A stretch of 64,000 nt of DNA from Desulfamplus sp. Its GTDB lineage: Bacteria > Desulfobacterota > Desulfobacteria > Desulfobacterales > Desulfobacteraceae. The position numbers were made by a program, and so were the translations under genes. This document shows positions 1-64,000 of this stretch, in pieces. The notes under the pieces were generated by a model. It was not told the origin of the DNA, ran no database searches, and saw nothing but the letters and a program-made list of their open reading frames with translations. The stretch covers positions 1 through 64,000 of the forward strand of contig JADFZQ010000001.1 in the NCBI GenBank assembly GCA_015232455.1, given 5' to 3'. Position 1 is the first letter of the stretch, and each line of letters opens with the position of its first letter.

Positions 1-111
1 CTCAAAAACATAGCCATTAACATCTGTCGTGAAATTGGCTTTGATTCCATCAAAGCAGCGTCAATTTATTTTGCAAGTAATGTCAAAGAGCTTTTAAAAA
101 AACTAGTGTAG
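1..111 (+). CDS. Transposase-like C-terminal fragment (cut by window edge)
   Basis: An open frame enters from the left edge and gives 36 residues ending at TAG 109-111. It begins LKNIAINICREIGFDS and ends KELLKKLV. A hydrophobic/basic helix of the type LKNIAIN near the C-terminus, followed by a leucine-lysine end, resembles the tails of DDE transposases (IS4/ISAs1 type). The catalytic part lies outside the window, so the family cannot be fixed. A hairpin follows at once. It could also be the tail of an unrelated protein. Confidence 0.35.
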   Translation, partial: LKNIAINICREIGFDSIKAASIYFASNVKELLKKLV

Positions 112-120
112 AACTTAACA

Positions 121-152
121 GCCCTGCCACTTGCGGCGGGGTTCTTTATTTT
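121..152 (+). terminator. Hairpin with T-rich tail after the left-edge gene
   Basis: GCCCTGCC (121-128) pairs with GGCGGGGT (135-142) with one mismatch around a 6-nt loop, and is followed by a T-rich stretch. It sits 10 nt after the stop codon of the left-edge reading frame. Confidence 0.5.
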
Positions 153-205
153 GAGGCTTTTGCCAATTGATTTAGGAACAACTCTAATAATACACTCAAA
201 CTCAG

Positions 206-1282
206 TCATATTAAATCTGTCAACTTCTTTCTCTCTTCTTCTAAAGCATCAAACCAACCATTGTGCAAATTGTATTTAGGCTGAAAACCAAGTTCTACTT
301 GTATTTTTTTACCGTCAACAGCAATATTTTCCATCAATTTATTGATAATAGAGGCGATCTTATCAATATTTCCATGTTTATATCTACAAAAAATATTAGA
401 AAATTGTTTAAGCGGTTTTTCAGGAATTTTGAATATCTTTACATCTACAGAAATAGCATTAGCAACGGCTCTAACAATATCCTCAAGAGAATGAATAGCT
501 CCATCAGTTAGGTTATATATTTTGCCAGCCGCTTTAGGATGAGTTGCAGCAAGAATTGCTCCTGTAACTACATCTTTTTCATATATGAGCGTCCTGCTAA
601 CAGAATAACCTTTTTCATTGACAGGAACACAAAAAAAACCTTTTCTAACAGCCCTAATCAATCTTAAGTAATTACCCGTTACCCTACTACCATATACTGA
701 TGCAAGACGTATAATAGTTACACAAGGCAAAGAATATTGTTCAGCAAGAAGTTTAGTTTTCGCGTATATAGTCAAAGGGTTTAAAGATGATGATTCATAA
801 AAAATTTGTTTATTTGAATGTGAACTTAAGCAATATGTTGAACTTACGCCATAAACAGATATTGTGCTAAATAGTATAACTCTTTGAACACCTGCTCTCA
901 ATGCAGCATCAACGATGTTTTTTGTGCCAATAACATTAACATCATAATATTTCCCATACATAGAAGGATGAGGATTATTGATATGAAGAATTGCAGCAAG
1001 ATGAAAGATATAATCAACACCTAATACCGCATTAAAAACAGATTCATAGTCTGTTATATCACCAAAAAATATTTCAATATTTTGGTGGATCATTTGGAAA
1101 ATATTTGTTTGTGTGAATATAGAGATAGGAGTTGAAGAGGTAAAAAATGAAGATATTATCGAATCTAAATTAGTTGCCTTGTCTCTTAGAAAGAGTCTTA
1201 CTCTGAATTGTTGTCTTAATAATTCTGGCACTAAAACTTGACCAATTTTGCCAGTGGCTCCAGTTACTAACGCTATTTTCAT
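206..1282 (-). CDS. NAD-dependent epimerase/dehydratase (extended SDR)
   Basis: A 358-aa sugar-nucleotide epimerase/dehydratase-type protein. The N-terminus has the Rossmann glycine motif TGATGKIG, then DITDYESV, HLAA and a YAKTK active-site YxxxK around residue 170, in the order typical of extended SDRs. An atypical Ser/Thr/Ile-rich insertion sits at about residues 43-70, before the acidic strand. The reading frame opens with TTG at 1285, but ATG at 1282 begins MKIALVTGATG and is preferred. It is followed 13 nt downstream of the preceding glycosyltransferase, so it is probably last in a - strand glycan operon. Substrate unknown. Confidence 0.85.
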   Translation of the reverse strand: MKIALVTGATGKIGQVLVPELLRQQFRVRLFLRDKATNLDSIISSFFTSSTPISIFTQTNIFQMIHQNIEIFFGDITDYESVFNAVLGVDYIFHLAAILHINNPHPSMYGKYYDVNVIGTKNIVDAALRAGVQRVILFSTISVYGVSSTYCLSSHSNKQIFYESSSLNPLTIYAKTKLLAEQYSLPCVTIIRLASVYGSRVTGNYLRLIRAVRKGFFCVPVNEKGYSVSRTLIYEKDVVTGAILAATHPKAAGKIYNLTDGAIHSLEDIVRAVANAISVDVKIFKIPEKPLKQFSNIFCRYKHGNIDKIASIINKLMENIAVDGKKIQVELGFQPKYNLHNGWFDALEEERKKLTDLI

Positions 1283-1295
1283 CAAATTACCATCG

Positions 1296-2201
1296 TCAAA
1301 TAAATTTAAATCCCCATTTATGAAAGTATTTAAGACCGCTTAAAGCAAAAATAATCGTCCACTTAAGACTTTTGTGTGCAGCTCTTTCCCAACGATGGGT
1401 AATACTAACATCAGGGCAGTAGAGACAGCGAGCCTTATTTCTTACTCTTTTGCAAAGATCTACGTCCTCAAAATACATGAAAAAACGCTTATCAAATCCG
1501 TCTAACTCTTTGATAAGAGAGGCTCTTGAGAACATGAATGAACCAGAGATAAAAGGAATATCTGTAATTTTATCATAACCAATATCTCTCATTTCATACA
1601 TATCAAGCCTTTTTACTATGGTGTTGTGAAGTTTTTGAATAATATTATGAGATTTGCTTAAATCAATCTTCCTTATATTTGGAAAAAATCTTCTTACAAA
1701 TAGATCAAATATTGTTGGCTCTTTTTTATTAAGATACTGACATGAGCCATCTAAATTACACACCTTGCAGGTTGCAATACCTGCATCTTTATGTTTAGCC
1801 ATAAACTCAATCATAATGTTGAAAAGATTGGGAGGTACAACCATATCAGGATTCATCAAAAGCAAAAATTTACCTTTAGCCTTTGCAATATTCTGATTCT
1901 GATTCGCTCCATAACCCATCTTTTTTCTATTTTTTATAATTAAAATATTAGGAAAATTCGTTTGAACAAAATCCACTGTTGAATCTGACGAACAGTTATC
2001 CACTAACAATATTTCACTCAGAGAACTATTATGGCAAATAGATTTGCTAATTCCCTCATCAATATTTCCATTGCTGCACTTTGCACTAAAAGTAATATTT
2101 AAACTTTGCTCAAGATGGTGTAACGCCTTAACCAAAGATGGCAAAAGAATCTCTAAATCTTTTTGATTATTATGGGAAACAAGGAGAACTGATATAAGCA
2201 T
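1296..2201 (-). CDS. Family 2 glycosyltransferase (rhamnosyltransferase-like)
   Basis: A 301-aa GT-A fold glycosyltransferase. It starts ISVLLVSHNN and then shows ILLVDNCSSDST (nucleotide-binding) and LLLMNPDMVVPP, where NPD replaces the classical DxD as in WbbL-type rhamnosyltransferases. FFMYFEDVDLCKR carries the ED motif near residue 240. No membrane segment is visible. It lies 3 nt downstream of a second GT2 gene and 13 nt upstream of the epimerase, so the three genes probably form one glycan-assembly transcript. Donor and acceptor cannot be told from sequence. Confidence 0.85.
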   Translation of the reverse strand: MLISVLLVSHNNQKDLEILLPSLVKALHHLEQSLNITFSAKCSNGNIDEGISKSICHNSSLSEILLVDNCSSDSTVDFVQTNFPNILIIKNRKKMGYGANQNQNIAKAKGKFLLLMNPDMVVPPNLFNIMIEFMAKHKDAGIATCKVCNLDGSCQYLNKKEPTIFDLFVRRFFPNIRKIDLSKSHNIIQKLHNTIVKRLDMYEMRDIGYDKITDIPFISGSFMFSRASLIKELDGFDKRFFMYFEDVDLCKRVRNKARCLYCPDVSITHRWERAAHKSLKWTIIFALSGLKYFHKWGFKFI

Positions 2202-2204
2202 TAA

Positions 2205-3149
2205 TTATTTGAAACCTTTTTTGTTGTATCTGTTTTTGTTTTTTGAAGCTAATGCCCACTTAATTTGGTGAAAAATGCTGTTTTGATGCCACAAAATTAT
2301 AAACTCTTTATATAATTCAAGAGATAAATGAGCTTTTTTTACTCTACAAAAAAGAGCCTCTTTTAGAGCTTTGAGATACCATTTGTATTCACGAGATTCA
2401 AACGCCCTAATAAAACCAAAACAGAGCCTCGAAAATATATAGTAAGCAGATATTGGAAAAGGAAGATATTCTCTTAATAGCCAGACTGTGTTTCTTGTTG
2501 GATAGAAGACTTGACGCCAGCTTGGTCTTGATACAGGTGAATTTCTGTGTATTACTAAGCAGTTAGGTTCATAATATATTTTATATCCAAGCTCTCTTAT
2601 TTTAATCGCAACATAGATTTCATTTTGATATAGAAAGTATTTAGCAGGAAACCATCCTATTTTCTTAAAAAGCTCACGCCTTATTGCAAAACCACACCCT
2701 ACAAATGCAAGAGACTCACACTTCATTGATATGTTTATATTTGGAATATGCCATGTTCTAAAAAAAGTTCTATCTTCAGACTCTATTTTACAAGCAACAA
2801 CTCCAACATCTTTATGTTTATCAAGTGTTTTAATAACAATATTAACAGTATCTATGCTCAATGGGTGAGAATCATCGTCAAGAACAAGGATATATTCACC
2901 TTTAGCCATATCAAATCCCAGATTCAATCCCTCAATACCTAAATTATCTCTTAAAGATAAGCTAATAATCCAATCAGATTGTGATTCTAAAAATTGATCT
3001 GTTCCATCAGTTGACCCATTATCAACAGCTATAACTTCAATATCTTTTCTGTTGTAGCAAATTGTTTTCAGTTGCTTTACAGTTTGAATAGTATCTTGAA
3101 GCCTATTAAAATTTAGGAAAACAATTGTGAGTTTTATGTGTTTGCCCAT
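2205..3149 (-). CDS. Family 2 glycosyltransferase
   Basis: A 314-aa GT2 enzyme. LTIVFLNFNR starts the fold, EVIAVDNGSTDGT binds the nucleotide, and YILVLDDDSHPLS supplies a DDD in place of DxD. The C-terminal part carries FLYQNEIYVAIKIRELGY, an NE version of the ED acceptor motif, and a basic amphipathic region typical of membrane-associated GT2s. It is the first gene of the - strand glycan set, and its stop codon lies 3 nt before the next start. The preceding exported-protein gene ends 86 nt upstream. Confidence 0.85.
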   Translation of the reverse strand: MGKHIKLTIVFLNFNRLQDTIQTVKQLKTICYNRKDIEVIAVDNGSTDGTDQFLESQSDWIISLSLRDNLGIEGLNLGFDMAKGEYILVLDDDSHPLSIDTVNIVIKTLDKHKDVGVVACKIESEDRTFFRTWHIPNINISMKCESLAFVGCGFAIRRELFKKIGWFPAKYFLYQNEIYVAIKIRELGYKIYYEPNCLVIHRNSPVSRPSWRQVFYPTRNTVWLLREYLPFPISAYYIFSRLCFGFIRAFESREYKWYLKALKEALFCRVKKAHLSLELYKEFIILWHQNSIFHQIKWALASKNKNRYNKKGFK

Positions 3150-3235
3150 TTAGAGTTTCTGATGTTTAGATGGGTGTTTTGTTATACCCTATTTATGTGA
3201 AGTATAATTTTTATACAGTTAATAATTGCAGATAG

Positions 3236-3670
3236 TTATTGTACATGAAACCAATTAGATTTTTCAAATATCCAAATATCATCAGATAATAACTTCTTTT
3301 TGTGTCCAAGCAAACCAGGAACAGGGATTTTCAACTCTATCGTATATGTAATAGATATAGTCGCCTCTTTTTTTTCAGAAGAAATATTAATTTTATCGAT
3401 TGTGTACCCAACTATATTCGCCTGATCTCCAAATAGATTACGGTATTCAGGTAATTTGAATTTCTTTTTATTTATATTTGCCTCAAGTTTATACATACTA
3501 TCATAATCAGCATTAATACGTTTATCCCAATAAAGTTTTACCCTTTTATATAAATTATCTTCTCCAAACGTATTACTTCGAGATTTCGCATAAATTTCTA
3601 ATTTTGGTACAAATAAACAAAATATAATCATAAATAAAAGATATCGAAAAAAACATTTATTGAATTTCAT
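3236..3670 (-). CDS. Exported protein of unknown function, 144 aa
   Basis: The ATG at 3670, preceded by AAAGG, gives MKFNKCFFRYLLFMIIFCLF, a basic n-region plus hydrophobic core that reads as a signal peptide; the frame stays open 10 codons further upstream without a good ribosome site. The mature part is charged and ends in a beta-strand pattern (EATISITYTIELKIP) with a C-terminal WIFEKSNWFHVQ. This resembles small NTF2/SnoaL-like or DUF4878-type exported proteins, but I do not recognise a family. A 13-bp hairpin lies just upstream. Confidence 0.6.
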   Translation of the reverse strand: MKFNKCFFRYLLFMIIFCLFVPKLEIYAKSRSNTFGEDNLYKRVKLYWDKRINADYDSMYKLEANINKKKFKLPEYRNLFGDQANIVGYTIDKINISSEKKEATISITYTIELKIPVPGLLGHKKKLLSDDIWIFEKSNWFHVQ

Positions 3671-3684
3671 ATTGTAACCTTTTG

Positions 3685-3715
3685 TATTAGAGACGTACAA
3701 TATACGTCTCTAATA
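3685..3715. terminator. 13-bp perfect inverted repeat between two - strand genes
   Basis: TATTAGAGACGTA (3685-3697) and its exact complement (3703-3715) are separated by 5 nt. It lies after the stop of the 928-aa gene and 15 nt before the start of the 144-aa gene. No long T-run follows on the - strand, so it could be a weak terminator, an mRNA 3' end or an operator. Confidence 0.45.
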
Positions 3716-3733
3716 TTTGATTATAAAAAGGTA

Positions 3734-6520
3734 TTAATCACCAATTGTTATAGAAAACATCGTGATGTCATAGTAATGGTTAAAGAAATCATTTGTAGGA
3801 GTAACCCCACTGTAGAAAGAGTATTTTCCTTTAAAACCCTGTTTTATCAAAAAATTAGTAGGAATTGAAAAAATTGTCCCTGACTTGGCAATACTTAATT
3901 TTGAAAAAAGAGGCGTAAGCGTTTCAGTAAGATCAAACCCCCCATTATTTTCATCTTTGGTAATGAAAAAGAATGAGCCATTGTATTCCATCAAAATATA
4001 TATATCCACATCAGAGCTATAAGCAGGATATGAATAGGAGAGTGTAAGCCCTTCAGTTAAATCTCCTACTGCTAAAGGCTGTCCCAAACGATCAGCAGTA
4101 GTTGGAGTAACAGGAAATTTTGATAGATTTGTAGTATTATCTTTAATCTCTGACTTGGTAGTAGGTAATGGAACTTTTGGTAACTCTACTTTAAATGACC
4201 AATCCTTTCCATAAACAATATTTTGTCCATCAATAGCCAACACTCGCCAATAGTAAATTGTATTATCTTTAATATTTTTTAAAGATACTAAGGTTTTCCC
4301 TACTTCAACATCAAGATATTGCTTGTCAGATTTATTACTTAATGTCCAATATTCGACAATGTATGTTAAAGGATCATTTTCAGCATCAGTAGCTGAATCC
4401 CAAGAGAGTTCAATGGGCGATTGATAAACTGCATCATCATTATTAGGAAATTTTGGTAAAAGAGGTAAAACAGGAGCTTTGTTTGAATTAACTTCATCTT
4501 CAACAATAACAGTAATTTCCTGAGAATCAGAACCGTTTGAGTCCTCAACAAGGACATTAACATTATAAACATTATCTTTGTTTGAATCAGTTGGGTTACT
4601 ATAATCAGGGGCTTCTTTAAATATTAGTACACCATCGTTATAAATCGTGAATTTATCTTTATCTTCTCCACCTTTTGTATATGAAAGAGTAGAACTATCT
4701 TTAGAAGAAACGGTTACCTGAGTGATGAATACTTGTTTTTCTTTAACCGTAATTTGGGCAGTATCACCAGCTCCATTACTGGTAATTGTTGGGGGATTAT
4801 TTCCAATTATAGTAAGAGTATATGGCGTACCATCATCTTTTTTATAAGATGTATTTGTAGTTTCTAATGAAATTTTTACTGGAACAGTTATATCTTTTAT
4901 GGCTGTTAGTTTGAATCCACCTATTGAAGCACCTGAATAAAATATAAGGCTTACATCTGTAATGCTTACATTATCAGAAGGTTCAATTTTGGGAGTAAAT
5001 GTTACAGAACCAGCAGATGGAGGATCAATTTTCACACTGATAATAGCACTCTCCCCTTTTTTAAGAGATAAACCACTCTGTGAGATGTTTACATTATTAC
5101 TATTAAAAAACTCTACAGCCTCTGTTTCAACTGGCGCAATGTTAACAGTAAAACTCCAAACTGGTCCTTCAGTAGTTAAAAGACCGTCGGTTGAAACAAC
5201 TTTCCAGTAATATGTTTTTCCATTAATAACTGTTGGGGTGTATGGAGACGGTAAAAGGTTCTCATTGGATGTAATATTGGCACTACTATCGCTGAAATAA
5301 ACGGTATCAGCGACATTATTGCCGTCAGGATCACCACTAGTCCACTGAAGTTTTAAATTATCAGAGCTTATATTTGTGCTATTATTTGATGGTATTGGAT
5401 TACTGGGAGTGTAAGGTTGTCTATTAGTTGGTGTACTGTTATTCTCTCCAGCATATACACCTTTTAGCTCTTCAACCCGTTTTCCTTCTAAATCTGCATA
5501 TACAAACTTCAAATCTGCTTCAGTAGTACCAGTAGTATCATATCCACTTCCTGTGGCAGATATTGTTCTTTTATAGCATTCTAAATTAATGGGTTCTTCG
5601 GACTTGAATAAAAGCCAATACTTAGTTTTAGTCTCGTTTTTTGTATCTCTACTACGCAAAAGAACATTTCCGTTAGAAAATTTACGATGACTATAAGAGG
5701 CTGTAATACCAGAGTTATCAACTTGTCCGCTTATTAAAGATTTAGCTAAAATTGCAGTTTCATCTTGATGAAGTATTATAACCTCTTTATAAGGATTACC
5801 ATCTTTTTGTATTATTTCAAAATATACAAGTATATATTCGTTCTCTTCTAAATCAACATTTGTCATAACTGGAGCTATGCTAATTACCGAATTTCCACCT
5901 AAGTCATTAACATCTACAGAAAATGTTTTCCCAAGACTCCCTCTCGCATAACCCGTAACAGCAACCTCAAAACTCATACTGTTTAGTCTAACATCAAAAG
6001 GATTCCATTTCTGAAACAGGTGTGATTGCATTCCTACAAATTTACCAGATTCATTTTCTGATAATCCAGCTCCTTCTGGAAGTGGAGTAAAAGCAATATC
6101 AAAACTTTTTCTATTGCCTGATTTAATAACAAGCCCGCTACTGCTGTAAAGGCTCCAAATATAATCGGCTGACTCACTTCCTACATAATCTATTCCTTGA
6201 ATATCAAAATATGCCCATGGGAAAGATAAAGCAGTGTTAGAACTTATAGTCATTATATCAGTATTACCGCTATTATATAGCTGTAATTGTTCAATAACAG
6301 CTATTCCATAAGGAATTTCTTTAAAGTTAACTGTAACAGAATTAATGTTTGAAAATGATGACTGTTTATCAAGTGCTATATTGTTTTTATCAAGTGCTTC
6401 CATACACATAGAAGAGTTTTGATTATTACAAAGTTCAGAATATACTGGTGTATTCACTAATATAACTGATAATACAATAGCGAGTAAGCCGTAGAATTGT
6501 GTAGCTTTTTTAAATTTCAT
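3734..6520 (-). CDS. Large exported multidomain beta-sandwich protein (928 aa)
   Basis: A clear signal peptide (KKATQFYGLLAIVLSVILVN) follows an ATG with GAGGAAAA just before it. Residues about 45-190 resemble ASPM/SPD2/choice-of-anchor D modules (FKEIPYGIAVIEQLQLYN). Residues about 390-460 and 690-780 look like fibronectin-III-like units, each with the pattern 'P..P.N...LxWxSxDxDGN' and 'YYWKVVSTDG' or 'YYWRVLAIDG'. Residues about 590-680 resemble a cadherin-like repeat (GVLIFKEAPDYSN, then YNVNVLVEDSNGSD). The C-terminus has no sorting motif that I recognise. It is probably a surface or secreted adhesin-like protein, next to glycan genes. Confidence 0.7.
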   Translation of the reverse strand: MKFKKATQFYGLLAIVLSVILVNTPVYSELCNNQNSSMCMEALDKNNIALDKQSSFSNINSVTVNFKEIPYGIAVIEQLQLYNSGNTDIMTISSNTALSFPWAYFDIQGIDYVGSESADYIWSLYSSSGLVIKSGNRKSFDIAFTPLPEGAGLSENESGKFVGMQSHLFQKWNPFDVRLNSMSFEVAVTGYARGSLGKTFSVDVNDLGGNSVISIAPVMTNVDLEENEYILVYFEIIQKDGNPYKEVIILHQDETAILAKSLISGQVDNSGITASYSHRKFSNGNVLLRSRDTKNETKTKYWLLFKSEEPINLECYKRTISATGSGYDTTGTTEADLKFVYADLEGKRVEELKGVYAGENNSTPTNRQPYTPSNPIPSNNSTNISSDNLKLQWTSGDPDGNNVADTVYFSDSSANITSNENLLPSPYTPTVINGKTYYWKVVSTDGLLTTEGPVWSFTVNIAPVETEAVEFFNSNNVNISQSGLSLKKGESAIISVKIDPPSAGSVTFTPKIEPSDNVSITDVSLIFYSGASIGGFKLTAIKDITVPVKISLETTNTSYKKDDGTPYTLTIIGNNPPTITSNGAGDTAQITVKEKQVFITQVTVSSKDSSTLSYTKGGEDKDKFTIYNDGVLIFKEAPDYSNPTDSNKDNVYNVNVLVEDSNGSDSQEITVIVEDEVNSNKAPVLPLLPKFPNNDDAVYQSPIELSWDSATDAENDPLTYIVEYWTLSNKSDKQYLDVEVGKTLVSLKNIKDNTIYYWRVLAIDGQNIVYGKDWSFKVELPKVPLPTTKSEIKDNTTNLSKFPVTPTTADRLGQPLAVGDLTEGLTLSYSYPAYSSDVDIYILMEYNGSFFFITKDENNGGFDLTETLTPLFSKLSIAKSGTIFSIPTNFLIKQGFKGKYSFYSGVTPTNDFFNHYYDITMFSITIGD

Positions 6521-6559
6521 TTTTCCTCACTTTCAATAACTCTACTTTGTAAAAAAACA

Positions 6560-6586
6560 AGAGGGGATAAGTAGATTATCCCCTCT
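6560..6586 (-). terminator. Rho-independent terminator of the 481-aa exported protein gene
   Basis: An 11-bp perfect stem (AGAGGGGATAA at 6560-6570 with its complement at 6576-6586, loop 5 nt). On the - strand it is followed by a run of seven T. It lies 35 nt after the stop codon of the 481-aa gene, and separates it from the 928-aa gene. Confidence 0.8.
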
Positions 6587-6620
6587 GTGAAAACTTACAG
6601 TTTTTAACAACAGTTAATTA

Positions 6621-8066
6621 TTAATACTGTGTTTCTGTCATATAACCAAGACTGCCAGACATATTGATGAAGCTAAGACCAACAACAGGAAGAGTTGCAT
6701 TAGCATCTACAAGATATCTTGTTGCTGAACCGTCGGAAAAGTTAGCAATAACAAAACGACCAGCAGCATATGGATAATTAGGTGTCAGAAGATTTAGCTC
6801 ATTTGGAAGAACATTAGGCTCTAAAACACCTGGTACGTAAGGAGATACATCAAATGGTGCAGAACCCATAATCAAATTTTCATCTGTATCCCAAAGCTCT
6901 GCTGTATAAGCTGGTGCAAGAGCTTTCATTGCTTTATAATATGCAATTTTGTACTGATCAAACTTTGTAATACCAGCAAGTAATGCGGGGTCTACAATAA
7001 CATGATGCTTTGTTGGGAATGTCAAAACAAGATTTGTCTGGAAACCAGTTGCATTAAAATAGTGACCGCGGATAGAAATATGTCTGAGAGCTGCCTCAAA
7101 TTCACGAACGCTTGATGAAACACCAAATGTAACATCAAGAGCATCTTTCAGATAATCATCACCATCAGCAAATGTTGGACCCCAAGTGTTATTTGCTGAA
7201 ACAAGTGCTTCATATTTTCCACCAGCAGTAGCTCTTGCAAGATCAGCCGCAAACATATATGTATAGTTATCACCAGCAACATCGGTTTGATCATTGAGAG
7301 TCGAATTTTCAGAGCTTACAATAACACCTGTATCTGGAAGGTAGTTATCAACACGGTGTACAGCTCCGTCTGTTCTAAAATTATCAAAAGCTATTGCATT
7401 GTATGCCATTCCTGTTTCATATTTGTTTTCCATAACATACAGTTTTCCAGAAAGAACATTTGGTACATCGCTCAGAGTATTGCCAGCTTTGATATATTGA
7501 ACAGTGTTTGTGCAACCGCCAGGAGTAAGAAGAGCTGTTTTGTTCAAACCTTGATCAAAAATAGCTTCACCAATAACTTCAATATATCCATAACGTTTAT
7601 TTGCTTCTGTTCTGGCTGCATCAGAAAGAATGTCTGCACTTGCAAGTGTTGCATAATCATTTTTGAGTGTACCCATATCAACAAGAGATTTTACAGGAGA
7701 ACTGTTTATTCTTACATACTGGAAGTTATGAGGATCCATAGAATAGTCTATACGCCACAGACCATCTGTCTGACCAACGCGAGTTACCTCAAAAATAGCC
7801 ATATCACCAGGAGAAAGAATAAGTGGGAAGTCTTTTCCCTCTATACTATCCCCAGCAGTTCTTAGTCTTACATGAACTTGAACCCAATTGTTTGCTTCAT
7901 TTGAAATGCAAACATAATTAAGACTATCTGCATCAAAAAATGGGAAAAGAAGGGCATCACCAACACCATTTACTGATCTTTTGATTTCTGCACCAGCATT
8001 AGATGCTAATCCAATAAAACAAAAGACAACCATAACAAACATCATACTAATTCTTTTTTTATTCAT
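6621..8066 (-). CDS. Exported protein of unknown function, probably abundant surface protein (481 aa)
   Basis: The start has GAGGTAGG upstream and a signal peptide (MMFVMVVFCFIGLASNAGAE). The mature protein is beta-rich and low in Cys, with NGVGDALLFPFFDADSLNYV at its start. A block about VHVRLRTAGDSIEGKDFPLILSP shows alternation typical of immunoglobulin-like or 'choice-of-anchor' folds. The gene stands alone between a sigma-70-like promoter, a long 5' leader and a strong terminator, which suggests high and independent expression. I do not recognise a named family. A porin or S-layer-like role is speculation. Confidence 0.65.
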   Translation of the reverse strand: MNKKRISMMFVMVVFCFIGLASNAGAEIKRSVNGVGDALLFPFFDADSLNYVCISNEANNWVQVHVRLRTAGDSIEGKDFPLILSPGDMAIFEVTRVGQTDGLWRIDYSMDPHNFQYVRINSSPVKSLVDMGTLKNDYATLASADILSDAARTEANKRYGYIEVIGEAIFDQGLNKTALLTPGGCTNTVQYIKAGNTLSDVPNVLSGKLYVMENKYETGMAYNAIAFDNFRTDGAVHRVDNYLPDTGVIVSSENSTLNDQTDVAGDNYTYMFAADLARATAGGKYEALVSANNTWGPTFADGDDYLKDALDVTFGVSSSVREFEAALRHISIRGHYFNATGFQTNLVLTFPTKHHVIVDPALLAGITKFDQYKIAYYKAMKALAPAYTAELWDTDENLIMGSAPFDVSPYVPGVLEPNVLPNELNLLTPNYPYAAGRFVIANFSDGSATRYLVDANATLPVVGLSFINMSGSLGYMTETQY

Positions 8067-8160
8067 CTTTTACCTACCTCTTAATTCAATTAAAGTTATT
8101 CTTAATAAAAACACTATCACTATTTAACATTCCTACTTAACATTTTACAAAAGGTTGATT

Positions 8161-8173
8161 AAATCACCTCCTT
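8161..8173 (-). promoter_or_regulatory. Extended Shine-Dalgarno-like sequence in a 5' leader, not adjacent to the gene
   Basis: On the - strand this reads AAGGAGGTGATTT, an almost full complement of the 16S rRNA 3' end. It is about 95 nt upstream of the ATG of the 481-aa gene, and no substantial reading frame starts next to it. It could bind ribosomes and protect the mRNA, as the cry3A STAB-SD element does in Bacillus, or belong to a very short leader peptide. Confidence 0.4.
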
Positions 8174-8238
8174 AAAAATATTGTTTTTTTAAAATCAGTT
8201 AATCTTAAAAAAACTAAAGCTAAAGTTTTTAGAGTCCC

Positions 8239-8266
8239 AAATTACATATAGAGAATTGTATGTCAA
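8239..8266 (-). promoter_or_regulatory. Sigma-70-type promoter for the 481-aa exported protein
   Basis: On the - strand a perfect TTGACA (8261-8266) is followed after 16 nt by TAATTT (8239-8244). Transcription would begin near 8232 and leave a leader of about 165 nt before the ATG at 8066. Confidence 0.5.
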
Positions 8267-8625
8267 CAAAAAATATCAATTATGGAAGAATTGATTATTT
8301 TTTATAGTAAAATATCAGTCTCAAGTGCAATTATTATTCCATGTAAATCCATTTTTATTAGGACTTATAGCACAAAAAACAAAACACAGTATTTAAATTG
8401 GAATTTAACATAGACAATTTGCTCACATCTGTTCCAAGATGGTTATTTACAGCCATTAAACATAGACAAAATATATATTTTTTTTTGTTAAGTTTCAAGC
8501 AAAAATAAGCAAATAATGGTTTGCTAAATAGGTATATTCCTATATGTAAAACCAATTGACGAAACTTCAATCTTCTGCCATATTATTAAATAATGAATGG
8601 ATTAATTGTTTAATAATAACATACA
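8267..8625. other. AT-rich divergent intergenic region
   Basis: Between the promoter of the exported protein and the + strand glycosyltransferase I see no RNA gene or mobile element. A 70-codon frame on the - strand (8358-8570) has no ribosome site, no recognisable motif and AT-driven composition, so I do not call it. A near-repeat of AACATAGACAA occurs at about 8408 and 8456. Confidence 0.4.
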
Positions 8626-10137
8626 ATGAAACCTTTTAAAGAGATAAATAAAATGAAATATCCTAAAATTCTAATTATTATTGTAACTTGGGATAAAGAA
8701 GAATATGTACTCAACCTTTTAGAATCCATTGAGACTCTTATTTACGAAAAAGAACATTTTGATATTCTTTTGATTGACAATGCAAGCACAGACAACACCG
8801 TATTAAGAGTTTCTAAAGAATATCCCAAAGTTAAATTAATATGCAATAAAGAAAATCTTGGTGGCACAGGTGGATTTAATACAGGGTTAAAATGGGCATC
8901 TGAACAACCTGACGGAAAATACGATTATCTATGGCTTCTTGATAACGATGTTGTTGTTAATAAACACGCTTTGATTGAACTTGTTAATTTACTTGAACAA
9001 AACAGAGATGCTGCAATAGCAGGTTCATCAATGATGCAGCTTGATTATCCTTGGCGAATTAATGAGATAGGTTCATATTACAACAAAGCCAACGGTTCTC
9101 TTATTTTCAATTTTCATTTTATGCCAGTTGAAAAATGGAGAGGAACTTCTATGGAAGAGCTGCTCAAATTGCCCCATGATCTGTCTGATTTTATTCCAGA
9201 TTTTAAACCTTATATTGATGTTGATTATGTTGCTGCTGCATCTATGCTTGTTAGAGCTGATGTTGCTAAAAAAGCTGGAATCTGGAACGATTTTTTTATC
9301 CATTTTGATGATGTTGAATGGTGTCTGCGTATTGGTGCTATGGGATACAGAGTTCTTGCATCTTGTCGTTCTATAATATGGCATCTCTCTTCCGCAGCTA
9401 AAATACCGACATGGGTTCTCTATTATGATACTCGTAATTCTTTATCTGTTATGAAAAAACATGGAGACAAAGGTTATTTAATTGATAAGGCGGTAAATTA
9501 TGAACTTAAAAAGGCATTTTATTATGCCTTAATAGGTCGTTTAGAACTTGCCAATATCATTGTTGATGGAGTTGATGATTTTGCAAATGGAATTACTGGA
9601 AAGAGAAACATTAAGCTACCAGCCATGCTTAACCATCGTGAGCAACATTATTCAGAACTGCCATTTATGGATATTAAAGTCAAAAAAATTCTTATCCCAT
9701 GGACAGTCAATATGATAGCTACTGGGCTTCAGGAGATTCTTGTTAGAGTAAAATTGCAAAGACCAGAATTACAAATTGATTTTATGAAAGTTTCTGGAAT
9801 GCCTGAAATAATACAATTCCCAAAAGCACACTTTATCGTAATTTCTTCCAAAAGATTTATTAGGTATATAAATTACTTAAAGTTAAGAGATAAATATGAT
9901 CTGATTTTACAATCTGAATATCAAAGAATTATTGGTTTATCGCTGATTGGTGGAAAAATTATGTTTATCAGCAATACAAATTACTGTATTAGGAACTCTC
10001 CAAAATTTTTTGAGCTTTGCTTGCTTTACTTTAGAAAAATTTTAACACGTTGGAAAATATATGGATTAACCGGAAGACCTAAAGGGTTCTTTATGAAAAT
10101 TGTTGGTTTGTCTAAATCTTACATCTTTACCAAATAA
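8626..10137 (+). CDS. Family 2 glycosyltransferase with C-terminal extension (503 aa)
   Basis: The GT-A domain fills the first 290 residues: ILIIIVTWDKEEYVLNLLES, ILLIDNASTDNT, NLGGTGGFNTGL, and YLWLLDNDVVVNK as the DxD-like site. DVDYVAAASMLVRADVAK and FFIHFDDVEWCLR are the acceptor-side and ED-type motifs. This is the GlfT2/galactofuranosyl- or rhamnosyl-transferase-like arrangement. The last 200 residues are not recognisable but are basic (YFRKILTRWKIYGLTGRPKG), perhaps membrane-peripheral. ATG at 8626 is chosen; MKYPKILII at residue 10 is an alternative start. First gene of a + strand glycan cluster. Confidence 0.85.
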   Translation: MKPFKEINKMKYPKILIIIVTWDKEEYVLNLLESIETLIYEKEHFDILLIDNASTDNTVLRVSKEYPKVKLICNKENLGGTGGFNTGLKWASEQPDGKYDYLWLLDNDVVVNKHALIELVNLLEQNRDAAIAGSSMMQLDYPWRINEIGSYYNKANGSLIFNFHFMPVEKWRGTSMEELLKLPHDLSDFIPDFKPYIDVDYVAAASMLVRADVAKKAGIWNDFFIHFDDVEWCLRIGAMGYRVLASCRSIIWHLSSAAKIPTWVLYYDTRNSLSVMKKHGDKGYLIDKAVNYELKKAFYYALIGRLELANIIVDGVDDFANGITGKRNIKLPAMLNHREQHYSELPFMDIKVKKILIPWTVNMIATGLQEILVRVKLQRPELQIDFMKVSGMPEIIQFPKAHFIVISSKRFIRYINYLKLRDKYDLILQSEYQRIIGLSLIGGKIMFISNTNYCIRNSPKFFELCLLYFRKILTRWKIYGLTGRPKGFFMKIVGLSKSYIFTK

Positions 10138-10196
10138 GAGTTAAAAAAATAACTTCCAAATTTCTATTAATTTAATAAACTTAGGAAGCATATAAA

Positions 10197-11924
10197 GTGC
10201 TTAATTGTATAAAAAAATGTTATGAATATATAAATAATTACAAAAAATTAAAACAGTTTGTGAACCTAAATAATTATATTCCAGATGAGAATCTTCTGAA
10301 AAAATGGGCATCAAGCGAATGGATTGAATACCAAGCATGGATTTTCCATAAAGAGTTTATGACTTTAGATAAATGGAAAATGATGCGTAATGAGTCAATC
10401 AATTTTATTGATCCTCCTTTGATAAGCATTATCACTCCGTCTTATAATACTGATCCAAACATGTTAAGAGAGTGTATCTATTCAGTTCAAATGCAAGCGT
10501 ATCATAACTGGGAAATGTGTATTGCTGACGATGGTTCAAAAAATGAAGCAACAATTGCTATGCTGAAAAAGTTTGCTTTAGAAGATTCGCGGATTAAACT
10601 CTCTTTCGCAGAAAAAAATGGAGGAATATGCCATGCTACAAACCGTGCTTTAGAGATGGCAAAAGGTGATTATGTCGCATTTTTAGATCATGATGACCGA
10701 CTTTCTGTTAATTCTCTATTTTGTGTTGCAGAAGAGATTTATAATAATAGAAGTATAGATGTTATATATTCAGATCGTGATATGCTTTCATTAAATGGTC
10801 TTCGTTTTATGCATCTCTTTAAACCTGATTGGTCTCCAGAGCTTCTATTTTCAATGAATTATATTTGTCATCTTATGGTATATAGAAAAACGCTTGTTGA
10901 TAGGGTTGGCGGTATTCACTATGAATTTGAAGGTTCGCAAGATTATGATTTAATACTTCGTGTAATGGAGTTAAATCCAGTAGTTTATCACATTCCTAAG
11001 ATACTTTATCATTGGCGTCAAAATGAGCAATCTGTAGCTTTAAACCATGATGCAAAATCTTATGCTTATAAAGCAGGGGTTCTTGCTTTAACCCATGCTC
11101 TTAAAAGAAGAGGATTAAAAGGTGAAGTTAGAGAACTTTCTGATTTATGGAAGGGACATTACAGAGTAAAGTTACTGCCCCCATCTGATGAAAAGTTCTC
11201 TATTATTGAGCTTGATGGAACATTACAAGTAGATAATTTTGTTGATTTTATATCAAAGAAGATGGAGCTGATTAAGAATCAGAGCCATAGTTATATTGTT
11301 TTTGTTTCTATGAAATTATGTTTTGATATGGAAGCAATTAAGGAGATGGTATCTTGGTTCAATATTCCAGGGGTTGGATTAGTTACAGGGAAAGTTGTAG
11401 AGAGTAGTAAAAAAGATAAAAGTAATGAGCCAAAAATCATACATGCTGGAATGGTTAACAAAAAAGATGGCTATCCTTTATTTATTTTTGAAGGTAAACC
11501 AGAATCAACTCCAGGTTATATGGCAGCAACGCATGTTGTGAGAAATGTCCCTTATCCATATCCATACTGTTTTGCAATGAGAAAGTCTTTATGGAGTGAA
11601 TTGAATGGTTTTGATTCTCTTTTTAAAGGACCGCATGCTATTCTTGATTTTGCTTTGAGAGGGTCAACCGAGAGAGACAATAGATGTAACAGTTCTAAAA
11701 ATAGAACTGTTTATACCCCATTTGCAAAATTTATATTAAAAGAAAATACTCCTGTAGAGGAATTATGGGTAGAATCTGATGCTGCTTATTTTGCCGATAA
11801 ATGGCGTGATTACCTCTTAAAAGGAGATCCCTATTATAATGAACACCTAACTTTAAGATTAAATGATATGGGGCTAAATGCAGATGTTGATGCACTTGCT
11901 TTAGATAGTCAAACCAATGGATAA
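10197..11924 (+). CDS. Family 2 glycosyltransferase, O-antigen type (575 aa)
   Basis: The start is GTG at 10197 with AGGAAG 8 nt upstream. After an alpha-helical region of about 75 residues comes a canonical GT2 domain: ISIITPSYNTDPNMLRECI, MCIADDGSKNEATI, NGGICHATNRAL, and YVAFLDHDDRLS with the DHDD metal site. FEGSQDYDLILRVMEL follows near residue 250. The C-terminal half (residues about 330-575) looks like a degenerate second domain with FAMRKSLWSELNGFDSLF. Such tandem GT2s build O-antigen or rhamnan backbones. The last 8 nt overlap the next gene. Confidence 0.85.
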   Translation: MLNCIKKCYEYINNYKKLKQFVNLNNYIPDENLLKKWASSEWIEYQAWIFHKEFMTLDKWKMMRNESINFIDPPLISIITPSYNTDPNMLRECIYSVQMQAYHNWEMCIADDGSKNEATIAMLKKFALEDSRIKLSFAEKNGGICHATNRALEMAKGDYVAFLDHDDRLSVNSLFCVAEEIYNNRSIDVIYSDRDMLSLNGLRFMHLFKPDWSPELLFSMNYICHLMVYRKTLVDRVGGIHYEFEGSQDYDLILRVMELNPVVYHIPKILYHWRQNEQSVALNHDAKSYAYKAGVLALTHALKRRGLKGEVRELSDLWKGHYRVKLLPPSDEKFSIIELDGTLQVDNFVDFISKKMELIKNQSHSYIVFVSMKLCFDMEAIKEMVSWFNIPGVGLVTGKVVESSKKDKSNEPKIIHAGMVNKKDGYPLFIFEGKPESTPGYMAATHVVRNVPYPYPYCFAMRKSLWSELNGFDSLFKGPHAILDFALRGSTERDNRCNSSKNRTVYTPFAKFILKENTPVEELWVESDAAYFADKWRDYLLKGDPYYNEHLTLRLNDMGLNADVDALALDSQTNG

Positions 11925-14019
11925 TTTTAGTTTATTCTTTTTTTTAAATTGTATGTTAGGAATTGGAATTTCTGGTCTAATTTTTATTACTCCTGGTATT
12001 TATATTCAGTATCTTTTAGGTATAAATTCAAAAATTAGTAATTCGTCAACATTGTTTTTTGCACCTATATTTGGAATGAGTATTTATGGAACCATTTCTT
12101 TACTATTTTCCTATATTATTGGATATTCTTTTTTAAAACTTATACTTATAATGCTAATATTCAATGTTAGTATTATTATTCTAAATAAAAAATATCACTA
12201 CATATCTAATACCCATGGAAACACAAACAGCATACCTTTTAGTTACATATGCGTTTTACTATCTGCTTCTGCCTTTTTATCAGTGCTAACAATTATCTAC
12301 ATATATCCATTCATATCAAACAATGCCTTATTTATTAATGAAATGATCTTTGATCATGCAAAATGTGCTATTATAGATTCAATTGTCCGTGAAGGTTTAC
12401 AGCCGTTAAATCCATATTTTTCTCCTTTTGGTAACTCTTTGACTTTAACCTATTATTATCAATGGTATTTTTTAGCATCACAACTCAAAATATTAGGTGG
12501 ATTAAGCGGGTGGCAGGCAGACATTGTAATGACATGGTTTACCTCTTTTGCATCTATATCTCTTATGATTGGAATAATACTTCAGATAACTAAGGCAAGA
12601 GCTGCTGTTTTTCTCATTTTACTTTTTTTTCAAAATCATCTCTATTCAATATTATGCTGGATATTTGGTCAAAGATTCCAAAATTTTTTTTGTATGGATG
12701 CTTTGCGAGATTTAGAACCAATATGGTTACAACTAACATGGATACCCCAGCATGTTTTTTCAGGCTGTTCAATAATTTTAGCTCTGTTTTTATGTTCTAT
12801 TGCTTTAAGCAGAGCAACTTCTAATATTTTCTATAGTGCCGCAATAGGATTATCTATTGCGGCAGCGGCCGGCAGTTCAATATGGGTAGGTGGTATTGCT
12901 TTAGCTTTGACATCTCCTCTAATTATAGTAACTTTATTGTTGTCAAAAATACCAAAAGATAATCTTTTAAGATTAATTAAAATCTCAATTTATGCACTTC
13001 CTTGGTGTTTTATATTTTTGTTACCCGTTTTATTAGCAATGGTTGGTGTGAATTCAGAATTTTCTAAATATTATTCTAAAACCCCATTTCCTGTTACAAT
13101 AGGTCTCTTTGCCTCAACTAACTTAATTGAAAAAGGTACATTACTATCCAACTTTATCCATGTAATTATGTTTTGGTTGCAGTTATTACCGTTAAGTTTG
13201 GGTCTTACTTTTATTATTGGCTTACCAGCCTTGCTACTAAAGATACCTCAAAATGTAGAAGAACAATATTTAAAAAAACTAATGATAAGTAGTGCTATAG
13301 GATTCTTATTAGTATCACAATTTTTTAAAAGTGTTATTTTAAATAACGATCTTGGATGGCGTGCTGTGATATTACCTGATATCATACTTATGATTTGGGC
13401 ATCTATTATAATGTCTGATTTTATTTATCCTGAAAATTTTAAAATTGAATCTAAATGGCATTTTAGCTCAAGTTTATTACGCTGGAGAAATTCAATATCA
13501 ATGATGACGGGAATGATATTAACTATTGGAATTTTAAGTTTTATACACACCTACCATTTACCAGTTCCAGTTTATAAAATAGATGAAGATACATTAAAAT
13601 TGCGTCAAAGATTATTTCTCCAAAAAGATGCGTGGGAAATTGTAGGTCAGTATGTTAAATATGATGAGATTGTTCAATCAAATCCCGATGGTTATGCAAA
13701 AGCTACACCTTGGCCTGCGAATCTCCCTTTTGCACTATTTGCTGATAGGAGAGCATCCTTCTCATCTCCTGAATTTGTATATGCTTATGCCCATAATTTT
13801 GATGATAAATTAAGGAAAGCCCATTATCAACTTATCCAAAATATTTTTTCAAAATCACCAGATATTAATTCCATTTATAAAATAAGAGATGAATTGAAAA
13901 TCAAAGCCCTTCTAATAGATCAATTTGATGATGTTTGGAACAGCACACAAATAGAAGATTCAGGGGTTTATAAAAAAGTATATGCAGATGAAAATTTTAA
14001 AATTTATGTTGCAGATTAG
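11917..14019 (+). CDS. Polytopic membrane protein, GT-C-like (700 aa)
   Basis: The ATG lies inside the 3' end of the previous gene, with an 8-nt overlap indicating coupled translation. About 12-14 hydrophobic helices cover residues 5-560, followed by a soluble C-terminal part of about 140 residues. After helix 4 comes FDHAKCAIIDSIVREG, then LQPLNPYF and LTLTYYYQWYFLA. An acidic/His loop followed by a YYY motif is the layout of lipid-linked GT-C glycosyltransferases and DUF2298-like proteins. It may transfer sugars from polyprenyl phosphate, the product of the DPM-like GT two genes on. Family not firmly assigned. Confidence 0.6.
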   Translation: MDNFSLFFFLNCMLGIGISGLIFITPGIYIQYLLGINSKISNSSTLFFAPIFGMSIYGTISLLFSYIIGYSFLKLILIMLIFNVSIIILNKKYHYISNTHGNTNSIPFSYICVLLSASAFLSVLTIIYIYPFISNNALFINEMIFDHAKCAIIDSIVREGLQPLNPYFSPFGNSLTLTYYYQWYFLASQLKILGGLSGWQADIVMTWFTSFASISLMIGIILQITKARAAVFLILLFFQNHLYSILCWIFGQRFQNFFCMDALRDLEPIWLQLTWIPQHVFSGCSIILALFLCSIALSRATSNIFYSAAIGLSIAAAAGSSIWVGGIALALTSPLIIVTLLLSKIPKDNLLRLIKISIYALPWCFIFLLPVLLAMVGVNSEFSKYYSKTPFPVTIGLFASTNLIEKGTLLSNFIHVIMFWLQLLPLSLGLTFIIGLPALLLKIPQNVEEQYLKKLMISSAIGFLLVSQFFKSVILNNDLGWRAVILPDIILMIWASIIMSDFIYPENFKIESKWHFSSSLLRWRNSISMMTGMILTIGILSFIHTYHLPVPVYKIDEDTLKLRQRLFLQKDAWEIVGQYVKYDEIVQSNPDGYAKATPWPANLPFALFADRRASFSSPEFVYAYAHNFDDKLRKAHYQLIQNIFSKSPDINSIYKIRDELKIKALLIDQFDDVWNSTQIEDSGVYKKVYADENFKIYVAD

Positions 14020-14102
14020 CTGATAAGCTAAAGAGCAGAATTATGATAATCAACCGCTGAATTAAAAAACAAATCAGCCATTAAAAAATAAAGGGTGTAT
14101 TT

Positions 14103-14828
14103 ATGATTATAAATAAAAAAACAATGCCATATAAATTAGCAGTAGTTATGCCAGTATATAATGAAGAAGAGTGTATAGTTGATGTTATAAATTCATGGGT
14201 TGATATGTTGTTAAAACTTAATATTAAATTTAAAATTATTGTACTAAATGACGGTTCAACTGACAATACTGTTAAAGCATTGGAAATATTCAAAAACAAT
14301 GAAAATATTCATATTGTGGATAAAAAAAACAGTGGACACGGTCCAACAATACTTATGGGCTATAAAATGGCGGTTGAAATTGCAGATTGGATATTTCAAT
14401 GCGACAGCGATGACGAAATGAAGGCTGAAGATTTTCCTAAGCTATGGCAAAACTGTATCAATTATGATGTGCTTTTTGGGATTAGACATAACAGAAAACA
14501 AAATGTTGGTAGAAAAATTATCAGTATGTTCTCACGAGTAGTTGTTAAAGAGCTTTTTGGTAAAAGCATTTCTGATGTCAATGTTCCATATAGATTGATG
14601 AGTAATTGTGTGGTGCAAAATATCATAGATAAAATACCTGAAAACACATTTGCTCCTAATATCATAATATCTGGAATGATAGCAAAATATAAATATAGAG
14701 TTTATGAGACATTGATACCACACTATAACCGTAAAACAGGTAAAGAGTCATTAGTACAATTAAAATTGTGGAAAATGGCATTAAAATCATTTAAACAAAC
14801 TATTTTTGTAAGATTTTCTCATATTTAA
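14103..14828 (+). CDS. Dolichyl/undecaprenyl-phosphate mannosyltransferase-like GT2 (241 aa)
   Basis: A short GT2 of the DPM1/ArnC/GtrB group: LAVVMPVYNEEECIVDVINSW, IIVLNDGSTDNTVKALE, and WIFQCDSDDEMKAEDFP with the DSDD metal site. It then has SDVNVPYRLM, matching the D-x-x-x-P-x-R-x pattern of polyprenyl-phosphate sugar transferases, around residues 158-166. The C-terminal helices of GtrB are absent, so it is DPM1-like. AAAGGG lies upstream of the ATG. Followed 88 nt later by a GtrA-like gene, the usual partner. It probably charges polyprenyl phosphate for the GT-C-like protein upstream. Confidence 0.85.
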   Translation: MIINKKTMPYKLAVVMPVYNEEECIVDVINSWVDMLLKLNIKFKIIVLNDGSTDNTVKALEIFKNNENIHIVDKKNSGHGPTILMGYKMAVEIADWIFQCDSDDEMKAEDFPKLWQNCINYDVLFGIRHNRKQNVGRKIISMFSRVVVKELFGKSISDVNVPYRLMSNCVVQNIIDKIPENTFAPNIIISGMIAKYKYRVYETLIPHYNRKTGKESLVQLKLWKMALKSFKQTIFVRFSHI

Positions 14829-14916
14829 AAACAATAGAATTATTTAACTCTTTTATGCTCTATTGGTTCTTAGATATTGAACCTTTTTATTCACAAAAAT
14901 CTTTAGAGGAGTTTTT

Positions 14917-15414
14917 TTGAGCAAAAATTATATTGAGCAATTTAAAGGATTAGAGGCAACTCCTTTAATTCAATTTATAAAATATGGGATTTCAGGTGGT
15001 CTTGCTACCTTTGTGCATATAACTATTTTTCATATTGCTGCATGGAAGATATTTCCTGCATTGCAAAAAGATGATCTCTTTATACTTATATTAGGAGTTT
15101 CTGTTGCAGAAGTTGATGTGGCAACTCGCTCTTTTAACTCTATGTATTCAAATATAGTTGCATTTATATGTTCAAATATGGTTGCTTACACTATGAACAT
15201 ATTTTGGGTATTTAAGCGTGGTAGGCATAGCAGAATCATTGAAATATTTCTTTTTTATCTTGTTTCTGGGGTAAGTATTTTTATTGGAACAACTATTATG
15301 GGGTTTTTAATCCGATATTATAGTATTCAGACAACTTATGCTTTTTCAGTTAATCTTGTCTCTTCTGTTATGATAAACTATGCTATGCGTAAATTTTATA
15401 TTTTTAAAGGTTAG
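14917..15414 (+). CDS. GtrA-like membrane protein (165 aa)
   Basis: The start is TTG with AGAGGA 6 nt upstream. Four hydrophobic segments and the family's opening pattern are present: FIKYGISGGLATFVHITIFH, then VAFICSNMVAYTMNIFWVFK, then FYLVSGVSIFIGTTIMGF, and a last helix ending MINYAMRKFYIFKG. The N..W(V/T)F and F-Y-x-F ends are typical of GtrA/PF04138. GtrA proteins are thought to flip polyprenyl-phosphate sugars. It follows the DPM-like transferase, as in O-antigen modification modules. Confidence 0.85.
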   Translation: MSKNYIEQFKGLEATPLIQFIKYGISGGLATFVHITIFHIAAWKIFPALQKDDLFILILGVSVAEVDVATRSFNSMYSNIVAFICSNMVAYTMNIFWVFKRGRHSRIIEIFLFYLVSGVSIFIGTTIMGFLIRYYSIQTTYAFSVNLVSSVMINYAMRKFYIFKG

Positions 15415-15433
15415 CAAAAGGTTATTTCTCCCC

Positions 15434-15679
15434 AAAAGGTTGATTAACACCTCAATTACTATACAATTTGGTAGGATATATACCCTATCTCATTTTTACA
15501 CAGGCATATCTGTAGCCCCTGACTGGTATCTTGGAATTTTGTTTGGAATCGAAGGATTTTGTGGTATCTATATGGGGGCAGGGTGACAGAAACATCTCCC
15601 TGATCACAAGATTAAATTTATATTATTTTTCCGTGTAGTGTTTGTGACGGTCAAATATATTATTGATTTTATTAAGTAA
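15434..15679 (+). pseudogene. Remnant of a TauE/SafE sulfite-exporter-type permease (C-terminus)
   Basis: In one frame the translation reads TSITIQFGRIYTLSHF, SVAPDWYLGILFGIEGF and CGIYMGAG, then TGA (15584-15586), and continues in frame as QKHLPDHKIKFILFF and VKYIIDFIK to TAA at 15677-15679. This matches the end of TauE/SafE proteins, APDW-LGxLFGxGGFxGMYxGARxQKxxP, where the stop stands for Arg (CGA to TGA). No upstream part of the gene is present. It is 5'-truncated and interrupted, hence a decayed gene. Confidence 0.75.
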
Positions 15680-15768
15680 TCTTTAGTTAATAAAAATTAA
15701 ACCAGAAACTCTTAATTCAACAACCCCTACCCTAAAGAATGTAGGCATTCTTATAAAAGCGAAAAAAA

Positions 15769-17256
15769 ATGAATATTATTATAATCGGAGCGGGACCATG
15801 CGGACTTGGTGCAGCTTGGCGTTTGAACGAACTTGGGCATAAAAATTGGTCTCTTTATGAAAAGGATAGCCATACAGGAGGTCTATCCGCATCGTTTAAA
15901 GATAGTGAAGATTTTTGGTGGGATATAGGTGGTCATGTTCTTTTTAGCCACTACCCATATTTTGATCATGTTATGGATACTATTATGAATAGAGAGTCAG
16001 AGTGGCTTTTCCATGACAGAAGTGCTTGGGTCTGGATGGAAAATAGGTTTATCCCCTATCCTATTCAAAATAATATCCACCGATTGCCCAAAAAAATCTT
16101 TAGTGAATGTTTGCACAGTCTTATAGATATTCAGACATCACCTTTCTCAATTCAAAACACTCAATCCATATCAAACTTATCGTCATCTCAGTTAAGGCAT
16201 TTTGGAGACTGGATTGACGCTGGATTTGGCAAGGGGCTTGCAAAACACTTCCTACGCCCTTACAACTACAAAGTGTGGGCATATCCTGTTGAGGAGTTAA
16301 GCCATAATTGGGTCGGCGAGCGTGTTGCAAAGGTTGACATTAAACGAATTATTGATAACCACATATTTGATAAAGACGATATAGGCTGGGGACCTAATTC
16401 AAGGTTTAGATTTCCTAAATACAGTGGGACAGGTGCTATTTGGGAGAAAGTTGCTGCAAACCTTCCTCAAGAAAAAATTCATCTAAATTTTGAGCTAAAA
16501 AAGGTCAACATACATCAGAAAACTGTTGAATTTAAAGATGGCACAATAGAGGGCTATGATCTCTTAATCAGCACTATACCGATTACAGATATTATTGCAA
16601 AATCAGATTTTGGAACTAAAATTTTAGATACTTCTCTTTCGGGTCATTTAGATAGAGTTAGGGATAAAGGCAACTGGGATTCAACAAAGATTCAACCTAC
16701 TTTAAAATACTCATCAACAAATGTTGTTGGTCTTGGATTAAAGGGAAATCCGCCTGACTACCTGAAAGATAAATGCTGGATATATTTTCCTGAAAATGAC
16801 AATCCATTCTATAGAGTTACAGTATTTAGTAACTACTCACCAAACAATGTCCCAGATATAGAGACATGTTGGTCGTTAATGTGTGAGGTAAGTGAGAGTC
16901 CTATGAAACCAGTCGATAGAGAGTTAATAATAAACGAGGTAATACAAGGTGTTATTAACACTCGGCTGATTAAAGATAAGAGCCAGATAAATCATACATG
17001 GTATAAAAGAGTAGAAAAAGGTTATCCAACTCCAAGTGTAGATAGAAACAAAACGCTCTTTCCAATGCTTAAAAAATTACAAGAAAACGGAATTCTATCA
17101 AGAGGAAGATTTGGGGCTTGGCGTTATGAGGTGGGAAATATGGATCATTCGTTTATGCAGGGTGTTGAGGCGGCAAGTCAGGCAATTTATAAGGGTGAAG
17201 AGCTGACTCTTTGGTATCCAGATGTTGTGAATTCTCCGCATCCGTTATCAAAGTGA
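15769..17256 (+). CDS. FAD-dependent amine-oxidase / UDP-galactopyranose-mutase-like protein (495 aa)
   Basis: The N-terminus is a classical FAD site: IIIIGAGPCGLGAAWRL, then an acidic strand end YEKDSHTGGLSASF, then WDIGGHVLFSHYPYFD, a GGH(V/R) motif common to NAD(P)-binding amine-oxidase and UGM-like flavoproteins. The C-terminus has SRGRFGAWRYEVGNMDHSFM, an FAD-ribityl-binding end resembling that of UDP-galactopyranose mutase-like proteins. It is usually annotated as protoporphyrinogen-oxidase-like in polysaccharide loci. Its place after GT, GtrA and DPM genes supports a role in nucleotide-sugar or lipid-linked glycan chemistry. Substrate not known. Confidence 0.7.
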   Translation: MNIIIIGAGPCGLGAAWRLNELGHKNWSLYEKDSHTGGLSASFKDSEDFWWDIGGHVLFSHYPYFDHVMDTIMNRESEWLFHDRSAWVWMENRFIPYPIQNNIHRLPKKIFSECLHSLIDIQTSPFSIQNTQSISNLSSSQLRHFGDWIDAGFGKGLAKHFLRPYNYKVWAYPVEELSHNWVGERVAKVDIKRIIDNHIFDKDDIGWGPNSRFRFPKYSGTGAIWEKVAANLPQEKIHLNFELKKVNIHQKTVEFKDGTIEGYDLLISTIPITDIIAKSDFGTKILDTSLSGHLDRVRDKGNWDSTKIQPTLKYSSTNVVGLGLKGNPPDYLKDKCWIYFPENDNPFYRVTVFSNYSPNNVPDIETCWSLMCEVSESPMKPVDRELIINEVIQGVINTRLIKDKSQINHTWYKRVEKGYPTPSVDRNKTLFPMLKKLQENGILSRGRFGAWRYEVGNMDHSFMQGVEAASQAIYKGEELTLWYPDVVNSPHPLSK

Positions 17257-17275
17257 GTTTTTCTGATGAAATACT

Positions 17276-18013
17276 TTATCTTAACCCTTGCATTGTCAAG
17301 GGTTTCTCAAGACCGCTCATTGCAAGGAGTTTTTCATTGTGAAATAGCTCCTTTGTATTACCATCAGCAATAATGTCGCCTTTGTTAAGGACAATTGTAC
17401 GTTCACAAATCTCAAGAGCCATATCAAGATCGTGTGTTGCAATGATTTTGGTATGTGTAAAAGTTTTAAGAAGGTTAATTAAGCGTCTTCGAGAAGCTGG
17501 GTCAAGATTAGATGATGGTTCGTCCATGATAAGAATATCTGGCATAGTAGCAATTACAGTTGCAATGGCAACTGCTCGCTTCTCTCCGCCTGACAGTTTG
17601 TGTGGTGATCTTTTTGCTAAATGAGGCACACCTACAATTTCAAGTGCTTTTATAACTTGGTTTTCAATTTCTGATTCAGGAACTCCAAGGTTTATTAGTC
17701 CAAATGCAACATCGTCAAAAACTGTTGGCATGAAAAGCTGATCATCTGGGTCTTGAAATACCATGCCAGTTGATCGGCGAACAGCTTTAAGGTTCTTTTT
17801 ATTCAAAGGATAATCTCCGATCCTAATATCTCCTTTTGTTGGTATTAGGCAACCAATAAGGTGTAAAAGAAGGGTTGATTTTCCCGCACCATTTGAACCT
17901 ACTAAAGCCACAGATTCTCCATGATGAATCTTAAAATTAATATTATCTAACCCAATCGTTCCATCTGGATAGGTGTAATGAAGATTATCAGCCTGCACAA
18001 TGTGATGACTCAT
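17276..18013 (-). CDS. cbiO: ECF transporter ATPase for cobalt/nickel
   Basis: A 245-aa ABC ATPase. Walker A GSNGAGKST, Q-loop FQDPDDQLF, signature LSGGEKR, Walker B ILIMDEPSSNLD and H-loop ATHDLD are all present. The Q-loop DPDDQ is characteristic of ECF ATPases of the CbiO/EcfA type. ATG at 18013 (GAGG 10 nt upstream, MSHHIVQADNL) is preferred over a frame start 19 codons further upstream. Last gene of cbiM-cbiQ-cbiO. It powers uptake through CbiQ. Confidence 0.92.
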   Translation of the reverse strand: MSHHIVQADNLHYTYPDGTIGLDNINFKIHHGESVALVGSNGAGKSTLLLHLIGCLIPTKGDIRIGDYPLNKKNLKAVRRSTGMVFQDPDDQLFMPTVFDDVAFGLINLGVPESEIENQVIKALEIVGVPHLAKRSPHKLSGGEKRAVAIATVIATMPDILIMDEPSSNLDPASRRRLINLLKTFTHTKIIATHDLDMALEICERTIVLNKGDIIADGNTKELFHNEKLLAMSGLEKPLTMQGLR

Positions 18014-18041
18014 AAAAAGAAAGACCTCTAAAAACAATATT

Positions 18042-18941
18042 TTAATATAATTTAGAGATAAATATGCCAAGATTAAAAGGGATATTGTATAGTCTAAAAA
18101 TTATAAAAACAGAACTCCAGCCAAGAATAAACAAAACTTCTGACACGCCAAATTTCATTTTTCTAATCATCTGAATATGTCCGTCAAATCCACGACAGCA
18201 CATTGCAAGATGGATTCTCTGAGCACGATCTAAAGTTCGTAGCAACAACTGCCCTATCATTGGAACAAATAAACTAAATCTCATTTTACTGTCAACATCA
18301 AATGTCCGTAATGATCTCGCTCTTACCATTCTTGATGCTTCGTCAATTAATACAAACATATACCTGTATAAAAACATGAGTTGAACAATAAATGGACCAG
18401 GTACTCTAAATTTTTGGAGTGCAAGACAGATTGAATCAAAGCCAGTTGTGCAGATAAGTATTAGAGCAGCACTAACTGTTAGGCTGAAACGAATCATAAT
18501 AGAAAAAAATGACAACCAACCACCGCTTATCTCAATAACTCCCGTACTATTTTGTAACCCCATAATTTCGATGAACTTTGTAAGATCAATAAACCTTGCA
18601 ATATCAATTAAACTTATGAATGTTAGATTAATCTTTAAAATAATATCTCTATCTATCAAAGGGTTAAATATTCCAATAAAAAATGCAAATGGCATAAGTA
18701 GAACCATTTTTTTAATAAGGTAGATTATTGGAAGATTTGCCCAAGTAATCATAACAACAGGATATAACATAAAAGGAATTAGTATAGATATTTCATATTT
18801 GCCAAACGAGACAACTATCCCAACAAATAATAAGGTTGTAAGAACTTTTGCCCTTGGATCTAGAGAGTGTATCCATGTCTTGCTATATGCAAGGGTATCC
18901 ATATAAAATATATCAAAAAGGTTATTTTGAAGATTTCCCAT
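18042..18941 (-). CDS. cbiQ: ECF transporter transmembrane (T) component for cobalt/nickel
   Basis: A 299-aa membrane protein with the family opening DTLAYSKTWIHSLDPRAKVLTTL, several hydrophobic helices, and a coupling region EASRMVRARSLR then RTLDRAQRIHLAMCCRGF. The last two carry the A-R-G type motifs of EcfT/CbiQ that contact the ATPases. The frame is open to 19007, but residues before ATG 18941 come from a short inverted-repeat element, so MGNLQNNLF is taken as the start. AGGA in the ribosome-site position comes from a partial repeat copy. Confidence 0.9.
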   Translation of the reverse strand: MGNLQNNLFDIFYMDTLAYSKTWIHSLDPRAKVLTTLLFVGIVVSFGKYEISILIPFMLYPVVMITWANLPIIYLIKKMVLLMPFAFFIGIFNPLIDRDIILKINLTFISLIDIARFIDLTKFIEIMGLQNSTGVIEISGGWLSFFSIMIRFSLTVSAALILICTTGFDSICLALQKFRVPGPFIVQLMFLYRYMFVLIDEASRMVRARSLRTFDVDSKMRFSLFVPMIGQLLLRTLDRAQRIHLAMCCRGFDGHIQMIRKMKFGVSEVLFILGWSSVFIIFRLYNIPFNLGIFISKLY

Positions 18942-18947
18942 ATTAAA

Positions 18948-19054
18948 GTTCCTGCAAAACCTAAATTGACCTCTTGAGTTTATATTAGACTTCCTGCAAA
19001 ACTCCATTTTTATCCAACAAAATCAATGGTCAAATCCCAATTTTGCAGGAAGTC
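18948..19054. repeat. Short inverted-repeat element (MITE-like) with 14-bp perfect termini, plus a half copy
   Basis: GACTTCCTGCAAAA (18988-19001) and its exact complement (19041-19054) bracket 39 nt, 67 bp in all. A further copy of GTTCCTGCAAAAC sits at 18948-18960, just before the cbiQ start. A second, diverged element with the same arms and similar interior is at 52560-52621. It lies between cbiM and cbiQ. Confidence 0.75.
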
Positions 19055-19078
19055 AATTTATAATTATTAATCGAATAG

Positions 19079-20197
19079 TTAAGATATTGTGATTTTTGAT
19101 TTTCTACGTTTTAAGGTAAATCCAATCATAATAGTAAATATTAATGTAAGTGTGCCACCAACAAGCCCTGAAACAGACGTTCCAGCATTAACCATGTTAG
19201 AGCCAGAGTCAACAAGGTTGGGATTTTCACTTGATTTATTAGATTCACTTAATTCATTAGATTTAAAGCCATAATCTGGCAAGAAAGCTATTTTGTCTTG
19301 AATTTCAGATAAAGAGGTGTGGAGACCTTCTTGAGTTTTTAACTCTTCAACACCTGATGTTTTAAACATAGCCCATTCAAGTCCATCAGGATTTGATGAT
19401 GCAAACCAACTTAAAATTCCTCCGGTTAATATAGTAGCAAGAGCAACTCCAATAACTACATTGCGAATTGATAATGATGTAGAATTAGAATTTAATTTAG
19501 AATTTGATAAAGAAGATGTTGATAACGCTGAATCTAAAATTTCAGGTCTGGCTTTCCAGATAAAAAGTACAACTGCTGCTGTAGTTACCCCCTCTACAAC
19601 ACCAATTGCTAAGTGAATTGGTTGCATCATTAACATAAATGTAGTGAATGGAAGCTCTGATATTCTTGACAATAGAGTCTCAAGAACAACAGCAAATGAC
19701 CCCATCTGTAATCCTACAATAGAGGCAATTAAAGCCCCGGTTAAGATATACTTATCTTTTTTTTGTTGATTCTGGTTTGAATATGGTTGCGTGTAAACTT
19801 TATTGACAATATTTTTATAAATCAGTGGGTAGGCTATGAAACAGGGGAAAAATCCTAAATTGAAGATATTGCATCCAAGTGCAAGTAATCCTCCATCTGC
19901 AAAAAATAGTGATTGAACCGTTAATACAGATGCCATAGTCAAAAATGCAATATGAGGACCAAGAAGAATTGAAAGAATCATGCCTCCACCAAGATGTCCG
20001 CTTGAACCTGTAACCGGTATGGTAAAATTTATCATCTGTGCCGCAAATATAAATGCACCCAAAACTCCCATTAGTGGGACTTTTTGATCGTCCATCTCAC
20101 TTTTCACCTTTTTTGAACAATATCCAATTAAACTCGCTGTTACTGCCCACATTGTACATCCAACTGCTGGTGAGATTAAAGCATCTGCCATGTGCAT
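19079..20197 (-). CDS. cbiM: ECF substrate-binding component CbiM fused to a PDGLE (CbiN-like) domain
   Basis: A 372-aa fusion. It starts MHMADALISP; a His at position 2 binds the metal in CbiM/NikM, which fixes the start at 20197 with AAGGAG upstream. GSSGHLGGGMILSILLGP and FFADGGLLALGCNIFNLGF are CbiM family motifs within about seven helices. After a Ser/Asn-rich linker (about 225-245), WFASSNPDGLEWAMFK marks the PDGLE domain, with a final helix near 345-365. Cobalt and nickel cannot be told apart from this. No cobalamin riboswitch box is seen upstream. Confidence 0.92.
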   Translation of the reverse strand: MHMADALISPAVGCTMWAVTASLIGYCSKKVKSEMDDQKVPLMGVLGAFIFAAQMINFTIPVTGSSGHLGGGMILSILLGPHIAFLTMASVLTVQSLFFADGGLLALGCNIFNLGFFPCFIAYPLIYKNIVNKVYTQPYSNQNQQKKDKYILTGALIASIVGLQMGSFAVVLETLLSRISELPFTTFMLMMQPIHLAIGVVEGVTTAAVVLFIWKARPEILDSALSTSSLSNSKLNSNSTSLSIRNVVIGVALATILTGGILSWFASSNPDGLEWAMFKTSGVEELKTQEGLHTSLSEIQDKIAFLPDYGFKSNELSESNKSSENPNLVDSGSNMVNAGTSVSGLVGGTLTLIFTIMIGFTLKRRKSKITIS

Positions 20198-20302
20198 AGC
20201 CGTTACTCCTTATGATTTGAAAAGTTATTATTTAGTTCTTGGTTCTTGAGAGCTTGTAAATGATAAGCTGTAAAAATATCCTAATTTACTTATTCATCTC
20301 TC

Positions 20303-20364
20303 ATAAACAAAAAACCACGCAAAGCAGCGTAAAGTAATACGCAAACCTTCGTGGTTTTGTTTAT
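20303..20364. terminator. Nested inverted repeat between cbiM and SRP RNA
   Basis: AAACCACG and CGTGGTTT flank an inner pair GCGTA/TACGC, and the outer arms extend into ATAAACAA/TTGTTTAT. It lies in the gap between the divergent cbiM and the SRP RNA gene. It resembles short palindromic intergenic repeats. A transcript end is possible, but its place upstream of both genes argues against a simple terminator. Confidence 0.4.
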
Positions 20365-20523
20365 TTTATGAATATATTGATGTTGTTATTACTTACTAAA
20401 AATCATAAGGCTTCTTGCCTCTATTAATTTTTGACGAGATATAATAAACAAATATTAGAGTCAAGTAAATTATAATTAAAATTTTGCTTGAAAAGCGGTT
20501 ATGGTTAAAGTATAGAGCAAATT

Positions 20524-20691
20524 CCGGCTGTGCTGTTCAGATACTCATTATGGGTATTCTAATCGGTCGCCGTGTAACAGAAGGTCATGAACCTCGTCAG
20601 GTCCGGAAGGAAGCAGCGATAAGTGATAACATCTGTGTCACGGATCGATCCCGATTTTGTAATATTCTGAGGATTTTGTTCAGGCAGCCGG
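20524..20691 (+). ncRNA. ffs: Signal recognition particle RNA
   Basis: The SRP S-domain signature GTCAGGTCCGGAAGGAAGCA lies at 20596-20615. The helix around it pairs CGTGTAACAGA with TCTGTGTCACG. The ends pair CCGGCTG with CAGCCGG, and a T-run follows at once (20692-20701), giving a good terminator. About 168 nt, longer than the 4.5S RNA of gamma-proteobacteria, owing to an extra internal arm (GATACTC..GGGTATTC). RNA partner of Ffh for co-translational targeting. Confidence 0.9.
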
Positions 20692-20866
20692 TTCTTTTTT
20701 TACCAACTAATCTATACCACTCTCGATTATAAGTTGAGTCTTACATATAGAAAAGCTAAATTTGTTCCTAATTTAAAGCATGCTCTTTATTGTTCTCTTA
20801 AGTATCCCCCCTTAAATTTATAACATTCCTAATAACTTTTCTCCTATGTTGATCCCTTTTTTGTTC

Positions 20867-20894
20867 TTGACATGGCACTAAATGGTCTTATTTT
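20867..20894 (+). promoter_or_regulatory. Candidate sigma-70 promoter of grpE-dnaK
   Basis: TTGACA (20867-20872) and TATTTT (20889-20894) are 16 nt apart, about 75 nt before the grpE start. A C-rich CCCCCC near 20805 could be part of a heat-shock (sigma-32-like) promoter, but spacing is poor. No CIRCE repeat is visible. Confidence 0.35.
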
Positions 20895-20969
20895 CTCTCA
20901 AAAATTTATACTATATTTTTTTACAAAATTTTAAATAGTTATAGAACATATTGGACTTGGGAGAGACAA

Positions 20970-21692
20970 TTGGCTAAGAAAAATAGAACTGTGGAACAAA
21001 AAGAATCTCAAGAGATATTAACGAGCAATAATGTCCCACCAAATACAGCAGATACTATTAAAGATGCCTCTATTAATTCAGGAGATGTTCCATCTACACA
21101 ACCCTTTGAACAATCTGAATTATCAGGTGATAGCAAATCCGCTGATAATAGTACATTTAAAGAAAGCACACCTACTGTTGAGAATTTGCAAGCAGCTCTT
21201 GCAGCAGAAAAAGATCGGGTTCTAAGGCTTTCAGCAGAGTTTGATAACTATAAAAAACGCTCTTCACGCGAAATGGCAGATTTCAGAAAATTTGCAAATG
21301 AATCTGTATTTAGGCAGTTATTGACGGTTGTGGATAACTTAGAGAGGGCATTATCATCGGCATCTTTAACATCCAAAGCTTCTGAAAAAGAGCAAGATTT
21401 ACAAAATAGTGCTGTCATTCAAGGTGTAGAGATGACCTGTAAAGATATTATAAAGCTCTTTGAGGCATTTAATGTAAAACCTGTTGATGCTCAAGGGAAA
21501 CCTTTTGACCCCGCGTTTCATCAGGCAGTAAGCCATCAAGAATCTGAACAATACCCTGACAACACGGTGATTGCAGAACTTCAAAAAGGATATATTTTGC
21601 ATGACAGGTTATTGAGACCATCAATGGTTGTTGTTTCAAAGGCTTCTACAAATAACAATACAGCAAACAATACAGCAGCAGCTAAAGAGTGA
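20970..21692 (+). CDS. grpE: Nucleotide exchange factor GrpE
   Basis: A 240-aa GrpE. Residues 1-70 are a long polar tail (Ser/Asn/Thr-rich). Residues 72-110 are the coiled coil, with the family motif FDNYKKRSSREMADFRKFAN. VVDNLERAL follows, and the beta-wing ends with VSHQESEQYP, VIAELQKGYILHDRLLRPSMV. The start is TTG with GGGAG 6 nt upstream. It releases ADP from DnaK, encoded 117 nt downstream. No dnaJ or hrcA lies next to it. Confidence 0.95.
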   Translation: MAKKNRTVEQKESQEILTSNNVPPNTADTIKDASINSGDVPSTQPFEQSELSGDSKSADNSTFKESTPTVENLQAALAAEKDRVLRLSAEFDNYKKRSSREMADFRKFANESVFRQLLTVVDNLERALSSASLTSKASEKEQDLQNSAVIQGVEMTCKDIIKLFEAFNVKPVDAQGKPFDPAFHQAVSHQESEQYPDNTVIAELQKGYILHDRLLRPSMVVVSKASTNNNTANNTAAAKE

Positions 21693-21809
21693 ATAATTAT
21701 TAGACATTTCAAAAAGTTATTTAGAATATCTCAATAGTTATTAAAAATATAAAAAAAATAGAAACAAATCTATAGAATATACTAAAAAATATACTGGAGG
21801 AAAAATAAC

Positions 21810-23723
21810 ATGGGTAAGATAATAGGCATTGATCTTGGAACCACAAACTCTTGCGTGGCAGTTATGGAAGGTGGTGAGCCAAAAGTAATAACAAATGCAG
21901 AAGGCGGACGTACCACCCCTTCTGTTGTAGCACTAACTGAAGGTGGCGATAGATTAGTTGGTCAGATTGCAAAACGCCAAGCTATCACGAACCCTGAGAA
22001 TACAGTGTTTGGTGTCAAAAGACTTATTGGAAGAAAGTATAGCTCTAAAGAGGTACAAGGAGATATAAATGTCTTGCCATTTAAGATTGAAGCTGCCTCT
22101 AACGGAGATACCCGCATAAACCTTCGAGGTAAACAGCACAGCCCCGCTGAAATATCTTCATTTATATTAGCAAACATTAAAAAAACTGCTGAGGATTACT
22201 TAGGAGAGCCTGTTACAGAGGCTGTTATTACAGTTCCAGCTTATTTTAATGATAGCCAGCGTCAGGCGACAAAAGATGCTGGTAAAATAGCAGGGCTTGA
22301 GGTGAAACGCATAATAAATGAGCCAACAGCAGCATCTCTTGCTTATGGTCTTGATAAAAAAGGCGATGAAAAGATCGTTGTATTTGACCTTGGAGGTGGA
22401 ACATTTGATGTTTCAGTTCTTGAAATTGGAGATGGTGTATTTGAGGTAAAATCAACAAATGGTGATACCCATCTTGGTGGTGAAGATTTTGATTTAAGAA
22501 TCATTGACTTCATTGCTGATGAATTTAGAAAAGATCAAGGAATTGATGTAAGAAAAGATAAAATGGCTCTACAAAGACTCAAAGAAGCTGCTGAAAAAGC
22601 AAAAATGGAGCTTTCAACTGCTGTTGAAACTGAGGTCAATCTCCCATTTATAACAGCAGATGCAAGTGGTCCTAAACATCTTAATGTCAAACTTACAAGG
22701 GCAAAACTTGAATCACTTGTCTCAGACCTTTTGGATAATTTGACAAGACCATGCCAGACAGCCCTTAAAGATGCAGGCTTAACAGCAAACGAAATTAATG
22801 AGGTTGTGCTTGTTGGTGGTATGACCCGTATGCCAGCGGTTCAAGAGAGAGTTGAAAAGATATTTGGAAAAAAACCTCACAAAGGGGTTAATCCAGACGA
22901 GGTTGTTGCAATGGGTGCAGCAATTCAGGCTGGCGTTCTTCAAGGTGATGTAAATGATGTTCTGCTTCTTGATGTAACACCGCTTTCACTTGGTATTGAG
23001 ACACTTGGTGGAGTTATGACAAAGCTAATTGAGAAAAATACCACGATTCCAACTAAGAAGAGTCAAGTTTTTTCAACTGCTGCTGACAATCAGCCGGCAG
23101 TTTCTATACATGTTCTTCAAGGTGAAAGAGAGATGGCGGCTGGCAACAAAACGCTTGGTCAATTTGAGCTTTCTGATATTCCACCAGCACCTCGCGGTGT
23201 GCCTCAAATTGAAGTTACTTTTGACATTGATGCAAATGGTATTGTTCATGTATCTGCAAAAGATAAAGCTACTGGTAAAGAACAATCAATCCGTATTACC
23301 GCTGCAAGTGGTCTCTCTGATGAAGAGATTAAGAGAATGGTTCGCGATGCTGAACTTCACGCTGATGAAGACCGTAAAAAACGTGAGCTTGTAGATGCCA
23401 AAAATTCTGCAGAGTCACTCATAAATCAATGCGAAAAGACTTTAAATGAGCATGGTGATAAGGTAGATTCTGCGTCAAAAGATAAAATTCAAGATGCTCT
23501 TGCAGAGCTTAAGAGAGCAAAAGATGGAGATGATGCTGAGACAATCAAAAAGAAAATTGAGGCTTTGACTCAGGCATCTCATAAGTTAGCAGAGGCAATG
23601 TATCAACAGGCAGCACAAGATACAGGTGGTAGTTCTGCCTCTGGTAATAAATCTGGCGGTGTTAATCTAAATAAAGATGATGATGTTGTTGATGCTGATT
23701 TTGAAGAGGTTGGTAAAAAATAA
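21810..23723 (+). CDS. dnaK: Hsp70 chaperone DnaK
   Basis: A full-length (637 aa) Hsp70. ATPase motifs are [36 protein letters not shown] and [12 protein letters not shown]. The linker region [19 protein letters not shown] leads to the substrate domain. The C-terminus [15 protein letters not shown] is the conserved acidic tail. ATG is preceded by CTGGAGGAA. Paired with grpE upstream. Confidence 0.98.
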
Positions 23724-23750
23724 TAATAAATTAAATAGATTTGACTAAAT

Positions 23751-23783
23751 AGATTTGACGATTTTTAGAAATTTTTCAAATCT
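23751..23783. repeat. Palindromic repeat, TTTGAC family, copy 1
   Basis: AGATTTGA at 23751-23758 pairs with TCAAATCT at the end (23776-23783), with an imperfect T-rich interior. A direct copy AATAGATTTGAC precedes it. Related elements are at 28633-28665 and 51231-51265. It lies just after dnaK. Confidence 0.6.
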
Positions 23784-23836
23784 GTTTACATGGTTTTGAA
23801 AATTAGAATTACTAAATAAAACTATCTTGCAATATT

Positions 23837-23875
23837 ATCCCGCTGTGTTCTATATTTCACAGCGGGATTTTTTTT
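23837..23875 (+). terminator. Rho-independent terminator of grpE-dnaK
   Basis: ATCCCGCTGTG (23837-23847) pairs perfectly with CACAGCGGGAT (23858-23868), loop 10 nt, followed by an eight-T run. Confidence 0.95.
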
Positions 23876-23939
23876 AAATAAAAACATTTTTAACTATAAA
23901 AACAACATCAAGCCCAATGGATAGAAAAAGTATAATAAG

Positions 23940-25652
23940 ATGATTATAACAGAAATTTTAGCCAGAAATAGCCGTATTTACAGAGATGAAGTTGCTCTAA
24001 TTGAGCGTTCGCCAGCAGACAATATTAGACGAGAAATTACATGGCATGAATTTTATACAGCTTCCAATCGTTTTGCCAAAGCTCTTTTAGACGTAGGCAT
24101 TAAAAAAGGGGATAAGATCGTTCAACTTATGACCAATTGCTTAGAGTGGCTTCCTATCTATTTTGGTATCCTAAGCACTGGTGCGTTGGCTGTTCCGTTA
24201 AACTTTAGATTTGAATCTGACAAGATACTTCTTTGCACAGAACTTGCTGAGGCAAAAGTATTTATATTTGGAGAGGAGTTTATTGAGAGGCTTTTTAGTA
24301 TTAGGACGATTCTTGAGTCAACAGTTCATACATGGGTCTTTGTAGGAGACCCAAAATATTGCCCATCTTACGCTGTTCCATACCATATTTTTATTCAAGA
24401 AGAATTAGAGAGAACTCAATTTGACTCAAAGACAACTAAATTTAACTCAGAGACAACTCAATCAGACTCAATTGAGGAAGGATTAAATTTATCTACAACA
24501 CGGGCAGGAACAGAGGCATCACTTTACTTAAATTCTCTCTTTAGTCATGTAGAAATTAGTATCGAAGATAATGCAGCTTTATATTTTACTTCTGGCACCA
24601 CAGGGACACCTAAAGCTGTCCTTTTAACTCATCGTAACCTTGAACATGCCTGTTATGTTGAGAACAACCACCACAGACAAAAACATGACGATGTTTTTCT
24701 TTGTATTCCTCCACTTTATCACACAGGAGCAAAGATGCACTGGATGGGAAGTTTTATTGTAGGTGGAAAGGCTGTTATTCTAAAAGGGGTTAAACCAGAG
24801 TGGATACTTGAGGCTGTTTCTGAAGAGAAAGCAACTATTGTCTGGCTTCTTGTCCCTTGGGCACATGATATTTTAATAGCTATTGAGAGCAATAAAGTTC
24901 TACTTGCAGATTATGACCTTGATCAGTGGAGACTACTTCATATTGGTGCACAGCCAGTTCCGCCAACTCTTATCAGGGAGTGGAAAGAGTATTTCCCTCA
25001 CCATGAATATGATACTAATTATGGTTTAACAGAGTCAACAGGACCTGGCTGCGTCCATCTTGGTATTGAAAATAGCCATAAAATAGGTGCAATTGGTCTT
25101 CCAGGGTTTGATTGGGAGTGTCGGATAGTTGATGGTTCTGGTAATGGTTTACCACCGGGTGAGAGTGGAGAACTTCTTGTAAGAGGTCCAGGAGTTATGA
25201 AAGAGTATTATAAAAATCCCGAAGCCACAAAAAAGACCATAATCAATGGCTGGCTTTACACTGGCGATATTGCCCGCTATGATAAAGATGGTTTTATCTG
25301 GCTTGTTGACAGAAAAAAAGATGTCATTATTTGCGGAGGTGAAAATATATTTCCTGTAGAAATTGAACATTTTTTTATGCAGCATCCCAAAATTCAAGAT
25401 ATTGCAGTAATTGGAGTTCCAGACGAACGACTTGGAGAGATTCCAGCAGGCATTATCAGTGTAAAACCCGGCATGACATTAACAAAAGCTGATATAACTG
25501 AATTTGGCTATGGTCTGCCAAGATACAAGCGGTTAAGAAAGATAATTTTTGCAGATGTGCCAAGAAACGCTACAGGTAAAATAGAGAAGCCAAAACTTAG
25601 AAGACTCTACGCAAAGGATAACAGAATCGAGGTTGATAAGTTGCTAAAATAG
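23940..25652 (+). CDS. AMP-forming acyl-CoA synthetase (570 aa)
   Basis: An ANL-superfamily acyl-CoA ligase. A3 motif YFTSGTTGTPKAVLLTH at about residue 216, A5 NYGLTESTGPG, A7 GWLYTGDIARYDKDGF, A8 DRKKDVIICGGENIFPVEIE, and the catalytic Lys in NATGKIEKPKL near the C-terminus. Size and motif order fit fatty-acyl or aromatic acyl-CoA synthetases. An odd Ser/Thr-rich, internally repeated insertion is present at about residues 158-195, built of tandem units FDSKTTKFNSETTQSD; homologs have a short loop there. Stands alone after the dnaK terminator. Confidence 0.9.
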   Translation: MIITEILARNSRIYRDEVALIERSPADNIRREITWHEFYTASNRFAKALLDVGIKKGDKIVQLMTNCLEWLPIYFGILSTGALAVPLNFRFESDKILLCTELAEAKVFIFGEEFIERLFSIRTILESTVHTWVFVGDPKYCPSYAVPYHIFIQEELERTQFDSKTTKFNSETTQSDSIEEGLNLSTTRAGTEASLYLNSLFSHVEISIEDNAALYFTSGTTGTPKAVLLTHRNLEHACYVENNHHRQKHDDVFLCIPPLYHTGAKMHWMGSFIVGGKAVILKGVKPEWILEAVSEEKATIVWLLVPWAHDILIAIESNKVLLADYDLDQWRLLHIGAQPVPPTLIREWKEYFPHHEYDTNYGLTESTGPGCVHLGIENSHKIGAIGLPGFDWECRIVDGSGNGLPPGESGELLVRGPGVMKEYYKNPEATKKTIINGWLYTGDIARYDKDGFIWLVDRKKDVIICGGENIFPVEIEHFFMQHPKIQDIAVIGVPDERLGEIPAGIISVKPGMTLTKADITEFGYGLPRYKRLRKIIFADVPRNATGKIEKPKLRRLYAKDNRIEVDKLLK

Positions 25653-25683
25653 TTTATTTATAATCAAAGTGGGAATAAATTGA

Positions 25684-25711
25684 GTAGGGTTTAACCATGG
25701 TTAAACCCTAC
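25684..25711. repeat. 28-bp perfect palindrome (GGGTTTAACC family)
   Basis: GTAGGGTTTAACCA and its exact complement meet at a central CATG, with no unpaired loop. Imperfect relatives occur at 61010-61043 and 63120-63150, where they act as terminators. Here it follows the acyl-CoA synthetase by 31 nt. Confidence 0.75.
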
Positions 25712-25739
25712 AAATTATAACCTTGCTGGGTTATAATTT
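25712..25739. terminator. 11-bp hairpin directly after the palindrome
   Basis: AAATTATAACC (25712-25722) pairs perfectly with GGTTATAATTT (25729-25739) around a 6-nt loop. With the palindrome beside it, it probably ends transcription before the LolA-like gene; no long T-run follows. Confidence 0.5.
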
Positions 25740-25814
25740 CAGGTATTATTAAATTTTTATTCCTTATCTAAATTATTTGGAGAATAACAGATATAATTTT
25801 TCGGAGACTATAAA

Positions 25815-26513
25815 ATGAGAGCTTATAGAAAAAATAGAGACATGTTTTTTAAGATAATTAAGATGAAAGCTATATTTGTATTGGCTGTGCTTGCTTGTAT
25901 GGTAAATAGCACAACGCTTTTTGCTGCTAACAGCACAGATGCTGAAAAAGATAAAATATTGAGTGCAATTGAGCAAAGATATTCGGGCAAGGAGTTTAGT
26001 GCTTCCTATGAACAGACATCAATTCTTAAAGCACTTGAGACAACAGAGACAGCCTCTGGAAAGGTATTTTTTAGCCACCCTGGAATGATGAGATGGGAAT
26101 ATACAGCCCCTGAAGTCCACCAAATAATCAGTGATGGTGTAAATCTTTGGATTTATAAGCCAGACGAAAAACAGGTAACCAAAGGAAGTGCTGAGAAGTT
26201 CTTTAAAGAGGGAGCTGGTGGTGCTTTTTTATCTGATATTTCAACTATGAGAAAGAACTATAACATCTCAATTAATAGTGCTGATGCATCTATTATTGAG
26301 ATGACAATGATTCCTAAAAAGAAAAGCCCTGATATTTCATCTATAGTTATTACAGTTGCCAAAGATAATTATAACATTAAAAAGGTAGTAACTTTTAATA
26401 GTTACGGTGATGCTACAGAGCTTCTTTTCAGCAATATCAACTTTACTGACCTTGATGATGCTCTCTTTGAGTTTTCAATACCCAATGGTGTAGATATTAT
26501 TTATATGGATTAG
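25815..26513 (+). CDS. LolA-like outer-membrane lipoprotein carrier (232 aa)
   Basis: GGAG precedes the ATG. A signal peptide with a long basic n-region ends at LFAANS. The mature part shows family LolA/PF03548 features: FSASYEQTSILKALETTETASG, then VFFSHPGMMRWEYTAPEVHQIISDGVNLWIY (the M-R-W-x-Y and DG-x-x-L-W-x-Y blocks), and a terminal FSIPNGVDIIYMD. LolA carries lipoproteins across the periplasm. First in a + strand group with two kinases and a TonB receptor, so a specialised LolA-like sensor or carrier role is possible. Confidence 0.8.
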   Translation: MRAYRKNRDMFFKIIKMKAIFVLAVLACMVNSTTLFAANSTDAEKDKILSAIEQRYSGKEFSASYEQTSILKALETTETASGKVFFSHPGMMRWEYTAPEVHQIISDGVNLWIYKPDEKQVTKGSAEKFFKEGAGGAFLSDISTMRKNYNISINSADASIIEMTMIPKKKSPDISSIVITVAKDNYNIKKVVTFNSYGDATELLFSNINFTDLDDALFEFSIPNGVDIIYMD

Positions 26514-26535
26514 TGCAATAAAAGGAATTAGCAGA

Positions 26536-28629
26536 TTGAAATACAACTCTCTTGATTATAAGACACTTACATTGGCAACTGCCATTGTATTTCTATTCTC
26601 CTTTTGTGTATTTGTCTTTTTTTATGAGAGGTATGAATATAAAAAGGCTAACTACCGCATAGAGCAGCATGCTGTTGTTATCTCCAACTCTCTTTGGAAT
26701 CTAAATCCCGAAGGCTCTGAAGAGTATCTCTCACTTGCTTGTAAATCCCATAACTACAAGATAATTACCGTGCTTGACACTAAAGGTAATCTTTTCAAAA
26801 GTGCTGAGGGATATGTAAAAGGGTGGAGCGAAAGACTTTTTACATTCATACACCTTATACCTAAAATAAAACTTGAATCTGACGTGAACTATAATGGTAG
26901 AAAAATAGGCGTGATCAAAGCTATTTGGAAATGTGATACCATCTATTTAGAGATGTATGTTCTTCTGGCAATGATTCTAACTTATTTTATTTGTTATCTT
27001 AATATACGTTTAATTGGTACAAACAGCTTGCTTGAAAAGAGAGTTAAAGAACGGACAATGGAGTTATCAATTGTCAATGCTTCTCTACAGGTTGAGTTAG
27101 AAGAACATCAAAAGGCACGAGAAGCCCTTAGAAAAAGCGAAGAGAAATACAGAATTCTTATTGAGAATATACCAGACGTTGTTTACAGAACAGATATGGA
27201 AGGAAATATTCTTTTCATGTCACGCTCATCTGAATTTGTCTCTGGTTATACTGCCAAAGAGGTAATAGGAAAAAAAGTAATAGACCTGTTTTACATAAAC
27301 CCTAATGAGAGATATGATTTTATCAAAATAATTCAACAAAACGGTTATGTAAATAATTACGAAGAGAAGTTAAAAAGAAAAGACGGAACTATTTGGTGGG
27401 CTTCAACAAGTGCCCATTTTTTCAAAGATGAAAATGGTAACATTTTAGGTATTGAAGGTGTCTTTAGAGATGTAACAAGAAGAAAAATGCTTGAAAATGA
27501 ACTTAGACAAGCTCAAAAGATGGAATCAATCGGGACATTAACAGGTGGCATTGCCCACGATTTTAACAATATTCTTAACATCATGCTTGGAAATGCTGAA
27601 TTGGCTATGGAAGATATTGAGAAATCTTCTCCCGCATACCATAAAATTAAGGCTATTAAAGCTGCTGGGCAAAAAGCATCAAATATTGTTAAGCAGCTTC
27701 TAAGTTTTAGTCGTAAAACTGATATGGAGCTTAAACCGATAAATATAGCTCCAGTTGTAAGAGAATCTATTCAGCTATTAAGAGCGACTATACCCTCAAA
27801 CATAGAGATTAGTGAAAATATCCAGCCCGATATTAACGACACAATTCTTGGACATTCGACTCAAATTCATCAGATTATTATAAATCTCTGTATTAACGCA
27901 TCTCATGCAATGGAAAATATGGAAGAGGGAACTATTGATATTAGTATAGAAAACATCGTAGTTGATAAATCTGAAAAACTAAGGATAACAGTAACTGATA
28001 GTGGGATAGGAATTGATCCTGAGATAATAGATAAAATTTTTGACCCATACTTTACAACAAAACCAGTTGACAAAGGGACTGGTATGGGGCTTGCAATTGT
28101 TCTTGGTATTGTTAAAAACCATAATGGATCAATTGAAGTTGAAAGTAACCCACAATATGGAACAACCTTTACCATTTTCTTTCCTCTTCATGGGCAAGAA
28201 TCTAAGGTTGATGATAATAAAGAAGCCTTGCAAGATAATTTATATCATGGAACAGAGAGGATACTTCTTGTTGATGATGATGAATTTATTGTTGATATGA
28301 CCAATGAGATGCTTGAAAGACTTGGATATAAAGTTGAGAGTAAAGGCGACCCTGAAGAGGCTCTTGAGCTTTTTATGGCTAACCCGTCTGCTTTTGATCT
28401 TATAATTACTGATATGACTATGCCAAACATGACAGGTGCAAAACTTGCCCAAAAAGTTAAGAAAATAAGAGCTGATATTCCAATTATTGTGTCAAGTGGT
28501 TATACTTCTGAAGTAAACGAAGAGAAAGCAAGAGAGACGGGTATTGCAGCCTATTTAATGAAACCTGTATCTATGCAGGAGCTTGGGCAGACGATCAGGG
28601 ATGTGCTTGGACAGAGTAAGATAAATTGA
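26536..28629 (+). CDS. Membrane-bound PAS hybrid histidine kinase (697 aa)
   Basis: The start is TTG with AAAGGAA upstream. Two membrane helices (about 12-32 and 145-163) enclose a periplasmic domain of about 110 residues. PAS at about 200-320 (KYRILIENIPDVVYRTDMEG). HisKA with GGIAHDFNNILNIMLG, phospho-acceptor His near residue 340. HATPase with INLCINASHAM, DSGIGIDP and GTGMGLAIV. C-terminal receiver (570-695) with LLVDDD, phospho-Asp in LIITDMTMPN and Lys in MKPV. 22 nt after the LolA-like gene. A repeat separates it from the TonB receptor. Confidence 0.92.
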   Translation: MKYNSLDYKTLTLATAIVFLFSFCVFVFFYERYEYKKANYRIEQHAVVISNSLWNLNPEGSEEYLSLACKSHNYKIITVLDTKGNLFKSAEGYVKGWSERLFTFIHLIPKIKLESDVNYNGRKIGVIKAIWKCDTIYLEMYVLLAMILTYFICYLNIRLIGTNSLLEKRVKERTMELSIVNASLQVELEEHQKAREALRKSEEKYRILIENIPDVVYRTDMEGNILFMSRSSEFVSGYTAKEVIGKKVIDLFYINPNERYDFIKIIQQNGYVNNYEEKLKRKDGTIWWASTSAHFFKDENGNILGIEGVFRDVTRRKMLENELRQAQKMESIGTLTGGIAHDFNNILNIMLGNAELAMEDIEKSSPAYHKIKAIKAAGQKASNIVKQLLSFSRKTDMELKPINIAPVVRESIQLLRATIPSNIEISENIQPDINDTILGHSTQIHQIIINLCINASHAMENMEEGTIDISIENIVVDKSEKLRITVTDSGIGIDPEIIDKIFDPYFTTKPVDKGTGMGLAIVLGIVKNHNGSIEVESNPQYGTTFTIFFPLHGQESKVDDNKEALQDNLYHGTERILLVDDDEFIVDMTNEMLERLGYKVESKGDPEEALELFMANPSAFDLIITDMTMPNMTGAKLAQKVKKIRADIPIIVSSGYTSEVNEEKARETGIAAYLMKPVSMQELGQTIRDVLGQSKIN

Positions 28630-28632
28630 TTA

Positions 28633-28665
28633 AGGTTTGACAACTTTTTAAAATTTGTCAAATCT
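28633..28665. repeat. Palindromic repeat, TTTGAC family, copy 2
   Basis: AGGTTTGACAA pairs with TTGTCAAATCT (one G-T pair) around a T/A-rich loop. Same family as 23751 and 51231. It sits between the hybrid kinase stop and the TonB receptor start and may attenuate transcription. Confidence 0.6.
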
Positions 28666-28680
28666 CAGCTTGGTGAATTT

Positions 28681-31017
28681 ATGATGCTTTACTATGATTC
28701 TTTAAAAAATTTGTTTTTTAATACGGCTCTAATTACCGCCTTTCTTTTGTATCCGATATTTAGCATAGCACAATCATCAAAGCCCAGAAGCTCTGTTGAG
28801 GCTCTTGCTGATTTGAGTATAGAGCAGTTAATGTCAATTGAGGTAAGCTCCACAACTTTCTTTGACACTCCTCCTGAAAAAGCCCCGGGTTCTATCTATC
28901 TTATTTCACAAGAAAAAATGGAAAATTCCTATTCATCAAGTATCTCTGATTTTCTTGAGTATTATGTTCCGGGTGTAAATATCTCAAGGGCTTATAGTGC
29001 TGGGTCTCTCTATTCAGCAAGGGGAATTGCATCTCCATCTAACTCTACCACTCTTTTTATGGTTAATGGCACAAACATGAATGTAAGCAGTGGAACAGGA
29101 ATCAACACAAACCTTAACCTCCCACTTCTTGGTGATGTTGAACGTATAGAGGTTTTAAAAGGTCCATGTTCAATTATTCATGGTAGTGGCTCTATAAATG
29201 GGTTTATAAACGTAATTCAAAAAAATGGCAGAGATAATCAGGGTGGATTTATTAACACAGAAGCTGGATTAAATGATGGGCTTATCAAAACAGAGACTGG
29301 TTACGGAGTATCATCTTCAGAATATGGAGATACTTTTATCTATGCTGGTGCTGTAAAATCAGATGGGATTAGCGAGTATGGAGACAATGCCTCTAATAAC
29401 CAAAGCACAATAAATGATAACTATTTTCCTAATATAAATAGCCGCTTTTCTTTAAATTGGGAAAAAGATAATTTTCATTTAATTACCTTTTTTCAAAACG
29501 AAGAGGTCGAATCTACATTACCTTGGAGACCCTTTAAAAAAGAATCAACTACAACTGCTGATGCTAATAATATTGCTACCAGCAACACCAGTGATACTAT
29601 TACTAATAAATCTTCAGATTTTTCTAATAAACATGTTGGTATGAAAACTATGGCTCTACTTCCTCAGTTGAATCTTGATCTTACCGATACTGAGAAGCTG
29701 ACTATAGAGCTACCTATCCAATATTTTGAGTATGATCCAGCATACTTCTCTTCAGAGGCATTTGATCTTGATTCAGAGATTCAACTTAAATCAAATCTTA
29801 TATTTAAGACAACAAGATTTTCAAACCATAGGGTTGCTCTTGGAGGCTCGACCTGTTTTAAGCAGTTTGATTCTGACCGTGTCTCAATCTATATCCCATC
29901 AATAATTACAGAAGACGATGATTTTATGGTTGATACAAAAGCAGACTTACATTGGTTTGATAGTTCTCTATTTTTTGAAGATAACTATCAGTTGACAAAA
30001 AATCTGACACTCTTTGCAGGTCTTAGATACGATACTACCTATGGTTCTTCTAATAGTTTTAAAAATGTTGAGAGCTTTACTATAAGTGGTGATGATGGAG
30101 AGATAAATTATATTCCATCTGGCTCTTTAGAGCTTAGTGTAGATGGAGGTTTTGGGTATGCTTTAATACCAAGATGTGGATTCACTTATGACATTGATGA
30201 ACATAAAATAGTTAAATTTGTATATCAAGAGGGATACCACAACTCTGATTATATAACGATAATGAAATATCTAAATTCATTTAGCGGCGGAGAGCCAATT
30301 GTGTCAGAAGAGGTAGAGAGTTATGAGTTAAGTTATTACCAAGATTTTATGAACCGTAGATTTCAATTTAATCTTAACATTTATAGCAATATTTTTGATA
30401 ACACTATCTTGATACTAATGGATCAAGATGAAGATGGGTTTGTTGATAGCCAAATTACTGATGAATTTATATCATCTGGCTTTGAAGCATCTTTAACTTA
30501 TAACCCTGCAAACGATACAACTATGGAGGTCTCCTACTCTTTTTCTCAACCATATAATATGGACGATGATACTAAAGTTAATCCTCATCTTGTTAATAAA
30601 ACAGGTGAACTCTGGAAAGCATTTCCTGAACATACAGTCAAGCTCAATTTAACCAAATCGTTTATGAATGAGAAGTTAGCTATTTCATTAGGGGGCATTT
30701 TTAACAGTGCTACTAATACTTCTGAACAGAGTGAAATTTTAATTGATCAAAGTAGCGATAATGAAACACTAATACAAGATACACAAACCCCAGAATCTAA
30801 CCCAAACATACAAGAAGATATGTTTAACCACGACAGATTTCTCTTCAACATAGGTGCAAGATACCATTTAACTAAAGAGTTATCTTTAGTAGTTAAAGGT
30901 GAAAATATCTTTAATAATGATGTACCAGCCGCAGGATACTACTATAACCTTCAAAATTCTGAAAATATCTCCTTAGAACACCCAACTTACTATATTGGTC
31001 TTAGCTGGAAATTCTAA
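28681..31017 (+). CDS. TonB-dependent outer-membrane receptor (778 aa)
   Basis: A signal peptide is followed by a plug domain at about residues 50-170: IEVSSTTFFDTPPEKAPGSIYLIS, SDFLEYYVPGVNISR, LFMVNGTNMN, VERIEVLKGPCSIIHGSG. The remaining 600 residues are amphipathic strands, ending in a C-terminal Phe (YYIGLSWKF), the outer-membrane insertion signal. IEQLMSIEVSS near the N-terminus is typical of receptors paired with YfiR proteins. Its stop overlaps the ATG of the YfiR-like gene (TAATG). Ligand unknown. Confidence 0.92.
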   Translation: MMLYYDSLKNLFFNTALITAFLLYPIFSIAQSSKPRSSVEALADLSIEQLMSIEVSSTTFFDTPPEKAPGSIYLISQEKMENSYSSSISDFLEYYVPGVNISRAYSAGSLYSARGIASPSNSTTLFMVNGTNMNVSSGTGINTNLNLPLLGDVERIEVLKGPCSIIHGSGSINGFINVIQKNGRDNQGGFINTEAGLNDGLIKTETGYGVSSSEYGDTFIYAGAVKSDGISEYGDNASNNQSTINDNYFPNINSRFSLNWEKDNFHLITFFQNEEVESTLPWRPFKKESTTTADANNIATSNTSDTITNKSSDFSNKHVGMKTMALLPQLNLDLTDTEKLTIELPIQYFEYDPAYFSSEAFDLDSEIQLKSNLIFKTTRFSNHRVALGGSTCFKQFDSDRVSIYIPSIITEDDDFMVDTKADLHWFDSSLFFEDNYQLTKNLTLFAGLRYDTTYGSSNSFKNVESFTISGDDGEINYIPSGSLELSVDGGFGYALIPRCGFTYDIDEHKIVKFVYQEGYHNSDYITIMKYLNSFSGGEPIVSEEVESYELSYYQDFMNRRFQFNLNIYSNIFDNTILILMDQDEDGFVDSQITDEFISSGFEASLTYNPANDTTMEVSYSFSQPYNMDDDTKVNPHLVNKTGELWKAFPEHTVKLNLTKSFMNEKLAISLGGIFNSATNTSEQSEILIDQSSDNETLIQDTQTPESNPNIQEDMFNHDRFLFNIGARYHLTKELSLVVKGENIFNNDVPAAGYYYNLQNSENISLEHPTYYIGLSWKF

Positions 31018-31820
31018 TGTCAACAACCAAACCTACTTTACTAAAATTTTTAATAAAACTTCACACTATAAGTTTTACCCTGTTTACTGCACTTAAATTT
31101 TTCTTAAGTGCAGCAATATTTCTCATACTATTTTCCTATCAAGCAGCACAAGCACAAGAAGAGCCTTCAAAACAAGAGATTCAAGCTGCAATGATAATTA
31201 AATTTACTGATTTCATAGAGTGGTCTTCTGAATCTTTTGATAAAACTTCAAATAATTTTACAATCGCTATTTTGGGAAGAAATGAGTATCAAGGTCTTTT
31301 TGAACCATTTATAGACCGCCTATTTTATGGAAAACAACTCAAAATTATCCACTATCCGGCTATTGAAAATATTTACTCACCTATTGAAATTCTTGGAAAA
31401 ATTCAAATCTTAATCGTCAGCTCTTCGGAGAAAAAAGAGATAAAACCTCTGCTTGATAAACTTAAAGGCAAACCAATTCTAACTATTGGTGATTTTCAAG
31501 GATTTGCTCAAAGCGGCGGGATAATCAACTTCTTTAAAAAAGCAAATAACAGAATAGGATTTGAAATAAACATGGAATCAAAAGAGTTATCAGGTATAAA
31601 GATAAGTTCACATCTTCTTAAATTAGCTAAAATTGTAGAACCTTCTGGCGTGAAATCTCAAAAAAATGGAACATCTGAAGATAGCGACAAATTTCAAAAC
31701 AGCGATCAAGGAATGACAATCCGTAAGGGAATAAAGAAGATTGGCGAAGGAATCAAGAACATTGGAAAGGAAGTAAAGCAGATGGGTCAAGAGCTAAATA
31801 AAAAAGGGGAAAAATTATGA
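31017..31820 (+). CDS. YfiR/DUF4154-family periplasmic protein (267 aa)
   Basis: The N-terminal hydrophobic segment ([16 protein letters not shown]) ends near AQAQEEP. The body carries YfiR family marks: [64 protein letters not shown] and [19 protein letters not shown]. YfiR represses a partner diguanylate cyclase in Pseudomonas; here the partner is more likely the kinase translated from the ATGA overlap. The C-terminal 40 residues are an unusual Lys/Gly amphipathic helix repeating [18 protein letters not shown]. Start and stop overlap both neighbours. Confidence 0.85.
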
Positions 31821-34279
31821 GCCTGTTTAAGAAAAAAGAGACACTTTCCCACCAACGCACAATTTCCCCTAAAAAAAGAGCTGACTCAGAACCTCTTACT
31901 AATTGCAGTATGTCAAAAAATAGACACAGAGATTGCATTAATCCATTAGAAACAATGCATATACACAAACGGCTTTTCCACCTTTTCTTGTCAAAGCAGA
32001 GCCTTAAAAGTAAAATGTTTATGATGATTTTTATAAGCAATGTAGCAGCACTTATTTTTGCAGGCTCTTTTTTTGTTATCAATGACCTTCACATAATGAA
32101 ATCAACAATTAATTACGTAGCATCATCTCTTACCGCGTTAGTTGAGACACACATTGAAGCTCCGCTCTATTTTAACGATCCAGAGGCAGCAGAAGAGACT
32201 TTAAGCTCTTTAAAGGAGAATAACGATATTCTTGCAGCAGGTGTTTATAATGATAAAGGCGATCTTTTTGCATATTATATAGCTAGCTCAAATGTTGGGC
32301 AGAGCGGCTCTATTACTCTTGATGAGCTAAAAAGTAAAAAACTCTTACCTGATGGTTTAAACCATTGTGCTGCATATATTGAATCCCATAAAACAATTAT
32401 GTTTAATGGAAAACAGCTTGGACACCTCTTGATTATTGCTGGTACAAGCAAAATCATGGATTTAGTTACATGGTATGTTGGGTATAATATTTTCATTATC
32501 CTTGCAGCAGGGCTTTTGGTCTATTTTATCTCATCAAGATTTATGAAAATTTTGGCTTCTCCTATTGCAACGTTGACTAATGCCGTCAAATTAATATCAA
32601 AAGAGAAGAACTATTCTCTTAGAGTGCCGTGTTATGCAGACTCTTATGATGAGATACATTATATGATTCAAGCATTTAACCAGATGATAAGCGAGATTCA
32701 GGTAAGAGATTTTGAGCTTGAAAATCACAAGACAATTTTAGAAGAAAAAGTCCAAGAGAGAACTAGAAGGCTTCAAGATTTAAACCATGAGCTTATGGTC
32801 TCTAAGGAGAAGGCAGAAGTTGCAAACAAAGCGAAAAGTGCATTTCTTGCAAGCATGAGCCACGAGCTTAGAACCCCTTTAAACGGTATTCTTGGTTATA
32901 CTCAAATAATGGAGAGAAATGGCAATCTTCAGGAAAAAGAGCTAAAGCAACTTAGGATAATCAGCCAAAGTGGTGAACATCTTCTTATGATGATTAACGA
33001 TATTTTGGATTTATCAAAGATTGAAGCAGGAAAGATGGAGATAAATCCAGTTGAATTTTCTCTTGCAGGACTTTTAGAGGCAACCTCTGCCATTACCCGT
33101 ATTAAGGCAAAAAAGAAGAATATAAATTTTAAACTTAAAGCATCTGAAAACTTACCAAAATGGGTTATTGGTGATGAGGTAAGAATCCGTCAGGTGTTGT
33201 TTAATATTTTGGATAATGCAGTTAAATTCACAAAAGAAGGAGTTGTTGAATATATTGTTGATCATGACCATGACTCTCCAAAAGGTTCAAAGAGTTGGAT
33301 TCGATTTTCAATTAAAGATTCTGGAACTGGAATTGATGAGAATGACTTAGAAAAAATATTCTATCCTTTTGAACAGGCTGGAAATCCAAATGACAGCGTT
33401 CAAGGCACAGGGCTTGGGCTTGCAATATCACAACGCCTTGTAAGATTGATGGGAAGCGATCTTGTTGTAAAATCAAAATTGGGAGAGGGTAGTATTTTTA
33501 GCTTTTCAATAAACCTTCCAGAGACAAGCGGAAGGGAGATAAAACTTGAATCAGATAAACATATTATTGGAATTGCTAATAAAAATTTTCATATTCTTGT
33601 TGCAGATGACAACCTAAATAATAGAGAGCTTTTAAGAGATGCCTTAGAACCACTTGGATTTAACATCCAAATGGCAGATAACGGAAAAGATTGTATTGAA
33701 AAGGCTCTTGAGAATAAACCAGATGTTATTTTGATGGACTTGATGATGCCAAAGATGAACGGATTTGAGGCGATCGAACTTATCAGACGAAATCCTGCTT
33801 TAAAGGGAATTCTTATTATAGCAATCTCTGCAAGTGTTGTTAATGAATCAAGAGAAAAGAGCCTCCGTGCTGGTTGTGATGAATTTCTTACCAAACCTGT
33901 GAGTCTTAATTCGCTTTTTACTGTAATTTCAAAATATAGAGAGATTGATTGGATATATCAAGATGAGGAAAATAGCGAACTAAACAAGCCTCTTGTTGGA
34001 GAAAATATTTCTGAAAATATATCACCTTTAACAGATATGAGAGACTCAACAGGATTTTCTTCTGAGGAGAAACGCTACATTGCTGAAAATATAGGAAAAC
34101 TTGATGAACTTTTAGAAGTTGCAAAACAGGGCGATGTTGCTGGTATTCAAGAGTGGGTTCAATCCGTTTCAGCAACAGATGCTGTTGCTTTACGATTTAA
34201 AAACATAATCAATGACTTTGCCGAAAATTTTATGATTGATGAAGTGGTTACGCTGGTTGAGAAAATTATGTCCCTGTAA
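31817..34279 (+). CDS. Hybrid sensor histidine kinase, CHASE8-HAMP-HisKA-HATPase-REC (820 aa)
   Basis: It starts in an ATGA overlap with the YfiR-like gene. Helices near 63-85 and 216-237 flank a periplasmic domain with [24 protein letters not shown] (CHASE8-like). HAMP follows ([24 protein letters not shown]), then His[21 protein letters not shown] with His near 348, HATPase [27 protein letters not shown], and a receiver with LVADDN and [11 protein letters not shown] (Asp near 639). The last 100 residues are helical but no Hpt motif is clear. Likely reads receptor or YfiR status. Confidence 0.92.
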
Positions 34280-34307
34280 ATAATTCCGTCAGCACGGAAT
34301 TATTTAC
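34276..34307. terminator. Bidirectional terminator with 14-bp perfect stem
   Basis: GTAAATAATTCCGT (34276-34289) and its exact complement (34294-34307) flank a CAGC loop. The stop codon of the kinase (34277-34279) is inside the stem. It separates convergent genes and can act on both strands, though T-runs are short. Confidence 0.7.
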
Positions 34308-34313
34308 CGTAAG

Positions 34314-34922
34314 TTAAAATTTGTTATCCCGTGTCAAGACAAATGTGCCGGTAAATGTTTTGAGATATGAACCTATGTCGGGTTTGGCAAAAACCCGGAG
34401 GCCGCTCAGACTGTATTCGTAGGTTCCCGCACTCAGACCATACACGGACAGGGGAATGATTTCTTCAAAATATTCAACCAACGGAAGACCAGCGGTGCCT
34501 ACGGCATACATGACGACTTCAAAGCGATTATCTTTTAATCGCTGAGGAATTCTACCAATCTTAGGACCCTTGTAGGGGAAAAAAACTTTCACTTTCAAAA
34601 AAACCTGAACAGGGAAGGTCTCCGTTACAATTATTTCAACATTATATGCAAAGGGACTTGTAAACGGGGATTGTCCGGACACTTTGTAGTCTGTCAGACT
34701 CCAGCCGCCCTTTTCGGTGAGCTGAAACTTCGCATCCTGAAACATACATGGTTGTTCAGGTGTATCAACACAGGGAATTGTGAGAATTCCGGTCTGAATT
34801 CCGGTCTGAATCACAGTCTGATAACCCGGATACTCACCTGCCGGAAGGGATTCCCCTGAAACAGGACTGACTGCCAGCACAATGAGCATACCCAACAAGT
34901 ACAAAATTTTTGCCGATTTCAT
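34314..34922 (-). CDS. Exported protein of unknown function, 202 aa, higher G+C than neighbours
   Basis: ATG at 34922 follows GAGGAGGAAGAG closely, so it is preferred over the frame start 7 codons upstream. Signal peptide KILYLLGMLIVLAVSPVSGE. The mature part has DTPEQPCMFQDAKFQL with one Cys and beta-rich sequence ending FAKPDIGSYLKTFTGTFVLT. Codons end in G/C more often than in nearby genes. Three tandem 12-nt units at 34784-34819 encode a TVIQTGIQTG run. No family recognised. Composition and the attC-like site upstream suggest acquired DNA. Confidence 0.6.
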   Translation of the reverse strand: MKSAKILYLLGMLIVLAVSPVSGESLPAGEYPGYQTVIQTGIQTGILTIPCVDTPEQPCMFQDAKFQLTEKGGWSLTDYKVSGQSPFTSPFAYNVEIIVTETFPVQVFLKVKVFFPYKGPKIGRIPQRLKDNRFEVVMYAVGTAGLPLVEYFEEIIPLSVYGLSAGTYEYSLSGLRVFAKPDIGSYLKTFTGTFVLTRDNKF

Positions 34923-35085
34923 ATCTCTTCCTCCTCTTACCACTGTTTTTCGACATACAATATGTTGTGTTTTTAAATACCAAACTTCTACAACATATCG
35001 TTTTTTTTATGCTACTTGGAATAGTGTGATCCCAATACCGATTAAGCTCCTTAAGTTAAATAAATACAACTAATAATTGACTTCG

Positions 35086-35173
35086 AGCCAACGTGGAGGT
35101 GAGCAGCCGCCTAAAGATGTTTGCAAAGAACCGCTCACGTTCTGTGGCGGTCGGCTTGAGCGACTTGTTAGCC
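35086..35173 (-). other. attC-like recombination site (integron cassette type)
   Basis: Read on the - strand it begins GGCTAACAAGTCGCTCAAGC (R'' and L''), continues CGACCGCC, and ends GGCGGCTGCTCACCTCC ACGTTGGCT (L' and R'). The core boxes are GGCTAAC (35167-35173) and GTTGGCT (35086-35092), about 88 bp apart; CCGCC/GGCGG and GTGAGC/GCTCAC pair inside. It lies directly 3' of the 198-aa gene, which is where a gene-cassette attC belongs. Alternatively a chance G+C-rich hairpin. No integrase of the IntI type is in the window. Confidence 0.45.
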
Positions 35174-35207
35174 CCCTGAAGATGATTTTTGATATTACAC
35201 ATGACAT

Positions 35208-35804
35208 TTATTGTAACGAGGGATGTACCCAATGTTTTTGACGTGAATTATTTGCTTCGTCATTTTGGGAATCTACATTGCTTTTTTGATTTTTAATAGG
35301 CGAATAATTTTCAGTTCTATCTCGAAAATTATCGGCAGTCTGCATGCTGTCAAAGCTTACACCAACAACTACTCTTATGATAGTATCTTGTCTATCTACC
35401 TCTATTACTTCTACACCTTTTAATGCGGCTTCTCTCATTGTTTCGACAACTTGATTACGTTGTTCGCTGGTATATTGCCCTTCATTACCGTTGATTTTCA
35501 TTGCTTCTTGAACCGATGTGGTCTCTTCAAAAGTAGAGCCATAAATAAAAGCTGCTAAAGAAGCCTTTGCTCTAGAAACTGCCATTCTTTCTGCTATTCT
35601 TTTTGCCGTCGCTTTTGGTATACCAGTTTGTACTATATCCTGTTCCGCTGATGAAACAATGCGTATTGTTCCGTCTGGAAAAACTGCTTCTATAGCCTGA
35701 TTTAAAGGCAAATCTCCAATTTTTGAAATTGGAATTGCAGCAGAATAAACACTACTTGATAAAGTAAAAACGAGAAAAGCACACAAACATGATATTTTTT
35801 GCAT
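35208..35804 (-). CDS. Exported LPP20-like protein (198 aa)
   Basis: Signal peptide ISCLCAFLVFTLSSSVYSA. The body has RIAERMAVSRAKASLAAFIYG, an Ala/Arg-rich helix followed by a beta strand (VEVIEVDRQDTIIRVVVGVS), which is the pattern of LPP20-like exported proteins that act as envelope or secretion accessory factors. The Ser/Asn/Gln-rich C-terminal tail is disordered. GAGGT precedes the ATG. 12 nt after the 285-aa gene, so last in a four-gene exported-protein operon, and followed by the attC-like site. Confidence 0.65.
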   Translation of the reverse strand: MQKISCLCAFLVFTLSSSVYSAAIPISKIGDLPLNQAIEAVFPDGTIRIVSSAEQDIVQTGIPKATAKRIAERMAVSRAKASLAAFIYGSTFEETTSVQEAMKINGNEGQYTSEQRNQVVETMREAALKGVEVIEVDRQDTIIRVVVGVSFDSMQTADNFRDRTENYSPIKNQKSNVDSQNDEANNSRQKHWVHPSLQ

Positions 35805-35815
35805 AAATCACCTCA

Positions 35816-36673
35816 TTATTTAAATAAATTTTCTATTAGATTTATAGTTGAAATATAGTACAACTCACCACATTTTAGAGCATCATTATCGTCAAATAAA
35901 GACGGGAAGCCATTTAATATAGAAACATCACTTAAATTTACGTCAGAACATATACAAGAAGCTGGCAAGGTCAGTAGAATAGGTTTTTTGGGATATTCTT
36001 TAAACATTATTTTAGTTTTCATTATCAAATCCCCTTTGCAATATTCATCATCAATAAAAATATTTCCACTAATGTTTTCTGCATTGCATTTTTGTTTAGG
36101 AAAAATATCAGTTTGAGTTGATATAATTAATTCATTAGAACTTGATGGGTTAATTATTTCTGATAATTCTTTTGCAAAATAGTCGGAAATATATTGACAT
36201 GCTTGATAAGATAAAGTGTCACAATTTATTTTTTTTACCCCATATTCTTGAAGTGAAATATGAGCTTTAATTTTTGATACTTGTTGATATATTTCTGGAG
36301 AAATTTTCAACTTTACAAAATACACATCAATTTCTCTTCTCCCTTCGTATAATACGTGATATTTTAATGGAAAGTTAGAGTGAATCATTTTATTTATCTT
36401 ATTCATATAATTAAAAGAATAACCTGAAGTAGATAATTTTTCTTTAATTATAGACTCACTTGAGAGTCTGCTTCCTTCAAGGAATTCTTGTGCATGTAAA
36501 AGTGCATCAATTATAGCAAATTCTTTGGCCTTCAAATCATTTTTAATATCGCTGATACCTTCTACAATAAGTGAATTATCATCATAGCTAAAAATTGTAG
36601 CTGAAAAACAAATATTGTATTTCAAAACAACAAAAACGCAAAAAACACAAATATAATAGATTACTTTACACAT
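35816..36673 (-). CDS. Exported protein of unknown function (285 aa)
   Basis: An N-terminal hydrophobic stretch (VIYYICVFCVFVVLKYNICF) reads as signal peptide or anchor. It then has an LPP20-like arrangement: SLIVEGISDIKNDLKAKEFAIIDALLHAQEFL followed by YHVLYEGRREIDVYFVKLKIS. Four Cys lie in the second half (CDTLSYQAC, PASCICSDV). It may pair with the 198-aa protein downstream, which has a related helix-strand core. GAGGTC lies upstream of the ATG. Function unknown. Confidence 0.6.
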   Translation of the reverse strand: MCKVIYYICVFCVFVVLKYNICFSATIFSYDDNSLIVEGISDIKNDLKAKEFAIIDALLHAQEFLEGSRLSSESIIKEKLSTSGYSFNYMNKINKMIHSNFPLKYHVLYEGRREIDVYFVKLKISPEIYQQVSKIKAHISLQEYGVKKINCDTLSYQACQYISDYFAKELSEIINPSSSNELIISTQTDIFPKQKCNAENISGNIFIDDEYCKGDLIMKTKIMFKEYPKKPILLTLPASCICSDVNLSDVSILNGFPSLFDDNDALKCGELYYISTINLIENLFK

Positions 36674-36690
36674 TAAAGACCTCGCCTAAA

Positions 36691-36930
36691 TTAATCTTCT
36701 GTTGATAGAATGATATCACGCGGAGCTGAAAGTTCATCTGGTAACCGTATTGTCTTTGCATTTATATCTATATCTCTACCAACACGAATCTTGCTCTGAT
36801 CTGCATCCACGTTATTACCAGGCGTATTAATTTTTAAATCTCTGCCAGCATGAACTTTTGACGGTAGCTCGACTGTACTTGCACACGCAATGAGAAAAGG
36901 GAAAATGCATGTAATAATGAATATTTTCAT
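36691..36930 (-). CDS. Small lipoprotein with GRD motifs (79 aa)
   Basis: Type II signal peptide with lipobox FLIAC at residue 16. The mature 64 residues repeat a short pattern: HAGRDLKINTPGNN, then VGRDIDINAKTI, then APRDIILSTED, that is G/P-R-D-[hydrophobic]-x-[hydrophobic]. The same pattern occurs once in the 86-aa lipoprotein just upstream. The start overlaps the end of that gene by 4 nt (ATGA). Likely outer-membrane associated. No family name known to me. Confidence 0.65.
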   Translation of the reverse strand: MKIFIITCIFPFLIACASTVELPSKVHAGRDLKINTPGNNVDADQSKIRVGRDIDINAKTIRLPDELSAPRDIILSTED

Positions 36931-37187
36931 TTTTCATCACTTTCAGGTGCTGCAGAAGCAAGTGCAACTAATCCACCTAGTAGAATAATAATGCCTAACG
37001 CTGACAGAATTGATCCAAAACCTTTTTTTATAGAAGCATCACCACTATCTTCTGGAATTTCAATCTTCACATCTCTTCCAGAATTAATTGGCTCATTAAT
37101 ATCAATTGATCTGGTTGCACAAGCATTACAAAAACAGAACATTGATAGTATCAGACAGCAACTAACATTTTTTTTAAAAAAATTCAT
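36927..37187 (-). CDS. Small lipoprotein with GRD motif and membrane helix (86 aa)
   Basis: Lipobox FCNAC at about residue 23. After it come RSIDINEPINSGRDVKIEIPEDSGD (one GRD unit like those of the next gene) and a C-terminal hydrophobic segment FGSILSALGIIILLGGLVAL, so it may be anchored both by lipid and by a helix. GAGGATTG precedes the ATG. First gene of the four-gene exported-protein set; overlaps the next by 4 nt. Confidence 0.65.
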   Translation of the reverse strand: MNFFKKNVSCCLILSMFCFCNACATRSIDINEPINSGRDVKIEIPEDSGDASIKKGFGSILSALGIIILLGGLVALASAAPESDEK

Positions 37188-37267
37188 TTCAATCCTCTTC
37201 TTAATTAAGTTAAATACTATTATACATATCCGGCACTATTGCCGATAAAAACCTTTTTGGAAAATAA

Positions 37268-37411
37268 AGGGTTACCCATTGATTATCAGGTCATTCTTAC
37301 CTGATAATATCTTAAATTCCCTATTATCAAGGAAGCATTTCCTTCATAACACCCTAAATCCCAACTTATCAGGTTAATATGTCAAAAATATTGTTAATCC
37401 TGATAGGTAAC
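37268..37411. repeat. Compound palindromic region upstream of the lipoprotein operon
   Basis: ATTATCAGGT/ACCTGATAAT (37282-37291, 37299-37308), AAGGAA/TTCCTT (37329-37344) and TATCAGGTTAA/TTAATCCTGATA (37367-37408) sit inside an outer pair GTTACC (37271-37276) and GGTAAC (37406-37411). TATCAGG occurs in both hairpins. It is a regulatory leader, a repeat element, or both; the rest of 37188-37639 is AT-rich with no gene seen. Confidence 0.5.
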
Positions 37412-37540
37412 TTTTTACTACATATAAAATATAAATATGTCAAGCACTCAAAATGGAAAAATAATGGATGAAATTTATGACACAATGCGTATTAACCATT
37501 ACTCAATTCATACGGAACATTCATACTTTGTTCACATCTT

Positions 37541-37570
37541 CGGATGTTCGACAAAATTCACGAACATCCG
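37541..37570. repeat. 10-bp perfect inverted repeat, no T-run
   Basis: CGGATGTTCG (37541-37550) and CGAACATCCG (37561-37570) are separated by 10 nt. It lies downstream of the PAS kinase gene (- strand). Lack of a T-run makes it a weak terminator candidate; a protein-binding site is possible. Confidence 0.45.
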
Positions 37571-37639
37571 GATCAAACATGAGTTATATTCTGGCAGCAT
37601 ATCAGAGTTGGAATGAATCTTAAGTTTTCTTCAAAATAT

Positions 37640-39475
37640 TTACGACTCCACTACTGTGCTAACAGGCAGGCATATTCTAAAAGTTGTCCCTTCTCCTACC
37701 TTGCTTGTAACTTTTACATCTCCACCATGATCCTTTATAAAACCGTAGCATACTGATAACCCAAGTCCTACCCCTTTTACGCTGTCTGTTTTGGTGGTGA
37801 AGAACGAATCGAAAATCTTCTCTATATGCTCCTCTTTAATTCCTATCCCTGTGTCTGAGATAATTATACAGACTTTATTTTTATGATTTTCTGTTGTGAT
37901 CTTCAAATTACCTCCGTCAGGCATTGCATCCATAGCGTTGGAGATCATGTTGAGAAAAACCTGACGTAACTGATCCTTTGAGGCATAAACCATTGGAAGT
38001 TCGTCTGCAAACAGATACTCAAACTTTACGCTGTTCTCCCTAAACCTCTTTTCATAAAGAAGAATTATCTCATCTAACACCGTATTTATATTGATATTTA
38101 CCTTTTTTTCTTGATCTGGTTTTGAAAATGAGAGCATTTTTTTGAGCATATCTGCAAGTCTAACTGTTTCAGATATTGACATATCAAGAAGTTTGCGTCT
38201 TTTATTTTGGGGAGAAATCTCAGTTTTCATAAGCTCAAGTGTATTCATAATGCCAAACAGAGGGTTGTTTAGCTCGTGAGCAATCTGGGAGGTAAGACGC
38301 CCCATTGCAGCAAGTTTTTCAGATTGCAATAACTGCTGACGGGTTTCGCTAAGTTTTCTCTCCATAGCAAGACGTTCGCCAAGATCAACAAAAATACCAA
38401 CTGACGCAAGTTCTTTACCCTCATCATCATATAAAATGGCTGCTGACAAATTTCCTTCGGTCTCTTTTCCGCTAATATTTTTAAATGTAATAGGATATGA
38501 TTTGAGTTTACCAACACCACCATAATCGCTGGAACGGATCATCTTCATAACACGTTTTGCAAGATCGCCTGTATAAACATCTCTTATATTTTTCTTTCCT
38601 ATTACATCTTTTGCACTCTCTCCAAATATCTCTTCAGCCCCTTTATTCCAGATAAGAACTTCTCCCTTCATATCTGCTGCCATTATAGCATTTGGAGAAC
38701 AGTCAATTGTCTTATCTAAAAAATCAAGAGCTTTTTTCATCTTATCTTCCATGATCTTGCGTTGGGATTGATCAACAACAATCCCCTCATATCCAACAAC
38801 ATTTCCATTGTCGTCATAACGGACATGGCTTGTTACTAAAACTTGAATCAGATGTCCATCTCTTCGCCTCCACTCAACCTCATAATCCACAACCCTACCG
38901 TTCTTTTCAACGCTATCCATGAATTTTTTTCTATCATTAGGTTTAATATAGAGATCCCGTGCAATATTCATTGCAAGAAAATTATCCTTATTTGTATAGC
39001 CAAGCATCTTTAGAAAAGCAGGGTTTACATCTATGAATCGCCCTTGTTTGCTGCTTATGAAGACCCCGCATCCTGCGTGTTCAAAGAGCCGTTTATAGCC
39101 TTCTTCTGAAGATTTAAGCCTTGCTTGCTGCTCTTTTTGTTTAGTTATATCTCGGTAAAGAGATAATTTTGAGCGGGTTCCATCACGATTTGTAATGGGA
39201 AGCTCTATTAGGCTGAAACTTTTTTTGACATGTGCCAAATAGACCTCACCATAATGGGTCTCTCCTTTATCAAATACTTCGTGAAACTTGCACCATGAGC
39301 ATATTCCGTTCCCATTATTCATAACTTCATAGCATTGTTTACCTACACCTTCCCCGAAAATTTTTATCATGGCATCGTTCATATATTCAATGGTGTAGGA
39401 ATTGTTTATGATGTAAATTCCATCATCAATAGCTTTAAGAGCTTCTACTAATCTGGAGGATTTTATGTCAGTCAT
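37640..39475 (-). CDS. Soluble multi-PAS histidine kinase (611 aa)
   Basis: No membrane helices. Three PAS domains: about 10-110 (IDDGIYIINNSYTIEYMN, with a GICSWCKFHEVF Cys pair), about 125-245 (GYKRLFEHAGCGVFISSKQG) and about 255-370 (LDKTIDCSPNAIMAADMKGE). HisKA with GRLTSQIAHELNNPLFGIMN (His near 398), HATPase with LNMISNAMDAM, DTGIGIKE, GVGLGLSV. No receiver. The Cys motif in PAS 1 may sense redox state. It lies upstream-to-downstream next to the metF end of the Hdr operon, separated by a terminator. Confidence 0.92.
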   Translation of the reverse strand: MTDIKSSRLVEALKAIDDGIYIINNSYTIEYMNDAMIKIFGEGVGKQCYEVMNNGNGICSWCKFHEVFDKGETHYGEVYLAHVKKSFSLIELPITNRDGTRSKLSLYRDITKQKEQQARLKSSEEGYKRLFEHAGCGVFISSKQGRFIDVNPAFLKMLGYTNKDNFLAMNIARDLYIKPNDRKKFMDSVEKNGRVVDYEVEWRRRDGHLIQVLVTSHVRYDDNGNVVGYEGIVVDQSQRKIMEDKMKKALDFLDKTIDCSPNAIMAADMKGEVLIWNKGAEEIFGESAKDVIGKKNIRDVYTGDLAKRVMKMIRSSDYGGVGKLKSYPITFKNISGKETEGNLSAAILYDDEGKELASVGIFVDLGERLAMERKLSETRQQLLQSEKLAAMGRLTSQIAHELNNPLFGIMNTLELMKTEISPQNKRRKLLDMSISETVRLADMLKKMLSFSKPDQEKKVNININTVLDEIILLYEKRFRENSVKFEYLFADELPMVYASKDQLRQVFLNMISNAMDAMPDGGNLKITTENHKNKVCIIISDTGIGIKEEHIEKIFDSFFTTKTDSVKGVGLGLSVCYGFIKDHGGDVKVTSKVGEGTTFRICLPVSTVVES

Positions 39476-39571
39476 GGTGGAATTCTCCTTATTTTTCTAT
39501 TCTTTTATTCATCTGTTTAAATCCAGCGATTTTAATTTTAGAATTATGTATCAGCAATTTTAATTTTTAAC

Positions 39572-39597
39572 AGCCCTGAAATAAATTTCAGGGCTGA
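39572..39597 (-). terminator. Terminator of the hdr-met operon
   Basis: CAGCCCTGAAAT (39572-39583) pairs perfectly with ATTTCAGGGCTG (39586-39597). It sits 10 nt after the metF stop codon on the - strand and is followed there by a T/A-rich tract. Confidence 0.7.
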
Positions 39598-39606
39598 TAT
39601 TAGCTA

Positions 39607-40575
39607 TTAAACTACAGGTCTTGGCAGCATTCCTGCCCTTTCTGCTATCTCTGGCACCATCTGTTCCCATTCAATCGCCATCAAGTGAACTCCAGCAACT
39701 CCTTTCATCTCTTTAAATTCCTCAATCTGTTCTAATGCAAATTTAATTCCCTCTTCTGCCTGTTTGCCTTTTTCTGCACCTTTCAGGCGATTTATAAGAG
39801 ACTCTGGCACATCCATTCCGGGAACCATTTTGCCCATAAATGATGCCATTCTGGCACTCTTCATAGGTGTTACACCTGCAAGAATATAGCATTTCTCATG
39901 CAAACCCATATCAACAACCTGTTTCATAAATGTTCTAAATTTGTCCATGTTGTAAATGCACTGAGTTTGAATAAAATCTGCTCCTGCTGCGATCTTGTTG
40001 GCAAGTCTATAAACCCTGTATTCAAAAGGATCGGCAAAAGGATTACATGCAGCACCAACAAAAAGTTTTGGAGCAACATCAATCTTTTCGCCATTTAAAA
40101 ACTCTTCTTTATCTCGCATAGTAGTAACAAGATTTATAAGCTGCATAGAGTCAATATCGTGAACATTTTTAGCTTCTGGATGGTTGCCAAAAGATTGATG
40201 ATCTCCAGACAGGCATAACATGTTGCGAATACCCAAAGCATAAGCCCCTAAAATATCGCTTGTTATTGCAAGACGATTTCTGTCACGGCAAACCATCTGA
40301 AAATTTGGCTCAAGCCCATGATCAATCATCAAGTGTGACGCAGCAAGGCTTGACATTCTTACTACTGCTGTTTGGTTATCTGTAATGTTGACTGCATCAA
40401 CATTACCTTTAAGATGATGAAATTTTTCAACAAGATGGTGAACATTAGCACCTTTAGGAGGTCCGCACTCTCCTGTAAATGCAAAATGTCCAGCTCTTAA
40501 AACTTTTTCAAGATTGCTTCCAGATTTGAAATCGCCTTCTGGCTTTACATTATTTTCTGAGTTGATTTCACTCAT
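39607..40575 (-). CDS. metF: Methylenetetrahydrofolate reductase, MetF type
   Basis: A 322-aa MTHFR barrel (PF02219). It starts LEKVLRAGHFAFTGECGPPKGAN with the conserved Glu, then DAVNITDNQTAVVRMSSLAA, VCRDRNRLAITSDILGAY, LCLSGDHQSFGNHPEAK (folate/flavin side), AGADFIQTQCIYNMDKF and AGVTPMKSARMA. It reduces methylene-THF to methyl-THF in the Wood-Ljungdahl pathway. 20 nt after metV. MetF-MetV pairs without an NAD(P)H site draw electrons from attached Hdr/MvhD subunits, which precede it in the operon. Last gene before the terminator. Confidence 0.93.
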   Translation of the reverse strand: MSEINSENNVKPEGDFKSGSNLEKVLRAGHFAFTGECGPPKGANVHHLVEKFHHLKGNVDAVNITDNQTAVVRMSSLAASHLMIDHGLEPNFQMVCRDRNRLAITSDILGAYALGIRNMLCLSGDHQSFGNHPEAKNVHDIDSMQLINLVTTMRDKEEFLNGEKIDVAPKLFVGAACNPFADPFEYRVYRLANKIAAGADFIQTQCIYNMDKFRTFMKQVVDMGLHEKCYILAGVTPMKSARMASFMGKMVPGMDVPESLINRLKGAEKGKQAEEGIKFALEQIEEFKEMKGVAGVHLMAIEWEQMVPEIAERAGMLPRPVV

Positions 40576-40595
40576 GGTTTCATCTCCTTATATCA

Positions 40596-41264
40596 TTACT
40601 GTGTCAGCTCTTCCCTGATGCTTCTTCTTGGTCCACCGTCTCTTGCTGTTCTCCAATCTTTTACAGCTCTTACTTTTAAAAGATCGTTGAGCCTGCCCTG
40701 CTCCATTTTTTTTGATACAATAGAATCCCATATACAGATAGTCTCTTTTGATATTTCGCATTTGCCTTTTGAAGAGCCTCCGCATGGTCCATGAAGAAGA
40801 CTTTTTGCACAACGAGCAACTGGGCATAATCCGTCAAAATCGTGGATTATACATGTTCCGCAGCCAGCACACCTCTCTTCCCAGATACCATGTGTAACAG
40901 CTCCGCCAAAAAATGTGGTGTTGACTGCTGGATAGAATTTTTGCTCTCTATACGCTTCAGATAGAAACTGAGGTCCAACTCCGCAAGCCATTGAAACAAC
41001 GGCTTCGTAATTCCCAACTGTCTCCTTGAGTTGAGCAACATACTCATTGTCGCACTGCCGCTCAATCACTTTAGTGTCAATATTTATCTCTCTTCCCTCT
41101 TTCTGTCTTGCAATTCTCAAGGCAGATGCAAGAATTGAAACCTCTTTTTCTCCACCTACATTACAGACTGTAACACAGCCTTTGCAACCAAGTACCATTA
41201 TATTTTTATAGTCTTTGATCATGCTCAATATTTCTTCAAGAGATTTACGATCTGCTACTATCAT
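40596..41264 (-). CDS. metV: MetV-like zinc protein, partner of MetF
   Basis: A 222-aa 'methylenetetrahydrofolate reductase C-terminal' (MTHFR_C / MetV) protein. The N-terminal half has NIMVLGCKGCVTVCNVGGEKEV, the C-terminal half WEERCAGCGTCIIHDFDGLCPVARCAKSLLHGPCGG, a Cys-rich cluster able to hold zinc or iron-sulfur, then GKCEIS. In Moorella MetV binds MetF and bridges to the Hdr/MvhD module. The gene follows mvhD after a 161-nt spacer with hairpins, and metF follows 20 nt later. Confidence 0.9.
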   Translation of the reverse strand: MIVADRKSLEEILSMIKDYKNIMVLGCKGCVTVCNVGGEKEVSILASALRIARQKEGREINIDTKVIERQCDNEYVAQLKETVGNYEAVVSMACGVGPQFLSEAYREQKFYPAVNTTFFGGAVTHGIWEERCAGCGTCIIHDFDGLCPVARCAKSLLHGPCGGSSKGKCEISKETICIWDSIVSKKMEQGRLNDLLKVRAVKDWRTARDGGPRRSIREELTQ

Positions 41265-41289
41265 TTCTCACCTCTTAGTGTGTTGTTTT

Positions 41290-41400
41290 GTAATTGTTAT
41301 CTGAATTAGGATAGTCAGGATTAATGAGGATATTTAGGATAGGTTATCCTGATTTATCCTTTTGTCTTTGGTATCCTGATTCAGAATGAAAATCATCACC
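41290..41400 (-). other. Spacer with nested GGATA/TATCC hairpin between mvhD and metV
   Basis: Several TATCCT/AGGATA units occur in both orientations; on the - strand AGGATA-ACC-TATCCT forms a short-loop stem backed by an outer GGATA/TATCC. It could set an RNA processing site or partial attenuation within the operon. Confidence 0.4.
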
Positions 41401-41425
41401 TTTTTGAAGCGTTATCAATCAATCT

Positions 41426-41851
41426 CTAAGCAGCTTCTTTTTTCCTTACAGGTGTAGGTCCAAGAGTTTTTATTTTTTCGTTCATTTCGCGGGCAATCTC
41501 TGCAAACTTAAGCCCCATTGCAGATGAAAGGCTAAACATCTCAACTCTTTCAGGTTCAATGCCAATCTCTTGTAAAATCTTTTTCACGTAATTGACTTTT
41601 TTTCTGGTCTTTATATTTCCTGTCAAATAGTGGCATTCGCCTTCAAGACAGCCTGCCACATACACACCGTCTGCACCGTTTTCAATGGCATTTAAAAGAT
41701 GCAAAATATCCACTCTGCCAGTGCATGGCACCTGAATCACCTTTATATTTGAAGGGTAGGAAAGCCTCATGGAACCTGCCAGGTCCCCAGCAGCATAAGC
41801 TCAATATTGGCAGCAAAAGGCGATAATCATTGGTTCAAAAGAGCTATTCAT
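41426..41851 (-). CDS. mvhD: MvhD-type hydrogenase iron-sulfur subunit with selenocysteine (141 aa)
   Basis: ATG at 41851 has GGAGGAG 6 nt upstream. Translation reads MNSSFEPMIIAFCCQY, UGA (41801-41803), AYAAGDLAG, then SMRLSYPSNIKVIQVPCTGR, VYVAGCLEGECHYLTGN. MvhD has a Cys at this place (FxCxWCSYxxADLAG), so UGA is read as selenocysteine at residue 17, as in VhuD. Reading only from ATG 41770 would drop the conserved Cys pair, leaving a fragment. A hairpin follows at SECIS distance. MvhD passes electrons between a [2Fe-2S] site and HdrA. Confidence 0.88.
41770..41789 (-). promoter_or_regulatory. Putative SECIS hairpin of mvhD
   Basis: On the - strand TGG-G-GACCT pairs with AGGTTCCA around a GGC loop, one bulged G. 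The loop starts about 20 nt after the UGA codon, inside the 16-37 nt window of bacterial SECIS elements. Confidence 0.55.
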
Positions 41852-41874
41852 TGTATCTCCTCCATATTTATCTT

Positions 41875-44800
41875 TTATGCAGCCTTAAAAAGTGCATCAG
41901 TTTTTGCCATAATCTGGTCATCTGTGAAGTGGTTAAGTTTTATTGCCTTACCCGGACATTCTGAGACGCACAGACCGCAGCCATGACACTCACTTGCGTC
42001 AATCACTGCATATCCATCTTCGTGAATATATGGAATACCATAGGGACAAGTTCTGACGCAGGTAAGACAAACCGCACACTTTTCAGGCTGCACAACTGCA
42101 ACAACACCACCCACCATTATGGAATCCCTTGATACAATTCGCATCGCTCTTGATGCTGATGCTTTTGCTTGTGCAATACACTCTTCAAGAGGTTTTGGAT
42201 AGTGTGCAAGACCCGCTACAAAAAGACCATCAGAGGCAAAATCAACAGGTCGAAGTTTTGCGTGAGCCTCCACAAGAAAACCTTCTGCATTGACAGGAAC
42301 CTTGAATGCCTCAAACAGATGTTTGTTTGCATTTGGCACAATACCTGATGCAAGAACAAGAATATCAGGAGTGATCTTTATCTCCATTCTTAAAACATGA
42401 TCAATTACTGTAAGCTCAAGAGTGCCATACCTATCCTTGTCATATTTAGTGGTATCGCCTTCTGTTCCCTGTGGCATGATAGCCTTGACTTGAGGCAGCT
42501 TATCAAGATCATATCTTATAAATATAATGCCTTTCTGCCGTGCTTCTTGATAGAGGTCTTCCCTGAATCCATAAGAGCGAATATCACGATAGATAATGTA
42601 AACTCTTGTTCCTGGTCTTCTGTTTTTCACCTCAATTGCACTTTTCAAGCTATGCGTGCAACATATCTTACTACAGTATGGTTTATCGCTGTTTCTTGAA
42701 CCAACACATTGAATAAACGCTACAGTTTTAGCCTTAGAAAGCCTTTTATCTGCATGTTCAAGAACCTGATCCATATCTAAATGGGTCAATACATTCGGAT
42801 GTTCTCCATAAAGATATTGATTTGGCTTGTCTTCTTTGCCTCCAGTTGCAATGATGGCGGCACCATGTTCAACAGTTATGAGGCTTTTCAAGCCAGCTTT
42901 TGAACTACCAGTTTGACCACCAGAAGCTGTTGTAATGTTTGTTAAATCTTCTTTTGCTACCTTCGACTCTTTAGAGATTGAAGATGATAGAGTAGTGATG
43001 AAATTTCCAAGACTTCCTGTGGTATTTTTCACCTCAGTATTTAGATAAAGCTCGATATTGGAATTCTTATTTACTCGTGAGATAAGTTCATTAAGCCACG
43101 GTTGAATAGCTTCTCCCTGCCATGTTGCTCTCAAGTGTTTTGCATTGCCTCCAAGCTCTTCACTCTTTTCCACAAGAATTGCCTTAAAACCTTGTTCTGC
43201 AACGCTTAAAGCTGCCTCCATACCTGATATTCCACCACCAATAACCAGCACTGACTTTTTGATTGCAAGTTTTACCTGATGAAGAGGCTCAACATAAGCT
43301 GCTTTTGCTACAGCCATACGAACAAGGTCTTTTGCTTTTTGAGTAGCTTTTTCAGGGCTATTCATGTGCACCCAAGTATTTTGATCCCGTATGTTTGCCA
43401 TTTCAAAGAGATATTTGTTAAGCCCCGCTTCTCTTATTGTCTCCTGAAATAAAGGCTCATGGGTTCTTGGTGAGCATGATGCCACAACGACCCTGTTTAT
43501 ATCTTTATCAATTATAACCTTTTTTATATGATCTTGAGAATCTTGCGAACAGGTGAAAAGATTATCCTCAACATGAACAACATAAGGTAATGTTCCAGCA
43601 TAGTTTCGCACTGCTGGCACATCAGCAACCCCACCAATATTTATTCCACAATTGCAGACAAACACACCAATACGAGGCGATATGCTTGAAAAATCACGCT
43701 CTGGTGGAAGCTCTTTAGTTCTGGTTAAGCTCCACCTCTCCCCTGCAAGAGTTTGAGCAGCCATTGCAGCAGCGGCTGATGCCTCCATAACTGACATTGG
43801 AATATCTTTTGGTTCTTGGAATGCTCCGCAGACAAAAATACCATCTCGTGTTGTATTGACAGGAGAAAGATTTGAGGTTTTTGCAAACTGATGGTGATTT
43901 AGTTCAATTCCCATTACCTGTGCAATTTGGGCAGCGTCAGAGCATGGGGCAAGTCCTACAGAAAGAACCACCATATCAAAGATTTCTTCAGCAGTTGAGC
44001 CTGATTCTGTTGCATAAACAAGACGCAACCTGTCATCTTTCATAGGGAAAATTGAGTGTATTCGAGAACGGACAAATCTGACTCCACTCTCATCTTCTGC
44101 ACGGATATTGTATTTATCAAAATCTTTTCCATGCGTTCTCATATCCATAAAAAAGATTGCTGTATCTAAATCATGATCGCTGTGCTCTTTTGCAATAACT
44201 GCCTGCTTGTTGGCATACATGCAGCAAACACCTGAGCAGTAGCTGTGTCCACCCCTATTGATGTCCCTTGAACCAACACATTGTAGCCATGCTATCTTTT
44301 TGGGTTCTTTTTCGTCTGACGGTCTTACAAGATGACCTTTGTATGGACCTGAAGCAGACAAAAGTCTCTCAAACTCAATACTTGTAACTATATTTGGGTT
44401 TGAGCCATATCCGTAAGTTTCATATACAGCAGGATTAAATGGTGTAAAACCAGGGGAGAGAATAATTGCACCAACCTCAATTTCATAAGTTTTTGGAGTC
44501 ATTGAATGGTCAACAGCTTTGGCAAGACAGGCATCAACACACGCCATACACTCTGAGCAGTATCCGCAGTTAAGACAACGTTCAGCCTCTTTTTGTCCAT
44601 CTTGCTCATCAAGCCCAAGCTCCACTTCATTGAAATTACCTTTTCGATAGTCAAGGCTAAGTTCTCGAACTCTTGCACGTTCAGCTTTGGGAATATTTTC
44701 AGAGATTGGTGTATAGTCAGGAAGATTAAAACCGCTGATTTTGTCTTTTTCTTCTTTACCCATTTCTATTTCAGATGAGTTTATTGTTTTGGAAGAATTT

Positions 44801-46650
44801 ATATTTCCGTTCTTACCCCTTCCAAGAGCCATATCCTCACCTTTGAGATAGCGTGAGATGGATTCAGCAGCCTCCATTCCAGCAGCAATGGCAGCAATGG
44901 CAACCCCAGGTCCAGTTTGTAAATCGCCACCAGCAAACACCCCTTTTTTGCCTGTCTCAAAAGTGATGGGATTGACTTCAGTAGTTGCCCATTTTGTGAT
45001 TTTGATCTCACCTGTCTCTTTGATTTTGCCGTCATCCTTGCTACTTTGGTCACCCGTGCTGCTCTGTGCAGCGGCAGAAGTTTCCTTAATTCCAGAGACA
45101 TCTGGTTGTTGACCTATTGCATAGATAAGCTGATCAATCTCAAGGTCATATTCACTTCCCACAACTGGCACGGGTCTGCGTCTTCCAGAGGAGTCAGGCT
45201 CACCAAGCTCCATTCTTATACAGCGAATTGCCGATAATTTACCTTTTTGCACTACAGTTGTATGACCTTCTGATGATGTTTTTGTAGAGGAATCTGCTTT
45301 TTCTGACTCATCAACAGTTGTTCCAATTGCCTGTTGAGGTGCTGACAAATAGATTATCTCAACGCCTTCATGTTCAGCAGCACAAATTTCCTCTTCCCAT
45401 GCTGGCATCTCTTTTCTGGTTCTGCGATAGATTATAGTTACTTTCTCAGCCCCCAGACGCACAGCACTTCTTGCCACATCAATTGCAACATTACCGCCTC
45501 CGATAATTGCAACTCGTTTGCCTGTTTTGGTGTTACCTGTAAGATTTAACTCCCTGAGATAATCAACGCCTTGTCTTACTCCATCAAGGTCGCTTCCCGG
45601 AATCGCAGGATCAATCCCCTTATGAGCACCCATGCCAAGAAAGACAGCATCAAAGCCATCTGCAAGCAGAGAGTCAATGGTCATTTTATCTCCGATAGGA
45701 GTATTGAGCCTTATTTCAACCCCAAGATTAGTTATAACCTCAATATCACGGTCAAGAACTTCGGGAGGAAGGCGATGGTCTGGAATTCCAACTCGAAGCA
45801 TTCCGCCAGCTTTTGGCAGAGCTTCAAATATGGTTGATTTTATTCCTTTTTTAGCAAGGTGATATGCAGCAGAGAGTCCCGCAGGACCAGAACCTATTAT
45901 AGCAACTTTTTTTCCAATTAAAGGCTCACACTCAATCTTAATCTGCCTTGCATCAAATTTATCTGCTGCAAGGCGTTTTAGCTCTCTTATGGCAATTGGC
46001 TGATCAACTTCACCTCTTCTACAGCCGTTTTCGCACTCATGAGGGCAGATTCGCCCTAAAACACCGGGTAGAGGCAACTGCTCCATGATAATCTCAAGAG
46101 CTTCCTTATATTTGCCCTTTTTCACCATCTGGACATAACCCTGAACATTTAAGCCAGCAGGGCATGTGAGTTTACAAGGTGCACGGTCGCCTTTTTCAAT
46201 TGTATATGCACTTGGCATTGCCTGAGGATAAAGCTTAAATGCAGCCTTGCGATTACCTAAACCTTCATCAAACTGATTTGGCAGTTCAACAGGGCAGACG
46301 CTTGAACACTCTCCGCAGGCTGTACATTTATCAGTATCTATAAATCTTGGCTCTTCAAGTAGTTTTACTTTAAAATTACCAGCAGTACCACTAACTTCTC
46401 GAACGTGGGTTTTATTTAAAAGCTCAATGTTGAGGTGTCTCCCTGCTTCTACAAGTTTGGGAGAGATAATGCACATAGAGCAGTCATTTGTGGGAAAAGT
46501 CTTGTCAAGTTTTGCCATTACACCGCCAATGGCAGAGTTATTATCAACAAGATAGACAAGATAACCTGAGTCTGCAAGGTCAAGAGATGCCTGAATACCA
46601 GCAATACCAGCACCAACAACCATCACAGAACCGTTATTTTGTTGGGTCAT
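41875..46650 (-). CDS. hdrA: HdrA-GltD-HdrA fusion: flavin/iron-sulfur electron-bifurcating subunit (1591 aa)
   Basis: Three flavoprotein modules. Module 1 (about 1-130): VVGAGIAGIQASLDLADSG, FPTNDCSMCIISPKLVEAGR, CTACGECSSVCP. Then a GltD/NfnB-like insertion (about 160-610): CKLTCPAGLNVQGYV, CPHECENGCRRG, IIGSGPAGLSAAYHLAKKG, and NADPH-type IIGGGNVAIDVARSAVRLG. HdrA module 1 resumes at CLNCGYCSECMACVDACLAK (about 690-1010). A full second HdrA follows (about 1030-1591): IGVFVCNCGINIGGV, VLVIGGGISGMEAALSVAEQG, and two C-terminal [4Fe-4S] motifs. Starts in an ATGA overlap with the HdrD-like gene. Three polar insertions punctuate the chain. Confidence 0.92.
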   Translation of the reverse strand: MTQQNNGSVMVVGAGIAGIQASLDLADSGYLVYLVDNNSAIGGVMAKLDKTFPTNDCSMCIISPKLVEAGRHLNIELLNKTHVREVSGTAGNFKVKLLEEPRFIDTDKCTACGECSSVCPVELPNQFDEGLGNRKAAFKLYPQAMPSAYTIEKGDRAPCKLTCPAGLNVQGYVQMVKKGKYKEALEIIMEQLPLPGVLGRICPHECENGCRRGEVDQPIAIRELKRLAADKFDARQIKIECEPLIGKKVAIIGSGPAGLSAAYHLAKKGIKSTIFEALPKAGGMLRVGIPDHRLPPEVLDRDIEVITNLGVEIRLNTPIGDKMTIDSLLADGFDAVFLGMGAHKGIDPAIPGSDLDGVRQGVDYLRELNLTGNTKTGKRVAIIGGGNVAIDVARSAVRLGAEKVTIIYRRTRKEMPAWEEEICAAEHEGVEIIYLSAPQQAIGTTVDESEKADSSTKTSSEGHTTVVQKGKLSAIRCIRMELGEPDSSGRRRPVPVVGSEYDLEIDQLIYAIGQQPDVSGIKETSAAAQSSTGDQSSKDDGKIKETGEIKITKWATTEVNPITFETGKKGVFAGGDLQTGPGVAIAAIAAGMEAAESISRYLKGEDMALGRGKNGNINSSKTINSSEIEMGKEEKDKISGFNLPDYTPISENIPKAERARVRELSLDYRKGNFNEVELGLDEQDGQKEAERCLNCGYCSECMACVDACLAKAVDHSMTPKTYEIEVGAIILSPGFTPFNPAVYETYGYGSNPNIVTSIEFERLLSASGPYKGHLVRPSDEKEPKKIAWLQCVGSRDINRGGHSYCSGVCCMYANKQAVIAKEHSDHDLDTAIFFMDMRTHGKDFDKYNIRAEDESGVRFVRSRIHSIFPMKDDRLRLVYATESGSTAEEIFDMVVLSVGLAPCSDAAQIAQVMGIELNHHQFAKTSNLSPVNTTRDGIFVCGAFQEPKDIPMSVMEASAAAAMAAQTLAGERWSLTRTKELPPERDFSSISPRIGVFVCNCGINIGGVADVPAVRNYAGTLPYVVHVEDNLFTCSQDSQDHIKKVIIDKDINRVVVASCSPRTHEPLFQETIREAGLNKYLFEMANIRDQNTWVHMNSPEKATQKAKDLVRMAVAKAAYVEPLHQVKLAIKKSVLVIGGGISGMEAALSVAEQGFKAILVEKSEELGGNAKHLRATWQGEAIQPWLNELISRVNKNSNIELYLNTEVKNTTGSLGNFITTLSSSISKESKVAKEDLTNITTASGGQTGSSKAGLKSLITVEHGAAIIATGGKEDKPNQYLYGEHPNVLTHLDMDQVLEHADKRLSKAKTVAFIQCVGSRNSDKPYCSKICCTHSLKSAIEVKNRRPGTRVYIIYRDIRSYGFREDLYQEARQKGIIFIRYDLDKLPQVKAIMPQGTEGDTTKYDKDRYGTLELTVIDHVLRMEIKITPDILVLASGIVPNANKHLFEAFKVPVNAEGFLVEAHAKLRPVDFASDGLFVAGLAHYPKPLEECIAQAKASASRAMRIVSRDSIMVGGVVAVVQPEKCAVCLTCVRTCPYGIPYIHEDGYAVIDASECHGCGLCVSECPGKAIKLNHFTDDQIMAKTDALFKAA

Positions 46651-47954
46651 TGGATACCTCCTTCAATATCTAAACCAAATTCAGCAAGATCAGGTCCAAG
46701 ATAGGTTCGTTCGTTTTCACCAAGAACACCCATTGCAAGACAAATGATGGTCCAAAGATGCAGAGTGTGATAATTGCCTCCGTAGTGATGGCACATATCC
46801 TCAATCTGAGCATGGCAGTTGTGGCAAGGAGTGATTACATATTTAGCACCTGTTTCGATGATCTGGTCAAATTTTACCTTTCCATAGGCTCGCCGCTGTT
46901 CAGTATGACCTCCTTGCAAGGCACCGCCGCCACCTCCGCAACAGTAGTTATTTGAACGATTTGGAACCATATCAACAAAATTCTCCTCACCTACCACAGC
47001 TTTAACAACAAATCGTAAATCATCAACTATCTTGTTGGTTCCAATTTTTCTACCAATATTACACGGGTCTTGAACTGTAAATTTTATCTTTAAATCTTTG
47101 TTCCAATCTGAATTGACCTTTAGGGTGCCGTCTTTAATCCACTGGGCATATAGTTCTATTATACTTTTAAATTCAAATGTGTGCGGTATGTTGTATTTTC
47201 TCAATCCTTCCAGGATTGAATAGTATGAGTGTCCTCACTCGGTATTGACAACAACCTTGCATTTGAGATTGTGTTCAATGTGGTAAACAAACTCCTCCAT
47301 GATGTATCGCCACCCCTCGTCATCAGCTAAAAACATGCAGTAGTTTTCGCCACCCCACATTACAGTCGGATATGTCCAATCTGCCTTTGCCCTGTGGAGA
47401 ATCTTCCACAGAGGTCCAAGTTCATCAGGCTCTGTTACAGGCTCACGGGAATTTTGGTTCAGAGCCATGTATGCACCAACTCTGTCAGCCGTGATCTCAA
47501 GATCGCTAAATTCTGGTGATGCCTCCCTGATCTCATTTGCCACATCTTCAACTGTAAATACAAAATCTTCTTTGGGAACTCCCATTGCATTGCCAGCTTT
47601 TATATGCTGATCGCAAGAGCCTCGAATACCTTTTGGACGTTTGTCTCTGTCCCAGCTTGCACGGACATTGTAAACAAATTTGGGAATATTGATTTTCATG
47701 GGACATGCTGACATACATCGTCCACACATTGTGCAAACCCATGCCCAAGGGCTTTTTTTGATTTCGTCATCCATGCCAAGCAGCAGCATACGCAAAAATT
47801 TTCTTGGATCCATGCCATACTGCTCAGATGCAGGGCATCCGCCAGTGCATGTTCCGCAGGTGAGGCAGAGATCAAAGTTTGCCTCTGGTATGCGGTTTGC
47901 TACCTCATCTTTAAAATCGCATGTAAACTCTTGAAGTTTAATTGCTTCTGCCAT
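46647..47954 (-). CDS. HdrD-like (HdrC-HdrB fused) iron-sulfur protein with selenocysteine (435 aa)
   Basis: TAGGAGGAG precedes the ATG. The HdrC part has CLTCGTCTGGCP and CTMCGRCMSACP. The HdrB/CCG part reads LKCKVVVNTE, UGA (47235-47237), GHSYYSILEGLRKYNIPH, then DPCNIGRK, NYCCGGGGGAL and ITPCHNCHAQ. Homologs have TECGHxYY, so UGA stands for Cys and is read as selenocysteine at residue 240. The frame is open on both sides, and a near-perfect SECIS-type hairpin follows. Reading UGA as stop would split one protein into two. Proposed disulfide- or quinone/menaquinol-side electron site, partner of HdrA. Confidence 0.9.
47201..47219 (-). promoter_or_regulatory. SECIS hairpin of the HdrD-like selenoprotein
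   Basis: On the - strand a perfect 7-bp stem TCAATCC/GGATTGA encloses loop TGGAA. The loop starts 22 nt after the UGA codon; a short stem and a small loop with G in the first two or three positions is the bacterial SECIS pattern. Confidence 0.75.
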
Positions 47955-48099
47955 ATTGACTACTCCTCCTAACTTCAGCCGTAAAATAATGTTTTTGCTG
48001 CGTAATAGTTTTCAGAAGGGGGATACCATATAGTTCTCAGATGTGCGGGGAATGTTATTTTTTTATAATCAGGTGTAAACTAATCTTGATTGCAAATGT

Positions 48100-48978
48100 T
48101 CATTTTAATTTGGCTGCATTAAGATAATCTGCAAGTTTATCCTCTCCACCAATCGTAATAATGTGAACTCCTTGGCAGATATTTTTGAGGCTGTTTACTA
48201 TATCTGCAAAAAGTTCAATGCTTGCCTTCATTTTATCAGGTGCTTTCAAAAGTTTCTGAATAGCCCATTCTGGTACAAGCCCTGATTTAAAATGGCGATT
48301 CAAAAATTTGCCCATTCCACCAGTTCTGAGAATCATAACTTCAGCAATAACAGGGACATTAAAGGTGTTTGCTTGTTTCATGAATTTCTCAAACTGATCA
48401 ACATCAAAAATAGGGGTAGTTAGAAAATAGCCAGTTCCCATGTTCATCATATCTTCCATCTCTTCCATGCCTTTCTTAGGTATATTTTTACCCCATGGAG
48501 CTTCAACACCTGAACCAAGGACAAATTCAATCTTCTTGTCCATTGCATTGCCGTCAATGGTCTGCCCCTGACGCATGTGTTCTAAAACTGACGCAAGTTT
48601 TCCAGAATCAACATGAAAAAACATCGACTCCTGAAGGCTTTCTCCTGAAATACGGTAATCTTCTGTAAAAACAAGTAGATTCTCCACACCTGTCTCATGG
48701 GCAAGGGTTAAATCCTTGTGCAGTTGAAAGCGGTTTTTGTCGCGGGTTGTTGTCTGATAGATGGCATTAAAACGATTTTTTCGCAAAATATCGCAAGTTT
48801 GAATCGAATCACCCACAACGCCCTCAAGCTCAACGTCAGAAACTGCCACTCCATCTATTCTGCCTCTTACTTTATTCAAACTTTTTATAATCTCTTCAGG
48901 GTTATCCTCTCCGAGCGGAGCCTGTATCTCCGATGTTACAACAAATTTCTTTTTTTCAAGAGATTCTTTCAGGTTCAT
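48100..48978 (-). CDS. MetF-like methylenetetrahydrofolate reductase family protein (292 aa)
   Basis: A second PF02219 barrel: FVVTSEIQAPLGEDNPEEIIKSL, DGVAVSDVELEGVVGDSIQTCDIL, TTTRDKNRFQLHKDL, NLLVFTEDYRISGESLQESMFF, GTGYFLTTPIFDVDQFEKFM, VPVIAEVMIL. It is quite divergent from the metF product at 39607: Glu in SEIQAP is kept but DNQTA is replaced by DVELEG. AAGGAGGTAGGTT precedes the ATG. Probably first gene of the operon; 145 nt spacer to the HdrD-like gene. May be a regulatory or alternative-substrate paralog. Confidence 0.82.
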   Translation of the reverse strand: MNLKESLEKKKFVVTSEIQAPLGEDNPEEIIKSLNKVRGRIDGVAVSDVELEGVVGDSIQTCDILRKNRFNAIYQTTTRDKNRFQLHKDLTLAHETGVENLLVFTEDYRISGESLQESMFFHVDSGKLASVLEHMRQGQTIDGNAMDKKIEFVLGSGVEAPWGKNIPKKGMEEMEDMMNMGTGYFLTTPIFDVDQFEKFMKQANTFNVPVIAEVMILRTGGMGKFLNRHFKSGLVPEWAIQKLLKAPDKMKASIELFADIVNSLKNICQGVHIITIGGEDKLADYLNAAKLK

Positions 48979-49090
48979 AACCTACCTCCTTATATTATAC
49001 TATTTAGCTTGTTGTTTTTTAATTTTATTCTGACTTGTCCGTGATTGCTATTAACTTGAATATTATCGTTGTTTATCTGTATCACGGTTT

Positions 49091-49663
49091 CTATTTAAGC
49101 CCGAGCAATGTTGCAACTTCATCTTTTAGGCGAGAAAGAGGCAGCGGCTTAGAAAGGCAGAGATCAGCACCATTATCCTTCATCTGCTGAAACTTTTCGT
49201 CATCTAAATAGGCAGAAAGAACTACGATCTTGATATGCTCAGTCTCTTTGTTTCCTTTGATTTTCTTGCACACCTCATAACCCTTTATGTCAGGCATCAT
49301 TATATCAAGTATAAGAAGATCTGGTTTAAAGTGGTTGACCTGAAGACCTGCCTCAAAACCATCAGATGCAGAGATAACCTCATAATCATACTCATCTTCT
49401 TCAAGACACTGCACAATTGATTCAACAATAATAAGGTCGTCATCAACAACTAAGATTTTTTTTCTGGCAGTATCGTCATTTCCCTTAGGAATTGGAATCC
49501 CTTGATTCTCCATAAAGTTCTCCAAATCGCTCTTCTTGATTCTGCGATGCCCACCTACTGTTTTGTATGCTTTGATGTGCCCTGCGTCTATCCAATTAAT
49601 GATGGTCTTGGACGAGACATTGCAGTACTTGCTTGCGGTAAACACGGTCATGGTGTCTTCCAT
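49091..49663 (-). CDS. Excisionase/MerR-type HTH fused to receiver domain (190 aa)
   Basis: ATG at 49663 follows GGAGGG at 8 nt. Residues 5-53 form a winged helix typical of helix_turn_helix_17/MerR N-termini: MTVFTASKYCNVSSKTIINWIDAGHIKAYKTVGGHRRIKKSDLENFM. Residues 69-190 are a receiver: KILVVDDDLIIVES, LLILDIMMPDIKG with phospho-Asp near 120, VVLSAYL, LSKPLPLSRL. No output domain other than the HTH. Placed between the met/hdr operon and a divergent receiver-kinase, so it may regulate one of these in response to phosphorylation. Confidence 0.85.
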   Translation of the reverse strand: MEDTMTVFTASKYCNVSSKTIINWIDAGHIKAYKTVGGHRRIKKSDLENFMENQGIPIPKGNDDTARKKILVVDDDLIIVESIVQCLEEDEYDYEVISASDGFEAGLQVNHFKPDLLILDIMMPDIKGYEVCKKIKGNKETEHIKIVVLSAYLDDEKFQQMKDNGADLCLSKPLPLSRLKDEVATLLGLK

Positions 49664-49951
49664 GGCTTAAGCCCTCCTTTGTTAGATTAATCAATTTAGT
49701 TGATCATTTGTTTGTTGATTATAGACAACTCTTCTGTATAGTTATTTTAGTTATTATATTTTTTTCTTAATGTCAATAGTTATTTTTTAAAAAATATAAA
49801 TAAAATAGTGATAATAAATATAATATAAGAATTATGTAAATAATATAAAAGAGAGGTATATACTATGCTGTTCAAGCGAAATTCTTCTATCAAATATGCT
49901 CTATTGACTGTTGATTGCACACTGCAACCATGATAATAAAGCTCTCTATCA
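49664..49951. other. AT-rich divergent intergenic region
   Basis: A very AT-rich stretch (49740-49870) between the divergent regulator genes. I see no RNA gene or clear sigma-factor pair; TAT/ATA runs could carry promoters in either direction. Confidence 0.3.
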
Positions 49952-49978
49952 TTGATTATAAATTTGAGGAGAAGAAAG

Positions 49979-51172
49979 ATGGTTCAAAGCGAATCTAATC
50001 AGAGCCAGAATAGGATATTGATAGTAGATGACAATCCAACAAACCTTAAAGTGCTTTTTGAATATTTGAGCGGGGAAAAGGGCTACAAGATTTTCATTGC
50101 AAAAAATGGTAGAGAAGCCCTTGAAAGAACGGCAAATGCAAAACCTGATATTATCCTTCTTGATATTATGATGCCAGAAATTGATGGATATGAGACTTGC
50201 CGTAGGTTGAAAGAACAAGATGCTACAAAAGATATTCCAATCATTTTTTTAACAGCTTTTGCAGATACTGATAATAAGATCAAAGCGTTCAATAGAGGGG
50301 CTGTCGATTTTATTGTAAAACCATTTAATCAAGAAGAGGTTTTAGCAAGAATCAAAACACATCTTACCATCTCAAAACAAAAAAAAGAGTTAGAAATAAA
50401 AAACAATGAACTTTCAAAAGCAAATATAGACCTTGAATATGCAAATATTGCCCTTGCAAAGGCAAATGCTTCAAAAGATAAGCTCTTCTCTATTGTTGCC
50501 CATGATATGAGAAATAAGCTGTTTGGTCTTACTGGAAGCATTGAAATGATAGAGTCTTTCTTTAATGACCTTACTGATGATGAAAAAAAAGAACGAATAA
50601 GGGTAATGTCAAATTCTGCACAGCAGATGTATAAACTATTTGAAAATCTATTCACATGGGCAAGAGTGCAGACAGGTAGCATTGAAGTTATTACAGAAAA
50701 TATCAATGTTCGTAATTGCGTATCTGAGCTTATCGAATTTTTTAGAGCAGACGCTGAAGCTAAAGGCGTTACTCTCATATCAGATGTAAAAGAGGGTTGT
50801 GATGTTATTTATGACAAGAACATGCTCAATTTCATAATAAGAAATCTTATCCACAACGCAATTAAATATTGTGACAGCGGAAATTCAATTACAATTTCAT
50901 GTAAAGAAGATAACGGGTATCACCGCATATCTGTTAAAGATACAGGCATTGGCATGAAAAAAGAGGTTTGCGATTCCATTTTTAAAGTAGGAGTTAGAAC
51001 TTCAAAACCCGGCACACGAAAAGAGGGAGGTAGTGGACTTGGATTAATGGTAGCTAAGGATTTTGCAGAGTTAAATCATGGTTCACTAACAGTTGAATCT
51101 GAAGAGAATATTGGCACAGAGGTTATTTTGTCTCTTCCTGCTTCACAAGGGGCGTGTGCTAGTAGTATCTAA
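49979..51172 (+). CDS. Receiver-histidine kinase (REC-HisKA-HATPase, 397 aa)
   Basis: ATG at 49979 with GAGGAG upstream is preferred over the frame start at 49952. N-terminal receiver RILIVDDNPTNLKVLF, IILLDIMMPEIDGYE (Asp near 61), FLTAFADT and VKPFNQEEV. A coiled coil (about 130-165, ELEIKNNELSKANIDLEYANIALAKAN) leads to HisKA SIVAHDMRNKLFGLTG and HATPase IRNLIHNAIKY, DTGIGMKK, GSGLGLMV. Cytosolic. A receiver at the N-terminus means it takes a phosphate from another kinase. Divergent from the HTH-REC gene, a possible output partner. Confidence 0.92.
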   Translation: MVQSESNQSQNRILIVDDNPTNLKVLFEYLSGEKGYKIFIAKNGREALERTANAKPDIILLDIMMPEIDGYETCRRLKEQDATKDIPIIFLTAFADTDNKIKAFNRGAVDFIVKPFNQEEVLARIKTHLTISKQKKELEIKNNELSKANIDLEYANIALAKANASKDKLFSIVAHDMRNKLFGLTGSIEMIESFFNDLTDDEKKERIRVMSNSAQQMYKLFENLFTWARVQTGSIEVITENINVRNCVSELIEFFRADAEAKGVTLISDVKEGCDVIYDKNMLNFIIRNLIHNAIKYCDSGNSITISCKEDNGYHRISVKDTGIGMKKEVCDSIFKVGVRTSKPGTRKEGGSGLGLMVAKDFAELNHGSLTVESEENIGTEVILSLPASQGACASSI

Positions 51173-51230
51173 AAAGAGGCTCAGGGTGTGTTAATATTTC
51201 TATATCTTTAATATTTAACATCGTTGATTT

Positions 51231-51265
51231 AAGATTTGACAACTTTTAGAAAGTTGTCAAATCTT
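51231..51265. terminator. Bidirectional terminator, TTTGAC-family palindrome, copy 3
   Basis: AAGATTTGACAACTT (51231-51245) and its exact complement (51251-51265) flank TTAGA: a 15-bp perfect stem. It sits between convergent genes (kinase + strand, GAPDH-like - strand), 10 nt before the latter's stop. Confidence 0.8.
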
Positions 51266-51274
51266 CACAAAACT

Positions 51275-52531
51275 TCACATATCATCAGCAATTGAGACTG
51301 TTCGGTCTCCAAGCATATTCACATAACTTCCCATCTCATTATCATACCAACCATATATAACCGCCTGAGTTACTGGGACATGGATAACTGTTGTGTTTAA
51401 AGTTGCAATAATATTTTGATCAAGACCTGGCACAGCAGTAAGATCAATATTTACTTCAGCAGTTCTTGTGTGTGTTTCATGCCCTTCAATAGTTGCTGCT
51501 GCTTTTGGGTTTCCAATCAGATCGCATGAAACGTTTTGTTTTTCTGTGTAGTGAAGATAGCCTCTTGGATCATCTTGAGAAGCCTGTTTGTAGATATTAT
51601 TTATAAAGTCACGTCTTATCTGCTGCCCCTGAATATCTTCTTGAATATTTAAAACAAGAATAACAAGAGAACCAGTAGTTGTAGGAATTCTTACAGATTC
51701 TGCAATAAATCCTATCTTTTGCATCTCTGGAATAACAAGAGCCAAAGCCTTAGCAGCTCCAGTTGATGTAAGAATTATATTATTGAAAATACTACGATTT
51801 TTCCTAAGATCACTTTTGCCAGCACCGGGAAGTCGATCTAAAACCTCTTGCGAGCTTGTTGCAGCGTGAATTGTTGCCATTGACGCTGAAAGAATTTTTT
51901 TATATCCCAAGACATCAAGAACTGGTTTTATCATGTGGGCAAGGCAATTTGTAGTGCAAGAGGCATTTGAGATTATTGCATGTTTTCTGGGATCATAAAT
52001 ATGATCATTTATTCCCATAACAGTTGTTATTGCATCTTCTGGCATTGCACCTTTTAAATCCATACCTTTATCTTTGAGTTTAAACGGGGCAGATACAACC
52101 ACTTTTTCTGCCCCTGCTTTAAGATGCCCTCTTATTGAACCTTTAGGATCATCTTCTGGCTGTGTAGGGTCAAGAAATTGACCTGTTGTATCAACTACAA
52201 GAGATACTCCATTCTCTTTCCATTTAATTTTTGCTGGGTCTCTTGCCTCTCTTAGAAATTTGATCTTGATGCCATCAACAACCATTGTCCCTTCTGACTT
52301 GTTGATTTCGCCTATCACTGAACTTGCGTTGCAGCCATAAAGGTAATTGGACAATTGACCATAGGTTGAATCTCGCTCTATGTAGTGTGCAATATCCTCT
52401 ATTCCATTACCCACCTTTCTACCTAAATTTATAACAAGCTCATCAAACTGTTTTCTGTTAATATGATGCCATGCTGTGAGTTTACCAATACGTCCAAAGC
52501 CATTGATTCCAAGTCTATTTCTATTTTTCAT
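51275..52531 (-). CDS. Glyceraldehyde-3-phosphate dehydrogenase-like enzyme (418 aa)
   Basis: NRLGINGFGRIGKLTAWHHIN is the NAD-binding start, with NGFGRIG. The active site NASCTTNCLAHMIKPV is at about residue 205, followed by SMATIHAATSSQEVLDRLPG, GAAKALALVIPEM and the substrate arm FIAESVRIPTTTGSLV; WYDNEMGSYVNMLGD closes the barrel. At 418 aa it is longer than common GAPDH (about 335), with insertions near 30-110 and 300-345, as in the Gap2/GapN-like group found in anaerobes. ATG 52531 with AAGGA is preferred; the frame start at 52576 lies inside a repeat. Glycolysis/gluconeogenesis. Confidence 0.85.
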   Translation of the reverse strand: MKNRNRLGINGFGRIGKLTAWHHINRKQFDELVINLGRKVGNGIEDIAHYIERDSTYGQLSNYLYGCNASSVIGEINKSEGTMVVDGIKIKFLREARDPAKIKWKENGVSLVVDTTGQFLDPTQPEDDPKGSIRGHLKAGAEKVVVSAPFKLKDKGMDLKGAMPEDAITTVMGINDHIYDPRKHAIISNASCTTNCLAHMIKPVLDVLGYKKILSASMATIHAATSSQEVLDRLPGAGKSDLRKNRSIFNNIILTSTGAAKALALVIPEMQKIGFIAESVRIPTTTGSLVILVLNIQEDIQGQQIRRDFINNIYKQASQDDPRGYLHYTEKQNVSCDLIGNPKAAATIEGHETHTRTAEVNIDLTAVPGLDQNIIATLNTTVIHVPVTQAVIYGWYDNEMGSYVNMLGDRTVSIADDM

Positions 52532-52559
52532 CTTATCCTTTAATTTGACCTCTAATTTG

Positions 52560-52621
52560 ACTCCTGCAAAACACATTTTCTATCCAATAAACTCAATGCT
52601 AAATTCAAGTTTTGCAGGAGT
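52560..52621. repeat. Short inverted-repeat element (MITE-like), second copy
   Basis: ACTCCTGCAAAAC (52560-52572) and its exact complement (52609-52621) bracket 36 nt. Both the arms and the interior (ATTTT-TATCCAA..AAATC/AACTC-AATG) match the element at 18988-19054. Each lies just upstream of a - strand gene. Confidence 0.75.
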
Positions 52622-52648
52622 GCTATTTTAAAAATTGTTCATAATATA

Positions 52649-54475
52649 TTAGAGAATAACTCGTCTCTCTATAGGGGTAAAACGCCCAGCCCCTAACGGA
52701 AGCTCAACTCCTTGACTCCTTAGCCAACCAGCTCTTGTGCAAACAGATGCACCAAACAGAAGGTTAAGGGCAATATCAGCAACTTTTCTGTTGTCGCTTT
52801 TTTCTAAATATGTGCCTTTAACCCATTGGTTAAAAGCACCAATTGATGGTCCACACCATATTTGGTAATCCATCTTTCTATCTGGATCCCCATTAATAGA
52901 CCAGCGTGATGATAAACCAAGATATGATCTGAAAACTAAAGCCATTTTATGGCGAGGCTCTTTCTCTGCTCGTTCAAGCTCTTTTATACTCTGTTGAGCT
53001 ATGGCTCTATTTGCATTTCTTGCTCTAAAAAACTCTTTAGTCTCTTGCCATTTTTGGTCAAAAGTGGCTTTAAGATATTTCTCCTCTATCTCTTGTTTTA
53101 TCTTTTCAGGGACATCTTCAATTTTTTCATAGTTTTTATAGATTTGATAGAGCTTTTCTGCTCTAACTGAAAACATAGTCCCTCGCTTCAGCACCTGAAC
53201 TCTTGCCCCAATTTCAAACATATCAGCAGCAGGAGCCATTGCAACATCAGCTTGTTCTGCTTGAGCAAGAAGTGATTTTACAACTTCTGACGTGCCAGCC
53301 TCAACACATGATTGATTTATAGAGCCAGTTAAAATGTATGCAGCCCCCATCTGGAATGCTGCTGCTGCTGATTCTGGAGTTGAGATTCCACCTGCAAACC
53401 CAACGCACAAAGGTTCTGCATAATTAAACTTTTGATTGAGTTCATCTCTAAGTGCTATCATAGTGGGCCACAACGATATTGCAGGACGGTTATCTGTGTG
53501 TCCGCCTGAATCTGCCTCTGCTGTTAAATCTTGTGCCATTGGAATATATTGGGCTAATTGAGCCTCTTCGTTTGATATAAGCCCTTGATTTAAAAGCTCA
53601 GATACAAGTTTTTGAGGAGGAGGAGAGAAAAACTGCCGTGCAACTTCAACTCTTGAAACTTTGGCAATTATCTGATATGGAGTGATTATATTCCCCTCCA
53701 TATCACGGTGGATTCCTTTTAAGCGATAGTAAACAAGAGGGAGAGTTATACGCATAAAAGCCGCAGCACTAACTTTATGAACTCCATGTTTAATATAGAG
53801 TTGTGCAAGAGCCATCTCAAAATCTGGATCACCATGAGAGTGTATAAAGTTAAATCCAAAAGGAAGGCAGCTTGATTGATAGGATTTTGAGTAATCTAAA
53901 TAAGAGGTTGTATCTGTTAAATGAGATTTATCAAGTCTCTGTTTAAGATAGACAATAGCCTTTTCAACTTCAGAAAGCGATAAACCTCCAGCACCAAAAA
54001 AAGCAATCATGCCATTTTTTGCCATAGATTCAACCATTTGAACTGACGTGATGCCGTTTGCCATAGCTCCAGCAATATATGGGTATCTAAGATTATGGCG
54101 AGCTTTAAAAGCAGAATCTCCAAGGTTTTCAAGTGGTAAGGGCGGAATGTATGCTATGAGCTTTAAATAGTTTAGATTTTCTTCCATTTCAGGTAAGATT
54201 TTATCTGTTATCAATGCTGTGCCACCACGCACCCATTGATCTTTTCCAGCATTATTAACAAGATAAATAGAGTCGTTGATATGAGTTAATGCCTCTTTTA
54301 TATCAATAATCTCTGAAAGCTCTTCTCTATCAAGAGTGTTTGAAAGCTCTTGTTTATTAATAGTAGCCGAAAGCACTTCTCTATTTTTAGGTGAACTATC
54401 TGAAATATCTTCTAAATTTTCTTTTTTTTCCTGATAGTGGCTATTATTTTCCTCACACCAGTAGCCTTTAAACAT
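52649..54475 (-). CDS. pfaD: PfaD-type trans-acting enoyl reductase (608 aa)
   Basis: A 2-nitropropane-dioxygenase-like FMN barrel. RYPYIAGAMANGITSVQMVESMAKNGMIAFFGAGGLSLSEVEKAI starts it, then PFGFNFIHSHGDPDFEMALAQLYIKHGV, TAEADSGGHTDNRPAISLWPTM, CVGFAGGISTPESAAAAFQMGAAYILTGSINQ (phosphate binding), and QIWCGPSIGAFNQWVKGTYLE, FGASVCTRAGWLRSQGVELP. This is PfaD of polyunsaturated-fatty-acid and related polyketide synthases. No PfaA, B or C is in the window. The first 70 residues are a polar extension with repeated L-S/N-[ST]-x-D-[RK]-E-E-L units. Confidence 0.88.
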   Translation of the reverse strand: MFKGYWCEENNSHYQEKKENLEDISDSSPKNREVLSATINKQELSNTLDREELSEIIDIKEALTHINDSIYLVNNAGKDQWVRGGTALITDKILPEMEENLNYLKLIAYIPPLPLENLGDSAFKARHNLRYPYIAGAMANGITSVQMVESMAKNGMIAFFGAGGLSLSEVEKAIVYLKQRLDKSHLTDTTSYLDYSKSYQSSCLPFGFNFIHSHGDPDFEMALAQLYIKHGVHKVSAAAFMRITLPLVYYRLKGIHRDMEGNIITPYQIIAKVSRVEVARQFFSPPPQKLVSELLNQGLISNEEAQLAQYIPMAQDLTAEADSGGHTDNRPAISLWPTMIALRDELNQKFNYAEPLCVGFAGGISTPESAAAAFQMGAAYILTGSINQSCVEAGTSEVVKSLLAQAEQADVAMAPAADMFEIGARVQVLKRGTMFSVRAEKLYQIYKNYEKIEDVPEKIKQEIEEKYLKATFDQKWQETKEFFRARNANRAIAQQSIKELERAEKEPRHKMALVFRSYLGLSSRWSINGDPDRKMDYQIWCGPSIGAFNQWVKGTYLEKSDNRKVADIALNLLFGASVCTRAGWLRSQGVELPLGAGRFTPIERRVIL

Positions 54476-54484
54476 TACTCTTTC

Positions 54485-55384
54485 TTACCCCCTTGGATGA
54501 AATTTTTTGTGTATTTCAAGAAGATGTCCTTTTGAAATATGGGTATATATCTGTGTAGTTGAAATATCAGCATGTCCAAGCATTGTCTGAACAGAGCGTA
54601 AATCTGCTCCACCTTCAATAAGATGTGTTGCAAACGAATGGCGAAATGTATGAGGTGTAATATTACGCTCTAAGCCAGCTTTTAGGCTATATCTTTTTAC
54701 TATTTTCCAAAAACCTTGACGAGTAATTGGTTTGCCTTCCCTTGCAACAAAAAGATATTTGCTTGTAATATTTTGAAGAAGTTGAGGACGCCCTATTTTA
54801 ATCCACTCAAGAGTTCTCTCTTTAGCATGAGAGCCAACTGGAACAATCCGTTCGCTTGAACCTTTACCAAATACTCTTACAAAACCCGCATCAAAATTTA
54901 TATCTTGAACCTTCATATTAATAAGTTCTGATACCCTAAGACCAGCTCCGTAGATTATTTCAAGCATAGCTGAATTTCTAAGTTCACGAGGGTCTGTTAT
55001 ATCTGGAACAGAGAGCATCTTATCAATCTCAGATATTGTCATAACTTCAGGAAGATATAGACCTGTTTTAGGAATCTCGACTGTTTTGATGGGATCGTTA
55101 TTAACAATCTCCTCTTTTATCAAGAATTTGAATAACCCTCTGATAGTTATTAGATGTCTTGCTCTTGACCGTGCAGAAAGTCCCTCTTTTTGAAGATGAA
55201 TAAGCCATGCTAATATCGCAGTTGTATCCACCAACTCAATATATTCAATGTTGTTTTTAACCATAAAATCAACAAATCCTGCAAGGTCTATTGTGTATGA
55301 TTCAAGACTGTTATCAGCAAGCCCCTTCTCAAGAAGAATGTGTTTTATATAAAGATCAGATATTTTATCAAGATGTGTCGTCAT
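54485..55384 (-). CDS. xerD: Tyrosine recombinase XerD
   Basis: A 299-aa recombinase. The core-binding part starts YIKHILLEKGLADNSLESYTIDL. The catalytic set is R in YGAGLRVSELINM, K in VFGKGSSERIVP, HTFRHSFATHLIEGGADLRSVQ with H-x-x-R, LGHADISTTQIYTHIS with the Tyr nucleophile. Size and lack of an N-terminal SAM-like extension match XerC/XerD dif recombinases rather than phage integrases. It begins directly after the preceding GT4 stop codon. Confidence 0.92.
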   Translation of the reverse strand: MTTHLDKISDLYIKHILLEKGLADNSLESYTIDLAGFVDFMVKNNIEYIELVDTTAILAWLIHLQKEGLSARSRARHLITIRGLFKFLIKEEIVNNDPIKTVEIPKTGLYLPEVMTISEIDKMLSVPDITDPRELRNSAMLEIIYGAGLRVSELINMKVQDINFDAGFVRVFGKGSSERIVPVGSHAKERTLEWIKIGRPQLLQNITSKYLFVAREGKPITRQGFWKIVKRYSLKAGLERNITPHTFRHSFATHLIEGGADLRSVQTMLGHADISTTQIYTHISKGHLLEIHKKFHPRG

Positions 55385-56602
55385 CTATTGCTGCCTTACC
55401 CAATCCAACTGACCCGGTAAACATATTGTCTTTAAATCATAGTTGGCTTTAGCAAACGCTCTGGCATTAGAGCCAATTCTCACCCGTTTATATGGATCAT
55501 CAAGAAGATTGCAAACACTACCAGCAAGACCATCAACATCAAAAAAATCTACAAGCATACCTGTCTTTTCATGGGAAATTGCCTCATGCAGAGGTTTTGT
55601 GTTGCTTGCAACAATTGCACATCCTGCACTCATAGCCTCTAAAAGACTCCAAGATAAAACAAAAGGGTATGTTAAATAGACATGAACAGTTGAAAGTTGA
55701 AGTAATGGGATAAAGTGTTCATAAGGGATATTACCCAAGAAATGGACTCTATTTAAATCTATCTTTTCTTTAACTTCATTTAAAAAAATATCTTTCCATG
55801 TTTGACCAGCAGAGGCTTTTGCCCCATAACTTACATCATTTCCACCAACAATAAGCACCCTTGCATTTTTTCTACGTTTCAAAATTTCAGGTAAAGCACG
55901 CATGAAAATATGATAACCACGATATGGTTCAAGATTGCGGTTCACAAAGGTTATGATCTCATCTTTTTTAGTTAATGGTAGGGCATTGTTAAGTGTTAAA
56001 CTAACTCCAGAGTTGGGTGTTACTATATCTGTGTCAATGCCATCATGTAACACCTTAATTTTGCTGCGAAAAGGCTCTGGGAAGGTGCTTGCCTGCCATT
56101 TTGTTGGAGAGATTCCAGCATCAGCTATCTCAAAATGAAGCAGATTATTAAGATTTTTAAGGCGAAGACGGCAAACATCACCTGGGTCAATAGCTGGAAA
56201 TTCAGGATCAAAACCCACATCAGCTCCATTAGCGTGATAAAAAAATTCGCAATAGATAAGCAGCTTTGCTTTAGACCAGACATCTTTTAAAAATAAACTT
56301 TCACCCCAACCCGGGTGTGCAACTATAACATCAGGGTTGTATCCCTCTTTTTTAAGTTGTAACGCTTGCCTAAAAGCCGCCTCCCCTCGAATTGTTTTTG
56401 TCTCAAAATCACTTACCCAAGGATGAACATTTGGCGTAGTGCCTCGTGATGGATTGTATCCAACAAGTTTAACACCCTGCCATTGAGAAGGATGGTTTTT
56501 CTGCATTGTAAATGCAACAACCTCATCTCCTTTAGATACTAATGCAGGAGCAAGGTGTTTGAATTGACCCGGAAAATTTTGGTGTATAATAAGTATTTTC
56601 AC
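55385..56602 (-). CDS. Family 4 glycosyltransferase (405 aa)
   Basis: GTG at 56602, 2 nt after the MoaD stop and preceded by GGAGG, is preferred over an upstream GTG (56614). KILIIHQNFPGQFKHLAPAL is the N-terminal Rossmann start; the C-terminal domain has FVNRNLEPYRGYHIFMRALPEIL, ARVLIVGGNDVSYG, VHFLGNIPYEHFIPLLQLSTVHVYLTYPFVLSWSLLEAMSAGCAIVAS with E-x(7)-E type site, and TGMLVDFFDVDG. Common as a single GT4 in sulfate reducers and cyanobacteria (COG0438). Sugar and acceptor unknown. Confidence 0.88.
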   Translation of the reverse strand: MKILIIHQNFPGQFKHLAPALVSKGDEVVAFTMQKNHPSQWQGVKLVGYNPSRGTTPNVHPWVSDFETKTIRGEAAFRQALQLKKEGYNPDVIVAHPGWGESLFLKDVWSKAKLLIYCEFFYHANGADVGFDPEFPAIDPGDVCRLRLKNLNNLLHFEIADAGISPTKWQASTFPEPFRSKIKVLHDGIDTDIVTPNSGVSLTLNNALPLTKKDEIITFVNRNLEPYRGYHIFMRALPEILKRRKNARVLIVGGNDVSYGAKASAGQTWKDIFLNEVKEKIDLNRVHFLGNIPYEHFIPLLQLSTVHVYLTYPFVLSWSLLEAMSAGCAIVASNTKPLHEAISHEKTGMLVDFFDVDGLAGSVCNLLDDPYKRVRIGSNARAFAKANYDLKTICLPGQLDWVRQQ

Positions 56603-56603
56603 A

Positions 56604-56834
56604 TCATCCTCCACCTACTGGGGGAAATATTCCAACTCTATCTCCATCATTTAGGATATGCCAAAGAGGTTGCTGTATTCCATTTACAAATGTTAGTTTT
56701 AACTCGGAGTCTGGAATACCAAGTTTAGAAGCAACTTGACCTATAGTTGTGCCTTGTTCAATAAAAAATGGGGAAGAAGAGTCAGGAAGATAATGGGAAA
56801 GTGTGGCAAAAAGTTTGAGTTCTATTTTAATCAT
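56604..56834 (-). CDS. MoaD/ThiS-family sulfur carrier (76 aa)
   Basis: A ubiquitin-like beta-grasp protein: KIELKLFATLSHYLP at the start, TIGQVASKLGIPDSE in the middle, ILNDGDRVGIFPPVGGG at the end. It ends in GGG, one Gly more than the usual C-terminal GG that is adenylated and thiocarboxylated. Its partner could be MoaE (molybdopterin) or a tungsten/aldehyde oxidoreductase pathway, neither of which is here. First in an unusual MoaD-GT4-XerD-PfaD string. Confidence 0.85.
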   Translation of the reverse strand: MIKIELKLFATLSHYLPDSSSPFFIEQGTTIGQVASKLGIPDSELKLTFVNGIQQPLWHILNDGDRVGIFPPVGGG

Positions 56835-57087
56835 TAATTTATTTACACTTTATAGTTATGCTGATATTTAAAATCTATTAATTATAATTTGTTTAAGCCC
56901 CTTAGAAAAACAACAATATTATTTAACAAAACTAACTCATTATGGCACGTTTTTTTTAATCGGTGCAATAGTAATTTTACAATAAGGTTCTTGCAAAACT
57001 TCAATCGTTCTACTGAGTGTATAGCGAAGAAAAATTGAGTGTTGTATGAACTCAAATATATTAGCAACAAAAATGGAGTATATAAAG

Positions 57088-57612
57088 ATGGGACAGACCA
57101 AAATAGACCCACTATCTGTAGAGAAACTTGGAGAAAATTTAGCAATATTTGCAATTAACAGAGATGATCTAAAGATGCTTTTAAAATCCATTCCTGAAAG
57201 TGATCAAAATCACATTACAAATATTGAATATGAGCTTCAAATTTTAAAAATAATAAGCGTTGGGTGGGGTATTGCCTTTTATATGGCTGAAGGAAAGAAT
57301 AAAGAAAAGTTAACATTAGTATTTTGGGGGCATATTCAAGAGATCGCAAAAAACATCTCAAATCTAACTCAAACCTCTGTAGGGCATAAGATTGATTATT
57401 TCAATATTCTAAGAAATCGTTTAGATGACTACCTTAAAGTTATGCAAAACCAATCTGAAAAGATAAAAGACCCAACTCACATTATCGGACCTGCGTTTGC
57501 TGATATATGTTATTGCAATGATAATGCTGCTGTTATACTTGTTGGTACCAAAATGCTTACTCTGACGCTTGGAGCTGTGAAAGAGTATCTTAATGCGGTT
57601 GAAATTATATAA
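57088..57612 (+). CDS. Protein of unknown function (174 aa)
   Basis: ATG at 57088 with GGAG 9 nt upstream is preferred; 14 extra codons lie open upstream. No signal peptide or membrane segment. The sequence is mostly helical: KLGENLAIFAINRDDLKMLL, YELQILKIISVGWGIAFYM, FNILRNRLDDYLKVMQNQSE, then PTHIIGPAFADICYCNDNAA. No family recognised. The conserved-looking Cys pair ICYC and the ending LGAVKEYLNAVEII suggest a folded cytosolic protein. It is transcribed alone against its neighbours and ends before a strong bidirectional terminator. Confidence 0.6.
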   Translation: MGQTKIDPLSVEKLGENLAIFAINRDDLKMLLKSIPESDQNHITNIEYELQILKIISVGWGIAFYMAEGKNKEKLTLVFWGHIQEIAKNISNLTQTSVGHKIDYFNILRNRLDDYLKVMQNQSEKIKDPTHIIGPAFADICYCNDNAAVILVGTKMLTLTLGAVKEYLNAVEII

Positions 57613-57755
57613 TCCCACGCCATTACAACAAACAAGCCTAATGAGTGAAAATTTAATTTATCCCTAAACTGATAGTAGAGACGCATGCCCCTTCCTCTAC
57701 TCAATTTGTAGCCTAAATGATTACAATTGCTGCTTAAAACGCCTGACACATACAT

Positions 57756-57797
57756 AAATTTTATGGGCTATTCTTGCGAATAGCCCATAAAATTTTT
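57756..57797. terminator. Bidirectional terminator, 18-bp perfect stem
   Basis: AAATTTTATGGGCTATTC (57756-57773) and its exact complement (57778-57795) flank TTGC. T-rich sequence follows on both strands. It separates the convergent 174-aa gene and the 36-aa gene. Confidence 0.92.
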
Positions 57798-57849
57798 ATT
57801 CTATCTTGTTTTTTTAAGTTTTTAATTTAATTTCAGTGGCAAAACATCT

Positions 57850-57960
57850 TTATGCTTTATTCTTTTTTTCCTGTTTTATTTTGCGTTTCTCTTTTAAAGA
57901 GTGTTCTGCTTTTTTCTTCTGCTCTTTTGTTCCTTTGTCTTTGCTTCCTTTGTCTCCCAT
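57850..57960 (-). CDS. Very small lysine-rich protein (36 aa)
   Basis: ATG at 57960 has GGAGG 8 nt upstream, an excellent ribosome site. The product starts MGDKGSKDKGTKEQKKKAEH, with KEKRKIKQEKKNKA at the end: over a third Lys, with Glu, predicted disordered or a single charged helix. Tiny K/E-rich proteins of this pattern (MGDKG..KDKG) are seen beside housekeeping genes in several bacteria. 35 nt after it begins the leader of ileS. Role unknown; nucleic-acid or ribosome binding is conceivable. Confidence 0.65.
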   Translation of the reverse strand: MGDKGSKDKGTKEQKKKAEHSLKEKRKIKQEKKNKA

Positions 57961-57995
57961 AACTTTTACCTCCGTTGTTTGTAAAAAAGAGTAAT

Positions 57996-60941
57996 TTACA
58001 ATATTTGATCTAACGCCCCTGAACATCTTGAACAGGTTTCAGGGTGATCCTCTCTTGCTCCTGTAGTGATGTCGTATTTCCAGCATCGGCTACACTTCTC
58101 ACCAGAAGCTTTTTCTACAATAACTTGAACTTTTTTGCCATCTTTTTCAACCGTTGTTTCCACTGGTTCAGAGATAAGATAGGCATCAGAAACAATAAAA
58201 ACATCTCTTAAATCTTTGCCAAACGAGGATAAAATCTTCCTTACATCAGCATCATCAACATAAATTCCAATACTTGCATCAAGCGAGTGTCCAATCTTTT
58301 TAGCAACTCTTGCATCTTCAAGAGCTTTTGTAACTTCAGAGCGGACATCAATTATCTTTTCCCAATTTACTGCAAGAGCATCATTTTGCCATGATGGGTC
58401 TGGCACTGGTCTCATTGTCAAATGAACACTTTCGGCTTTTGTATTTGCTATATTTTTATTTGCACAGCCTACACCCGAATCAACAACGGCTGAACCATCA
58501 GCTGCTTTTCCATCATCTGTTTTGTTCTCAAAACATGGCATCTCTTTCCAGACCTCTTCTGTTGTAAAGGGCAAAATCGGGGCAAGAAGCCTTGTAATAG
58601 AGTCAAGAGTCAGATACATAACGGTTTGGGCATCTTGTCTTGCCTTATCTTTAGCTGGAAATGTATAAAGCCTGTCCTTAATAATATCAAGATAAAAAGC
58701 AGATAGATCAACTGTGCAAAAATTATAAACAGTATGATAAACAGTATGAAATTCGTAATTATCATAAGCTCTTATAGATTTATTTAGCACAACTCCAAGT
58801 TTATGGAGCATAAATTTATCCATATCTGACATCTCTTCAACAGACTGTATATCGGCTGCTGGGTTAAAATCAAAGAGATTGCCAAGCATAAAACGGCAGG
58901 TATTTCTGATGCGGCGATAAGCGTCAGAAAGCTGTGTGATAATGTTATCTGAAATTCTTACATCATCGCGATAATCTGCTGAAGCTGCCCAAAGCCTTAA
59001 AATATCAGCACCATGCTGTTTGATTATCTTTTCTGGAGCAACCACATTCCCAACAGATTTGGACATCTTCTTGCCTTGAGAATCAACCACAAACCCGTGA
59101 GTCAATACAGCTTTGTATGGTGCTTGTCCAGTTCTTCCCACTGCTGTTAAAAGAGAGCTGTGAAACCACCCTCTGTGTTGATCGCTTCCTTCAAGGTAGA
59201 GATCTGCTGGTCTTCTTAATCCTTCCCGCTCTTCAAGCACAGCAGCATGGCTGACTCCAGAGTCAAACCAGACATCTAAGATGTTTTGATCTTTTTTAAA
59301 ATCGCGACTTCCACATTTTGAACAAACAGCTCCTTCTGGCATTAGAAAAGCAGCCTCTTTTTCAAACCATATATCTGAGCTATGTTCTGTAAATAAAGCA
59401 TGAATTTTATCAACAGATTCTCGTGTAACGTAAACTTCTGAACATTTATTGCAGTGAAATACAGGAATTGGCACGCCCCAAGAGCGTTGTCTTGATAGAC
59501 ACCAATCAGGTCTGTGTTCAATCATTGAGTATATTCTTGCCTTACCCCATGATGGAATCCACTCAACTTTATCAATTGCTTCAAGACTTTTCTGCCTTAA
59601 GCCTTGGTTATCCATAGAGATAAACCACTGCGGTGTTGCACGAAAGATTACAGGTTTTTTGCATCTCCAGCAATGAGGGTATGAGTGAGTCATATTTTCA
59701 TGTTTTAAAAGAGCATTGTGCTTTTTAAGTTCTTCAATAATGTTGCTGTTTGCCTTCATTATAAATTGACCTTCAAAGCCTTTAACATCGTCTGTAAAGC
59801 AACCATTATCACTAACTGGAGAATATGGTTCAAGACCATAACGAAGGGCAACAATGTGATCGTCAGCACCATGACCCGGGGCTGTATGAACACACCCTGT
59901 TCCAGCTTCTAAGGTAACGTGCGTGCCAAGAATAATTAGAGAATCTCTACCATAAAGCGGGTGGCTGCATTTTCTATTCTCAAGGGCAGTAGATGCAATA
60001 TCTCCGATAACTGTATAGTCTTCAATATTAAATTGAGCCATAACTTTTTGAACAAGCTCTTTTGCAATTATCATAATTCCTTGATTAGCTGTTTTAACAG
60101 CACAATATTCAAACTCAGGGTGCAGACATATTGCAAGGTTTGCTGGAATTGTCCACGGAGTAGTTGTCCAGATTACAATTGAAATGTCTTTTGATGAAGA
60201 ACAAGAGTTCTTTGCAGAATCACAGCAACATTCTGTAGTGGAATTATAAGCAGTGTGAGTTTTCAGTTCAGGCAAAAGATCGGAAATGTCATCTTTTAAG
60301 GGAAATTTCACATAAATAGATGGCGAACCATGATCTTTATACTCAATCTCTGCCTCAGCCAAAGCTGTCTCGCAACTGCAACACCAATAAATTGGTTTTT
60401 TACCAAGAAACATATCAGAGCTTAAAGCAAATTCACCGCACTCTTTTGCAATTCGTGCTTCATAAGCGTTGTGCATTGTTAAGTATGGCTTATCCCAATC
60501 TCCAGATACTCCAAAACGCTTAAATTCGTCCCTTTGAATATCTACAAAACCTTCGGCATACTTACGGCACGCTTGACGAATCTGAACAGCAGTCATCTCT
60601 TTTTTCTTTGAACCAAGTTTTTTATCAACATTGTGTTCAATTGGAAGCCCATGACAATCCCACCCTGGAACGTATGGGGCATCAAATCCTGCCATCTGTC
60701 TTGATCTTATAATAATATCTTTTAATATCTTGTTAATGGCATGTCCCATGTGAAGATGACCATTGGCGTATGGAGGTCCATCATGGAGTATGAATGTCTC
60801 TTTCCCTTCTGAAGATTGCCTTATTTTCTGGTATAGACCAGACTCTTCCCATGCTTTTAACTGTTCTGGCTCCCGTGCTGCTAAATTTGCCTTCATGGCA
60901 AATTTGGTTACTGGCAGATTCAAGGTATTTTTGTAATCCAT
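57996..60941 (-). CDS. ileS: Isoleucyl-tRNA synthetase
   Basis: A 981-aa class I synthetase. HIGH motif [18 protein letters not shown] at about 58, editing domain with [17 protein letters not shown] and [20 protein letters not shown] in [13 protein letters not shown], and [17 protein letters not shown]-terminal zinc finger [24 protein letters not shown]. Two polar insertions not usual in IleRS: Cys/Ser-rich at about 225-245 ([17 protein letters not shown]) and Ser/Asn/Asp-rich at about 805-835. Starts [19 protein letters not shown]. Confidence 0.97.
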
Positions 60942-61009
60942 CTCTTTTTATTACTCCTCAAGATATTTGAATATATTGCTGCAAGATATTTTAGCACTAC
61001 TATTAAAAA

Positions 61010-61043
61010 AAGGGTTTAACCAAAAAACTGTGGTCAAACCCTT
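61010..61043 (-). terminator. GGGTTTAACC-family hairpin copy downstream of the tRNA-Leu remnant
   Basis: AAGGGTTTAACCA pairs with TGGTCAAACCCTT (one mismatch) around 8 nt, with a T-run on the - strand. It corresponds to the terminator of the intact tRNA-Leu at 63120-63150, so it was copied with the tRNA part. It may still end the ileS-upstream or - strand transcript of the three-gene set. Confidence 0.7.
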
Positions 61044-61052
61044 AATTTGTTT

Positions 61053-61190
61053 TGGTACTTAGGACGATAATTAAACTCGTAGAGAGCTATGCTACAGTGG
61101 ATTTTAAGTCCATAGGCAAGGATATAACCAATATTATTTGTATTGTCAATCACTTAATTGGCAAGTAACTCCAGACTCTATTTTTGGTTT
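61053..61190 (-). pseudogene. Partial tRNA-Leu(UAA) copy 1 (3' half) with a shared flank
   Basis: 61053-61111 match the intact tRNA from its CCA end to the anticodon stem (about 80% identity by eye): anticodon loop CTTAAAA, variable arm AGCATAGCTCT, T-arm decayed. The 5' half is missing. From 61118 a flank of about 70 nt (TATAACCAATATT, TTAATTGGCA, CTCCAGACT) is shared with copy 2, not with the tRNA. The anticodon stem keeps pairing through a T-A in place of G-C. The rest of 61191-61368 is AT-rich and empty. Confidence 0.75.
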
Positions 61191-61368
61191 TGTAAGGTAA
61201 AAGTAATTTATCATAACGGATCATTCTTTTGATTTTTTGTATCAAGTCATCAATTTCTTACAAAATAGGTTTAATAATTTTTATATAATACATAAATTGG
61301 TTATCTATTATATAAATCAAATAGTTACGAGTTTTAAAAATGCCTATTTTGGACTTTTTACGAGGGAA

Positions 61369-62016
61369 TCATTCACAAATTGCTCTTCCTTCAAAAATAT
61401 TATTCCCATAAACAGGATTTCTGGAAATATCAATAATTTTTTGTGCCACACTCTTTGCATGGACTGGTTTATATTTTGCTGGAATCATAAATGACAGACC
61501 ACTTGCAAAATAGTTTCCAATTACCTCACCTACTCTGAACTCCTGACGGTTTCCAAGTAGAAGAGATGGTCGAAGAATATTAACACTCTTAAAACCCATC
61601 TGCATTACAGCCTGTTCAAGTCTCCCTTTTGTAGCTGGATATAGAAAACCTGAATCAGGATTAGCACCAATGGCAGATACCAGAATAATATTTTCTGTTC
61701 CATTATCACGAGCAATTAAAGCTGTCTGCTTTGGGTATCCGTAATCTACTTTAATAAAATTATCTTTTGGACCAGCTTTTTTAGCAGTAGTCCCAAGAAG
61801 TGAAACCAGAGTCCTTGCTTTTATCACGTCCCGATACTGTTCAAGGCTATTAAAATCAACAATATGCTGAATGAATTTACCAGAATCAGGTATATTTTTT
61901 AATGCTCTTCTTGTGAGAATGATGACTTTATCATACGGATTATCTTTTGTGATGAGGTTTATCAATACAGTTCCGACCATTCCACTTGCACCGATTATCA
62001 TAATATTGTTATTCAT
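61369..62016 (-). CDS. NAD(P)-binding Rossmann protein, atypical SDR (215 aa)
   Basis: [20 protein letters not shown] is the dinucleotide site (GASGMVG), with LTRRALKN at the second strand. [32 protein letters not shown] and [31 protein letters not shown] match the HTATIP2/YtbQ-like atypical SDRs in which YPATKG replaces Yxxx[20 protein letters not shown] is also typical. Last gene of a three-gene operon (GNAT, VF530, SDR) with 4-nt overlaps. Substrate unknown. Confidence 0.85.
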
Positions 62017-62243
62017 AGGTTATCCACCTTTTTCATTGCAATGTATAAATCCTCAACCTTCTTCCTTGCCCAAGGGGTTTTACGTAGAAATATCAAACTT
62101 GATTTCACTGACGGCTCACTCTGGAAACACCTGATATTAATAATCTTGCCCAATTCACTCCAACCATAATGATTAACGAGAATATTCAATATCTGCTCTA
62201 AAGTAACCCCATGCAGCGGATTTTTCTTTTGTTGCTCATTCAT
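62013..62243 (-). CDS. VF530-family (DUF2132) small DNA-binding-like protein (76 aa)
   Basis: [61 protein letters not shown] matches the VF530/DUF2132 family over its whole length: HGVTLExIL, GWxxL, [26 protein letters not shown]. The Vibrio fischeri VF530 structure looks like a nucleic-acid-binding fold. It overlaps the neighbours on each side by 4 nt. Function unproven. Confidence 0.88.
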
Positions 62244-62743
62244 AAAATCAAACTCTTTCTTATTGAATTATCAGCCAATACTACCGATGTTTCTATCTGT
62301 CTTACAGGTATTTTCCAATACTTTTTAAGGAGAAAATCCTTTTCCTTCTCTGACACTTGAGAGAAACCATATTTCTGATAAAATCTGATTGCCCATGTTG
62401 CATCTTTCCATGTGCCTATTAATATTGGCTTATCTGATTCCAATATTAAATGCTTGAGAAGTTCACTGCCAACCCCTTGATTTCTCAGCTTAGTTCTTAC
62501 ATAAGCATGACGTATCAGATTTACCTCTTTCTTATCCTGAATTCCCATAACTCCGATAATATCATTTTCATCTGTGTAACAGAAAAACCTAACACCATCT
62601 TGGATTTGTTCTGATAATTCTTCTTCTGACATATATGGTTCATGCCACCTGTCATCAGGGATTATTCCTTTATAAGCAATTGCTGCGTCATTAATTATGT
62701 CATATATAGCTCTAAAATCATCTGCAACAGTTTGTCTAATCAT
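62240..62743 (-). CDS. GNAT-family N-acetyltransferase (167 aa)
   Basis: [20 protein letters not shown] starts the fold; [37 protein letters not shown] carries acetyl-CoA binding motif A (R-N-Q-G-V-G-S); [26 protein letters not shown] is motif B with the FYxKxGF block. First gene of the operon with VF530 and the Rossmann protein. Acceptor unknown. Confidence 0.88.
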
Positions 62744-62829
62744 ATTTATTTTTTCAACCTCACTATGTTATGCTAAGGAATCAAAATTTAATAATGTCAT
62801 AAGTTAGACTGAGCAAGGATATGTCATAA

Positions 62830-62857
62830 GTAGGTAACAACGATCGTTGTTACCTAC
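62830..62857. repeat. 28-bp perfect palindrome upstream of the GNAT operon
   Basis: GTAGGTAACAACGA and its exact complement meet at a central GATC step with no loop. Like the palindrome at 25684-25711 it starts GTAGG and ends CCTAC and is 28 bp long. A direct repeat ATGTCATAAGT occurs twice just before it (about 62795 and 62822). Confidence 0.75.
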
Positions 62858-62915
62858 CCAGTTTATTCAATTGCTGGTGTTATTAAATCCCCATTCCTAA
62901 ATCCTTATATTTACA

Positions 62916-63055
62916 TGGGACATGGGACGATAATCGAACTTATACAGAGCTATGCTTTGAGGGATTTTAAGTTCTAAAGAACATATAACCAATATTTTTT
63001 GTATTATCAATCCCTTAATTGGCAGATAGCTCCAGACTTTGTCTTTGGAAAGGTG
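62916..63055 (-). pseudogene. Partial tRNA-Leu(UAA) copy 2 (3' half) with a shared flank
   Basis: 62916-62974 resemble the intact tRNA from its CCA end to the anticodon stem, more decayed than copy 1 in stem pairing. From 62983 it shares the same flank as copy 1 (TATAACCAATATT, TATCAATCCCTTAATTGGCA, CTCCAGACT). The terminator hairpin present at copy 1 and at the intact gene is missing here. Confidence 0.7.
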
Positions 63056-63119
63056 AAAAATTAGAGTGTAACCTCAGATAGGCACATTTTGGGTTCAGTC
63101 AACGAAATTCAAACAAAAA

Positions 63120-63150
63120 AAGGGTTTAACCAAAACTTGGCTAAACCCTT
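63120..63150 (-). terminator. Terminator of tRNA-Leu (GGGTTTAACC family)
   Basis: AAGGGTTTAACCAA pairs with TTGGCTAAACCCTT (one mismatch) around 3 nt; on the - strand it is followed by a run of T. Located 9 nt after the tRNA CCA end. Confidence 0.88.
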
Positions 63151-63159
63151 GATTTTACT

Positions 63160-63247
63160 TGGTACCTGGGACGAGAATTGAACTCGTACAGAGCTATGCT
63201 CCGAGGGATTTTAAGTCCCTTGCGTCTACCAGTTCCGCCACCCAGGC
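63160..63247 (-). tRNA. tRNA-Leu (anticodon UAA)
   Basis: Cloverleaf on the - strand: acceptor GCCTGGG with CCCAGGT, discriminator A, CCA encoded at 63160-63162. D-arm GGCGGAACTGGTAGACGC, anticodon stem AGGGA/TCCCT with loop CTTAAAA (anticodon 63211-63213), long variable arm GGAGCATAGCTCT typical of class II tRNA, T-arm ACGAG-TTCAATT-CTCGT. Decodes UUA. Two partial copies lie to its left. Confidence 0.97.
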
Positions 63248-63448
63248 TTAAAAATTAGCTCTTCTTATACCATAAACCCAGAAATTGCAAGAGCTGTAAT
63301 AAATTTTTAAACTATTGAGTTATTAATTAATAAGCGTTATTCAAATGGATTATTAAGATATTTCTTGTTTCACATTTTGTTAGATAGTTTTAGATATAAA
63401 TCTTAACAATTAAGTTTAAAATAGTAACCAAATGGGTAGTAAAATAAG

Positions 63449-64000
63449 ATGAAAAATATAACTATAAAAAGGCTTATTCTCGCGTCACAATCACCAAGGA
63501 GAAAAGAGCTTCTTGAGCAAGCTGGTGTTAATTTTGAAATAGTCCCAGCAGATATTGAGGAGCGTAGAATGGCATCAGAGGAACCTTCTGACTATGTTAA
63601 AAGGCTTTCAAGAGAAAAAGCTCAATTTGTTGCACAAAAGTTTATAGATTCCGATTTTATGGCTAACGGCAAATGTATATCAGAATCTATATCAAAAAAT
63701 ACTCCCAACATCTGGGTTCTTGGTGCAGATACTACAGTTGTAGTTGGAAATGAACTTCTTGAAAAGCCAACATCTGAAGATAACGCAAGGCTCATGCTTA
63801 GAACTTTAAGCGGAAAGACCCATATTGTTTATACAGGATTTACTTTGTGTTCTGAGAGCGAATGTAAAATTATAACCAGATTAGTAAAAACAGAAGTGCT
63901 TTTCAAAAGAGTTACTGAACGTGAAATTGATTGGTATATAGCCACTGGAGAGCCTTTTGATAAGGCTGGTGCTTATGCAATTCAAGGGCTTGGTGCTTTT
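63449..64000 (+). CDS. maf: Maf-family nucleoside triphosphate pyrophosphatase (partial, runs off the edge)
   Basis: 184 residues are visible. KRLILASQSPRRKELLEQAGVNFEIVPADIEE is the Maf start with SxSPRR. VLGADTTVVVGNELLEKPTSEDNARLMLRTLSGKTH carries the catalytic Asp (GADT) and K-P. EIDWYIATGEPFDKAGAYAIQGLGAF holds the DKAGxYxxQG end motif. A polar insertion (about residues 71-88) is unusual. Hydrolyses non-canonical dTTP/UTP in YhdE-like members. The start has only a weak ribosome site. The 201-nt gap before it is AT-rich without features. Confidence 0.93.
   Translation, partial: MKNITIKRLILASQSPRRKELLEQAGVNFEIVPADIEERRMASEEPSDYVKRLSREKAQFVAQKFIDSDFMANGKCISESISKNTPNIWVLGADTTVVVGNELLEKPTSEDNARLMLRTLSGKTHIVYTGFTLCSESECKIITRLVKTEVLFKRVTEREIDWYIATGEPFDKAGAYAIQGLGAF

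Follow-up and report, generated by a model that had tools for sequence, protein, structure and literature searches.

A probable selenocysteine-containing HdrD-like subunit encoded with metV and metF genes in Desulfamplus sp.

Gene organization of the locus

We analyzed a stretch of 64,000 nucleotides (the window) from the genome of Desulfamplus sp. (GCA_015232455.1, contig JADFZQ010000001.1), a draft assembly of 82 contigs. It holds an hdrD-like selenoprotein gene (46647..47954, strand -), which encodes 435 aa when read through an in-frame UGA at codon 240 (47235..47237, strand -). Translation from the ATG at 47954 to the TGA stop codon (46649-46647) confirmed the initial annotation in that the TGA at 47237-47235, flanked by VVNTE-U-GHSYYS, is the sole interruption of the frame. 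The motif AGGAGG (47965..47970, strand -), read directly from the sequence 5' of the ATG, resembles a ribosome-binding site. As had been anticipated for automatic annotation, the ORF tool used here splits the gene, giving pieces of 239 aa and 185 aa.

The gene is part of an operon with the order metF2-hdrD(Sec)-hdrL-mvhD(Sec)-metV-metF, which is largely conserved in relatives. Upstream lies a second, divergent metF-like gene that we label metF2 (48100..48978, strand -; PF02219). On the other side, sharing 4 bases with the end of the hdrD-like gene, is an hdrL-type gene (41875..46650, strand -; 1591 aa), i.e., an hdrA into which a GltD-like NAD(P)H domain is inserted. Its product matches HdrA2 (NF040770) in pieces and below the cut-off, and the NAD(P)-binding protein PRK12771 above the cut-off. 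The following gene, mvhD (41426..41851, strand -; 141 aa), is a second selenoprotein gene that was absent from the initial annotation. It carries a CQYU (CxxU) motif with an in-frame UGA at codon 17 (41801..41803, strand -), and its start had been placed too late, at 41770, by the ORF finder. The operon ends with a metV-type gene (40596..41264, strand -), which is one of five matches to PF12225 (the C-terminal type of methylenetetrahydrofolate reductase, MTHFR) in the genome, and with the MTHFR gene metF (39607..40575, strand -; PF02219). Genes for MetF, MetV, HdrA, HdrB, HdrC, and MvhD are thus found together, with HdrC and HdrB fused, and from these genes we predict a complex. In the 15 close relatives whose sequence extends far enough downstream, metV/metF are missing there in 4 and the GltD-like insert in one (L071). 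The members of the hdrD-like family with a cysteine in place of the UGA also have hdrA and mvhD neighbours; such a complex can therefore do without selenocysteine (Sec).

A scan of the window for frames interrupted by UGA only returned 18 places, among them 47237 and 41803. The place at 28627 (711 and 795 codons) seems to be where one ORF stops (26536-28629), with another one following in the same frame (28681-31017). Two others lie just 5' of the metV start (41270) and 5' of the start of the hdrD-like gene (48014).

Domains and cluster ligands of the HdrD-like protein

The protein comprises an HdrC part with two [4Fe-4S] clusters (residues ~25-100) and an HdrB-like part with two CCG domains (~160-426). 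The presence of HdrC and HdrB in one chain is a trait of HdrD, so the initial term "HdrD-like" is correct as a domain description. The AF2 model (pLDDT 86) matches HdrB chains over residues 161-427 (Z 19.8-20.9) and EtfD (9ojn) over residues 12-413 (Z 25.3, 2.9 Å, 369 residues, 17% identity). The protein misses the NCBIfam cut-offs of HmcF (170 vs 750 bits), TmcB (167 vs 735), and DsrK (111 vs 400). It also misses that of GlpC (TIGR03379; 39 vs 279.9 bits), so GlpC, the published label of the family discussed below, is a loose one.

In the HdrD of methanogens, each of the two noncubane clusters has a complete CCG motif. In the alignment, the only complete motif of our protein is C298/C338/C339/C377/C380 and the N-terminal one is reduced to U240, which is why we call the protein HdrD-like and not HdrD. 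EtfD residues C581, H583, and C584 align with U240, H242, and S243. The structure alignments that place U240 are at ~15% identity, and they put it on the first cysteine of a CxxC motif in 8rvv/8rvu and 9ojn and on the second one in 5odc (HdrB Cys81, not Cys78).

Residue 240 might then be a direct Fe-S ligand, standing for EtfD Cys581 or HdrB Cys78/81, instead of a free selenol, a reading that we regard as unlikely but worth serious consideration. It draws on the role of the aligned HdrB and EtfD cysteines as cluster ligands, including HdrB Cys78. According to PMC13083937, HdrB Cys81 is a cluster ligand, and His583 of the CPHC motif ligates the noncubane cluster in EtfD of Mycobacterium smegmatis. 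Against this, the positions that align with EtfD C503, C538, and C584 are occupied by residues other than cysteine in the hdrD-like family, which makes a whole N-terminal cluster unlikely, although Sec240 could still touch the C-terminal one. As it is the sole Cys-type ligand left in the N-terminal CCG domain, two residues before His242, we think that Sec240 probably serves as a selenol next to the only noncubane cluster that remains. We also considered C206, found in 101 of 101 family members, as a partner thiol for Sec, but it falls in a gap of the alignment, 13 positions after the equivalent of EtfD C538.

Evidence for selenocysteine at codon 240

We gathered homologues from 80 of 200 confirmed loci in genome contigs, from 29 further loci found in a search of 194 genomes (best matches only), and from loci of the same genome. 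Identical sequences, a second match in L126 (37% identical), L008 (gap at column 240), and L007 (Cys, 22% identity) were dropped before building the tree. Among the 101 distinct homologues, column 240 holds UGA in 73 cases and Cys in the other 28, and no sampled member of the family has Trp or Gly. The tree has 103 rows (73 U and 30 C) because it includes L004 and L005, two Cys relatives from the same genome that are outside the 101. These two and L007, which is also from this genome, are more distant (27-32% identity) and all carry ECGH. The proposal that the UGA stands at the conserved Cys of CCG-domain proteins (ECGH) was thus borne out.

The sequence following the UGA contains a bacterial SECIS-type hairpin (47201..47219, strand -), UCAAUCC-UGGAA-GGAUUGA, with a stem of 7-8 bp and GG in the loop. 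In the initial annotation it was a 7-bp stem with a 5-nt loop starting 22 nt after the UGA; the hairpin stands but its offset does not, since the stem starts at 15 nt and it is the loop that starts at 22 nt. In the minimum-energy fold, the hairpin has 8 bp and a 3-nt loop. Folding of the 48-nt segment taken from the UGA onwards gives -12.5 kcal/mol (z = -3.9 relative to dinucleotide shuffles), and none of the 200 shuffles was as stable. When we recoded the same peptide with 5000 sets of synonymous codons, all seven pairs were retained in 31 and folding was equal or better in 46; hence, the codon choice is unlikely to result from chance. Among the homologues, all six inner pairs are preserved in 66 of the 68 UGA stretches and in 1 of the 28 Cys stretches, the loop GG is present in all 68 UGA stretches, and one position of the stem varies between G-C, A-U, and U-A. 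The mean folding energy is -14.2 kcal/mol in 70 UGA stretches vs -9.4 kcal/mol in the 28 Cys stretches (the two sets of UGA stretches are not of equal size, having been deduplicated at 54 nt for the energies and at 48 nt for the pairs).

The mvhD gene has a similar pattern. The column of its UGA has 39 TGA, 37 Cys, 2 Ser, and 1 Gly in 79 distinct stretches. A probable SECIS hairpin, GGGACCU-GGC-AGGUUCC (41771..41787, strand -), starts 13 nt after the codon, and the inner part of its stem (six pairs) is preserved in 38 of 39 TGA stretches vs 2 of 37 Cys stretches. The minimum-energy fold of this particular mvhD pairs differently from the conserved hairpin and does not exceed shuffles in stability (z ~ -0.3), so the case for this hairpin comes from the homologues.

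One could instead take the UGA as a true stop between two genes, one for an HdrC-like protein of 239 aa and one for a CCG protein of 185 aa starting at the TTG at 47204. ORF finding does give two ORFs, and the solved structures from methanogens show HdrC and HdrB as two proteins. Yet the UGA interrupts the HdrB-like part itself and not the HdrC/HdrB border, and the TTG, 33 nt downstream when counted from the first UGA base, is within the 3' arm of the hairpin. Furthermore, the matches of the UGA homologues (tblastn) cross the codon in a single frame, and those with Cys at column 240 are uninterrupted, instead of consisting of separate halves with another residue at this position. We thus consider the two-gene interpretation very improbable.

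As the assembly is a draft and the nonsense codon stands alone, a sequencing error or a pseudogene could come to mind, but the recurrence of the UGA in 73 distinct homologues, including those of the named strains Desulfocicer vacuolatum DSM 3385 and Desulfosarcina alkanivorans PL12, refutes this idea. The segment downstream of the codon is also under purifying selection, with dN/dS of 0.034 and 0.040 in the two pairs with unsaturated dS (L058 and L060). The genome has selA, selB, selD, and tRNA-Sec (selC), each above its family cut-off, which answers the question of the machinery raised by the initial annotation. For comparison, among 14 control genomes, selB was above the cut-off in 2, selA in 1, selD in 2, and tRNA-Sec in 5. 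Reading UGA as Trp or Gly throughout the genome, for which we found no support, is hardly conceivable, given this machinery, a column that is otherwise Cys in the sampled family, and the TGA that ends 3 of 12 genes checked, the hdrD-like gene included. It is therefore highly probable, as judged from these comparisons, that this is a genuine selenocysteine-containing subunit of an HdrA/HdrL-type complex with MetF/MetV, whose UGA 240 is decoded by means of the hairpin.

Relation to known systems

The HdrD-like protein is a member of a selenoprotein family published in 2006 as "Fe-S oxidoreductase (GlpC)" or "Fe-S oxidoreductase-like protein" (PMC1794560). A 2026 review gives UGH as the motif of the Fe-S oxidoreductase family and describes its function as largely uncharacterised (PMC13188914). 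The residues U240-G241-H242 match this motif, by which we made the assignment; the reference protein is WP_174406253.1. In these two sources, the family is likewise made of deltaproteobacterial Fe-S proteins with Sec in UGH and Cys homologues, and the gene is in an operon with the genes of HdrA and FrhD selenoproteins. The published five-gene operon differs in having frhG and frhA, where we find hdrL and metV-metF.

In Desulfobacterium autotrophicum HRM2, the 2009 report (PMC2702500) describes a Sec-containing HdrD4, HdrL1-3, and Sec-MvhD. As here, its HdrD proteins are homologous to HdrCB, one of them with Sec, its HdrL are fusions of HdrA and glutamate synthase followed by mvhD, and four MvhD carry Sec. 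The accessible part of its main text does not place HdrD4, HdrL, Sec-MvhD, and MetV-MetF in one operon. The association of MTHFR with HdrABC-type subunits is known from MetFV-HdrABC-MvhD of Moorella thermoacetica, which also includes MvhD (PMC5861303), and from metF-HdrABC of Seep-SRB1g (PMC10553843, where the word "selenocysteine" does not occur). As far as the accessible parts of these reports go, our locus differs from both in its fused HdrB-HdrC, the NAD(P)H-domain insert in HdrA, and the two Sec subunits. EtfD (9ojn; PMC13083937) shares the HdrC+HdrB fold and the His583 that aligns with His242. In contrast with EtfD and HdrB (5odc), our protein has no membrane part and has lost the N-terminal cluster ligands save for the Sec position. 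In our search of the main text of open-licence PubMed Central papers, we found no description of Sec-HdrD, HdrL, Sec-MvhD, and MetVF in one operon, which does not prove its absence. Our search for DsrK with noncubane and CCG in the open-licence literature returned no paper.

Proposed function and implications

The genome also has DsrA and CdhC/AcsB-type genes, and the setting would be that of a sulfate reducer with the Wood-Ljungdahl pathway. The HdrD-like protein (HdrC and HdrB fused) would be a subunit of a soluble, probably electron-bifurcating HdrA/HdrL-type complex that, as gene order suggests, works with the MTHFR (MetF/MetV). By analogy with the HdrABC/MvhD structures, electrons would be exchanged between, on one side, the HdrL flavin, the NAD(P)H site of the GltD-like insert, and MvhD (also with Sec) and, on the other, the HdrD-like protein with its two cubane clusters and its one complete CCG motif. 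Translation of UGA 240 as selenocysteine through the following hairpin would place a selenol at the interdomain cleft, beside the single noncubane cluster (C298, C338, C339, C377, C380, and H242). There, Sec240 may reduce, or be attacked by, a disulfide or another thiol acceptor, or it may modulate the cluster.

A more specific proposal, which we put forward as speculative and rather improbable, is that of a two-Sec, NAD(P)H-linked bifurcating MTHFR complex of sulfate reducers where an entire noncubane cluster of the HdrD-like subunit has given way to Sec, which acts with the remaining cluster on a disulfide acceptor. Ferredoxin:thioredoxin reductase offers an analogy for such a chemistry. If this were true, electrons from methyl-THF could drive the reduction of NAD(P)+ against that of a disulfide.

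The locus is a clean case of missed selenoproteins, with two in one operon, each of which is split by standard ORF calling. It also suggests a testable site for the Sec of a family that has long been listed: the N-terminal site of an HdrB-type fold that has been emptied of its cluster, near the His aligned with that of EtfD. This emptied site could account for the role of Sec in the hdrD-like family.

Probable recoding of an in-frame UGA in the hdrD-like gene

The hdrD-like gene lies on the reverse strand; it starts with the ATG at 47954, behind an AGGAGG at 47970-47965, and ends in a stop TGA at 46649-46647 (435 codons). As the initial annotation had proposed, the frame 47954-46647 (-) is open save for one TGA, codon 240 (47237-47235), and ORF calling does split the gene, into pieces of 239 and 185 aa. 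Folding of the 48 nt from the UGA gives a stem of 7-8 bp with the loop UGGAA. The stem noticed in the initial annotation is hence present, but it starts 15 nt after the UGA, the 22 nt given for it being the position of the loop. The stability of this region was reached by none of 200 dinucleotide shuffles, and all seven stem pairs were retained in 31 of 5000 synonymous recodings.

We found selA, selB, selD and tRNA-Sec in the genome (82 contigs, 98.47% complete), the latter at 74.4 bits for a cut-off of 47. Loose matches to selB, selD and tRNA-Sec occur in all 14 control genomes, with 2, 2 and 5 of them, respectively, over the cut-off. The selD of the genome (C77:143397-144323, locus L018) itself bears one in-frame TGA.

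To assess column 240, expected to hold Cys in relatives, we compared 101 distinct fetched proteins with at least 57% identity to the query: 73 have TGA and 28 a Cys codon. Both states occur among the paralogues of the same genome, with Cys on contig C22 and TGA on C77. The latter paralogue (C77:76701-77954) is 57% identical to the hdrD-like gene, and the former is followed by an hdrA-like stretch. A distant relative (L126, 13147-14274; 37% identity) shares a locus with a close one and has TGA at the same column.

Of the 68 distinct UGA stretches, 66 retain all six inner hairpin pairs, as against 1 of the 28 Cys stretches. At offsets 21/33 the UGA stretches pair G-C 38 times, A-U 28 times and U-A twice, and GG is present in the loop of all 68. 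Mean folding energies are -14.2 kcal/mol (70 UGA stretches) and -9.4 (28 Cys stretches); as these sequences are related, the test value for the difference should not be read as a true probability. The codon at offset 24-26 encodes Leu, Arg or Gln in UGA homologues and Trp or Tyr in Cys homologues; hence, the RNA element seems to constrain residues of the helix following Sec.

Downstream of the UGA, dN/dS is 0.034 (homologous locus L058) and 0.040 (L060); the values for L063 (0.018) and L064 (0.025) are rough, dS exceeding 2.6 in both, and dS is saturated for L059 and L065. A quick tree built from 103 rows implies six or more changes between U and C, and starred branches force four of these. 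Nested in the starred 30-row UGA clade of our gene (the branch excluding L076 has 88) is the Cys pair L037/L040, a placement that fits a Sec-to-Cys change within this clade. Taken at the sequence level, these observations support Sec decoding of UGA 240.

Fold and cluster ligands

Pfam places 4Fe-4S dicluster domains between residues 25 and 89 and a CCG domain at 293-384, supporting a predicted HdrC + HdrB-type make-up. Scores for the nearest NCBIfam models (HmcF, TmcB, DsrK) and for GlpC are far under the cut-offs. An AlphaFold2 model built on 32 rows (pLDDT 86.2) resembles HdrB chains over residues 161-427 (Z 19.8-20.9); over residues 12-413 it matches the soluble, HdrC+HdrB-like portion of mycobacterial EtfD (Z 25.3, 2.9 A, 369 residues).

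The eight cysteines of the N-terminal clusters are present in all 101 family members, as are C206, C298, C338, C339, C377, C380, E239, G241 and H242. The N-terminal CCG motif is empty apart from Sec/Cys at position 240. According to excerpts of the EtfD study, its N-terminal cluster ligands are C503, C538, C581 and C584, a noncubane cluster is bound by five Cys and H583, and FadF and DgcB likewise lack the first-cluster ligands (PMC13083937). In an alignment of about 16% identity, Sec/Cys at C581 and His at H583 are all that remains of these N-terminal residues in the family. This suggests a single noncubane cluster that would have H242 among its ligands and Sec240 beside it.

A second in-frame UGA and the operon

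The hdrD-like gene is directly followed on the same strand by a 1591-aa hdrL-type gene, whose product is an HdrA into which a part resembling GltD/NADPH-dependent glutamate synthase is inserted, as described for HdrL (PMC2702500). Then comes mvhD (41426-41851, -), with a UGA at 41803-41801 in CQY-U, conforming to the CxxU listed for MvhD/FrhD (PMC13188914). With this second in-frame UGA of the operon, ordinary ORF calling truncates the start, from 41851 to 41770. Among 79 distinct mvhD-like stretches, the Sec column holds TGA in 39, Cys in 37, Ser in 2 and Gly in 1; the hairpin GGACCU-GGC-AGGUUC has its six pairs intact in 38 of the 39 TGA stretches vs 2 of the 37 Cys ones. This control favoured the link between hairpin and UGA.

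Downstream of mvhD, also on the reverse strand, lie a metV-type gene (PF12225), one of five PF12225 matches in the genome, and metF (PF02219). A second metF-like gene (48978-48100, -) lies upstream of the hdrD-like gene, as in 19 of 20 named loci (L058-L077), L076 being cut by a contig end. For 15 of these loci, 7.5 kb or more of sequence is available counting from the gene start; mvhD, metV and metF lie downstream in 11 of them, and metV and metF are absent there in four (L069, L070, L072 and L073, from Desulfosarcina and Desulfatitalea). Ten of the 11 carry UGA in mvhD; the remaining one, L071, has Cys and also yielded no hit for the GltD-like insert. These comparisons support the gene order.

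Further upstream, 49091-49663 (-) encodes a possible regulator that combines a helix-turn-helix domain with a response-regulator receiver in one chain. The 608-aa protein at 52649-54475 (-) we take to be possibly a PfaD-like enoyl reductase. It contains an inserted helical domain of the FabD type, and its match to NMO is weak, falling short of the cut-off.

Known systems and proposed function

In 2006, "Fe-S oxidoreductase (GlpC)" was described as a selenoprotein family in operons of Syntrophobacter and Desulfotalea that also contain HdrA, FrhD, FrhG and FrhA (PMC1794560); a 2026 listing gives it the motif UGH (PMC13188914). Desulfobacterium autotrophicum has Sec-HdrD4, HdrL and Sec-MvhD (2009; PMC2702500), MetFV-HdrABC-MvhD is known in Moorella (PMC5861303), and for Seep-SRB1g a metF-HdrABC arrangement has been predicted (PMC10553843). 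Hence, our hdrD-like gene is a further instance of a published kind of selenoprotein. In the partial texts covered by our literature search, we found no description of the operon version carrying it.

The closest named relatives of the host are Desulfamplus. Its genome has dsrA over the cut-off (0 of 14 control genomes) and a CdhC/AcsB-type gene (2 of 14), so the host is very probably, judging from its genes, a sulfate reducer with a Wood-Ljungdahl pathway. The sequence cannot tell whether flow would be towards methyl-THF oxidation or formation. The operon products may form a complex, in which electrons would pass between NAD(P)H and the HdrL flavin, MvhD, the HdrC clusters and the CCG cluster. 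Sec240 would be a selenol adjoining the remaining noncubane cluster, and the acceptor may be a disulfide.
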